Positions 1-42,261 of a DNA stretch of 42,261 nucleotides are shown here, piece after piece. Origin of the DNA: Desulfobacterales bacterium. GTDB taxonomy: Bacteria > Desulfobacterota > Desulfobacteria > Desulfobacterales > Desulfosalsimonadaceae. Below the pieces are notes generated by a model that had not been told where the DNA came from, did no database searches, and saw only the letters and a program-made list of their open reading frames with translations. The stretch is taken from assembly GCA_018334555.1 (NCBI GenBank), contig JAGXLR010000005.1:1-42261 (forward strand), given 5' to 3'. Each line of letters opens with the position of its first letter. Position 1 is the stretch's first letter. The translations under genes and the position numbers were made by a program.

Positions 1-11
1 GCTTCCGCTGC

Positions 12-90
12 TGTCATTGCGAGAAACGAAAGTGACGAGGAATCTTGATTGTTAAAGATTTCTCGCTACCGCTCGAAATGACAATGCGGA
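12..90 (-). repeat. Family D dispersed repeat, partial copy
   Basis: This is an inverted partial copy of a dispersed intergenic sequence whose core reads GTCATTTCGAGCGGYAGCG on the minus strand and ends in a palindromic partner (CTCGnAATGACA). Related copies lie near 1195-1708 (interrupted), 3315-3480, 13430-13552 and 24961-25060. Together with the adjacent B repeat (102-159) it forms the mirror image of the B-D arrangement at 13354-13552, including the shared linker ending in CCGCATTGTCATTTCGAGCG. The window edge cuts off its outer end. Confidence 0.75.
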
Positions 91-101
91 CGCTTTTCAG
101 A

Positions 102-159
102 GTTACTTTCTGCAAAAATGGGGCGCCGGCGCAATAAATTGCTTTTTACGAAGCCATCA
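102..159 (-). repeat. Family B short repeat (shares one end with family A)
   Basis: On the minus strand it starts TGATGGCTTCGTAAAAAGC, passes through a GC-rich centre and ends GCAGAAAGTAAC. Similar copies of about 58 bp are at 1709-1767, 2972-3029, 13354-13411 and 24853-24909. The TGATGGCTTCGTAAAAAG end is the same as one end of the 154-bp family A element; the other end differs. This copy lies 45 bp upstream of the first gene. Confidence 0.75.
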
Positions 160-204
160 ATTTTAAAATTTTTCATGTTATATCAATTGTAGGAATGGAA
201 AGCA

Positions 205-573
205 ATGGATTCAAAGCTCGCCGGTCTTTTTGAAAAAATGAAGTCAAAAAACTTCTTCTGGAGTTACGCCAAGGAGATTTCACTGGATGAAATCGATTCC
301 GCCATACTGGTGGAAACCGTGCTGAAGTACGGGGATGTTGAAGATATAAAAGTGCTTTTCAACTGTTATGATAAACTCTACCTCCGAGAGGTCTGGATCA
401 AACGCCTGGTATTTGATGATCGGTTCAGGAAATTAAATTTCTATTTGGCAAAAATTTTTTTTGATACTAATCTTGAGCGGCTTAAGCAGGAGAGAAAGGG
501 TGATGACAGGGGAAATAAACTTAGAATGCTTGCTTCCCGGGACGCAGCAGGTACTGACAAAACTTTCGGCTGA
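205..573 (+). CDS. DUF6922-like protein, probable antitoxin partner of AbiEii-type toxin
   Basis: A 122-residue acidic/aromatic protein with no membrane segment. The N-terminal two thirds (FFWSYAKEISLDEIDSAIL, VLKYGDVEDIKVLF, NFYLAKIFF) resembles the small DUF6922 family that is often encoded just upstream of AbiEii/AbiGii nucleotidyltransferase genes; this family call is from memory of its pattern. The gene overlaps the next one by 71 bp in another frame, so the two are surely co-expressed. The start is the ATG at 205, after a purine-rich AGGAATGGAAAG stretch. An antitoxin role is inferred only from the partnership. The last 25 residues, read in the overlap, look unconstrained and may not be conserved. 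Confidence 0.6.
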   Translation: MDSKLAGLFEKMKSKNFFWSYAKEISLDEIDSAILVETVLKYGDVEDIKVLFNCYDKLYLREVWIKRLVFDDRFRKLNFYLAKIFFDTNLERLKQERKGDDRGNKLRMLASRDAAGTDKTFG

Positions 574-1123
574 AGCTGATTTTTTATCCGATTATGTTAT
601 TGTCGGTGGTTCTGCTCTATCCATGCGGCTGTGTCATCGGTTCAGTGAAGATTTAGATTTTTTCACATTCGCGGATAATTTTGATAAAAGTCGAATAATT
701 GAATTTTTCCAGGGCAAAAGCTATGAGATTATAAATGATGATCGCAATCAACTGGATTTGATTTATGAAGGCGTTAAAGTTACTTTCTTTAATGCAAAGT
801 GGAATTTTATAAAACCTGAAAAAATTTCCGGGCTAAATATTGCGGCATTGCAACAACTTGCGGGCATGAAGGTTCACACGCTCTTTTTAAGAGCAACTTA
901 CAGGGATTATTATGACCTTTACGTCTTGTCGTTTAAAATGCCTCTGGAAGAGCTTTACCGAAGTGCCCTGAGGTTTCTGGAGGGATTGAATTATAAACTT
1001 TTTTCAATGGCTTTAATATATGTGGACGACATCGCCGATGATGATATATCCCATCTGCACCCGGCATACAATGTGTCCAAACAGCAGATCAGCGAGTATT
1101 TTATTACCAGGCTGAAAGAATAG
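503..1123 (+). CDS. Nucleotidyltransferase, AbiEii/AbiGii toxin family
   Basis: A 206-residue protein with the MNT-fold signature of AbiEii-like nucleotidyltransferases: VIVGGSALSMRLCHR followed by FSEDLDFF, giving the GGS and DxD metal/nucleotide-binding elements near residues 36-60. Members of this family transfer nucleotides, in characterised cases to tRNA or other targets, and act in toxin-antitoxin or phage-abortive systems. ATG 503 is preferred to the more upstream in-frame ATG at 461 because AGGAGAGAAAGGG lies directly before it and the upstream residues are not family-like. It overlaps the DUF6922-like gene by 71 bp. Base composition is clearly more AT-rich than the housekeeping genes downstream, which suggests horizontal acquisition. 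The substrate is unknown. Confidence 0.8.
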   Translation: MTGEINLECLLPGTQQVLTKLSAEADFLSDYVIVGGSALSMRLCHRFSEDLDFFTFADNFDKSRIIEFFQGKSYEIINDDRNQLDLIYEGVKVTFFNAKWNFIKPEKISGLNIAALQQLAGMKVHTLFLRATYRDYYDLYVLSFKMPLEELYRSALRFLEGLNYKLFSMALIYVDDIADDDISHLHPAYNVSKQQISEYFITRLKE

Positions 1124-1219
1124 CTTCCTGCAGCGCCATTCGGCTAAACGTAGAACTGATTCCAGCAATGATGGTCTTTCCCGTATCCAGGCCAGTCCCG
1201 GAATAAGTCGCTTCTAAGT

Positions 1220-1361
1220 AGTGCCTGAACGAAAACCGTCTTTTTCGCCAATACCTGTGTCAGGCTCAAATTTTAATCCTCAAAATACTTGAGTATGTCT
1301 GCGGTTAAAATTTTCGCCTTCCTTGATCTTGACAAAAAATCCTGGTTTTCGTTCGGGCACT
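1220..1361. mobile_element. 142-bp MITE-like element with 18-bp inverted ends
   Basis: The ends are AGTGCCTGAACGAAAACC and GGTTTTCGTTCGGGCACT, an inverted repeat matching at 17 of 18 positions. AAGT flanks both sides (1216-1219 and 1362-1365), and the surrounding sequence is family D repeat that reads continuously once the element and one AAGT are removed. There is no ORF of note inside. The interior carries GCGGTTAAAATTTTCGCC and CCTTGATCTTGA, which recur in the element at 23746-23838 and, in part, in family A. It is therefore probably a non-autonomous element; no matching transposase is in the window. Confidence 0.8.
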
Positions 1362-1482
1362 AAGTAACTTGAAAATATATATTAATATTCCAGAAGCTTA
1401 GCCCTCTGTCATTTTGAGGAGCAAAAGCGACGAGGGATCTTGTTTGTTAAAGACTTCTCGCTGCCGCTCGAAATAACAAAAT

Positions 1483-1635
1483 TGACAATCTCGTAAAAAG
1501 TCGATTTTGGGATGGCAAAGAAAAAAGTTCAAGATCAAGGCGCGCAAATTCCGAGGAATGCAGCGTACTTAGCTGTACGTGAAATTCCGAGGAATGCAGC
1601 GCAACACAGATATTGGACTTTTTACGAAGCCATCA
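1483..1635 (+). mobile_element. Family A MITE-like element (copy 1), TSD AAAT
   Basis: A 153-bp element beginning TGACAATCTCGTAAAAAGTC and ending GACTTTTTACGAAGCCATCA, which are imperfect inverted ends. Inside are two direct copies of AATTCCGAGGAATGCAGCG around a small palindrome (CGTAC/GTACG). AAAT flanks both sides (1479-1482 and 1636-1639). The flanks join into a family D sequence that is intact at 24961-25060 and 3315-3480, so the empty site is visible. Other copies: 3073-3226, 12117-12269, 14642-14795, 40145-40297 and truncated 13553-13661. Confidence 0.88.
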
Positions 1636-1708
1636 AAATTGGATGAATCGTCTCAGTGCCTCAATGCCTTTAACCTGTCGCAAAAGAGTAAGCGTAAGAC
1701 GGTCGCAA

Positions 1709-1767
1709 GTTACTTTTCTGCAAAAATGCCGCGGCTGCGATATAAATCGCTTTTTACGAAGCCATCA
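1709..1767 (-). repeat. Family B short repeat
   Basis: About 58 bp, reading on the minus strand from TGATGGCTTCGTAAAAAGCG to GCAGAAAAGTAAC with a GC-rich centre. It ends 24 bp before the rsmG start codon and is translated in frame in the long upstream extension of that ORF, which is why the extension should not be believed. Confidence 0.75.
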
Positions 1768-1791
1768 AGCATTAGATGTAAAATTTTTAAT

Positions 1792-2481
1792 ATGGATAAC
1801 GGGATAAGTTATAAAGACCGGCTGCAGCAGATGCTGAGTTCCGGAAACCGGGGAGGGGATACGGAAGCAAATGATGAAAAAGTGGAACTTCTGGAACAAT
1901 TGACTAAAGAGTTGATGGCCGCCAATCAAACGGTTAATCTCACCGCCATCTCCGATCCGGAAGAAATTGCCGACAAATTGATTTTCGATTCCATTTTCCC
2001 GGGCCAATTCATGCCGCGCGCATCAACGGTTCTGGACCTGGGCACGGGCGCCGGATTCCCCGGCATCCCTTTGAAAATCGTTTATCCCGATTTGGCTGTG
2101 ACCCTGATTGACGGCAGGCGAAAAAAAATCAATTACCTGAAGTATGTGATCCGGCAATTAAAGCTCAAGGGTATTGAAGCCCGGCATATACGGGCAGAAG
2201 ACATGATCGGCCAGGGGGAAGGCTTTGATGTCGTAATAACGCGGGCCGTATCCTCATTGGAAGATTTGATCCGCCTGGCCCTGCCGCTTCTTAAAAAAAA
2301 TGGGCGGTTGATTGCCATGAAGGGAGACAGTTATCAGGCAGAAATCGATGAATTAAAGAACGACCGGTGGATCCAAACGGGTGGGAAAAAATACGATACC
2401 CGCGGTTTTAAAATCGATGTCAAGAGATATCGTCTCCCTGTTTCGGCAGCAGGGCGTGCGCTCATTATGGTACGCCCCTGA
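1792..2481 (+). CDS. rsmG: 16S rRNA (guanine-527-N7)-methyltransferase RsmG
   Basis: A cytoplasmic SAM-dependent methyltransferase (GidB family, 229 residues) that methylates N7 of G527 in 16S rRNA. The SAM-binding loop LDLGTGAGFPG is at residues 81-91, and the family motif TRAVSSL at 150-156; the leading NLTAI segment is also typical. The open frame extends upstream to 1579, but that part translates repeat DNA (element A end, D remnant, B repeat), so the ATG at 1792, which gives family-standard length, is used. No good Shine-Dalgarno is visible before it, so an alternative start at 1831 remains possible. In many bacteria this gene lies by mnmG or parA; here it stands alone between repeats. 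Confidence 0.93.
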   Translation: MDNGISYKDRLQQMLSSGNRGGDTEANDEKVELLEQLTKELMAANQTVNLTAISDPEEIADKLIFDSIFPGQFMPRASTVLDLGTGAGFPGIPLKIVYPDLAVTLIDGRRKKINYLKYVIRQLKLKGIEARHIRAEDMIGQGEGFDVVITRAVSSLEDLIRLALPLLKKNGRLIAMKGDSYQAEIDELKNDRWIQTGGKKYDTRGFKIDVKRYRLPVSAAGRALIMVRP

Positions 2482-2565
2482 TATCGTATTATATAGTTGA
2501 CAGGTGTTAAAATCTCTGATATTTAATTAAAAAAAGTTGATTTCACCCTAACAAAGGCCTCGAAA

Positions 2566-2985
2566 ATGAGCAACCCACCGTATATAGGCAAATCCAACAT
2601 TTCCGCCATAACCGCCAAACTGTTCGGCTTGATCCTCAAGATGCCCGTGGAAGAGCGCGAGACAATGCTCGCTGAACTAGAAGCCCGTCAGTCCCCATCC
2701 AAACGCGACTATCCCCGCAAGCAATACTTTATGTCGGTACAATACGTCGTAAACGAACGCCTATATGACGGGTTTATTAAAAATATCAGTCCCACCGGTA
2801 TGCTTATAGAAGCCTCCCACGAAGACACAACGGATATCCATACAGGCGATCCTGTCATTCTGACATTCAAGCATCCGGATGCCAATGAGCAGGTAAAGGT
2901 GACAGGTGATATCATCCGAAAAGACGAAGAGGGGATAGGGGTCAATTTTCATCAATTGCTGAGCAATTTTTTGACAACCTCGTAA
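2566..2985 (+). CDS. PilZ domain protein (putative c-di-GMP receptor)
   Basis: A 139-residue soluble protein. An N-terminal helical segment of about 45 residues is followed by a PilZ domain: the basic RDYPRKQYF motif near residues 48-56 (RxxxR-type) and NISPTGMLIEA near 72-82 (D/N-x-S-x-x-G). Both are c-di-GMP contacts in characterised PilZ proteins. Binding here is inferred from the motifs. The last codons (LTTS and the stop) are read from the family B repeat starting at 2972, so the original C-terminus has probably been replaced or trimmed just after the domain. A c-di-GMP-producing enzyme is encoded at 21598-23688, though linkage of the two is not shown. Confidence 0.85.
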   Translation: MSNPPYIGKSNISAITAKLFGLILKMPVEERETMLAELEARQSPSKRDYPRKQYFMSVQYVVNERLYDGFIKNISPTGMLIEASHEDTTDIHTGDPVILTFKHPDANEQVKVTGDIIRKDEEGIGVNFHQLLSNFLTTS

Positions 2986-3029
2986 GAAGCGATTTATTCC
3001 GCCGCGGCGGCATTTTTGCAGAAAGTAAC
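2972..3029 (+). repeat. Family B short repeat overlapping the PilZ stop codon
   Basis: It begins TGACAACCTCGTAAGAAGCG and ends GCAGAAAGTAAC, the same layout as the other B copies. Its fourth to fifth codons in the PilZ frame provide the TAA stop. Confidence 0.75.
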
Positions 3030-3034
3030 TCTAA

Positions 3035-3294
3035 CCTAAAATGAGCGTTTCAATTTTTTGAAGATTTAATTTTGACAGTCTCGTAAAAAGTCAGTTTAAA
3101 GATGGCAAAGTAAAAAGTTCAAGATCAAGGCGCGCAAAATCCCGAGGAATGCAGCGTACTTAGCTGTACGTGAAATTCCGAGGGATGCAGCGCAACACAG
3201 ATATTGGACTTTTTACGAAGCCATCAATTTTTATTTTATTTTTAGGATATTGGATCATTTTTTAAATCAAAAAATTTGAAACGCTCAATTTAGG
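3035..3294. repeat. Family C palindromic-ended element, split by element A
   Basis: The ends are CCTAAAATGAGCGTTTCAA and TTTGAAACGCTCAATTTAGG, near-perfect inverted repeats. A very similar uninterrupted copy is at 37725-37834. Without the family A insertion and one ATTT duplication the length would be about 102 bp. A half copy lies at 40428-40487 and a longer element with the same ends at 41727-41934. Confidence 0.82.
3073..3226 (+). mobile_element. Family A MITE-like element (copy 2), TSD ATTT
   Basis: A 154-bp copy flanked by ATTT on both sides (3069-3072 and 3227-3230). It has inserted inside a family C element, and the corresponding empty site can be read at 37725-37834, where TTTAATTTTTATTTTATTTT is continuous. 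The direct duplication of a 19-bp internal motif is present as in the other copies. Confidence 0.9.
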
Positions 3295-3314
3295 TTTTAC
3301 TGTATGCTTGAGGG

Positions 3315-3480
3315 CACTGAGACGATTCATCCAATTTTGTCATTTCGAGCGGCAGCGAGAAATCTTTGACAAACAAGATCCCTCGTCGCTTTCGCTCCTC
3401 GCAATGACAGAGAGCTAAGCTTCTGGAATATTAATATATATTTTCAAATTACTTAGAAGCGGCTTATTCCGCAGCCATCA
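3315..3480 (+). repeat. Family D dispersed repeat, long copy
   Basis: The most complete uninterrupted copy: CTGAGACGATTCATCCAATT, then the GTCATTTCGAGCGGCAGCGA core and its CTCGCAATGACA partner, then an AT-rich AATATTAATATATATTTTCA part, then CTTAGAAGCGGCTTATTCCG and CAGCCATCA. It ends 6 bp before the stop of the minus-strand oxidoreductase gene. With the B, C and A repeats it fills the whole gap 2986-3485. Confidence 0.78.
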
Positions 3481-3485
3481 AAGAT

Positions 3486-5654
3486 TCACTCCCGCCCTTT
3501 TGGAGGCGCGATCTCCGCATGCATCTGAGCGCTGGCCCGCCTGGCACAGTCCAGGCAGATCCGCTTTCCAACGAGCGACGGGCTGATCTCCCGGACCCGG
3601 CGCATGATATAGTCATGGTAGCGGGCCGGTCCCAATACGGCGCCACAAACTTCACAATACTCGAGTTTCAAACGGTTCAGGACGGTGCCGCATAGGGACA
3701 GAATCCGTTCGCCGTCCTTGTCTTCGATTTGCATGGCCCCTGTCGGACAGTTGTTGGCGCAGGCGCCGCAGGCGATACACCGTTCAGCGGTAATTTTCAA
3801 ATCAGTCGGCCCGGGATTGTCAAAGTCCATATACCCCAACTGCAGGGCGTCGACCCCCATTTTTTCCCGGCAGATGTAAACGCACTGGCCGCAGCGATTA
3901 CATACGTCACAGCGCAGACAACGCCTGGCCTCGTTTTGGGCCCGGGGCTCGTCCAGTCCCAATCGAACCTGCTGAAACGTGATGCGCCGGCGGTCATTTC
4001 CGAGAAAAGGCACCTGCGGACGTTTAAGATCCATTTTTATACCGGCCGACATTTGGCAGTAGTCCATCCGGCAGCGGCGAACCGGCACGGGCGGCAGCTC
4101 CGGCTGGGGGATGCCCTCAAAATAACGATGAATAGCAAAGGCCGCCTTCTTGCCCCCGGCAATGGCTTCAACCACTGTAGCCGGACCGGTCACTGCATCG
4201 CCTACGGCAAAAATACCGGCCTGATGGGTTTGCATACTAACGGTATTGACGCGGAGGGTATTGCGCCGACTCCACCCAACCTCTTCAAAAGCTTCCAGAC
4301 CGGCCCCCTTGACCTCTTGGCCAATTGCCGGAATAACCACATCCACCGGCAGCACATGATCGCTTCCCTCGACCGGTACCGGCCGCTGTCTGCCGGATTC
4401 ATCGGGTTCACTGAGTTCAGCCCGCATACAGACGATGCCGGTGACATGGCCATTCTCTCCCACGATCTCTGTGGGAATGGTCAAATAGGAAAACTGCACG
4501 CCCTCTTCTTCCGCCTCAACGACCTCTTCATCGTGGGCCGGCATCTGGTCATGGGTCCGGCGATAGAGGATGATGACCTCCTCGCAACCCAGCCGCAGAG
4601 AGGTTCGGGCTGCGTCAATGGCGACATTGCCCCCGCCGACGACGGCTACACGCCTGCCGGGCCGCATATGATCCCCCAGACTGACCCGGCGTAAATAGTC
4701 CACTGCGGAAAACACCTCCGGGTAGTCATCTTCTCCGGGAATTTTTAACTTATATGAACCATGGGCCCCAATGGCCAACAGGTAGGTTTGAAACCCTTCG
4801 GACTCGAGTTCTCCGAATGCAATATCTTTTCCCATTCTTGTATTCAACCGAATATCAACGCCCAGTTCCCGGATCATATTGACCTCCCGGTCAATGACTT
4901 CACGTGGAAGCCGGTATCTGGGAATACCCACCATCATCATACCGCCGGCAACAGGCAAGGCCTCGATCACGGTAACCCGGTATCCATTGAGCGCCAGATA
5001 ATAAGCGGCGGTCAACCCCCCCGGTCCGGCGCCGATAATACAAACCTTGCGGCCGTTATCCGGCATCTTCGGCGGATTCCTGTATTCCATGGCCGACATC
5101 GCTTTTTCAGCCGCAAAGCCCTTTAAATCCATGATCGCGATCGGACTATCCATACGCCCCCGAACGCACATGAACTCGCAAGGATGAGTACAGATCAACC
5201 CGCAGGTCCAGGGAAAAGGGTTGTCTTTACGGATAACCTCAATGGCTTCCGCATAACGGCCCTGTGCAATGAGCATGAGATAACATGGAATGTCGATACC
5301 CGCAGGGCAAGCCATCTGACAGGGAGCCGGCGTCAACATGGGGCAATCACCGGTGGGACAGGTATGTGTCTGGATATGACTCTCAAATACTTCCCGGTCA
5401 GCCAGTACCCGCTTCCGTATTTCTTCGCCCAAGTCCCGGCATTCAGGCGTCAACGCCTCGGATACCAGTTGATCCGCCAACTCGAGGATACTCGCCAAAT
5501 GGGCGTCCCCGGCCGTTCCCTGGGAGACATCATAAATCAGATCGAAGATCTCCGAAGCTTTCTGCTGACAGCGGGGATGGGTCAACTCCCTGGATTGCAG
5601 CCTGGCTTTCAGCCAATCGTGCGTCGTTCTGACTCTGCAGCGCTTCTCATCCAT
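3486..5654 (-). CDS. FAD-dependent pyridine nucleotide oxidoreductase with Fe-S domains (GltD/NfnB-like)
   Basis: A 722-residue cytoplasmic flavoprotein. Residues 1-95 form a helical N-terminal part. A cysteine-rich Fe-S region follows (about 100-165, CPTGDCPM to CGLICTHPCEFMC). FAD-binding GAGPGG is at 208-213 and the NAD(P)H site VVGGGNVAIDAAR at about 338-350; GDAVTGPATVVEAI at 485-498 closes the flavin site. The C-terminus adds a cysteine cluster at 580-595 and a second, CIACGACANNCP, at 626-637, then a CxxC pair at 667 and 700 that looks like a zinc ribbon. Such proteins move electrons between NAD(P)H and ferredoxin-like carriers. The gene lies 36 bp downstream of the ferredoxin gene, with AGGA before its ATG. 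The physiological donor and acceptor are unknown. Confidence 0.85.
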   Translation of the reverse strand: MDEKRCRVRTTHDWLKARLQSRELTHPRCQQKASEIFDLIYDVSQGTAGDAHLASILELADQLVSEALTPECRDLGEEIRKRVLADREVFESHIQTHTCPTGDCPMLTPAPCQMACPAGIDIPCYLMLIAQGRYAEAIEVIRKDNPFPWTCGLICTHPCEFMCVRGRMDSPIAIMDLKGFAAEKAMSAMEYRNPPKMPDNGRKVCIIGAGPGGLTAAYYLALNGYRVTVIEALPVAGGMMMVGIPRYRLPREVIDREVNMIRELGVDIRLNTRMGKDIAFGELESEGFQTYLLAIGAHGSYKLKIPGEDDYPEVFSAVDYLRRVSLGDHMRPGRRVAVVGGGNVAIDAARTSLRLGCEEVIILYRRTHDQMPAHDEEVVEAEEEGVQFSYLTIPTEIVGENGHVTGIVCMRAELSEPDESGRQRPVPVEGSDHVLPVDVVIPAIGQEVKGAGLEAFEEVGWSRRNTLRVNTVSMQTHQAGIFAVGDAVTGPATVVEAIAGGKKAAFAIHRYFEGIPQPELPPVPVRRCRMDYCQMSAGIKMDLKRPQVPFLGNDRRRITFQQVRLGLDEPRAQNEARRCLRCDVCNRCGQCVYICREKMGVDALQLGYMDFDNPGPTDLKITAERCIACGACANNCPTGAMQIEDKDGERILSLCGTVLNRLKLEYCEVCGAVLGPARYHDYIMRRVREISPSLVGKRICLDCARRASAQMHAEIAPPKGRE

Positions 5655-5690
5655 TACGGTTCCTCAATACCAGGCCTCTCGAGGCCTGTT

Positions 5691-6197
5691 CTATAGCTCT
5701 TCCTGAGCCCGTGCCCTGGCGTATCGTTCACGACGAATTTCCGGGATTTCCTCCGGCGTTCCGAAATGAAGACACCGGGTCGGGCATACGGTAACGCAGG
5801 CCGGTTCCAGTCCGGCTTCAATCCGATCGTAACATAAGTCACATTTAACGACCTTCCCCGTTTCCGGGTTCCATTGGGGTGCCCCCCAGGGACAGGCTGA
5901 CATACAGGTCTTGCATCCTACGCACAGGTTCGGATCCACTGTAACGATACCGTCTTCTTCTCGCTGATGCATGGCGCCGGTCGGACAAGCGGCGACGCAC
6001 CAGGGATTCTCACAATGAAAACAGGGCATGAAGGTAAAAGCGGTTCTCGGCTGCTCTCCCACCCATTGCGGCCCGACAGTAACCATAAGGCAGGGCTGTG
6101 GACCCGGCGGCAGGGCCTGTCGGGCTTTGCATGCCACCACGCAGGCCATGCAGCCAATGCATTTTTTTTGATCCTGAAAAAGAAAATATTTGCTCAT
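5691..6197 (-). CDS. Four-cluster [4Fe-4S] ferredoxin-type electron-transfer subunit (CooF/HycB/DmsB-like)
   Basis: A 168-residue protein with sixteen ordered cysteines, enough for four [4Fe-4S] clusters: 13/16/19/23, 59/62/67/71, 92/95/98/102 and 119/122/134/138. This is the layout of the CooF, HycB and DmsB electron-transfer subunits. The ATG at 6197 is chosen because GGAG lies just upstream and MSKYFLFQDQKKCIGC is a standard family beginning; the longer frame to 6401 overlaps the neighbouring gene. No Tat or Sec signal is present, so it should be cytoplasmic or bound to the cytoplasmic membrane face. It likely passes electrons to or from the oxidoreductase next door. No CODH, formate dehydrogenase or hydrogenase gene is in the window, so its catalytic partner is not visible. 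Confidence 0.87.
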   Translation of the reverse strand: MSKYFLFQDQKKCIGCMACVVACKARQALPPGPQPCLMVTVGPQWVGEQPRTAFTFMPCFHCENPWCVAACPTGAMHQREEDGIVTVDPNLCVGCKTCMSACPWGAPQWNPETGKVVKCDLCYDRIEAGLEPACVTVCPTRCLHFGTPEEIPEIRRERYARARAQEEL

Positions 6198-6244
6198 TGC
6201 TCTTACTCCATAGACGATTTTTGCCGAAAGATCCGGCTCCGCTT

Positions 6245-6850
6245 TCAGAAACTGTTTTCCGGGCGACGGCCCCCGATCGGGTATCGTTTTCCATACCGCT
6301 TTCTCAAGCTGTGGAACCCGAAGAAAACCGCGTAGGCGCCAATCACGCATATAACGAACCAGAACGCCGAACCGACAGGATATGTGCTGCCGTCTACCCA
6401 AGGAAGGCGGAACAGGCAGCTTTGCCCGAACATGGCCTCCAGAGCCTTCGGCCGGTATGTGTCATTGACAAAGGCGAGCATGGAAAAAATCGGCATATAA
6501 ATGGTCAGCAGGTTGTTTAACAGGCCCTCAAAAAAATAGTTATAGTAGGCCTCGTTTAGTTTGCCCTTATCAATATTTATACCCAGCTCTCGGGCCTTTT
6601 CCGGATCGGCTGCTTTCAGCTTCAAGGCTTGCTGCTTGATATCGTACCAGTAATAAAACTCCCGCTCCAGAATTTTGTAGCGCCGGGTTTTAAAGCGCCG
6701 GGTCAAAAACCTGGCCAAAAAAACCGTCAGTGCGGCAATAACCGCAATAGTCAATACGGGCCCAAATATATGCAGGGGGCTTATGATTTTTAACAGCCAG
6801 GCCTGAATATGGTGGATACCGTTTGCTATAATCGTCCAGAGCGTTTCCAT
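6245..6850 (-). CDS. EMC3/TMCO1-like (DUF106) integral membrane protein
   Basis: A 201-residue membrane protein. There is one segment at about 25-48 (PLHIFGPVLTIAVIAALTVF), a basic/amphipathic cytoplasmic stretch with RRYKILEREFYYWYDIKQQ, and further segments near 110-128 and 160-178. The TM, charged helical hairpin, two-TM plan and sequence flavour resemble the DUF106 (EMC3/TMCO1) branch of the Oxa1/YidC superfamily of membrane insertases. The assignment is by pattern only. It lies between the ferredoxin gene and the TauE/SafE gene on the same strand with short gaps, so it may assist or accompany the transporter. It could equally be an uncharacterised small membrane protein. Confidence 0.55.
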   Translation of the reverse strand: METLWTIIANGIHHIQAWLLKIISPLHIFGPVLTIAVIAALTVFLARFLTRRFKTRRYKILEREFYYWYDIKQQALKLKAADPEKARELGINIDKGKLNEAYYNYFFEGLLNNLLTIYMPIFSMLAFVNDTYRPKALEAMFGQSCLFRLPWVDGSTYPVGSAFWFVICVIGAYAVFFGFHSLRKRYGKRYPIGGRRPENSF

Positions 6851-6922
6851 TTCTAAATTTTTTCTATATCCGAGGGCTTGGCCCTTTCGATCCGGTCTTT
6901 CGGCCGCATGGGAGGGCCCGGT

Positions 6923-8632
6923 CTAAATCCAAACCTCGATTTTAAAAAACCGGAAGAACAGGAAGAACAGTACCACCGCGAGGATGATCTTGAGCTGAAC
7001 TTCGGTGAACAGCTTCTGCATCCGGCTGCCGATCGTACCGCCCACAAAACCGCCAATAATGATGGCCAGCGCGATCCATAGGTCCGGCAGGTATCCGCTT
7101 AAGAGGTAGCCGACAAAAGAACCGATACTGCTGAAGCTGCTGCCCACAAGGGATACCGGCACGGCCACATACATGGGCAGGGCGCCAATCATCGTCATAA
7201 GCGGGGTGAGCAAAAATCCGCCGCCGATACCGAAACACCGGGACACAATACCCACGCCCAGACCGATAATACCGAATAGCAACGGATTGATCTTAAACTC
7301 CTCGCCCCAGAACTTAAAGCGGTAGTTGATCAGCTTGCTGCCGCCGTGGGAGATAGGCTCGATGCGGCCCATGTTGGCCGCCCGGCCCTCTTCCTTGGCC
7401 CGCTGCACCTCCTCGTTGAACTTCTGGGTCATGGCCTGAATGTTTTTCCGCTTTTCCATCACCCGCGGGGAGAGTTCGTAAAGGGTTCGGATGCCCATAA
7501 GAACGACCAGGACGGCCAGCCATTCCTTATAAGAGGCCATTGGTAGAAATTGGGTGACATATTGACCGAGCCAGACAGAGCCGATAAGGATACCAATGGC
7601 AAAGGAGATACCTATAGGCCAGGCCACCCGGTGCTCCTTTACCGCATAACGATAGAAAGAGCCAAGCGGGGAAAACAGGGTCAATGCGACATTGGAAGGC
7701 CGCAACACATTGGCGGCATTTAACCCGACGGGCCCCATCGTGTTGACCACGATCACTTGGTAGGCGGCCATCAGCATACCGCCGGCGGCGCCGATCAAGG
7801 AGAAGAAAGCGCCCACCAGGATCGCACCGAGGATAATCCAGAGCGGGTTCATATACCGGCCGCCCATTGAAAGCCAGAATCCATTTCCGGCTATCTGATA
7901 GGATCCGATGGACTCGCCGTTGACCCAGACATGGAAATTCGTATCCGGGGGGGTATGGCGAAAAGAATCAAAAGAGGCGGTAAACTCGCCGGTCTTCCTG
8001 TTTAATTCGATATGGGTGCCTTCATCCCAGTAATTGCCGCTTTTCTGGTAGTCAGCGAGTACGCTTCTGGCGAAAATAGTGACTTTACCAACCTGGGTCC
8101 GCTCCTTGGTGACCGTGTTTATGCCATAGGAGGTCTCATGGTTGTATTTGTAAAATGCCCATTCCGCCTGACTGTCCAGAGGGCCCAGAAAATTTTTGAC
8201 CGGCGGTCGCAGCTCGTCCCATCCCGCCAGCCTGAACATGGTTGTGCCATAGATCCCATTAGCAAATGAGGGCCCGCCAAAGCGTTTCTTTTCAATGTCA
8301 CCGAATGCCCCCGGATGGGTCGTCAGCATGTAGTAGAGTACCGGCACCGCAGTATCCATTTCAAAGCCCTTTGCCTCGACTGCGCTCTGAAAGGTTTTGA
8401 TCTCATTGACCCCTTCCGCATCTTCAGGGGCAAATTCCCGTTCAGAGGCAATGGATATATAGAGATCCTCGCCGGCGGGTATTTTACCCGTTACAACAAT
8501 TTTTCCCCCGGCCTTATACCTTTGCTGGCCGATTTGCGCCTCAACGCCCGGAGCCGCAAACAGCGGCGTATGCCACAAAACCAACAACAGAAAAACCGAT
8601 AGAATTCCCCTTATCCGTTTAAACGCTTCCAT
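6923..8632 (-). CDS. TauE/SafE (TSUP) family anion exporter with exported N-terminal domain
   Basis: A 569-residue protein. Residues 1-26 are a signal peptide (hydrophobic core, then LFA-APG). Residues 27-258 form a soluble domain expected outside the cytoplasmic membrane. The C-terminal 310 residues are a TauE/SafE transporter with two similar halves (FSLIGAAGGMLMAAYQVIV and FGIGGGFLLTPLMTMIGALP, the paired glycine-rich motifs). A charged cytoplasmic stretch of about 75 residues (ELSPRVMEKRKNIQ to FKINPL) separates the halves. Family members export or import sulfite, sulfonates, thiosulfate or related anions; the substrate here is not shown. The neighbouring redox genes make a sulfur compound plausible. 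The usual family length is about 250-300 residues, so both the N-domain and the loop are additions. Confidence 0.85.
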   Translation of the reverse strand: MEAFKRIRGILSVFLLLVLWHTPLFAAPGVEAQIGQQRYKAGGKIVVTGKIPAGEDLYISIASEREFAPEDAEGVNEIKTFQSAVEAKGFEMDTAVPVLYYMLTTHPGAFGDIEKKRFGGPSFANGIYGTTMFRLAGWDELRPPVKNFLGPLDSQAEWAFYKYNHETSYGINTVTKERTQVGKVTIFARSVLADYQKSGNYWDEGTHIELNRKTGEFTASFDSFRHTPPDTNFHVWVNGESIGSYQIAGNGFWLSMGGRYMNPLWIILGAILVGAFFSLIGAAGGMLMAAYQVIVVNTMGPVGLNAANVLRPSNVALTLFSPLGSFYRYAVKEHRVAWPIGISFAIGILIGSVWLGQYVTQFLPMASYKEWLAVLVVLMGIRTLYELSPRVMEKRKNIQAMTQKFNEEVQRAKEEGRAANMGRIEPISHGGSKLINYRFKFWGEEFKINPLLFGIIGLGVGIVSRCFGIGGGFLLTPLMTMIGALPMYVAVPVSLVGSSFSSIGSFVGYLLSGYLPDLWIALAIIIGGFVGGTIGSRMQKLFTEVQLKIILAVVLFFLFFRFFKIEVWI

Positions 8633-8866
8633 GGCTCACTCCTGTAAAATATAAAAACATCAATTCTTTCTGCCCCTACCTTGACCTATTAAATTAAACA
8701 CAACAACCCAGACTGCAAAAAAATAATCATTGCCCGGCGACCGGCGGCCATCAGGCCGGGGCCCAAATGCGCGGCACCTCATCAAGAATCTGGGATAATG
8801 CGTCTGCTTGGCGCCTGTGGGAACCACGGCACAGCGGCTCAGGGGTTGGCGAAACGTATGGACGGA

Positions 8867-10213
8867 CTATACGTTCGGATAGACCCGCCCGGGATCGCTG
8901 AAGTACTCCCTGGTCAGGCGGACTATGACCGGACTCAGACATATGAGCCCGATCAGGTTGGGCCAGGCCATGAGCGCATTGAATATATCCGAAATGGTCC
9001 ACACCGTAGCCAGCTTAACGTAGGCACCGATGGGCAGCAGCAGGCAGTACAGAATTCTGTATGGCATCACCATTTTTTCTCCGAAGAGATAGTCTATGCA
9101 CCGGTCGCCATAATAGGACCAGCTAATGGCCGTGGAAAAAGCAAAAAAGATGATGCCGATGGCCACGATGTACCCGCCAGGTCCGGGAAGCCCCATGTTA
9201 AATGCCTTGGCCGTGAGGTCCGCACCGGTTGCCCCGGAGGAGAACGCGCCGGTAAGGATGATCACGAGGGCGGTCATGGTGCATATCAGGATGGTATCGA
9301 TAAACGGGCCGAGCATGGCAACCAGGCCTTCACGAACCGGCTCCTTAGTCCTTGCGGCCCCGTGGGCGATCGGCGCACTGCCCAAGCCGGCCTCGTTTGA
9401 GAAGACCCCCCGGGCCACGCCAAAACGTATTACCTGGGCCACGGCGGCACCTGCAAATCCGCCAGTGGCGGCCGTACCGGTGAAGGCATCGGTAAAGATC
9501 CTGCCAAAGGCGGCGGGAACCCCACCGATATTCGCAAATATCACCACCAATGCCCCGACGACGTAAAAAACGGCCATAAACGGAACCAACCGGCTGGCGA
9601 CCTGGCCGATGCGTCTGATGCCGCCGACAATGACAAGAAAGACAAGGCCCCCGATCACCAGGCCGGTGACGAGCTTGGGAATGCCGAAATAGGTTTCAAC
9701 CGGTTCGGCCACGGAATTGGCCTGAACCATATTGCCGATGCCGAAGGAGGCCACCGCAGCGAATACGGCAAAAAAAACGCCCAGCCACTTCTGTCCAAGC
9801 CCCTTCTCCAGATAATACATCGGGCCGGCGCCGACAACACCGTTTGGATGGATGGTCCGGTAGTTCAATGAGAGCAGGCATTCCCCGTATTTTAAGGCCA
9901 TGCCGAATACAGCGGTAACCCACATCCAGAAAACCGCGCCCGGACCGCCAAGAGCGAGCGCTGTGCCCACACCGGCGATATTCCCTGTACCGATGGTAGC
10001 GGAAAGCGCCGCGCTAAGGGCCTGGAAATGTGTAATTTCTCCTTTGTCCCGGGGATCGTCATACTTGCCGGAAATGATCCGCCAGGCATATCCAAACTTG
10101 CGCAGCTGAATAAACGAAACCGTAAGCGTGATGAGAATCCCGGTACCCACCAGAAGCCCGATAGTCACCGGCCCCCAGACGAATTCACTGATTGCGCCCA
10201 AAAATTCCTGCAT
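8867..10213 (-). CDS. Sodium:alanine symporter, AGCS family
   Basis: A 448-residue polytopic membrane protein with the AGCS (AlsT/DagA) pattern throughout: SATIGTGNIAGVGTALALGGPGAVFWMWVTA near residues 68-100, the GAGPMYYLEKGL segment, and FSNEAGLGSAPIAHGAARTKEPVREGLVAM near 265-295. It takes up alanine and/or glycine with sodium. Length is normal. It lies between an acyl-CoA ligase gene upstream (131 bp away) and the TauE/SafE gene downstream (234 bp), all minus strand. The gaps are long enough for separate promoters. The 8633-8866 gap shows only a GC-rich imperfect hairpin (CCGGC/GCCGG near 8740-8762) and no gene. Confidence 0.92.
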   Translation of the reverse strand: MQEFLGAISEFVWGPVTIGLLVGTGILITLTVSFIQLRKFGYAWRIISGKYDDPRDKGEITHFQALSAALSATIGTGNIAGVGTALALGGPGAVFWMWVTAVFGMALKYGECLLSLNYRTIHPNGVVGAGPMYYLEKGLGQKWLGVFFAVFAAVASFGIGNMVQANSVAEPVETYFGIPKLVTGLVIGGLVFLVIVGGIRRIGQVASRLVPFMAVFYVVGALVVIFANIGGVPAAFGRIFTDAFTGTAATGGFAGAAVAQVIRFGVARGVFSNEAGLGSAPIAHGAARTKEPVREGLVAMLGPFIDTILICTMTALVIILTGAFSSGATGADLTAKAFNMGLPGPGGYIVAIGIIFFAFSTAISWSYYGDRCIDYLFGEKMVMPYRILYCLLLPIGAYVKLATVWTISDIFNALMAWPNLIGLICLSPVIVRLTREYFSDPGRVYPNV

Positions 10214-10344
10214 CGACGACCTCTGCCGTATGAATGGGTTAGTTTCTGCCTATTGCCCCAGACTGGATATAAATGGCATGGGCCGATGTCAAGAAAATTG
10301 TCGCATGTAAAATCGTCCAACGCTTACTCAAGCCAGGCGGCGGA

Positions 10345-12003
10345 TTACTTTTGGCTTTCTTTTAGCTGCTGCCGGATCTGCTTTTTGTTGATTTTACCGA
10401 CGCTGGTTTTGGGGATCCCATCTACGACCATAAACTTGTCAGGAACGGCATATTTTTGCAGCCGGCCTTCTTCTACGAATTTCATTATAAAATTCCGAAG
10501 CTCCGCCTCGGAGAAGCTCTTCTTGTCGGTCAAAACTATTGTGGCCACCGGCCGCTCCCCCCATTTCTGATCGGGCACCCCGACAACAGCCACCTCGGCT
10601 ACGGAGGGATGCTGGCTGATGAGGCTTTCGACTTCAAGTGAAGAGACCCACTCGCCGCCGGTCTTAATCACATCCTTGATACGGTCGGTAATCCGAACAT
10701 AGCCTGAAGCGTCCATATGCCCCACATCCCCGGTATGCAGATAGCCGGATGCCCAGAGCTGCTCGCCTTTTTCCATAGCCTTGAAATATCCCTGGGTCAG
10801 CCAGGGTGTTCGCACGACGATTTCTCCGGTGGACTTACCGTCCATGGGCTGGGGGTTCATGTCCGGATCGACGATTTTTAGATCTACCATATATACGGGA
10901 CGACCGGTTGCCGTTCGTATGTCGAGCTGTGTCCGCCGGTCGGCGTCTTCGTGTTCAGGGCCCGGAAGGGCGATGGTCAGGATCGGACAGGTTTCGCTCA
11001 TCCCGTAGCCGGTATAGATATCGATCCCCAGGTTCATGGCGGCATCAGCGAGCCCCCGCGGCAGGGCCGACCCGCCGATGACGACCTTCCATCCGGTGAG
11101 ATCCGCATTTTTAACTTCCGGCGACGTGACAAGCATTTGAAGAATGGTCGGCACGCAGTGGCTGAAAGTCACCTTTTCCGACATCAGGAGCTTGAAAAGC
11201 ATTTCAGGTTCATAACGACCGGGATAGACCTGTTTGACCCCCATCATGGTGGCGATATAGGGAAGCCCCCAGGCATGGACATGGAACATCGGGGTAATCG
11301 GCATATACACGTCATCCGCCTTAAAGAGCCCTTTCGTCAGCATGGTGGCGCCTGAAGCACAGACGCCGAGCGTATGGAGTACGAGCTGCCGATGGGAAAA
11401 ATAAACGCCCTTTGGCTCCCCGGTCGTTCCGGTCGTATAGAACAGTGTGGCCATTGCATTTTCATCAAAATCCGCAAACTCGAAATTCTCTGTACCCCCG
11501 TTAAGAAGCGTTTCATATTCCGCATCGAACGTCATATCGGATGCCATCGGTTGATCGGTTTCCCGCAGCAGGATCCATTTTTTAACCGACGGCAGCTGAT
11601 CCTTCAGTTGAGCCGCCACCGCCACGAAATCCTCATGCACCATAACAACGGTATCTTCGGCATGCTGCATGGTAAAAAGTATCTGTTCGGGCGAGAGCCT
11701 GACATTGACACAGTGCAGTACGGCCCCGATTCCCGGAATAGCGAAATAGCACTCCAGGTAACGATAGGAATCCCAATCAAGGACGGCAATTATATCCCCG
11801 GCTTTGACTCCCATATTTGACAACCCGGAGGCCAGCCGCCTTATCCGTCCGTTTAAATCCCGATAGGTAAACCGTTTGGCGTCCCTGTAGACGATTTCCT
11901 GGTCCGGGCTGGTAATTATCGAGGTATACAGCAGGTGCTTTACCAGCAGGGGGTACTCATATGCCGAATTGACTGATTCTGTAATACGCGGCCCCTGGGT
12001 CAT
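10345..12003 (-). CDS. AMP-forming fatty acyl-CoA synthetase
   Basis: A 552-residue ANL-superfamily ligase that activates a carboxylic acid with ATP and CoA. The phosphate-binding loop LFYTTGTTGEPKG is at residues 187-199. YGMSETCPI is the A5-type motif, HTGDVGHMDASGYVRITDRIKD carries the A7/A8 aspartate and arginine, and PKTSVGKINKKQ near the C-terminus holds the A10 catalytic lysine. Overall similarity is to the medium/long-chain acyl-CoA synthetases common in sulfate reducers that oxidise fatty acids. Chain length cannot be read from sequence. The start is well supported by AAAGGAGG seven bases before ATG. Confidence 0.9.
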   Translation of the reverse strand: MTQGPRITESVNSAYEYPLLVKHLLYTSIITSPDQEIVYRDAKRFTYRDLNGRIRRLASGLSNMGVKAGDIIAVLDWDSYRYLECYFAIPGIGAVLHCVNVRLSPEQILFTMQHAEDTVVMVHEDFVAVAAQLKDQLPSVKKWILLRETDQPMASDMTFDAEYETLLNGGTENFEFADFDENAMATLFYTTGTTGEPKGVYFSHRQLVLHTLGVCASGATMLTKGLFKADDVYMPITPMFHVHAWGLPYIATMMGVKQVYPGRYEPEMLFKLLMSEKVTFSHCVPTILQMLVTSPEVKNADLTGWKVVIGGSALPRGLADAAMNLGIDIYTGYGMSETCPILTIALPGPEHEDADRRTQLDIRTATGRPVYMVDLKIVDPDMNPQPMDGKSTGEIVVRTPWLTQGYFKAMEKGEQLWASGYLHTGDVGHMDASGYVRITDRIKDVIKTGGEWVSSLEVESLISQHPSVAEVAVVGVPDQKWGERPVATIVLTDKKSFSEAELRNFIMKFVEEGRLQKYAVPDKFMVVDGIPKTSVGKINKKQIRQQLKESQK

Positions 12004-12077
12004 TGGTGGCCTCCTTTCTTTGCAGGCTTCCGGGTTTAATGCAGGAAGTTAAACAGCGTTTATTATTCTAAACATTA

Positions 12078-12107
12078 ATTATATCTATTGACAAATGATT
12101 TCTGCAA
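12078..12107 (-). promoter_or_regulatory. Candidate sigma70-type promoter of the acyl-CoA ligase gene
   Basis: On the minus strand a perfect TATAAT (12078-12083) is preceded by TTGCAG (12102-12107) with an 18-bp spacer. It lies about 75 bp upstream of the ligase start. The -35 box is weak (3 of 6). Confidence 0.4.
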
Positions 12108-12116
12108 CGGAAAAAA

Positions 12117-12269
12117 TGACAGTCTCGTAAAAAGTCGATTTTGGGATGGCAAAGTAAAAAGTTCAAGATCAAGGCGCGCAAATTCCGAGGAATGCAGCGT
12201 ACTTAGCTGTACGTGAAATTCCGAGGAATGCAGCGCAACACAGATATTGGACTTTTTACGAAGCCATCA
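12117..12269 (+). mobile_element. Family A MITE-like element (copy 3), TSD AAAA
   Basis: A 153-bp copy starting TGACAGTCTCGTAAAAAGTC and ending ACGAAGCCATCA, flanked by AAAA on both sides (the flanking A-runs make the duplication less certain than in copies 1, 2 and 4). It lies between the divergent acyl-CoA ligase and DUF3795 genes and, with the promoter at 12078-12107, fills most of gap 12004-12303. Confidence 0.88.
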
Positions 12270-12303
12270 AAAAATGAATTTAACTTGAAAAAGGGAGGGA
12301 AAA

Positions 12304-12720
12304 ATGGACTATCATCATATGACGGCCCCATGCGGGCTGGACTGCTTCAATTGTCCGATGTATCTGGCAAATGAGAATCAGGCGCTAAGAGAAAAAATAT
12401 CTGAAAAGATGGGCATCCCTTTTGAAAAAGCGGTTTGCAAAGGATGTCGGCATCAGAATGGGACCATCCCCTTTCTTGGCATGACGGAGCCATGCAATGT
12501 TTACAAGTGCATCCAAAAAAAGGGCCTCCAATTCTGCAGCGACTGCCCCGATTTCCCCTGTGATCACCTTCATCCTTATGCCGACAAGGCCTCCCAGGTG
12601 CCTCATAACACCAAGGTGTTCAATCTGTGCCTGATTAAAAAAATGGGGCTGGAAGCATGGGCCAAAAACAAGGCGAAAAGTGTCAAGGATACCTATTTCA
12701 AGGGAACCTTCAAATTGTGA
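12304..12720 (+). CDS. DUF3795 cysteine-rich protein
   Basis: A 138-residue protein with eleven cysteines in the DUF3795 pattern: APCGLDCFNCPMYLAN near the start, CKGCRHQNG in the middle, then CNVYKCIQKKGLQFCSDCPDFPC. The cysteines probably bind zinc or an Fe-S cluster. The function of the family is not established; it is frequent in anaerobes, including Desulfobacterota, clostridia and methanogens. A strong AGGGAGGG ribosome-binding site precedes ATG 12304. It follows a family A element and converges with the FmdB gene downstream. Confidence 0.85.
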   Translation: MDYHHMTAPCGLDCFNCPMYLANENQALREKISEKMGIPFEKAVCKGCRHQNGTIPFLGMTEPCNVYKCIQKKGLQFCSDCPDFPCDHLHPYADKASQVPHNTKVFNLCLIKKMGLEAWAKNKAKSVKDTYFKGTFKL

Positions 12721-12747
12721 TGGCCGCGTAAAGAACGATAGACGCAT

Positions 12748-13239
12748 TCAAAGCTCATAGAGCGTTTCGTCTCGTTGGGGCGGCAAGCGCCTTTTAATGC
12801 TTTTGAAACCTTTTTTGCCCGGCATAATAAAGGGCTCTTCGCCCTCAAGCGCATCCCCCATTTCGGCTTCCACCTGCTCCGGGTCTTCTCCGGCCTCCAT
12901 CCGACGCAAGGCCTCCTGCATCCCGGAGCCGAGTTCAACTCCCGTCATATCGGTAAATTTTCGCATGAGATCGGCCGCCTGCCTCGGGTCGTCCTCATCT
13001 ATATGTTCGGCCTGCCTGGCCATCCATTCCATGGCTTTTTCCATCCTGGGCTCATCCACCGGCAAATCCTCATCACCGCCCTCTTCGGCCCGGCCGGTAA
13101 CGGCGAACAACGATATCTTGCGGGTCAGCTTGGTTTTCCGGCATTTTGGACATATCGGGACCTTTTTGGTATCTATGGTTTTTGAATAAAAGTTGAAAAT
13201 CGTGTGGCAATCCTTGCAATAAAATTCATAGATCGGCAT
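12748..13239 (-). CDS. FmdB-family zinc ribbon protein with acidic C-terminal extension
   Basis: A 163-residue protein. The N-terminal MPIYEFYCKDCHTIF and later CPKCRKTKL form the CxxC...CxxC zinc ribbon of the FmdB family (residues about 8-38). The remaining 115 residues are acidic and helix-prone (RRMEAGEDPEQVEAEMGDAL), ending in a basic FKSIKRRLPP patch. Members were named for association with formamidase regulation, but the general role is unknown. A second, shorter FmdB protein is encoded at 36600-36917 with a quite different tail. The C-terminal part here resembles nothing I can name. Confidence 0.8.
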   Translation of the reverse strand: MPIYEFYCKDCHTIFNFYSKTIDTKKVPICPKCRKTKLTRKISLFAVTGRAEEGGDEDLPVDEPRMEKAMEWMARQAEHIDEDDPRQAADLMRKFTDMTGVELGSGMQEALRRMEAGEDPEQVEAEMGDALEGEEPFIMPGKKGFKSIKRRLPPQRDETLYEL

Positions 13240-13353
13240 CGGTCTAAGCTCCCATTCGACATTGGTTCCACAGGTTGATCGCCTCTTCGGCGGCTGCCTT
13301 TTTAATAAAAAAAAAGAAACCGCCTGGCAAGCCAGAATATTGAAGACAAAGCT

Positions 13354-13411
13354 TGATGGCTTCGTAAAAAGCGGTTTATTCCGCCGCGGCGGTATTTTTG
13401 CAGAAAGTAAC
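13354..13411 (+). repeat. Family B short repeat
   Basis: It begins TGATGGCTTCGTAAAAAGCG and ends GCAGAAAGTAAC. It is followed after a 19-bp linker by family D (13430-13552), the same B-D composite seen inverted at 12-159. In the gap 13240-13674, the part 13240-13353 shows no gene. Confidence 0.75.
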
Positions 13412-13429
13412 TCTAAAAAACATCCGCAT

Positions 13430-13552
13430 TGTCATTTCGAGCGGCAGCGAGAAATCTTGAACAATCAAGATTCCTCGTCGCTTTCGCTCCTCGGAATGAC
13501 AGAGAGCTAAGCTTCTGGAATATTAATATATATTTTCAAGTTACTTAGAAGC
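13430..13552 (+). repeat. Family D dispersed repeat, joined to a truncated family A element
   Basis: From GTCATTTCGAGCGGCAGCGA through AATATTAATATATATTTTCA to TTACTTAGAAG. At 13552/13553 it switches directly into family A sequence (CCAATATCTGTGTTGCGC), whose first 20 or so bases are missing. Confidence 0.75.
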
Positions 13553-13661
13553 CCAATATCTGTGTTGCGCTTCCGTCCCTCGGAATTTCACGTACAGCTA
13601 AGTACGCTGCATTCCTCGGGATTTTGCGCGCCTTGATCTTGAACTTTTTATTTTGCCATCA
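13553..13661 (-). repeat. Truncated family A element
   Basis: A 109-bp remnant containing the two direct motif copies and the CGTAC/GTACG palindrome but lacking both terminal segments: one side is fused to family D, the other stops at TTTTGCCATCA. No target duplication is visible. It lies immediately after the larE stop. Confidence 0.8.
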
Positions 13662-13674
13662 AAAATTTATATTT

Positions 13675-14499
13675 TTACTCCTCCTCCTGTATCGATCGGT
13701 TCAAGCGCCCGGATTGGTATGCTTCCAGGTCGACGGCGACATAGAGGAAACCGATTTCTCTGAACCGATGGACAATATGGATGCGGTGCTCAGGCCTTAC
13801 CAACCGGTTGATATCGGCCTGCGAAACTTCGATCTTGGCAAGGCTGCCGTAGAATCTCACCCGCGATTCGGTAAATCCGGCATCTACCAGTATCTGCTCG
13901 CCCTTTTCAACCCGTTTGAGCTCTTCGTATCGGATTTCCGTGCCATAGGGGATGCGGGTGGCCAGACATCCGGAGGCCGGTTTGTCCCATGTGGAAAGCC
14001 CGGCATGACGGGACAGATCGCGTATATCCCTTTTGGCAAGCCCCGCGTCCGCAAGGGGGGCATCCACCCCTAGCTGCCGGGCTGCCCTCAAACCGGGGCG
14101 AAAATCCTTATCATCATCCAAATTGGCCCCGTGCGCGATATATTGAACAGCTTTTTTTTTCGCCTCATCCCAGAACGCGGCGAACAAATGCCTCTTGCAG
14201 ACATAGCACCGATCCCGGCTGTTTTTAGTGAACCCGGGCAGATTCGTCAACTCCAGGTTGACGAGAACATGATAAACCCCCATCTGACGGCAGAATTCTT
14301 CGGCAGCCGCCGTTTCCCGCTCGGGATGGATATCTGAAACGGCGGTTATCGCAATAACCCGCCCGCCCATTACCCGACGGGCGGCATAAAGCAAGTAGGC
14401 GCTGTCAACGCCGCCCGAAAAAGCGACCATCAAAGAGGAATACTTCTCCAACGCCTTAAAAAGCCGTTTCTCCTTCTCTGCAGGGGGATGCGCGTCCAA
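13675..14499 (-). CDS. larE: ATP-dependent sacrificial sulfur transferase LarE
   Basis: A 274-residue PP-loop protein. LarE adds sulfur to pyridinium-3,5-biscarboxylic acid mononucleotide during synthesis of the nickel-pincer cofactor of lactate racemase-type enzymes. SGGVDS at residues 28-33 is the PP-loop. C178 in SGCLATRIPYG corresponds to the sulfur-donating cysteine of the lactobacillar enzyme, and RCYVCK (C98, C101) adds a CxxC pair. The open frame runs to 14664, but that part starts inside a family A element. A TTG at 14499, six bases after GGGAG, gives the usual length and is preferred. No larA, larB or larC is in the window. Confidence 0.87.
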   Translation of the reverse strand: MDAHPPAEKEKRLFKALEKYSSLMVAFSGGVDSAYLLYAARRVMGGRVIAITAVSDIHPERETAAAEEFCRQMGVYHVLVNLELTNLPGFTKNSRDRCYVCKRHLFAAFWDEAKKKAVQYIAHGANLDDDKDFRPGLRAARQLGVDAPLADAGLAKRDIRDLSRHAGLSTWDKPASGCLATRIPYGTEIRYEELKRVEKGEQILVDAGFTESRVRFYGSLAKIEVSQADINRLVRPEHRIHIVHRFREIGFLYVAVDLEAYQSGRLNRSIQEEE

Positions 14500-14641
14500 G
14501 GCGGACTCCCTTAGGCAAAACCGATATATATTCGATGCAAGATGCGGTTCAAAAAGATTATAAAATAAAATCAGATTTTTATATAATTTGCAGCAGAAAA
14601 ACTGTTTACAAAAGCCCTTGCATTTTATATAAAAATAGACT

Positions 14642-14795
14642 TGATGGCTTCGTAAAAAGTCCAATATCTGTGTTGCGCTGCATCCCTCGGAATTTCACGT
14701 ACAGCTAAGTACGCTGCATTCCTCGGGATTTTGCGCGCCTTGATCTTGAACTTTTTACTTTGCCATCCTAAAATCGATTTTTTACGAAGCCATCA
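14642..14795 (-). mobile_element. Family A MITE-like element (copy 4), TSD GACT
   Basis: A 154-bp inverted copy from TGATGGCTTCGTAAAAAGTC to TTTTTACGAAGCCATCA, with a clean GACT duplication on both sides (14638-14641 and 14796-14799). Of all copies it has the best-matched ends. It lies between the divergent larE and 14872 genes; the rest of that gap (14500-14641 and 14796-14871) shows no gene. Confidence 0.92.
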
Positions 14796-14871
14796 GACTT
14801 GTTGTCGATTTTGATCTGATTTTGATTAACCAACATATATCAAATCTCTGATGATTGCAAAAGAGGGGGTT

Positions 14872-16731
14872 ATGGGAAAAAAAAGCCTGACGAAATCAAC
14901 GTCCAAGAAAAAAACTACGAAAAAAAAGAGCACCGCCAAAACCACTTCTAAAAAAACTGTATCCACAAGTTCAAAAACAAAGCAATCCACTTCTAAAAAA
15001 ACGAGCGCCAAGAAAAAGCCGAGCTTAAAGACGCTTCGAAAAAAGGATTTTGGCACATGGGCGCCTGAGACCCTTTATGCGCCAGAACCAGAAACCGAGG
15101 TTTTTTCTGCGCCGCCGGTCATTGATACGGATGATAAAAAAACCGCTGAGAAGCTGAGAAATTTGCTTGATAAACAGTTTGAGCCGGTTAAAAAGAAAAA
15201 GACGACACCCAAGAAAACCCAAAAGAAAAAAGCATCCCCTACGACGACGGCCGCCAAGAAAAAAGCGGCTCCCAAAAAGCCCCGTAAAAAAGCGCCGAGC
15301 ATAAAAGAGCTGATCCAAAAAAGCTTCGACACCTGGAAGCCGGAAAAACCCTTCGTGCCGGCAGCGGATAAGGCGGCCGCCGGGCAGTTTTCAGCACCCC
15401 CTTTTGCCGTCGATCTCGACGAGGACCAATTAAGGGAGCTGCTTTCCCGGCAGTTCGATCTCTCGAAGCTCACCCCGAAGCCGCCGGCCGAACCCGAAAC
15501 CAAACCGGCCGAAGAGACCGAAGAGACCGAAGAGAAGGCTGAAGTGACCGAAAAACCGGCCGAAGAGAAGGTCACGGAGCCTGAAAAACCGATCGAACCC
15601 GAAGCTGCCGCGCCTGAAGTGGAAGCGGCCGCACCCGAATCGGAGGGCCCGGCCGTAAAAGCCGAACCGGAAACGGAAGCTGAAAAACCCGAACCCCCAT
15701 CGGTCGCAGAGCCCTCGGAAGAGCCAAGGCCTGAGGCGCCATCTGCGGAAGCCGAATCTCCGGAACCGGAGAAAAAGACGGCGCCCGAATCCGCCGAAAC
15801 AGAAGAGAAGCCAGCGGCAGAGCCTCAGAAGGCGGAAAAGAAGGAGACAAAAGTGAAGCCAAAGGCTGAAGAAAAACCGCCAAAAGCCGCCAAGCCTACG
15901 CCAAAAAAGGAAACACCCAAAAAACCGTCGCCACCCCCCTCGGGCGGTGGCGGGCAACCCCCTGCCACGCCCCCGCCGTCCGGCCCCCAGGAGCCTCCAC
16001 CCGAGCCCATGAGTAGCGGGCTAAAGGCGCTCATTATCGGTGTCGCGGTGCTGTTTGCCTGTCTCATCCTTGCGAGTGCCCTGAATTCGAGTAAATATTA
16101 TATCAAGGGGACCAGCAAGGGCACTGAAGTCTGGAAGGGCAATTTTTCCCCGCGGGGCAAAAAAATGGTTGTCTCCCTTGAAGGCGTTGAGCCTCCGGAA
16201 GATATCAACGGCACGGTTTCTAAACAAAAAGCCTATAGCCTGCCCTTTGACTATTTCATGACCAGAGCGGAAAGATTGTCTGAAAAGCCGGGAATACCAA
16301 ATTTTTCAGAAATCCGGAGGGAATTGAAAAAGGCAAAAAAATATGCCGTTTCACAAAAACAAATTCAACGGGTCAAAAACCGGCTTGATCAGATCGATTA
16401 CACGTTCCTGCTTTACAAGGCGGATATGGCTTCGGATCAAGACACCCCGAATGGCTACGACAAGGCCCTTGAATACTTAAATGAGGCTAAAGAATACGTA
16501 GCCAGCCCTTCCCAGGCGAAGCGTGTGGAAAGACGCATTCAGGAGATAAGGGCCGCCCGATCCGCTCCGGAAAAACCCGGCGCAGAGTCGAAAGCCAAGA
16601 CGGGCAAATCTGAATGCCCGGCCGAAAAGAAGGATGCCGGTTCTGATAGCGCAAAGCCCTCGGATAAGGACGGGGGGCCGGACAAGCCGAAAAAGTCAAA
16701 AACCCGGTCGAATAAACCGGAAGGGAAGTAA
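14872..16731 (+). CDS. Lysine/glutamate/proline-rich single-pass membrane protein, unknown function
   Basis: A 619-residue protein I cannot assign. Residues 1-48 are lysine/threonine/serine-rich. Two related modules follow, at about 49-103 (KPSLKTLRKKDFGTW ... LRNLLDKQFEP) and 140-195 (APSIKELIQKSFDTW ... LRELLSRQFDL). A long acidic, alanine/proline-rich linker runs to about 355, then a proline/glycine-rich PPPSGGGG stretch. One membrane segment is at about 385-403 (ALIIGVAVLFACLILASAL), and a C-terminal domain of about 215 residues has TPR-like helices (YFMTRAERLSEKP, YDKALEYLNEAKEY). The ATG at 14872 is chosen for its AGGGGG site. Topology is probably N-terminus inside. The modules look like short linear binding motifs on a flexible tether. 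Confidence 0.7.
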   Translation: MGKKSLTKSTSKKKTTKKKSTAKTTSKKTVSTSSKTKQSTSKKTSAKKKPSLKTLRKKDFGTWAPETLYAPEPETEVFSAPPVIDTDDKKTAEKLRNLLDKQFEPVKKKKTTPKKTQKKKASPTTTAAKKKAAPKKPRKKAPSIKELIQKSFDTWKPEKPFVPAADKAAAGQFSAPPFAVDLDEDQLRELLSRQFDLSKLTPKPPAEPETKPAEETEETEEKAEVTEKPAEEKVTEPEKPIEPEAAAPEVEAAAPESEGPAVKAEPETEAEKPEPPSVAEPSEEPRPEAPSAEAESPEPEKKTAPESAETEEKPAAEPQKAEKKETKVKPKAEEKPPKAAKPTPKKETPKKPSPPPSGGGGQPPATPPPSGPQEPPPEPMSSGLKALIIGVAVLFACLILASALNSSKYYIKGTSKGTEVWKGNFSPRGKKMVVSLEGVEPPEDINGTVSKQKAYSLPFDYFMTRAERLSEKPGIPNFSEIRRELKKAKKYAVSQKQIQRVKNRLDQIDYTFLLYKADMASDQDTPNGYDKALEYLNEAKEYVASPSQAKRVERRIQEIRAARSAPEKPGAESKAKTGKSECPAEKKDAGSDSAKPSDKDGGPDKPKKSKTRSNKPEGK

Positions 16732-16772
16732 CCGGCTTAAACTGAAAAAGCGTGGAGAGCGATGCAGACGGG

Positions 16773-17759
16773 CTAGTACAAATGGCACCGCACCTCCCTA
16801 TCGCCAAACCGTCGGAGCGGCGGAGGTATTTCGCGGCAAACGGCCATGGCTTTCGGGCATCGGGGATTAAACCGGCATCCCGGCGGGGGGGTGGCGATAG
16901 ATGCAGCTTCACCTTTTATTTCCATAGACTCGCCCCGTCTTTCTTTCCCGGGAACCGGCACCGCGTCAATCAAAACCTTAGTATACGGATGCAGGGGCTC
17001 ATGGATGATATCAGCTGTCTTTCCCTTTTCTAAGATCTGGCCCAGATACATGACGGCGATCCGATCGGCAATATTGCTGACAACGCTCAAATCATGGGAG
17101 ATGAACAGATAGGACAGCTGAAACCGCTCCTGCAGGGATATCAAAAGATTGATGGCTTGTGCCTGGATGGAGACATCCAGGGCGCTGACGGCCTCATCAC
17201 AAATAATAAACTCGGGCCTGAGAGAAATGGCCCTGGCAATGTTAATCCGCTGGCGCTGACCGCCTGAGAACTCATGCGGATAGCGATAAATCGCGTCCTC
17301 GGAAAGGCCGACCTCCTTTATCAGGCGCCGGGCATGATCCCTTTTCGAGCCCTCAATCCGCTTAAACTGCACAAGCCCTTCGGTCACAATATCCATGACG
17401 CTCATCCGGGGATTCAATGAGGAAAGCGGATCCTGAAATACCACCTGGATTTTTTGACGCAGGCGGTTCATCTGCTTTCGGCGCATAGGGTTCAACAGAG
17501 AATTTTTAAAATAAATCCCGCCCGATGTCGCGGGCTCGAGTCCCAGCAGGGTCCGGCCCAGCGTCGTCTTGCCGCACCCGGATTCCCCCACAAGCCCCAG
17601 CGTTTCTCCGGGAAACAGTTCCAATGAAACCCCGTCCACGGCCCGGATATAATCTTTCTGGCGTGAAAAAAGCCCACGTTTTACCGGGAACCAGGTTTTC
17701 AGATCCTTAACCGAAAGCAGGGGTTGAGAACCCTCATATGATGTAACTTCTCTATTCAC
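16773..17759 (-). CDS. Oligopeptide/dipeptide ABC transporter ATP-binding protein (OppF/DppF type)
   Basis: A 328-residue ATPase. Walker A is GESGCGKTT, the ABC signature FSGGQRQR, and Walker B IICDEAVSALD (the usual proline after DE is alanine). The C-terminal CRFNPRCPKAMAVC is the cysteine-containing oligopeptide-transporter extension, which can hold an Fe-S cluster in DppD/DppF-type ATPases. It overlaps the upstream ATPase gene by 4 bp (ATGA), indicating translational coupling. It forms the nucleotide-binding pair for the YejB/YejE-like permeases encoded just upstream. Confidence 0.9.
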   Translation of the reverse strand: MNREVTSYEGSQPLLSVKDLKTWFPVKRGLFSRQKDYIRAVDGVSLELFPGETLGLVGESGCGKTTLGRTLLGLEPATSGGIYFKNSLLNPMRRKQMNRLRQKIQVVFQDPLSSLNPRMSVMDIVTEGLVQFKRIEGSKRDHARRLIKEVGLSEDAIYRYPHEFSGGQRQRINIARAISLRPEFIICDEAVSALDVSIQAQAINLLISLQERFQLSYLFISHDLSVVSNIADRIAVMYLGQILEKGKTADIIHEPLHPYTKVLIDAVPVPGKERRGESMEIKGEAASIATPPPGCRFNPRCPKAMAVCREIPPPLRRFGDREVRCHLY

Positions 17760-18754
17760 TCTTTGGCCTTATCCATCAAAAAGCAGGCCGACTTCTGGCC
17801 GCCGCCGCAGTCAAATAACGGCGGCGTCTCCCGACGGCAACGTTCAAAAGCATAAGGGCAGCGTGCCTGAAAATGGCAGCCCTTCGGATAGTTAAAGGGC
17901 GAGGGGACCTGCCCCGGGATATCCTTCAGCCGTTGGCGTCCCCTTGAAAGCCGGGGTATGGCCTCAAGCAGGCCGGCGGTATACGGATGGGCCGGATGTT
18001 CGAAAATCGCCTCCCGGCTCCCGGTCTCTACGATTCTTGAGGCATACATGACGATAACCCGTTCGCACATTTCCCAAACGACGCCCATATCATGGGTGAT
18101 CAGCAACAACGAGGTGAAATTCTGCTTCATCCGCAGCGTCAAATCGAAAATCTGGGCTTGGGTGGTGACATCGAGGGCGGTTGTGGGTTCATCCGCAATG
18201 ATTAACGCCGGCTCAAGCATAAGCGCCATGGCGATCATGACCCGCTGCTGCATGCCGCCTGAGAGCTGATAGGGATAGCTGTGCATCCGCTCCCCTGCAT
18301 CCGGAATCCCCACCTTCCTAAGCCAGTCCTCGGCAAACCGCCATGCCTCTTTTTTCGAAATCCGCCGATGCAGTAAAACGGCTTCAGCAAGCTGGCGGCC
18401 GATGCGATGCAGCGGCGACAATGCGGACAAGGGCTCCTGAAAAATCATGCTGATGGCATTGCCCCGTATTTTCCGCAAAGCGGCCGTATCCATGGACATG
18501 ATATCTGCGCCGTCAAATAAAACGGTTCCGCTTTCAATGCAACCCGGCGGATTGGGAATCAACCGCGTCAGGCCGAGGGCAGTCACCGATTTGCCGCATC
18601 CGGACTCCCCCACCAGCCCGACGCTTTCCCCCCGGCCGATATCCATACAGATATCCTCGGCGGCCTTGAACCGCCCATCATCGGTGGTAAAAGTCACCGT
18701 GAGGTTCCTTACCGAAAGCAGCGATTGTCCATGCACATTCTGATCGCCAGCCAT
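17756..18754 (-). CDS. Oligopeptide/dipeptide ABC transporter ATP-binding protein (OppD/DppD type)
   Basis: A 332-residue ATPase: Walker A GESGCGKSVTAL, signature LSGGMQQRV, Walker B LIIADEPTTALD, and the C-terminal CHFQARCPYAFERC cysteine motif of the oligopeptide subfamily. In E. coli the Yej system uses one fused ATPase (YejF). Here the two halves are separate genes, as in Opp/Dpp systems. It starts 6 bp after the stop of the YejE-like gene. Confidence 0.9.
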   Translation of the reverse strand: MAGDQNVHGQSLLSVRNLTVTFTTDDGRFKAAEDICMDIGRGESVGLVGESGCGKSVTALGLTRLIPNPPGCIESGTVLFDGADIMSMDTAALRKIRGNAISMIFQEPLSALSPLHRIGRQLAEAVLLHRRISKKEAWRFAEDWLRKVGIPDAGERMHSYPYQLSGGMQQRVMIAMALMLEPALIIADEPTTALDVTTQAQIFDLTLRMKQNFTSLLLITHDMGVVWEMCERVIVMYASRIVETGSREAIFEHPAHPYTAGLLEAIPRLSRGRQRLKDIPGQVPSPFNYPKGCHFQARCPYAFERCRRETPPLFDCGGGQKSACFLMDKAKE

Positions 18755-18760
18755 TACCGA

Positions 18761-20356
18761 TTACTCCAGCCTCGTATATTGCTTGGGATCGTAGGCGTTG
18801 CGTATGCCCTCGCCGACGAAGACCCCCAGCAGCATGACTATGAAAAGGGCCATAGAGGGATAGAGGATCAGCCACCAGGCCCACCGGTACTGCTGGGCCT
18901 GGAACAACAGCTCCCCCCAGCTCGGCGTTGGCGGCGGCAGCCCGAATCCAAGGTAATCCAGCGCGGCCAGCGCGCCGATGGCGCCAACCAGGGAAAACGG
19001 AAAAAATGTGATTACCGGCACCAAGGCATTCGGCATAATGTGCTTGAAAATAATCCTATGGGAGGGCACCCCCATGCATTTGGCCGCTTCAACAAAGGGG
19101 CGCTTGCGCAGATTCAAAAATTCCGCGCGGACATAATAGGAGATAGCCACCCAGTTAAACAAACCGTAGCAGACCAGCAAAAGCACAAAACTCCGACCGT
19201 AGATGGAGCCCATCAAAATCATGACGTATAAAAACGGAATCGCACTCCATATCTCGACCAGCCGCTGGGCCGTTATATCCAGCCGGCCGCCGTAATAGCC
19301 CTGAACGGCGCCGGCTGATATACCGAGCATCATGGTCGCGCCCACCAGCATCAATCCGAATGTAAGAGAAATCCGGAGGCCGTAAAGGATTCTCGCCATC
19401 ACATCCCGGCCGGCGCTGTCGATTCCCATAGGATGGCCTTCAACCGGAGGATAAGGAAACTGAACCGCCTCCTTATTAAATGAAGCCACGTACTGGCGCC
19501 CGTCTATCAAGAGACGAAAATCCTCCACCGGCTGTTCCAGGCGCCTCTCGAGCAGACTGAAAAGAACGTCCCTATCGTTTTCTGAAACTTGATCCCAGAC
19601 CGCCGGAACCGGGGGCAGGGGCTCCAGGGAGGGGTTGAAGCCCACATGTTTGACCTCCTGATTGCCGGCAACCACCTCCTGCAGCATCAGGCGAATGGTC
19701 TCCGGCGGCGCTTGGCGCGGTGCATAGGTCGGCAAAACCAGTTTTACCGGATCGCCCGAAGGCGTCCGAATCCTAAAGCTTTGATAATCCGCCGCCTTGT
19801 TGGCAAAGCGCCTGGATATGGCCCGCCTTATTTCTTTTGAAAAAGAAAAAAACCGATCCATTCTGATGTCTCCGACCCCGCGGTCAACGCCGCCCTTGAA
19901 AAACTCAAAAAAACGGGTACGGCAAACAGAGTAATCCTGTCGAATATCCACACTTCCCATCCGCGGCACCGGCCTCAGGGCCAGTTCGACATTTTCGGAG
20001 ACGGCAATGTCCGCGGGATCGATATCTTCAAGCGGGCCAAAGGCAATGGGGGGAAATATCATAAAGTTGTCGGGATTTTCCGCAAAAATCGGCTTCTGCC
20101 TGAGCTCCCGGTAATCCGGCCGGGTTTGTTTGCCGCTGCCGGTGAAGACATCCGCCGAATAAAAATGCACCGCCGGAAAAAAAGACGCACCGTCAAACCG
20201 GACATAGAGGGGCACACTATTACATATCAGCTCGGAAAAAAGGCTGAGGCCATACAGGAGCAAGAGGATCCACAAAGACACATAGGCGCGCTTCATCGAT
20301 TTGAAACGCAAATAGCGCTTCCGCGCCATCGGATTGCGAAACAGTTTTGCTATCAT
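18761..20356 (-). CDS. yejE: YejE-like peptide ABC transporter permease with large extracytoplasmic insertion
   Basis: A 531-residue inner-membrane permease. The start (RFKSMKRAYVSLWILLLLYG, then SLFSELICN) and the C-terminal half (GIDSAGRDVMARILYGLRIS, EAAKCMGVPSHRIIFKHIMPNA as the EAA loop, LDYLGFGLPPPTPSWGELL) match YejE. E. coli YejE is about 340 residues. The excess lies at residues 110-297, between IAFGPLED and YPPVEGHPMG, in the loop between the first TM helix and the permease core, hence outside the cytoplasm. It may compensate for or contact a binding protein. AAGG precedes ATG 20356. Confidence 0.87.
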   Translation of the reverse strand: MIAKLFRNPMARKRYLRFKSMKRAYVSLWILLLLYGLSLFSELICNSVPLYVRFDGASFFPAVHFYSADVFTGSGKQTRPDYRELRQKPIFAENPDNFMIFPPIAFGPLEDIDPADIAVSENVELALRPVPRMGSVDIRQDYSVCRTRFFEFFKGGVDRGVGDIRMDRFFSFSKEIRRAISRRFANKAADYQSFRIRTPSGDPVKLVLPTYAPRQAPPETIRLMLQEVVAGNQEVKHVGFNPSLEPLPPVPAVWDQVSENDRDVLFSLLERRLEQPVEDFRLLIDGRQYVASFNKEAVQFPYPPVEGHPMGIDSAGRDVMARILYGLRISLTFGLMLVGATMMLGISAGAVQGYYGGRLDITAQRLVEIWSAIPFLYVMILMGSIYGRSFVLLLVCYGLFNWVAISYYVRAEFLNLRKRPFVEAAKCMGVPSHRIIFKHIMPNALVPVITFFPFSLVGAIGALAALDYLGFGLPPPTPSWGELLFQAQQYRWAWWLILYPSMALFIVMLLGVFVGEGIRNAYDPKQYTRLE

Positions 20357-20385
20357 AGCGCCTTCACCTGTTTATCAGCAGACAC

Positions 20386-21429
20386 TCAAACCTCCTGGAA
20401 ATTAATCCTCGGATCGATAATCACGTACAGAAAATCCGAAAGGATGTTGCCCAGAAGCCCCAGAATCGAAGTCAGCGCGAGGATTCCCATGAATACCGGG
20501 TAATCCCTTCCGACGATCGCCTCCAGGCTCAACCGGCCCATTCCGGGTATTTCAAATACCTGCTCGATAATCACCGAGCCCGCGAACATAACGGTCAGGA
20601 TGGCGCCAATACCCGTAACAATCGGGATCAGGGAGTTTCGTACGGCATGGCCCCAGATCGCCCGTTTGAAACTGCCGCCCTTGGCCACCACGGTGCGGAC
20701 ATAGTCCCTGCTGATCTGTTCGATCAGCGAATTTTTCATCAACAGGGTGAGCACGGCAAAATTGCCGATGACATAGCAAAGCACGGGCAGAGCCATATGC
20801 ATAAAAATATCGTGGATTTTTCCAATAAGCGACAGACTGGCATAGTTTTCCGAATGAAAACCGGAGATGGGAAAAATATCCCAGAAGCCTTCAACAGTAC
20901 CGCACAAAAACATCTTCAGGACCATTCCAAAGGCAAACGGCGGAATGGCATAGCCCACAAACACGATAATGCTTGAAACCAAATCGAACATCCGTTCATG
21001 GCGCAACGCCTTGACGATACCCAAAGGGATACAAACGAGGTAGGATAATATGAAGCCCGTCAATCCGAATACCAGTGAGACCCTGAACCGTTGGCTGATG
21101 AGCTGCCATGCGGTTTTATGGGGGTACTTATAGGACGGCATCTGCATGCCGAGCCGATATTTGACAAGCCAGTCAAAATATCGCTCATAGATCGGCCGGT
21201 CGAATCCGTAGTATGCCTCGATCTCCTTTCGTTGCCGCTCGGTAATGGATTGGGCCTCTCCTTGGCCGATGGCGGCTTCACCAGCGCCAATGCCCTTCAT
21301 TTTCATGATGGCCTGTTCCACAGGGCCCCCGGGAACAAATTGAATGAGAATAAAACACAAAACCGTGATCCCGATAAACGTCGGGATAATCAACAAGAAC
21401 CGCTTTATAAAATAATCGAGTCGTTCCAT
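20386..21429 (-). CDS. yejB: YejB-like peptide ABC transporter permease
   Basis: A 347-residue inner-membrane permease with the YejB layout: N-terminal MERLDYFIKRFLLIIPTFIG, then VPGGPVEQAI, YGFDRPIYERYFDWL, and the EAA-type loop YVRTVVAKGGSFKRAIWGHAVRNSL, ending DFLYVIIDPRINF. It works with YejE and two ATPases to import peptides (microcin C-type or short peptides in enterobacteria). The start at 21429 matches the family N-terminus, but its AGGA is only one base from ATG. An in-frame GTG at 21492 would add 21 residues and cannot be excluded. No gene for the periplasmic binding protein (YejA type) adjoins; the upstream gene is divergent. Confidence 0.87.
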   Translation of the reverse strand: MERLDYFIKRFLLIIPTFIGITVLCFILIQFVPGGPVEQAIMKMKGIGAGEAAIGQGEAQSITERQRKEIEAYYGFDRPIYERYFDWLVKYRLGMQMPSYKYPHKTAWQLISQRFRVSLVFGLTGFILSYLVCIPLGIVKALRHERMFDLVSSIIVFVGYAIPPFAFGMVLKMFLCGTVEGFWDIFPISGFHSENYASLSLIGKIHDIFMHMALPVLCYVIGNFAVLTLLMKNSLIEQISRDYVRTVVAKGGSFKRAIWGHAVRNSLIPIVTGIGAILTVMFAGSVIIEQVFEIPGMGRLSLEAIVGRDYPVFMGILALTSILGLLGNILSDFLYVIIDPRINFQEV

Positions 21430-21597
21430 ATCCTGAATGCCCAGATAAAAATTGGCCAGCCGCTGAACCGATTTTATGACATGTTTGGCCACTGCTTTGC
21501 AAGGCTAATGCCTCGGCCGGAGGTTTTGAATTTGATTGACTATTGATTCCGATGGGGGTAGTACAAATAATTATTACTTTTCCTGCTCGAGACTATT

Positions 21598-23688
21598 ATG
21601 GCGCCTTTATACTACCCCATATACGCCGGTACTCAAGACTCCGTCGTTGATATCGCGGAACTTGCGCAGCAACCCAGTCAAGCGACTCCGACAGGTCGGC
21701 ATGGCCTCCGGCATTATTTGACGGCTCCGAATCAGAGATGGCTGCGCCGGTTGGCCACGTTTTTGCTCTGTGGCCTGTATTTCGCCGTTCTGCCGAAACC
21801 ACCGATACTTTTGCCAAAATTTTTATTCATGTTAGCCGGCCTTATCTGGTTCTTCATCTCGAGTTTCCAGGCAAGCCCGCTAACCCCCCTGGCAACAAAA
21901 CGGAAAAATGAAGACTATCAGGCCGTCATGGATTTGGGGGCGGCTCAGATGGCATGGCTGTGCGATCCTTTTCAGCCGTCGCCGGTACTTTTAATCATTC
22001 CGATTGTAATCATTATTTGGGGATTCCAAAAGGGGTTTGTCCGGTTCCGGCTTCTGCTTGCGGGCACGGCCCTTTCCGCCCCCGCTGTTTTTATTCTAAG
22101 GGTTTACTGGCTGGGCCTGCATCCGGCGCTTTTGATGTTCATCCTTTTGATCGGCATCCTGCTGGGATGCATATACGGCACTTTGAAAAACATTGACCTG
22201 TTAAATAAAAGATCCCGAAGCAAAGCCAACGATCTCGAGATGGCCAACCACCGGCTTCAACGAACCGGCCAGGCGCTTCAGGAAAGTGAGGCCAGGTATC
22301 GGAGTATTTTCGAAAACAGCAGTGCGGCCATGTGTCTGATTGATAATAAGATGCGTCTGTCCCTGGTTAACACAAAGTTTGAGGCCCTGACCCGATACAA
22401 CCGCAATGAGTTGTACCGGCAAAAACGCCTGACGGATTTTATCTACCGGCAGGACCTGGAGCGGATTAAACATTATCATACCCGGCGCAAGCAGATGGGC
22501 GGTCTTGCGCCGGATGAATATGAGTGCCAGCTGGTGGACAAATACAAAAATATCCATCACGTCATCATCAGATTCTCAATCATTCCCTGGCATGAACGGA
22601 TCACTGCCACAATTATCGACATAACATCCCGCAAAATGGCCAAAATGGCGCTTAACCGCTCCTATCAGAAATTGCGTCAGGCCGCGGAAATCATCAAGCA
22701 CAGCGAACACCGCTACCGCAATCTCTTTGAAAATACCGGCACAGCCATGATTTTGGTCGGAAAGAACCTTCGCATTACGATGGCCAACACACAATTTGCC
22801 GAACTCACGGGATGCGCAAAAAACGACATCAACGGCAATAGCTTTTTAAGCGAATTTATCGAGCGAAAAAGCTTCAATCGCATCAAACGCTTTCAAACCC
22901 GCCAAAAACAAAAGGGTCTGCCCCTACCCACTGAGTATGAATGCATTATTATTGACCGGCAAAGAAACAAAAAATATGTAATCATGAAAATCTATTCTCC
23001 GCCGAATCAGAAATATAACAGTATCGTCTCCTTCTTTGATATTACGGCCCGTAAACAAACCGAAACCGCATTGCAGGAGGCCCACCAGAAACTCCGGATT
23101 CTCGCGGATAGCGACGAACTGACCCAGATAGGCAATCGGCGCCGCTTTGACGAACAACTGAACTGGGAGTGGGCCCGGCTAAGGCGCGAAGGCCTGCCGC
23201 TGTCCATGATCATGGCGGACGTGGATTGTTTTAAGCTTTATAATGATAATTACGGACACCAAAAAGGCGACCAATGCCTACGCGCCATTGCCAAGGCGAT
23301 AAGCACACAGGTTAAACGGTCCATCGATCTGGTTGCCCGCTACGGAGGGGAGGAATTTGCCATCATTCTGCCGAACACGGATTTTTCAGGGGCAATAAAG
23401 ACAGCCGAGGCGATCAACCAGGCCGTTGAACAATTGAAAATGCCCAATGAAGCCTCCCCCATATCCGACTATATCACTATAAGCCTTGGCGTCTCAACAA
23501 TGATTCCGAAAAAAGGGGAGCAGCCGGATGAATTGATCAGATATGCGGATAATGCGCTTTACGAGGCCAAAGGCCGGGGCCGCAACCGCACGGTTGCCAA
23601 ACAACCGGACGCCGACAATCCGGCCCGACCACTGAACGAATTTCCGCTTCAAAAACAATCCGCAGGAAACGAACGACTCAATATCTGA
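21598..23688 (+). CDS. Membrane-bound diguanylate cyclase with two PAS domains
   Basis: A 696-residue protein. N-terminal membrane segments are at roughly 50-90 and 125-200. PAS domains lie at about 235-350 (SEARYRSIFENSSAAMCLID) and 375-495 (SEHRYRNLFENTGTAMILVG), which are clearly duplicates of each other, and a GGDEF domain at about 505-665. The active site is GGEEF at 583-587, with RSID (RxxD) upstream as the product-inhibition I-site, so both synthesis of c-di-GMP and feedback inhibition are expected. The signal sensed by the PAS domains is unknown; no haem or FAD ligand is evident. It is divergent from the peptide transporter operon. Confidence 0.9.
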   Translation: MAPLYYPIYAGTQDSVVDIAELAQQPSQATPTGRHGLRHYLTAPNQRWLRRLATFLLCGLYFAVLPKPPILLPKFLFMLAGLIWFFISSFQASPLTPLATKRKNEDYQAVMDLGAAQMAWLCDPFQPSPVLLIIPIVIIIWGFQKGFVRFRLLLAGTALSAPAVFILRVYWLGLHPALLMFILLIGILLGCIYGTLKNIDLLNKRSRSKANDLEMANHRLQRTGQALQESEARYRSIFENSSAAMCLIDNKMRLSLVNTKFEALTRYNRNELYRQKRLTDFIYRQDLERIKHYHTRRKQMGGLAPDEYECQLVDKYKNIHHVIIRFSIIPWHERITATIIDITSRKMAKMALNRSYQKLRQAAEIIKHSEHRYRNLFENTGTAMILVGKNLRITMANTQFAELTGCAKNDINGNSFLSEFIERKSFNRIKRFQTRQKQKGLPLPTEYECIIIDRQRNKKYVIMKIYSPPNQKYNSIVSFFDITARKQTETALQEAHQKLRILADSDELTQIGNRRRFDEQLNWEWARLRREGLPLSMIMADVDCFKLYNDNYGHQKGDQCLRAIAKAISTQVKRSIDLVARYGGEEFAIILPNTDFSGAIKTAEAINQAVEQLKMPNEASPISDYITISLGVSTMIPKKGEQPDELIRYADNALYEAKGRGRNRTVAKQPDADNPARPLNEFPLQKQSAGNERLNI

Positions 23689-23696
23689 TGGCAGGT

Positions 23697-23730
23697 AAAA
23701 AAGGGCGAAGGCCAAATCGGTCTTCGCCCC
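23697..23730 (-). terminator. Rho-independent terminator of the rplM-rpsI operon
   Basis: On the minus strand an 8-bp stem (GGGCGAAG/CTTCGCCC at 23703-23710 and 23722-23729) is followed by a T-run. It lies about 120 bp past the rpsI stop. On the plus strand the hairpin follows the diguanylate cyclase stop but lacks a T-run, so it could attenuate that transcript only weakly. Confidence 0.75.
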
Positions 23731-23745
23731 ATGATAGGATAGGTC

Positions 23746-23838
23746 GTGCCCATCCATAAATGGCTAATTTGCCCAATTGCGGTTAAAATTTTCGCCTTCC
23801 TTGAACTTGAACAAATTATCTTATTTATGGACAAACAC
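23746..23838. repeat. Imperfect inverted-end element related to the 142-bp MITE
   Basis: The ends read GTGCCCATCCATAAATGGC and TTATTTATGGACAAACAC. The interior GCGGTTAAAATTTTCGCC and CTTCCTTGAACTTGA is shared with 1220-1361. A perfect hairpin made of the same end sequence lies at 34165-34196. Confidence 0.55.
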
Positions 23839-23853
23839 CAGGCAGGGAAAATT

Positions 23854-24252
23854 CTAACGCTTGGAAAACTGAAAACGCGCCCGGGCCCCTCGCTGGCCGT
23901 ATTTTTTCCTTTCCTTCTCCCGGGGGTCGCGTTTGACAAACCCCGCTTTTTTCAGAACCTGCCGAAAATCGGGGTTCATCCTGAACAGGGTGCGGGTAAT
24001 GCCGTGCCGAACGGCTTCAGCCTGCCCGAGGGTCCCTCCCCCCTTTACATTTATCTTGATATCATAATCACCGGAAGTGTTGGTCAACTCAAGCGCTTGT
24101 CTGGCGACACGCTGCGCCGCCTCCAGAGGAAAATATTCTTCCAGGCGCTTGTTGTTAATTATGATCTCGCCGCGTCCGGGTTTGAGCCAGGTTCTTGCCA
24201 CCGCGGTTTTTCTTTTGCCAGTGGCATAGAAAACGTTCTCTTTATCCATCAT
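23854..24252 (-). CDS. rpsI: 30S ribosomal protein S9
   Basis: A 132-residue protein of normal S9 length with YATGKRKTAVARTWLKPG at the start, INVKGGGTLGQAEAVRHGI in the middle and the basic tail KKYGQRGARARFQFSKR whose final residues reach the P-site tRNA in the 30S subunit. It lies 24 bp downstream of rplM in the standard rplM-rpsI order. Two adjacent ATG codons occur at the start; a GGTGGGG stretch precedes them. Confidence 0.97.
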   Translation of the reverse strand: MMDKENVFYATGKRKTAVARTWLKPGRGEIIINNKRLEEYFPLEAAQRVARQALELTNTSGDYDIKINVKGGGTLGQAEAVRHGITRTLFRMNPDFRQVLKKAGFVKRDPREKERKKYGQRGARARFQFSKR

Positions 24253-24276
24253 AACCCCACCGTATTAAAATTTTAT

Positions 24277-24711
24277 TTACAACTCCAGAACTTGCGGCTG
24301 TTGCGCCTGATGCGGATGTTCGCCGCCGGAATAGACTTTCAGCTTCTTGTAGAGCTTCCGCCCCAGGCGGTTTTTAGGAAGCATGCCTTTAACCGCAAAG
24401 CGAATAAGATCTTCAGGCCTTTTCTGAAGCAACTTTTCAGCATTAATTGACTTCATACCGCCTATATAACCGCTGTGATGATAGTACATCTTCTGCTGGA
24501 CCTTACTGCCGGTCAATTTAATTTTATCCGCATTGATCACAATAACAAAATCCCCGCAATCCACATGCGGCGTATATAGGGGGTTATGCTTTCCCCTAAG
24601 GCGGGCTGCCACCTCGCTAGCCAGCCTTCCGAGAACAGCATTTTCCGCATCCACGACCAGCCATTTCCCTTGATTATCCGAAGGTTTTGCACTATATGTA
24701 TATTTTTTCAA
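24277..24711 (-). CDS. rplM: 50S ribosomal protein L13
   Basis: A 144-residue L13 with [45 protein letters not shown] and [22 protein letters not shown]. The start codon is TTG at 24711, with GGGGAG nine bases upstream; no in-frame ATG would keep the conserved N-terminus. A strong promoter lies directly upstream at 24746-24774. Confidence 0.97.
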
Positions 24712-24745
24712 TTTCTACCACTCCCCGTTGAAGATTAATTTGAAA

Positions 24746-24774
24746 TTGATAAAGAAAAACCTTTTTTATGTCAA
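24746..24774 (-). promoter_or_regulatory. Candidate sigma70-type promoter of rplM-rpsI
   Basis: On the minus strand a perfect TTGACA (24769-24774) is separated by exactly 17 bp from TATCAA (24746-24751). It lies 35 bp upstream of the rplM TTG start. Confidence 0.6.
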
Positions 24775-24852
24775 GAAAAAACTGAGGCCATTCAATGGAA
24801 TTCTTAGTTTGGCCGCAATTGACAATGCGATGGTTTTTATCGCATGCTGATA

Positions 24853-24909
24853 TTGGCGGCTTCGTAAAAAACGATTTATAATGCCGCAGCGGCATTTTTG
24901 CAGAAAGCA
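24853..24909 (+). repeat. Family B short repeat, diverged copy
   Basis: TTGGCGGCTTCGTAAAAAAC to GCAGAAAGCAG with the usual GC-rich centre. It is followed by a 50-bp linker and a family D copy, repeating the B-linker-D order seen elsewhere. Together these fill most of the gap 24712-25086. Confidence 0.65.
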
Positions 24910-24960
24910 GGTCCCCGGGCCAAGGACTCGGGGGGCGAGTTTAAAAGCAACTTTCACTGT

Positions 24961-25060
24961 ACTGAGACGATTCATCCAATTTTGTCATTTCGGGCGATAG
25001 CGAGAAATCTTTGACAAACGAGATGCCTCGCCCCGTCGCTTTCGCTTTTCGGCATGGCAG
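24961..25060 (+). repeat. Family D repeat, partial copy with an empty site for element A
   Basis: It includes ACTGAGACGATTCATCCAAT then TTTGTCATTTCGGGCGA, uninterrupted at the point where element A sits in the 1195-1708 copy. It stops about 25 bp before the CYTH gene and lacks the AT-rich half. Confidence 0.72.
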
Positions 25061-25086
25061 TGATAAAACCCATAGGAGCCCTTGAT

Positions 25087-25713
25087 ATGTCTGCGCTTGA
25101 AATCGAGGTTAAATTCTTTCTACCGGATATCCATATGATGAGGCGGCGGGTTAAGGCATTGGATTCGATATTTTTAGGCGCCGTCGATGAAACCAACATC
25201 CGTTATGAGACCCGGGATTTAGCTTTTTACCGGGAAAGATCCCTCTTGCGGCTGCGAAACGCCGACCGGGTGACGTTGACCTACAAGGCCGAGCCCCCGG
25301 AGAAGAAAAATGATTATAAAATTCACCGGGAATACGAAGTAACAGTGGATGATTTTGAAATGATGAAAAACATCCTTCTGTCTGTCGGTTTCCATCCCGA
25401 ACAGGTCTATGAAAAAAAAAGGGAATCCTATCAACTGGGAGACGCCATCCTCTGTCTGGACACCATGCCCTACGGAAACTTTCTCGAAATCGAGGCACCC
25501 GGCCGGGAGATTCGACAGACGGCCGAAAGGTTGGGATTGGATTGGAACAGACGGATTCTGATGAACTACTTGGAAATGTTTGAATGGATCAAGTCCGAGC
25601 TGGGGCTGCCTTTTTCGGATGTGACATTTGCCAATTTTCAAAGTGTTGAAAATGACATGGCCGGTCTGATTACCCGTTTTGAGGCCAATGACGGCATCCC
25701 GCCGGATCTTTGA
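25087..25713 (+). CDS. CYTH domain / class IV adenylate cyclase-like protein
   Basis: A 208-residue soluble protein of the CYTH (triphosphate tunnel metalloenzyme) superfamily. The N-terminal EIEVKF is the diagnostic ExExK motif. LLRLRNADRVTLTYKAEP supplies basic tunnel residues, and FLEIEAP a later acidic strand motif. Members act on triphosphates: class IV (CyaB) adenylate cyclase, thiamine triphosphatase or inorganic triphosphatase. Which applies here cannot be decided from sequence. ATG 25087 is preferred to ATG 25054 because AGGAG precedes it and the ExExK motif then lies near the N-terminus as usual. It converges with the SAM hydrolase gene. Confidence 0.83.
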   Translation: MSALEIEVKFFLPDIHMMRRRVKALDSIFLGAVDETNIRYETRDLAFYRERSLLRLRNADRVTLTYKAEPPEKKNDYKIHREYEVTVDDFEMMKNILLSVGFHPEQVYEKKRESYQLGDAILCLDTMPYGNFLEIEAPGREIRQTAERLGLDWNRRILMNYLEMFEWIKSELGLPFSDVTFANFQSVENDMAGLITRFEANDGIPPDL

Positions 25714-25736
25714 TCTGTCAGCGCATCGGCGCCTCG

Positions 25737-26549
25737 TTATCTTTCCCGTATTCGCGCCACCCGGACCGGTGCGCCTTTATCAGCCTCGCAATAGGCGCGT
25801 GCGTCGCCTGAATTGACTGAAATTTCAAGACAGCCCCGGCTGCCGATGATAGAAAGCAGCCCGCCGGCCGAAACATCCTGATAAGAGGCGGACAGGCCGT
25901 TTATACGGTGCTCTCCGATATGAACGCATAAATTGCCGCCTTCCTCAGAGGCATCTAATTCTAAGAGCTTTTGCTGATCAATGTTTGTAATCAGATTGCC
26001 GAATCTATCCACCGCAATCACCTCCCCCAGCAGTTCGCCTGCCTCAGTGAGACGCGCCGCCGAAAGCTCCAGGCGGGAAAGATCCACCGGGCAAACCCTT
26101 GGCCCGAATCCATCCAATGGCTTGCCAGAGGCCATATGCGCAGCCACTGGCGCGAATATATCCCGTCCGTGGAATGTCCGACTGACGGGCTGGCGGAAAT
26201 ATTCCGGGTTTTCCACACGGACCAGGGTCCTAACATCGCCCCCATCGATAATCTTTGTTAGAACGCCGTTATCAGGGGCCAGAAAATAATGCCCGCCCGC
26301 TTCCGCCGCGATGATCTTCCGGCTGCTGCCGACGCCGGGGTCCACCACAACCATATGGACGGTTTTTTGCGGGAAATACGGGTATGCGGCATCCAGGAGG
26401 TAGGCGGCGGCACAAAGATCCTGGGGATCGATATAATGGGAGACATCAACGATCGATACATGTGGTGTAATAGAGAGGATAACCCCTTTCATCATACCGA
26501 CATATGGATCCGACAGCCCAAAGTCGGTAAAAAGGGTTATGACCGGCAT
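25737..26549 (-). CDS. SAM hydroxide adenosyltransferase / SAM hydrolase (DUF62 family)
   Basis: A 270-residue soluble enzyme of the fluorinase/chlorinase-like family that in most bacteria hydrolyses S-adenosylmethionine to adenosine and methionine. Motifs present: [14 protein letters not shown] at residues 5-18, VVVDPGVGS near 68-76, [25 protein letters not shown] and [11 protein letters not shown] saw none of the extra loop typical of the halogenase branch, so hydrolase is favoured. The gene start overlaps the ruvB stop by 13 bp, implying co-translation at the end of the tol-ruv cluster. Confidence 0.87.
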
Positions 26550-27571
26550 TCGGGTATCCCTAAATGTCGATATGCCGCCTCCGAGGCCTTTCGTCCGGTC
26601 TGGGTTCTTAAAATCAGGCCGGTTTTTAACAGGAACGGCTCCACCACATCCACCAGTGTGTCGGTCTCCTCCTGGAGGGTGGCGGCGACCGCATCGATCC
26701 CCACCGGACCGCCCTTGTAATACTGGATAACCGTATTGAGATAGCGACGATCCAGCGGGGTGAGGCCCATTTCATCCACGCCTTCGAGCGCAAGCGCCCC
26801 TTCAACGGCAGCTTTCGTGATACGACCGTCCGCCTTGACCTGGGCGTAGTCCCTGACCCGCTTCAGCAGTCGATTGACAATACGGGGGGTTCCCCGGGAG
26901 CGTCTCGCAAGCTCGGCTGAGCCCTCATCCTCAATCGACAGATCAAGCAGCGCGGCTGAGCGGCGGACAATCCGGTCGAGCTCGACTTCGCAGTAAAAAT
27001 CAAGGCTCCTGAAAATACCGAACCGATCCCGAAGCGGCGAAGAAAGGAGACCCACGCGGGTGGTGGCCCCCACCAGCATGAACTGCTTCAGGCGAAACCG
27101 GTGGCTCCTCGCATGCACCCCCTTGTCAAAAATAACATCTATGGAGAAGTCCTCCATGGCCGGATACAACAACTCCTCCACGGACTTCGGAACCCGGTGG
27201 ATCTCATCAACAAACAGCACATCACCGGTATCCAGGTGGGTCAACAAACCGACCAGGTCGCCGCCTTTCTCGAGCGCCGGTCCTGATGTAACCATCAGGT
27301 TGGTGCCCATTTCATTGGCGATTATATGGGCCAGCGTGGTTTTGCCAAGGCCGGGGGGGCCGTGGAAAAGTACATGCTCCAGGGCCTCGTTGCGGTGCTT
27401 GGCCGCCTGAATGGCGATTTTTAATGTTTCGATCACTTCACCCTGCCCGACATAATCGGTCAGGCGCTCCGGACGCAATGAGACAATATCTGACGCATCG
27501 TCTACGGGGAGCGGCTCGGGACTTACGATACCGCGCGTCTCTGAAGAGTATTTTATTATATCATCCGTCAT
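26537..27571 (-). CDS. ruvB: Holliday junction branch migration DNA helicase RuvB
   Basis: A 344-residue AAA+ motor that drives branch migration with RuvA. Walker A is [13 protein letters not shown], Walker [10 protein letters not shown], and sensor/arginine finger elements include [18 protein letters not shown]. The winged-helix C-terminus ([19 protein letters not shown], then [10 protein letters not shown]) is complete. It overlaps ruvA by 11 bp and the downstream SAM hydrolase gene by 13 bp. Confidence 0.97.
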
Positions 27572-28199
27572 TTACCGCCTCGCCGCGATAGACCTCCTCG
27601 AAAAGCGCTTCCGGAGTTGCAATCGAAGGATTCCGCTTCAATGCGGCATTCACCATGAGCCGGGCCTCATTGGCTTTATGACCCAGCTGTTCGGTCAGAA
27701 CCGAAATCACCTGCTCGGACAAATCATTGGCCGCTTCGGATGCGGCTTCAGAATCCTCGACGGCCTCCTCCTTCCGGATCAGCGCGAATTTACCCATTTT
27801 CCCCTGAAGCGTAGCGATGATCTTATGGGCGGTGCGCTCCCCGATACCGTTTAAATGCTTTAGAAACGCCGCATTCTGGGTCTCAATGGCCTTCGCGATA
27901 TCAGATACCGGATAGGTGAGGGCCTTGACGGCCTTTAAGGGGCCGATGGCCTCTACGGAGATGAAAAGCTCGAAGAATTCCCGCTCGGCTTCCAGGTTAA
28001 ACCCGATCAGTATCGGCCTTGGCTGACGCTCGGTCTGATAATAATAGATATAGAGGGACAGGCTTTCGCCCAGGGGTTTTGAATTCAGCGTTTCCATGAC
28101 AAAAGCAGGAACCAATACCTCATAGCCGATATGGTTGACCAGGAGAAGCACCCGGTCTGCCTCTTTTTTTAACAGTTCGCCTTCCAGGTATGCGATCAT
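27561..28199 (-). CDS. ruvA: Holliday junction branch migration protein RuvA
   Basis: A 212-residue DNA-binding partner of RuvB. The N-terminal OB-fold begins [13 protein letters not shown]. Helix-hairpin-helix motifs lie in the middle ([20 protein letters not shown], then AHKII), and the C-terminal domain III ([15 protein letters not shown]) binds RuvB. Length is close to the usual 190-205 residues. An 82-bp gap without a gene separates it from ruvC. Confidence 0.96.
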
Positions 28200-28281
28200 T
28201 TCCTCTCCGTATCACCAACCATTGGCCTGGATTCGCCTGGCCCTCGTCGGCGTCGGCTGAGTGTGGTTGGCACCTCGAGCG

Positions 28282-28794
28282 TCAGCGACAAATCCGGTAA
28301 AGATCTTTTTCAACCGCATCTGAATACCTGAACAATCCGACCATCGCCAGGGCCAGAGCATCTGCGGCATGATACGGCCGAATGGGGCCGGCATGGTTCA
28401 ACCGGTGCCGAACGACCTCGGCCAACTGCTTTTTACCGGCGCTCCCGTTTCCGGTCAACACCTGTTTGGCGACCCGGACCGGCACTTCCCTTACGGGCAA
28501 GCCCAGCCTGCAAGCGGCCAGAAGGATCACTCCGGTTACTTTGCCGAGAACAATGCCGGATTTGGGAAACCGATCCAGAGAAAAGACATCTTCAACAACG
28601 ATAAACGCCGGTGACTGATTATTCAAAAACGAACTCAACTGATTATAAATCCGGTTCAAACGGATTGGCGTCTCATGACGGGCAGATGTTCTAATACAAC
28701 CATAGGAATAGCGGGTAACCGACAGCTGGGTACCCTCGATCACGGCAACCCCCGTGGCAGCCAGCCCGGGGTCTATGCCCACGATTTTTAGCAT
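28282..28794 (-). CDS. ruvC: Crossover junction endodeoxyribonuclease RuvC
   Basis: A 170-residue Holliday junction resolvase with the acidic metal-binding residues in GIDPGLAATG (D7), VVEDVF (glutamate) and YHAADALALAM (final aspartate). Length matches the 173-residue E. coli enzyme. It starts 8 bp after the cpoB stop, so transcription most likely continues from the tol-pal genes. The yebC gene that often precedes ruvC is absent. Confidence 0.96.
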   Translation of the reverse strand: MLKIVGIDPGLAATGVAVIEGTQLSVTRYSYGCIRTSARHETPIRLNRIYNQLSSFLNNQSPAFIVVEDVFSLDRFPKSGIVLGKVTGVILLAACRLGLPVREVPVRVAKQVLTGNGSAGKKQLAEVVRHRLNHAGPIRPYHAADALALAMVGLFRYSDAVEKDLYRICR

Positions 28795-28802
28795 GGAGAC
28801 AG

Positions 28803-29660
28803 CTATTCGATCCGGTTGATCTTTTGCCGGGCAATTTTGGCTTCATTTGATTTCGGGAACTTCCGGACCAGCTCCTTCAAAACCAGTTTGGCGTTTCCGG
28901 CTTCACCCAGCTTATGGAAGGCGATCCCCTGCTTGAGATAGGCGGCAGCCACCTTGTTGCCCTTTGGATAGCTATCGATAACCTCCTGGTACTCCAGAAT
29001 AGCCTTTTCATACCACTGCTCGCTGTAGTAGACCTCCCCTATCCAAAAGCGGGCGTTGTCAGCCTTATCGGAATCCGGATATGTTTCAATAAACTTTTCA
29101 AACGCATCCCGGGCGGTTTCATAATTCTTTTGATCAAAGGATTTTTTAGCAAAGCTGTAGAGCTTGTCTTCGGGCAGTTTTTTGGATGCGTTTTCATCAT
29201 CAGATGGGGAGCCGACCGCTGCTTTAAGCTTTTCTTCAGAGTCAAAGCCCAGGTAGCCCGTGAGCCGGGAGATTCGCTCGTCATTGAGTTCGACGGAATC
29301 ATGGATGCCGTTGAGCTTCTCGCGGTTCGCATCAACAGCGCCTGACAGCTCCTTTAGTCCGCCTGTGAGACGGTGTTCGGTTTCCTCGAACCGCCCTGAA
29401 AGCTTGCGGACATCGCTTTTCAATTCATAGAATTTTGCATCCTGCTCCGCATAAAGCTCCTGCATCCGTTCGCCATGTCTTTGCCGCTTCTCCAACCGAG
29501 CGTTTAATTCCTTGATCTCTTTTTTCATCGTCTCATGGCTGCTATGAAGGTTATCAAGCCGACCCTCCAGTCTTTCCACGTCGGTATTGGTCGCACAACC
29601 GATCATTAACAACAGCCCAACACCTACCAAAACTCTATATCGCCACATGGATTTATTCAC
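28803..29660 (-). CDS. cpoB: Tol-Pal system coordinator CpoB (YbgF)
   Basis: A 285-residue protein with a lipoprotein-like signal (LLMIGC, lipobox cysteine at residue 22), a long coiled coil (about 25-130) and C-terminal tetratricopeptide-type repeats (FDQKNYETARDAFEKFIETY, then PDSDKADNARFWIGEVYYSE). In E. coli, CpoB is a periplasmic protein that couples the Tol machine to peptidoglycan synthesis. The lipobox implies membrane anchoring here, which differs from E. coli. It is the last tol gene in the cluster and is followed by ruvC after 8 bp. Confidence 0.9.
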   Translation of the reverse strand: MNKSMWRYRVLVGVGLLLMIGCATNTDVERLEGRLDNLHSSHETMKKEIKELNARLEKRQRHGERMQELYAEQDAKFYELKSDVRKLSGRFEETEHRLTGGLKELSGAVDANREKLNGIHDSVELNDERISRLTGYLGFDSEEKLKAAVGSPSDDENASKKLPEDKLYSFAKKSFDQKNYETARDAFEKFIETYPDSDKADNARFWIGEVYYSEQWYEKAILEYQEVIDSYPKGNKVAAAYLKQGIAFHKLGEAGNAKLVLKELVRKFPKSNEAKIARQKINRIE

Positions 29661-29739
29661 CAGGGTTACCCGTTTAAAATATCGGGAAAAGGCAAGAGGA
29701 ATTCAACACCTTCTTGCCCCTCCGAAGACAAAAAACATC

Positions 29740-30336
29740 CTATTTGAGGCGGAAGTGTCCCCGCCTGTTTTTGGCCCATGCCATCTCGTTATGCCGGGGA
29801 TCCAGGGGACGCTCCTCGCCGTAACTGATGGTCTCCAGCCGGGAGGGGTCGATACCCGCATTGACCAGATAGTTTTTAATACTCTGGGCGCGTCGCTGCC
29901 CAAGGGCCATGTTGTACTCTTTGGTGCCCCGCTCATCACAATGCCCTTCAATCAAGACATCACGATCCGGATGGTTTCTCAGCCATTGCACTTTTTCCCG
30001 GAGTATCTGCCGGGCCTTTTTCGTCAGGGAGGCATCGTCAAAACCGAAGTATACGTTTTCATTAACAAATTCCTGCCTGGCCGCTCGCTCTTTTTCCGCC
30101 TGAAGCTGTCGCTTCTCAGCCTCTGCTTCGGCCTTTTCCCTGGCGGCAATGTCTTCTTCGGATATCGCCTCTTCCTGTTCTGTTTCACCGGCCTGCCGGG
30201 CTTTTTCCGCCGCCTCGGTGGATGCCTCACCCGGCGCCGTGGAAGCATCCTTATGCTTGGCGCAGGAGAACACAAACAAAAACGATACAGCCAACAAAAG
30301 AAGCCCGAGTTTTAACCCTAAACGCTGAAATTTCAT
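29740..30336 (-). CDS. pal: Peptidoglycan-associated lipoprotein Pal
   Basis: A 198-residue outer-membrane lipoprotein. The signal peptide ends FVFSC (lipobox cysteine 25). A charged linker of about 60 residues rich in E/A/K follows, and then the OmpA-like peptidoglycan-binding domain with [31 protein letters not shown] and [14 protein letters not shown]. The linker is longer and more acidic than in E. coli Pal. It works with TolB at the outer membrane. Confidence 0.95.
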
Positions 30337-30381
30337 GACCTTCTCCTTTATCCTGAAGCATTCATATTGAAATGTTGCCGT

Positions 30382-31749
30382 TTATCTTGTCTCAATTGCC
30401 GGTGACCAGTCCGGAAGCAGCTGCTCGCCGGCTAAATCCAGAAGCGGCCGCTGATCCGTCCCGGAAGCGGTCATTACATAGAGTTTGGCTGTCCCGGATC
30501 GGGTGGAACTAAAGACAATCAATGTGCCGGTCGGAGACCAGGCTGGCGACTCATTGCTGCCGGCATCATGGGTCAGCCGGGTGGGTCCCCGGCCGTCTGT
30601 TCCGATGACGAAAATATCCGCCTGCCCGCCATTCATTCCCGAGTAGACGATTCTCTCCCCCTCGGGCGACCAGTCCGGCTCCGTATTATAGTTGCCTTCA
30701 AAGGTTAACCGACGGACCCCGCCGGTATCCAGGTTCTTGATATAGATTTGCGGGGTACCGGCGCGTTTTGAAACAAACGCCATTTTTTTTCCGTCCGGAG
30801 AAAATGTCGGAGAGACATCAATCCCCCAACTATCAGTTAGCCTTTTATCAATTTTGCCGGATTCGGTCAAAAGATAAATTTCTTCATCCCCGTTGACAGA
30901 CAGGGTGGCGGCCAATTTGCTGCTGCCGGGAAGCCAGCTCGGGGTAATATTTATCCCCTCATAGCTGATCCGGCGGGTCTCGCCGCTTTCCATCCCTCGG
31001 ATAGAAATGTTGGGCTCACCCCCCGCATAGGAGGTATAGGCGATTGCGCGCCCATCGGGCGACCAGGACGGAGACAGGGTGATTGCCTCGCCTTCGACCA
31101 CACGCCTGGGGCCATGGCCGTCAAAATCGCACGTATAAATGGCGTTTTTGCCGTTATCCTTGTTGATAAACACAATCCGGCTGTTAAACAGCCCCCGATT
31201 ACCGGTCAACCGATAGAGCATTTCACCGCAGAAACGGTGCACCATCTGCCGGAGATCGACGATATCTCCGCCATATCGTTTCCCAAAAAGCAGGGAACCT
31301 TTGAATGTATCAAACAGGCGAATTTCCAGGCGCACGGTGTCATCAGTTACCCATAAGCCGCCCGTTATCAAAAGTTCAGCCCCGATGTCCGTCCAGTTGT
31401 CAAAATTCAAATCAACGGCCGTAATGCCTTTTTCCCGGGGGGTTTCCAGAAACGCGCCCCGATCAATCAGCTTAAAATAACCGGTAAACTCGATGCCCGA
31501 GCTCAATATATCGGCGGCCTTGTGCGCCGCATCCACCTCTGAAGATCCTGACATGGTCTTGAACACCGGCACCGCAATCGGTATTTTTTTTAAAAACGGA
31601 TCGCTGATATTGATATAGTCATAGACGCGTTCAGCTTGTGCGGCAGAGGGCCACCCCCCCTGCCCGATAATCAGTGCAAAAATGATGATCAAACCGATTC
31701 CAACAGATTCCTTTGCCTGCATGCACACCGCCTTGTTGGTTAATCTCAC
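30382..31749 (-). CDS. tolB: Tol-Pal system periplasmic protein TolB
   Basis: A 455-residue periplasmic protein. The signal peptide ends near AAQA-ERVYDY, an N-terminal domain (to about 165) follows, and then come repeated beta-propeller blades of the form SPSWSPDGRAIAYTS, SPTFSPDGKKMAFVS, EPDWSPEGERIVYSG and SPAWSPTGTLIVFSS. TolB cycles between Pal and TolA. An alternative ATG nine codons downstream (31722) would also leave a complete signal peptide. Confidence 0.95.
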   Translation of the reverse strand: MRLTNKAVCMQAKESVGIGLIIIFALIIGQGGWPSAAQAERVYDYINISDPFLKKIPIAVPVFKTMSGSSEVDAAHKAADILSSGIEFTGYFKLIDRGAFLETPREKGITAVDLNFDNWTDIGAELLITGGLWVTDDTVRLEIRLFDTFKGSLLFGKRYGGDIVDLRQMVHRFCGEMLYRLTGNRGLFNSRIVFINKDNGKNAIYTCDFDGHGPRRVVEGEAITLSPSWSPDGRAIAYTSYAGGEPNISIRGMESGETRRISYEGINITPSWLPGSSKLAATLSVNGDEEIYLLTESGKIDKRLTDSWGIDVSPTFSPDGKKMAFVSKRAGTPQIYIKNLDTGGVRRLTFEGNYNTEPDWSPEGERIVYSGMNGGQADIFVIGTDGRGPTRLTHDAGSNESPAWSPTGTLIVFSSTRSGTAKLYVMTASGTDQRPLLDLAGEQLLPDWSPAIETR

Positions 31750-31758
31750 GACTTTTGA

Positions 31759-32703
31759 TTATTGGCGCTTCAGCCCGGAGGGGGTAAACCCCACCATCAG
31801 ATGATATTTCTTGTATCCTTCAGGAAGCGGCGGAAGCGGATCGCATTTCATGACGGTTTTATACGCCGACTGATCCAGGTATTTGTTTCCAGAGCGTTTT
31901 TCATACATAACATCGGTTATCGACCCGTCAGGCAGAATTTCAATAAGCAGCCGGCTTTCCAGCCCCTGGGTCTGGCCGGCCAGTTTTTCCGAAAAGACCC
32001 AGTTGTTTTTAAGCCTCACCGCTACTTCCGCCTGGTACACCTGGATTTGCGTCATATCGGTTGGCCTCCCCCGGGCGCCGCCTTTGAGGTGGGCCGTCGT
32101 CCGGTCCTTCAGTCTCCGGTCCTGGCCGGGCACTTCGGATTTCAACTCGTCAATCCGCTCTTTTACCGACCAGGGCCTGGAATCCCCGGATTCTTCCTTC
32201 ATCCTTTCCACAACGCTCTTATGCACGGCCGCCGTCCGGATCGTCTTATCCTTCATCGCGCTCTTGATTTTGGGGCCCGGCTTTTCCGGTTTTTTAACCT
32301 GATAATCCGAGGGGTCAAAATTTTTTTTGCGCGCTTTTTTAACCGAAGGCCCGGACTTTTTCGGTTTTTCCGGACCGGCGGCGGTTTCTTCCGAGGCGAA
32401 GGCATCATCTGCGGGTTCTTTCGGCTGAGAGGGCTCGCTTTGGCCTTTATCGACGGAGGATTTTGGCGGTAGCGGGGTATTGACCTGCGGCGGGACAGAG
32501 GCCAGATCGACTTCAATAACATTTCGGTCCGAGAATTCGGGCATGGAAACCGAGGAAAACGGAAAAAATATAACCACTGCGATCACAAAAATATGGCATG
32601 CCAGGGAGGCCAGCGCATACCAGTGCCACGCTTCCTCCGGAGATTTAATATGCTGAAGTTGATGCGCCTCTGAACGCATTTTTTTATGCCGATTTTTTGC
32701 CAA
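31759..32703 (-). CDS. tolA: TolA-like energy-transducing protein
   Basis: A 314-residue protein with one N-terminal membrane segment (about 29-50), a long proline/lysine-rich periplasmic stalk, and a C-terminal TonB/TolA-type domain (VYQAEVAVRLKNNWVFSEKL, IEILPDGSITDVMYEKRSGN). It carries proton-motive-force energy from TolQ-TolR to TolB-Pal. The stalk is shorter than the E. coli helical one and proline-rich, so it is TonB-like in style. Position between tolR and tolB settles the call. Confidence 0.88.
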   Translation of the reverse strand: MAKNRHKKMRSEAHQLQHIKSPEEAWHWYALASLACHIFVIAVVIFFPFSSVSMPEFSDRNVIEVDLASVPPQVNTPLPPKSSVDKGQSEPSQPKEPADDAFASEETAAGPEKPKKSGPSVKKARKKNFDPSDYQVKKPEKPGPKIKSAMKDKTIRTAAVHKSVVERMKEESGDSRPWSVKERIDELKSEVPGQDRRLKDRTTAHLKGGARGRPTDMTQIQVYQAEVAVRLKNNWVFSEKLAGQTQGLESRLLIEILPDGSITDVMYEKRSGNKYLDQSAYKTVMKCDPLPPLPEGYKKYHLMVGFTPSGLKRQ

Positions 32704-32708
32704 ATCGC

Positions 32709-33131
32709 CTAGGGGGTCTCGGGTTTTTCAGAAGGCCTGGTAACCATACCCAATTTTTCGGCTCCCGCACCTTTGATTGCCGACATCACCTCGACGACGC
32801 GTCCATAGGCAATCCGCTTATCCGCTTTTAAAAAAACGGCCCGGGAATGCCTGTTTTCAAAAATTTTTTCGAGCTTTTCTTTAAGAGAGTCAAAACCGAC
32901 CGCATAGTCATTAATCCGAATTTGGTTGTCTTTATCGATGGTGACGACCAGCTGATCCTCTTCCGAGGAGAGCTGATTCGAATTCCGGGTCTCCGGCAGG
33001 GACACATCCACCCCCTGAACCATCATTGGCGCCGTGACCATGAAAATAATCAACAACACCAGCATCACATCGACAAACGGCGTCACATTGATATCAGAGA
33101 CCAAGGGATTGTTTTTGCTGGGCAGCCTCAT
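32709..33131 (-). CDS. tolR: Tol-Pal system protein TolR (ExbD family)
   Basis: A 140-residue inner-membrane protein. A single TM helix near 17-38 contains the functional aspartate (INVTPFVDVMLVLLIIFMVT), followed by a periplasmic domain with VSLPETRNS and ADKRIAYGRVVEVMSAIKGA. It forms the proton channel with TolQ. Its start overlaps the tolQ stop by 4 bp. Confidence 0.95.
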   Translation of the reverse strand: MRLPSKNNPLVSDINVTPFVDVMLVLLIIFMVTAPMMVQGVDVSLPETRNSNQLSSEEDQLVVTIDKDNQIRINDYAVGFDSLKEKLEKIFENRHSRAVFLKADKRIAYGRVVEVMSAIKGAGAEKLGMVTRPSEKPETP

Positions 33132-33868
33132 GCCGACCCCTCTCCGGATAATATAAGTTCGCGCTCAACGATATTCAAAAAATCCGAAGAGAAGCTTTCC
33201 AATTCCGACTCGATAATTCGGATTTTCTGATTAAAATAGTTAAACGCAATAACGGCGGGGATGGCAACGGCAAGGCCGGCCGCTGTTGCGATAAGCGCCT
33301 CTGAGATGCCGGGCGCCACCGCTGCGATACTGGTTACCCCCTTTTTAAAGGCAATACTGTGAAATGAGTTCATAATCCCCCATACCGTCCCAAACAACCC
33401 GATAAACGGTGCGATATTGCCGGTTGTAGCCAAAAACGGCACCATCTGAACCAGCCGGATGCTCTCGGTAATGCTGGAGCGTTCAAGGGCGCGCTTCACA
33501 TTATCAAAACCCCTTCGCGTGCCCGGAGGATCCAAATTCTGGGGTTGTTCTGCGGATGACGGATCCTTCTGTCGGACGGCGCCATCGCCCAACTTGCGAA
33601 GCTCCATGTAGGCAATGCGGAAAACCCTTGCAATCGGGCTGAAACGTAGCTCCTTGGATTTCGCATAGGCCTCGGAAAAGTCTCGGGTCTCCCAGAAATA
33701 TTCGATAAAATCTGCTGATTCCCGGTATGCCCGGCGTATATAGCGATACTTGATAAAAATAATCGCCCAGGAGGCGACGGAAAATATAAACAGCAGCAGC
33801 ATGACGAACTGCACCATTAATCCCGCGTTCAATATCATTTCTATGACATTGAGGCTTTCTGCTCCCAT
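33128..33868 (-). CDS. tolQ: Tol-Pal system protein TolQ (ExbB/MotA family)
   Basis: A 246-residue inner-membrane proton-channel subunit. TM1 is at about 15-38, and TM2/TM3 in the C-terminal part carry the family motif region GNIAPFIGLFGTVWGIMNSF and ISEALIATAAGLAVAIPAVI. It is the first gene of the apparent tolQRAB-pal-cpoB-ruvCAB cluster. GGAG lies upstream of the ATG. No clear sigma70 promoter was found in the 5' gap. Confidence 0.95.
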   Translation of the reverse strand: MGAESLNVIEMILNAGLMVQFVMLLLFIFSVASWAIIFIKYRYIRRAYRESADFIEYFWETRDFSEAYAKSKELRFSPIARVFRIAYMELRKLGDGAVRQKDPSSAEQPQNLDPPGTRRGFDNVKRALERSSITESIRLVQMVPFLATTGNIAPFIGLFGTVWGIMNSFHSIAFKKGVTSIAAVAPGISEALIATAAGLAVAIPAVIAFNYFNQKIRIIESELESFSSDFLNIVERELILSGEGSA

Positions 33869-34321
33869 TATTGTACAACTCCATCCGTTTGAGTTTCAGA
33901 AAAAAAAGGTCCCACGCCGCGTCCCGACACCGCCGCCCGAAACACCCGTACCGACCCCTTCAATCATTGCCGGGGGGGTTCGGCCCGTTTATTCGACGAT
34001 AAATGATAGCGGCGATACGTAAAAGCCCTCTTGTCTGTATGACTGGCAGCTTGGGAGGCAATACGCCGCAAGCATTCCATTATCGCTTACCCGCCTGATA
34101 TGGCTGCCGAAGTAATCACCGATGTCTGACTGACTGGAATAAAATCAGGATATGTGTAGATAGGGTCCATCCATAAATGGCTCTTTATGGATGGACACCA
34201 GCTTAAGGCCCCGCCACAATGCGGCAATGTTTATTATTTATTATCATAGCCTCCATTTCAAATATACCCGAAACTATCCGACAAGGCGCCCGGTGTCAAG
34301 ATAAATGGTCTTTGTTTACGG
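33869..34321. other. Intergenic region between tolQ and groEL, no gene seen
   Basis: About 450 bp without a convincing reading frame. It should hold the tolQ promoter, but no good -35/-10 pair stands out. It contains the perfect palindrome at 34165-34196. A plus-strand open frame of 90 codons that overlaps the tolQ start reads through here, but it has no family resemblance and no ribosome-binding site. Confidence 0.5.
34165..34196. repeat. Perfect 13-bp inverted repeat (hairpin) related to 23746-23838
   Basis: GTCCATCCATAAA, a six-base loop, then TTTATGGATGGAC. The same end sequence borders the element at 23746-23838, so this may be a minimal or internally deleted version of it rather than a terminator (no T-run follows). 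Confidence 0.7.
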
Positions 34322-34323
34322 CC

Positions 34324-34366
34324 CAAAAAAACGCCTTCATGCACATACCGCACATGAAGGCGTTAA
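34324..34366 (-). terminator. Rho-independent terminator of groES-groEL
   Basis: On the minus strand AACGCCTTCATGTGC and GCATGAAGGCGTT form a 12-bp or longer stem and are followed by TTTTTTT. It lies about 30 bp after the groEL stop. Confidence 0.9.
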
Positions 34367-34397
34367 CTTAAAGCGTCGTCGGGGTATGGCCGGGCGT

Positions 34398-36372
<1,975 letters not shown>

Positions 36373-36410
36373 TTCGCCTCTCCTTCTTTTCTGGTTTATC
36401 AGTAATTTTT

Positions 36411-36441
36411 TAAATGGGTTATATATTCAATAGGATTAAGG
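36411..36441 (-). promoter_or_regulatory. Possible heat-shock (sigma32-type) promoter of groES-groEL
   Basis: On the minus strand CCTTAATC and ACCCATTTA, separated by about 15 bp, resemble the CTTGAAA/CCCCATnT heat-shock consensus (the -35 is imperfect). It lies about 40 bp upstream of groES. No CIRCE operator was seen in 36373-36600. Confidence 0.35.
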
Positions 36442-36599
36442 TATATATTTCCTTCTACTTCGATCACTGCATTTCAATGACCATAGCCTCGTTTGGTTCC
36501 CTTAAATTGTGTTATGAAGAAAAATTTATCGAATCAAAATCAAGCAGTTTAGTCAGCCGGCTGGCGATTCATCGGCGATGCCTCGCTTCGGGGATAACG

Positions 36600-36917
36600 T
36601 CAGGCATCCGATGAACGACTCTCTGTTGAACTGCTATTTGTTGAGCTACTCTCTTTTGGGCTACTGTCCGTCTTTGATGTCGACTTATCGGACGCATGAT
36701 CCGACTCTTTGGACGCGGCGCTCGATGAGCCGGAATTCCGGTTCGCATAATCCGTTGCGTACCACCCGCTTCCCTTCAAATGAAACGTACTTTGTGAAAT
36801 CAATTTTTGAAGCTTACCGGCACAGTGAGGGCATTCTGTCAGCGGCGGATCAGACATTTTCTGCATAATTTCGTGCACCCGCCCGCATTCAGCGCATTCA
36901 TACTCATAGATCGGCAT
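36600..36917 (-). CDS. FmdB-family zinc ribbon protein with Ser/Thr-rich tail
   Basis: A 105-residue protein. MPIYEYECAECGRVHEIMQK and CPHCAGKLQKLIS form the FmdB CxxC...CxxC zinc ribbon (residues 8-37). STFHLKGSGWYATDYANR is a conserved continuation of the family. The remaining 40 residues are almost entirely serine, threonine, lysine and aspartate and probably disordered. The function of FmdB proteins is unsettled. This is a paralogue of the product of 12748-13239 with a different tail. Confidence 0.87.
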   Translation of the reverse strand: MPIYEYECAECGRVHEIMQKMSDPPLTECPHCAGKLQKLISQSTFHLKGSGWYATDYANRNSGSSSAASKESDHASDKSTSKTDSSPKESSSTNSSSTESRSSDA

Positions 36918-37034
36918 TTCCGAAACTCCTGTTTATGGAATAATAACAAGTAGCTATATTTATTCGCGAGTGTTATAAATCACACTCAATATAGTCAATG
37001 TTTTTAGGTTGTCAAGGGCACCCGCCCAAATTTT

Positions 37035-37574
37035 TTACGGCTGCTCGATCGGGTGAGGCGGGTCGCGCCAGTTTTCATAAAATTTCAATACCTCGGCAAT
37101 CCCGTCAATTGATAGATTGCTCAGAATCTCATTGGTTTTCGCATGAACCCGCTGTTCTTCGGCTATCCGCTCGGCTGCCGAGGCCTGGAACTGTTGCAAA
37201 AAGCGTCTGAACCGAACCACATGGATCAACTCATGGCACACAATATAGAGCAGAAAGGACTGGAATTGTAGATCCGGATGGGCCTCCAGGGCAGTCAGAA
37301 TCGAATGATCCTGCAAACAAATCTTATAAAAATCCTCGGCCTCCGTCTCGCGCAAAACATCCCTTTTTTTCAGTTTGTATTTCAAAATTTGCGCAAAATG
37401 GCCTGAAACGATTTCCATAGGCGACAGATCAGCCAATGTTTTAATATCATAGTTTAATCTGCGCAGCTGACTGGACGAGAGTTTATAAAAGTTGCTGACA
37501 AGCTCCTCGGCCATCGCAGCCGCGCTTGTGACCATTTCAAGTTGATGCGGCGTAAAGTATCTCAGCTGATCCAT
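37035..37574 (-). CDS. Uncharacterised protein with HExxH motif
   Basis: A 179-residue helical, soluble protein I cannot name. H114-E-L-I-H118 within FLLYIVCHELIHVVRFRRF is an HExxH-type sequence as in zinc metallopeptidases, and a further acidic residue for metal binding could come from EEQRVHAKTNEIL (about 139-151). No signal peptide or membrane segment is evident. It stands alone between FmdB and a repeat region, with no operon partner. It might be a metal-binding but non-proteolytic protein. The motif is short and could be chance. Confidence 0.65.
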   Translation of the reverse strand: MDQLRYFTPHQLEMVTSAAAMAEELVSNFYKLSSSQLRRLNYDIKTLADLSPMEIVSGHFAQILKYKLKKRDVLRETEAEDFYKICLQDHSILTALEAHPDLQFQSFLLYIVCHELIHVVRFRRFLQQFQASAAERIAEEQRVHAKTNEILSNLSIDGIAEVLKFYENWRDPPHPIEQP

Positions 37575-37724
37575 TTCAAGCGGGCATTGAAAATGTTATT
37601 TGTTATGAAAATGATATAGTTGCGCTCTGACAAGCATAAGCGCGTTTTTTTGCCTTTTCGGATAATCCGGTTTTTAAAAAACCATAGACAAAAATTCATT
37701 AGCCATGTTATAAATTAATGTTAT

Positions 37725-37834
37725 CTAAATTGAGCGTTTCAATTTTTTAAAAATTTAATTTTTATTTTATTTTCAGGCTATTGAATCATTTTTTAATCAA
37801 AAAATTTGAAACCCTCCGGGATTTCCAATTTAGG
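37725..37834. repeat. Family C palindromic-ended element, uninterrupted copy
   Basis: From CTAAATTGAGCGTTTCAA to the inverted end CCAATTTAGG, about 110 bp and very AT-rich. It is the intact counterpart of the A-interrupted copy at 3035-3294. It fills a third of the gap 37575-37898, in which nothing else was recognised. Confidence 0.8.
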
Positions 37835-37898
37835 TGTTACTTTTTTCAAAAGGTTTTGATAGCCTTAGTCGTATATTTCAAAGAAAGGGGGTGATCTG

Positions 37899-37994
37899 TT
37901 GGGCAGTGTGATCAAGAAGCGACGCAAAAAGATGCGAAAGCATAAACATCGAAAACTTTTAGCCAGGACACGGCATCAACGAAATAAAGGCTAA
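37899..37994 (+). CDS. AURKAIP1/COX24 domain protein (bS22-like small basic ribosomal protein)
   Basis: A 31-residue, extremely basic protein: GSVIKKRRKKMRKHKHRKLL followed by ARTRHQRNKG. This is the compact COX24/AURKAIP1 motif, found in mitochondrial ribosome-associated mS38 and in small bacterial bS22-type ribosomal proteins. The start is TTG 37899, preceded by AAAGGGGGTGAT, an excellent Shine-Dalgarno. An internal GTG (37908) would cut the conserved beginning. The gene has its own terminator 38 bp downstream. A role at the 30S subunit is inferred from homologues. Confidence 0.85.
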   Translation: MGSVIKKRRKKMRKHKHRKLLARTRHQRNKG

Positions 37995-38031
37995 AAAAAT
38001 GATATCGGTGAGCCTGTTGAAAAAAAACAAA

Positions 38032-38075
38032 CCGGGAAGGGCCCGGCCTAAAGGCCGATCTTCCCGGCTTTTTTA
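38032..38075. terminator. Bidirectional rho-independent terminator
   Basis: An 8-bp stem CCGGGAAG/CTTCCCGG encloses a second GGCC/GGCC hairpin. A T-run follows on the plus strand (after the small basic protein gene), and a T-rich tract on the minus strand (after hflC). It serves convergent genes. Confidence 0.9.
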
Positions 38076-38084
38076 TGCCAACCC

Positions 38085-39023
38085 CTAATTAGACGTCTTG
38101 CCGGAAAAATCCTTCAGGTACTTCAACAACTCCGAATCCGTGGACAAGACCAGATTGCTTGTTTTATCCAGGGACTGGGTATAGACATCCAGGGACTGGG
38201 TAAATGAGTAATATTCCGGATCCACGCTGTAAGCGTCCGCATAAATCTGGGTAGCCTTGGCATCGGCATCCCCCTTGATTTCTTCTGCCTTCCGGTAGGC
38301 GCCGGATTGGATTTCAAGCAGGTCCCGCTCTTTCTGCCCCATGATGCGCTTGGCCTCGCCCTGGCCCTCAGACCGGATCTTTTCCGCCATCTGTTTGCGC
38401 TCGGCAATCATCCGGCCATATACCGAGTCCCGCACCTTTTTCACATAGTTGACCCGCTTCATCTTCACATCGATCAGTTCGATGCCAAAGCGGTCCAGCT
38501 TTGGCTGGGAAGCCTTCAAGATCATATTGTTTAACTTCTCTCGGCCGGTTTTGATAATATCTCGCTGGGCCTCATCCTTTCCTTCCAGTGTGGTCATGGA
38601 CCGGTTGCTGGTGCGCACGGTTTCAATGAGCTCATGCGAGGTCACGGCATTTCGGACGGCCGGATTGATGATATCATCCAACCGTTTCATAGCGGAGAAC
38701 CGATCGGTAACGGTTCTGAAAAAAGCCACCGGATCGACAATCCGCCACCGGGCAAAAGCATCCACCCAGAGATAGGTCTTGTCCCGGGTCGGAATCTGTC
38801 CGGGATTGCCGTCCCAGGCCTGAATGTTTTTGAGAAAATAGTTGGGCTGCTGGATAAACGGGACCTTGAAATAAAGGCCCGGTTCAGTTTTGGGCTCACC
38901 CACCACTTTTCCGAACTGGGTTATCACAACCTGCTCCGTCTCGTCCACCACATAGGCGGCCGCATAAAATGCCACCCCTACAATGACCACAATCGCGATC
39001 AATACGATATATCTAGTTTTCAT
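38085..39023 (-). CDS. hflC: Protease modulator HflC
   Basis: A 312-residue SPFH/band-7 membrane protein with an N-terminal membrane anchor (residues about 5-25), EQVVITQFGKVVGEPKTEPG, the coiled region AERKQMAEKIRSEGQGEAKR and a C-terminal YADAYSVDPEYYSFTQSLDV segment. With HflK it forms a large cage around the FtsH protease at the inner membrane. Its start overlaps the hflK stop by 11 bp. Confidence 0.95.
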   Translation of the reverse strand: MKTRYIVLIAIVVIVGVAFYAAAYVVDETEQVVITQFGKVVGEPKTEPGLYFKVPFIQQPNYFLKNIQAWDGNPGQIPTRDKTYLWVDAFARWRIVDPVAFFRTVTDRFSAMKRLDDIINPAVRNAVTSHELIETVRTSNRSMTTLEGKDEAQRDIIKTGREKLNNMILKASQPKLDRFGIELIDVKMKRVNYVKKVRDSVYGRMIAERKQMAEKIRSEGQGEAKRIMGQKERDLLEIQSGAYRKAEEIKGDADAKATQIYADAYSVDPEYYSFTQSLDVYTQSLDKTSNLVLSTDSELLKYLKDFSGKTSN

Positions 39024-40080
39024 TTTTCACGCCCCATGCATTTTTCAGATTAAGCAGCGGCAGAACGTTTTTCTGCTCTGAATCGATGATATAAATTTCG
39101 CCGAGATTCGGCAGCACGGATCGGATGGTTTCCAGATACAACCGGCGCCGGGTAACTTCCTTTGCCTTGGCATATTCCTTGTATTGGGCCATGAACCGTG
39201 CGGCATCGCCTTCGGCCCGGTTGATGCGTTGCTTGGCATATCCCTTGGCGGCCTCGATGGTCTGCTCCGCCTCCCCGCGGGCTTTTGGAATCACCCGGTT
39301 ATATTCCTTCCGGGCCTCGTAGATCACCTGCTCCTTTTCCTGGTAGGCCTGGTTGACCTCGTTAAAGGAGTCCTGAACCGGGCCGGGCACGTTGGTATCG
39401 CCCAGCTCAATGGTTACGACGTCAACCCCCGTTTCCGCCTGATTCAAGGCCTCCTGGAGCCGGATTTCCGCCGCATTGGCGATCTCCTCCCGGCTGCTGA
39501 TCACCTCGTTGATGCTGCGGTCCCCCACCACCAGCCGCATGGTGGCCTCGGACATATCCCGGATAATGCCCTTGACATCGCGGACCTTGAATAAATAATT
39601 ATACGCATCCTTGATGCGGTACTGAACAATCCAGGGAACCACCCCGACGTTTAAATCCCCGGTCAGCATCAGTGACACATCAATGGTTTCCTGGCCCACG
39701 GAATAGGTGGTGCGGGTATCGGTCACCTTGCTCTCCTCAACGCCAAAACCTTCCTTGTAGATCCGTTTGGTTTTGACTTTTGTTACCTTTTCAAAGCCGG
39801 CCGGGAGCTTAAAATGCAACCCGGGTTGCATGGTTCGCGAGTAATCCCCGAACCGCTGCACCACGCCGACTTCGTTGACATCCACCGTATAGACCATTGA
39901 AGAGCCGAAAAACAGGAGCAGAAGGACGATAACTACGATCACCCAGCCGCCCGAGAATTTGTAACTCTTCAATTTGTTCAATACGTCATCCATTTGCGGG
40001 GGCTTTCCCCCGCCTCCGCCGCTGCTGCCTGAGCTTCGCTCACGCTGCCTCTGCTGCAGTTTTTCCCAATCCCAACTCAT
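39013..40080 (-). CDS. hflK: FtsH protease activity modulator HflK
   Basis: A 355-residue SPFH protein. The N-terminus is glycine/serine-rich with WDWEKLQQRQRERSSG, a TM helix lies at about 42-65, and the band-7 domain contains VDVNEVGVVQRFGDYSRTMQ and TNVPGPVQDSFNEVNQAYQE. It partners with HflC in the FtsH complex and precedes hflC in the standard order. Its promoter must lie in 40081-40144 or beyond the family A element at 40145. Confidence 0.95.
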   Translation of the reverse strand: MSWDWEKLQQRQRERSSGSSGGGGGKPPQMDDVLNKLKSYKFSGGWVIVVIVLLLLFFGSSMVYTVDVNEVGVVQRFGDYSRTMQPGLHFKLPAGFEKVTKVKTKRIYKEGFGVEESKVTDTRTTYSVGQETIDVSLMLTGDLNVGVVPWIVQYRIKDAYNYLFKVRDVKGIIRDMSEATMRLVVGDRSINEVISSREEIANAAEIRLQEALNQAETGVDVVTIELGDTNVPGPVQDSFNEVNQAYQEKEQVIYEARKEYNRVIPKARGEAEQTIEAAKGYAKQRINRAEGDAARFMAQYKEYAKAKEVTRRRLYLETIRSVLPNLGEIYIIDSEQKNVLPLLNLKNAWGVKNEN

Positions 40081-40144
40081 AATTTTCTTCCTATATGTTA
40101 AGATGACATGCTTTGTTCCAAAACGGCACCGCCGTCCGGAAAGT

Positions 40145-40297
40145 TGACAGTCTCGTAAAAAGTCAGTTTAGAGATGGCAAAGTAAAAAGTTCAAGATCAA
40201 GGCGCGCAAATCCCGAGGAATGCAGAGCAGTTAGCTGTACATGAAATTCCGAGGGATGAAGCGCAACACAGATATTGGACTTTTTACGAAGCCATCA
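40145..40297 (+). mobile_element. Family A MITE-like element (copy 5)
   Basis: A 153-bp copy from TGACAGTCTCGTAAAAAGTC to ACGAAGCCATCA. The flanks AAGT (left) and GAGT (right) match at 3 of 4 positions, so the target duplication has probably decayed. The internal direct repeats have diverged more than in the other copies (GAGCAG in place of GCGTAC), suggesting an older insertion. Confidence 0.85.
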
Positions 40298-40391
40298 GAG
40301 TTATTTTTTTAAAACAATTAAAAGACATGGCCGCTTAAGTCAATAAAAAAAGGCGGCTTTGACAGCCAGCCGGATGGCAATCGCTTCAATC

Positions 40392-40421
40392 TTGACAATA
40401 TCCCCGCAAGCCAAATATATA
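40392..40421 (+). promoter_or_regulatory. Candidate sigma70-type promoter of the DUF721 gene
   Basis: A perfect TTGACA (40392-40397) and TATATA (40416-40421) are separated by 18 bp. The predicted start of transcription is next to the half family C repeat, giving a leader of about 110 nt. Confidence 0.5.
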
Positions 40422-40427
40422 ATAATA

Positions 40428-40487
40428 CCTAACCCTGAAAATAAAATAGAAATTAAACCTTCAAAGAATTGAAACGCTCAGTTTAGG
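40428..40487 (-). repeat. Half copy of family C element
   Basis: On the minus strand CCTAAACTGAGCGTTTCAAT then TTTAATTTCTATTTTATTTT matches one half of the element at 3035-3294 and stops at CAGGGTTAGG. With the promoter and element A it accounts for most of the gap 40081-40540. Confidence 0.65.
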
Positions 40488-40540
40488 TAATAAACAAATT
40501 ATAAGCATCAGCCCATTTATTGACAAAGAAACGATCGGCA

Positions 40541-40858
40541 ATGACATCAGAAAACCGAAGTAATTCGGGATATACCCATATCAAAGAAATTATTGACGCC
40601 ATTCTGCCCCAGTGCCGCCGGGAATCGGATACTGAAATTGCCAGGATCCGCAAGACCTGGAATCGCGTAGTCCCCCCTGAAATGGCCGAACATGCCCAGC
40701 CGGCAGCCATTAAAAATGATATCCTCCTGGTCCATGTCAGCAGTTCCACCCTGACCCATCAGCTCCGATTCATGGTTGAAGAGCTCAAAGAACAGTTAAA
40801 TGCCGCTTCCGAATCGTATCCCATCAACCAAATAAAATTTAAAATCGGAAAAGTCTAA
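40541..40858 (+). CDS. DUF721 / DciA-like protein
   Basis: A 105-residue protein (ATG start). THIKEIIDAILPQCRRESD, IRKTWNRVVPPEMAEHAQPA, ILLVHVSSSTLTHQLRFM and INQIKFKIGKV are the standard DUF721 blocks. In several bacteria the family (DciA) loads or assists the replicative helicase DnaB, so a replication role is plausible but inferred. An upstream in-frame TTG (40520) would add seven residues; neither start has a strong Shine-Dalgarno. It lies 19 bp before the methyltransferase gene. Confidence 0.85.
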   Translation: MTSENRSNSGYTHIKEIIDAILPQCRRESDTEIARIRKTWNRVVPPEMAEHAQPAAIKNDILLVHVSSSTLTHQLRFMVEELKEQLNAASESYPINQIKFKIGKV

Positions 40859-40877
40859 ACCATGGCAAAATCTCCCC

Positions 40878-41630
40878 ATGCCTGAGCGGAGCGATGATAC
40901 CATTTTAAACGGCGCGCTTGATATCGCCCAGCCGAAAAACGGCTACCGGTTTTCGGTTGACGCATTGATTCTGGCCCATCATGTCACACCCGCTACAGAC
41001 GAGCGCATCCTCGACATCGGCACAGGCTGCGGGGTAATCCCCCTTATCCTGGCGCGTCAGTTTCCGGACGTAACCGTCCTGGGAATTGAAGTTCAATCCG
41101 AGCTCGCCCGTCTTGCCGAATCCAATGCCGCATCCAACCATCTATCCGAACGTATCCGGATTATCGAAAACGATATCCGAATGCTTTCCCCTGCTGAAAT
41201 CGGGCCGGTCCCTATCATCACCTGCAATCCACCCCACACGGCGAAAACCACCGGCCGTATCAACCCGAATGATCAAATGGCCGTTGCCAAACATGAGCTC
41301 AGGATGTCGCTAAAAACCCTTATAGAAGCGGCAAACCGGTTGTTAACCAACAAAGGCCGGCTTTTTACGATTTATCCGGCCAGTCGGATAGTAGAAGTGC
41401 TGTTGGAGATGCGGGGGGAAGGCCTTGAACCCAAACAGATCCGGACGATCCACTTTAAACCGGATACACCCGCCGGACGGATCCTCATCCAGGCGTCAAA
41501 GGGTGGTCAGCCGGGTACTGAGGTTGTCCCGCCACTGGTTATTCACAAGCCGGACGGCTCCTACACCCCGGAAGCCAGAGCCATAATGAGCCCCGGCGGC
41601 CGCAGCCATGGGGGAAGACAAGCGCCTTAG
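40878..41630 (+). CDS. TrmN6/YfiC-like tRNA (adenine-N6) methyltransferase
   Basis: A 250-residue SAM-dependent methyltransferase. The SAM loop LDIGTGCGVIPL is at about 45-56. The catalytic motif at 117-120 reads NPPH where N6-adenine methyltransferases normally have NPPY or NPPF. INPNDQMAVAKHELRMSL is the family continuation, and the N-terminus DIAQPKNGYRFSVDALILAH is characteristic of TrmN6/YfiC, which methylates A37 of tRNA1-Val in E. coli. The target here is not proven. It probably forms a two-gene operon with the DUF721 gene. Confidence 0.85.
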   Translation: MPERSDDTILNGALDIAQPKNGYRFSVDALILAHHVTPATDERILDIGTGCGVIPLILARQFPDVTVLGIEVQSELARLAESNAASNHLSERIRIIENDIRMLSPAEIGPVPIITCNPPHTAKTTGRINPNDQMAVAKHELRMSLKTLIEAANRLLTNKGRLFTIYPASRIVEVLLEMRGEGLEPKQIRTIHFKPDTPAGRILIQASKGGQPGTEVVPPLVIHKPDGSYTPEARAIMSPGGRSHGGRQAP

Positions 41631-41690
41631 GGGCATCTCACGAAAAAGCCCCGCATCACCATATCCATACGTTTTCACGGCAATTTTCAT

Positions 41691-41717
41691 TTGACACGCG
41701 TCCGCCGAACGTATAAT
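41691..41717 (+). promoter_or_regulatory. Candidate promoter of tRNA-Ser, separated from it by an element
   Basis: A perfect TTGACA (41691-41696) and TATAAT (41712-41717) are only 15 bp apart. Transcription would begin just before the TIR element at 41727-41934, so the tRNA leader would include the element. Confidence 0.45.
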
Positions 41718-41726
41718 TTTATAAGA

Positions 41727-41934
41727 CCTAAACTGAGCGATTTTCAAGTTTGCTGCAGATACGAGGAAGCGGATGTTGAGCTATAGCGGGCTATGCGAAA
41801 CATCCGCTGACAAAGTAGATGCGGCAAAATTGAAAATCCCGGAGGGTTTCAAATCTTTAAATGGGAAATTGATTTAAGCCCTTTAAAATAATATAGAAAC
41901 AAAAAATTCAAAAATTTGAAACGCTCAGTTTAGG
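41727..41934. mobile_element. Family C-ended element inserted upstream of tRNA-Ser
   Basis: About 208 bp with ends CCTAAACTGAGCG and CGCTCAGTTTAGG, a perfect 13-bp inverted repeat. TAAG stands on both sides with one-base ambiguity. Inside is a hairpin GCGGATGTT ... AACATCCGC (about 41771-41808) and an AT-rich half similar to other family C copies. It may carry its own weak promoter near its right end (TTGATT 41869-41874, TATAGA 41892-41897, 17-bp spacer). No ORF inside is credible. Confidence 0.75.
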
Positions 41935-41976
41935 TAAGATTAACAAAGCAGCTTACCCGAAAGACAATTCAGAACC

Positions 41977-42066
<90 letters not shown>

Positions 42067-42261
42067 TTTAACCTATTGAAATTATTAATTTAAATCGGTT
42101 ATTCAATAAAGTTAAAAACATATTTCAAAAAGCCCATTAAATATGGGCATTCAAACGCCATCACTGTGCCAACAGCCTGCCAACTGTAAGGAATCAGAAT
42201 ATATGAGTTAAAAACAGCATAAAATTTTCGAAATCAATTGACAATCTATACTGGATTATCA
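42067..42261. other. Terminal AT-rich region, no gene seen
   Basis: No coding region or RNA gene is apparent. A 6-bp hairpin GCCCAT/ATGGGC at 42132-42149 lies 65 bp after the tRNA but lacks a T-run, so it is at most a weak terminator candidate. Confidence 0.5.

Follow-up and report, generated by a model that had tools for sequence, protein, structure and literature searches.

A short element inserted in an older repeat of a Desulfobacterales genome, best explained as a MITE with a probable IS1182-like partner

The ISDol1 group of the ISNCY insertion sequences (ISs) comprises elements of 1.6 to 1.9 kb with target duplications of 6 to 7 bp, and its type element comes from a Desulfobacterota genome. 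In the IS1182 family, IS1272 replaces a stem-loop and leaves no duplication (PMC5678879). Bacterial MITEs, such as Chunjie of Geobacter uraniireducens, are short and non-coding, have terminal inverted repeats and target duplications, and occur as many intergenic copies of variable length (PMC10969869). Here, we analyzed a stretch of 42,261 nucleotides from a Desulfobacterales bacterium (the window), in which a repeat of family C at 3035 to 3294 is interrupted by an element, A. Element A has the listed features in common with bacterial MITEs, Chunjie included; however, it differs from Chunjie-type MITEs in its sequence, its probable autonomous partner, and its 6- to 7-bp duplication. Taken as a whole, the structure at 3035 to 3294 is, with high confidence, best explained as a MITE event, the insertion of short, non-coding A into an older C repeat.

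Filled and empty sites of element A

The core of A occupies 152 non-coding bp on the forward strand (3074 to 3225), with ends GACAGTCTCGTAAAAAGTC and GACTTTTTACGAAGCCATC; it starts with GACAGTC and finishes with GCCATC. These limits were defined by the duplication analysis of 82 copies described below, together with the same end rule in autonomous ISs. The core is flanked by the 6-bp target duplication AATTTT on the left (3068 to 3073) and on the right (3226 to 3231). A preliminary description had reported ATTT on both sides of A; this tetranucleotide is present, but it forms the middle of the longer duplication. Without A, the C copy is 102 bp long, a short symmetric form of a 208- to 210-bp element. 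When its flanks (3035 to 3072 and 3231 to 3294) were joined, the resulting 102 bases aligned with 37715 to 37844 at a score of 134 (maximum of 26 in 500 shuffles), confirming the earlier proposal that the joined flanks are collinear with the C copy placed there at 37725 to 37834. That comparison copy, which had been said to carry a single ATTT, is indeed uninterrupted. However, it spans 37724 to 37834 (forward strand; 5-bp duplication TGTTA at 37719 to 37723 and 37835 to 37839) and is a deletion derivative rather than the closest empty site: approximately 98 internal bases are missing, and 10 extra bases lie near the right end. It is thus a different short form of C from the 3035 copy minus A. 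Aligned with a full-length C at locus L139 (5572 to 5780), the rejoined flanks differed at 2 of 94 bases and required no gap; shifting the join by 1 base lowered the score against full-length C from 178 to 172 or 170. Across 1.54 Mb, about half of the genome, 55 C copies were uninterrupted at the site of A. The empty site is that of a C paralogue rather than the orthologous locus of a related genome.

The outer flanks of the C copy at 3035 do not match (TCTAA versus TTTTA). At L090 (2860 to 3067), a C copy shares this left junction and is bordered by TCTAA on either side, so recombination between two C copies is a likely cause, with misassembly as a possible one. Assembly error also bears on the junction with A itself. 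The assembly is fragmented (265 contigs), with many contigs stopping within A or C. Of the 82 A copies with both flanks, 19 lack a 4-bp duplication, attributable to recombination or assembly error; a short-read assembler might have linked two halves of C through a repeated A. A misjoin would not be expected, however, to produce exact collinearity between the halves of one C form together with an exact 6-bp duplication, and further junctions between C and A, with duplications, were found on other contigs. We consider an artefact at this site extremely improbable.

Copies, duplication, and structure of element A

The earlier claim that A is a discrete mobile unit was strongly supported. In the 1.54 Mb examined there were 90 full-length copies (82 with both flanks), most of them 153 to 156 bp, and a twin 100% identical to the A copy at 3074 to 3225 was present at locus L031; the 6-bp duplication and a plausible transposase source (see below) point the same way. 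A second copy in the window lies within a repeat of another type, B (1484 to 1634, forward strand; duplication AAAATT at 1478 to 1483 and 1635 to 1640). Further copies are located at 12117 to 12269 (forward strand), 14642 to 14795 (reverse strand; 6-bp duplication AGACTT), and 40145 to 40297 (forward strand; imperfect duplication). Across the 3.24-Mb genome, the end motif of A gave 281 matches and its reversed form 0, and A-like matches were found in 46 of the 60 genomes searched, its own included.

At least 4 flanking bases matched in 63 of 82 A copies, compared to approximately 3% for randomly paired flanks. Of the 40 copies in the 4-base class, 39 were matched one base further out on either side as well, although this outer match could be a coincidence, since A usually appears to end in T and A, and A and T are the usual target bases at these positions. 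Unusual terminal bases are informative in this respect: in 8 of the 11 copies with such a base, it was repeated in the flank, which identifies the duplicated unit as A-N4-T (6 bp). The terminal T and A that seem to lie in the element thus belong to the duplication, leaving 3074 to 3225 as the core. Most duplications among the 82 copies are thus 6 bp long, and some copies form another class, of 7 bp.

The terminal inverted repeats of A are GACAGTCTCGTAAAAAGTC and GATGGCTTCGTAAAAAGTC, and no open reading frame of at least 100 amino acids overlaps 3074 to 3225. Single-stranded A forms a single long hairpin (z = −7.5) in which the right end pairs with an inner near-copy of the end. Given that some relatives match bases 29 to 154 only, A may have acquired an additional outer end. 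At L106 (3891 to 4198) and at 19146 to 19485, two A-type copies lie in tandem only about 4 bases apart, as if one had entered the duplication of the other. By the features tested, A is a MITE: it is short, lacks a transposase reading frame, has terminal inverted repeats and a target duplication, is dispersed in many copies, and has a partner that shares its ends.

Candidate transposase and target choice

This partner is an IS in the same genome (locus L081, G000:C1, 132 to 2037; 1,906 bp) that encodes a 580-amino-acid transposase and has A-type ends, GATGGCACTGTAAAAAGTC and GATGGACTCGTAAAAAGTC, at 132 and 2037. About 16 of 19 end bases are common to A and this IS. Its likeness to IS1182 lies in the Pfam domains DUF772 and DDE_Tnp_1_6 of the protein and in a match to NCBIfam NF033551 (IS1182) over residues 39 to 525 (151.8 bits, below the cut-off of 270). 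The match to the NCBIfam ISNCY_1 model was weak (79 bits; cut-off of 325). Searches with the ISNCY_1 and ISNCY_2 families returned mostly matches without A-type ends, and it was a weak match that led to L081. The L081 IS resembles the ISDol1 group in size, duplication, and host phylum, a likeness by description only. L081-type ISs duplicate 6 to 7 bp; by contrast, palindromes have been described as the targets of some IS1182 members (PMC5678879).

Relatives of the L081 transposase (33 to 68% identity) are mostly from Desulfobacterota. We examined 35 of these relatives, and for 15 of them we could locate the two ends together with a matching duplication of 5 bp or more; these ISs start with GA, finish with TC, and have duplications mostly of 6 bp, sometimes 7 or 8 bp. 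The 6-bp duplication recurs in cultured Desulfosarcina relatives: Desulfosarcina widdelii has three related IS copies with identical ends and three different 6-bp duplications (ATAATT, AATTTT, and AAATTT). AATTTT is thus a target of the autonomous IS in genomes beyond this one. The duplication flanking the L081 IS is imperfect (AAATTT and AAAATT), and another A directly adjoins it. The interior of A is unrelated to the L081 IS; the link consists of the ends and the duplication, which suggest the IS1182-like transposase of L081 as the probable driver of A. Under this model, the DDE transposase of the IS would recognize the ends of A in trans, and A would insert at AT-rich A-N4-T sites via staggered cuts whose repair duplicates 6 bp, sometimes 7 bp. 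One such insertion would have entered the C repeat already present at 3035, creating the filled site, while other C copies stayed empty. The limits, duplication, target preference, and copy number of A were observed, as were an intact candidate transposase gene whose IS has related ends and an equal duplication length in that IS family; movement of A by the L081 transposase, and its mode (cut-and-paste or copying), are inferred.

In several C copies, A sits at one and the same nucleotide (the window, L146, L042, and L043, as well as L138, where A lies in the opposite orientation). Such a pattern could arise if the interrupted repeat at 3035 were one copy of a composite duplicated as a unit, with no separate insertion of A. 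However, the A copies at this nucleotide resemble one another no more than randomly chosen A copies do (mean identity of 93.2% versus 94.0%; permutation p = 0.69), their closest relatives (97 to 100%) are nearly all A copies elsewhere, and the reversed A in L138 also argues against a duplicated unit; we regard this explanation as very improbable. Since they are no more alike than random copies, the shared-position copies represent separate insertions: A inserted there on several independent occasions, and the pattern is one of repeated hits on one favored site.

The favored site raises the further question of whether A targets C specifically, either at a defined site or via the C hairpin, instead of through AT-richness, a reading that would be compatible with A being a MITE. 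In its favor, 5 of 82 A copies span the C interior compared to 0.8 expected under uniform insertion (p = 0.001). When the target preference of A was taken into account in non-coding DNA only, however, approximately 22 insertions in C were predicted, more than the 5 seen, an estimate that is rough because the coding mask was crude and many contigs were picked for A or C matches. Moreover, most A copies lie elsewhere, and the fact that the autonomous IS inserts at AATTTT elsewhere, in other genomes, also speaks against specificity for C. Specific targeting is thus very improbable, and the AT-rich target preference of A is enough for repeated hits on one C position.

Family C, repeat B, and the order of insertions

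Full-length C elements are 208 to 210 bp long with CCTAAATTGAGCG inverted ends and, in most such copies, a 5-bp duplication; C is therefore MITE-like. One such C-like element of 208 bp lies at 41727 to 41934 in the window (5-bp duplication TAAGA), and C matches were found in 17 of the 40 genomes searched, its own included. One C copy, at L044 (2387 to 2802), contains two A insertions. None of the pairs of C ends that were checked enclosed a transposase, and candidate end pairs of 1.9 to 2.2 kb enclose host genes. IS1380 elements start with CC and duplicate 4 to 5 bp; IS1380 was considered as the parent of C, but no IS1380 match carried C ends, and these searches yielded no parent for C.

The C copy at 3035 itself entered an outer composite repeat, B (2973 to 3479), which has A-type ends (GACAACCTCGTAAGAAGCG on the left and a degenerate GCAGCCATC on the right) and lacks a matched duplication outside them. 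Another B copy is uninterrupted across the left junction of C (13382 to 13416), and its TCTAA at 13412 to 13416 is the empty counterpart, on the left side only, of the C site at 3034/3035. The order of insertion in this stack is B, then C, then A. The flanks of the A copy at 1484 to 1634 rejoin collinearly onto B at 3308 to 3420, where AATTTT (3333 to 3338) is the empty counterpart; this is a second filled and empty pair within the window.

B-type repeats (13330 to 13560, 1340 to 1800, 2973 to 3479, L032, L048, L154, and L165) appear mosaic-like, with modules joined at GTTACTTAGAAG. Over 1.54 Mb, this junction had 42 matches and its reversed form 1; 14 of the 42 continue directly into the A interior TCCAATATCTGT. 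At 13549 to 13660, a B repeat is fused to the A interior and the outer ends of A are absent. A tentative and rather doubtful reading is that A, B, and C form an interacting set in which B mosaics swap modules at GTTACTTAGAAG and keep A-type ends, such that MITEs diversify by exchange and nesting, beyond internal deletion of an IS. The left end of B also supplies the last codons and TAA stop of a PilZ-domain reading frame (2566 to 2985) at 2973 to 2985 (GACAACCTCGTAA), and so insertion of B appears to have set the C terminus of this protein. On the other side of B, the gene at 3486 to 5654 has homologues, among them G001 C6 1104050 to 1106212 (82%) and G003 C60 1549 to 3708. In G001, a ferredoxin-like match lies some 0.7 kb downstream, which suggests that gene order differs on that side.

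The preliminary description had also concluded that C existed before A. For the copy at 3035 this follows from the nesting of A within C; it does not extend to the families, whose median divergence from consensus is similar (A, 3.2%; C, 2.9%), and nesting here orders that copy only. No C inserted in A was found, which orders neither family because only about 1 case was expected by chance. Paralogous empty sites thus order single insertions, not whole families.

The A copy at 3074 to 3225 is a clean case of a miniature transposon, a known kind of element of which it is an ordinary representative. Its value is as a checkable MITE in Desulfobacterota with a probable transposase, for which the limits and the 6-bp duplication are fixed. 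Since a literature search on MITEs together with Desulfobacter found nothing on that pairing, the description of A may help to annotate Desulfobacterota genomes.
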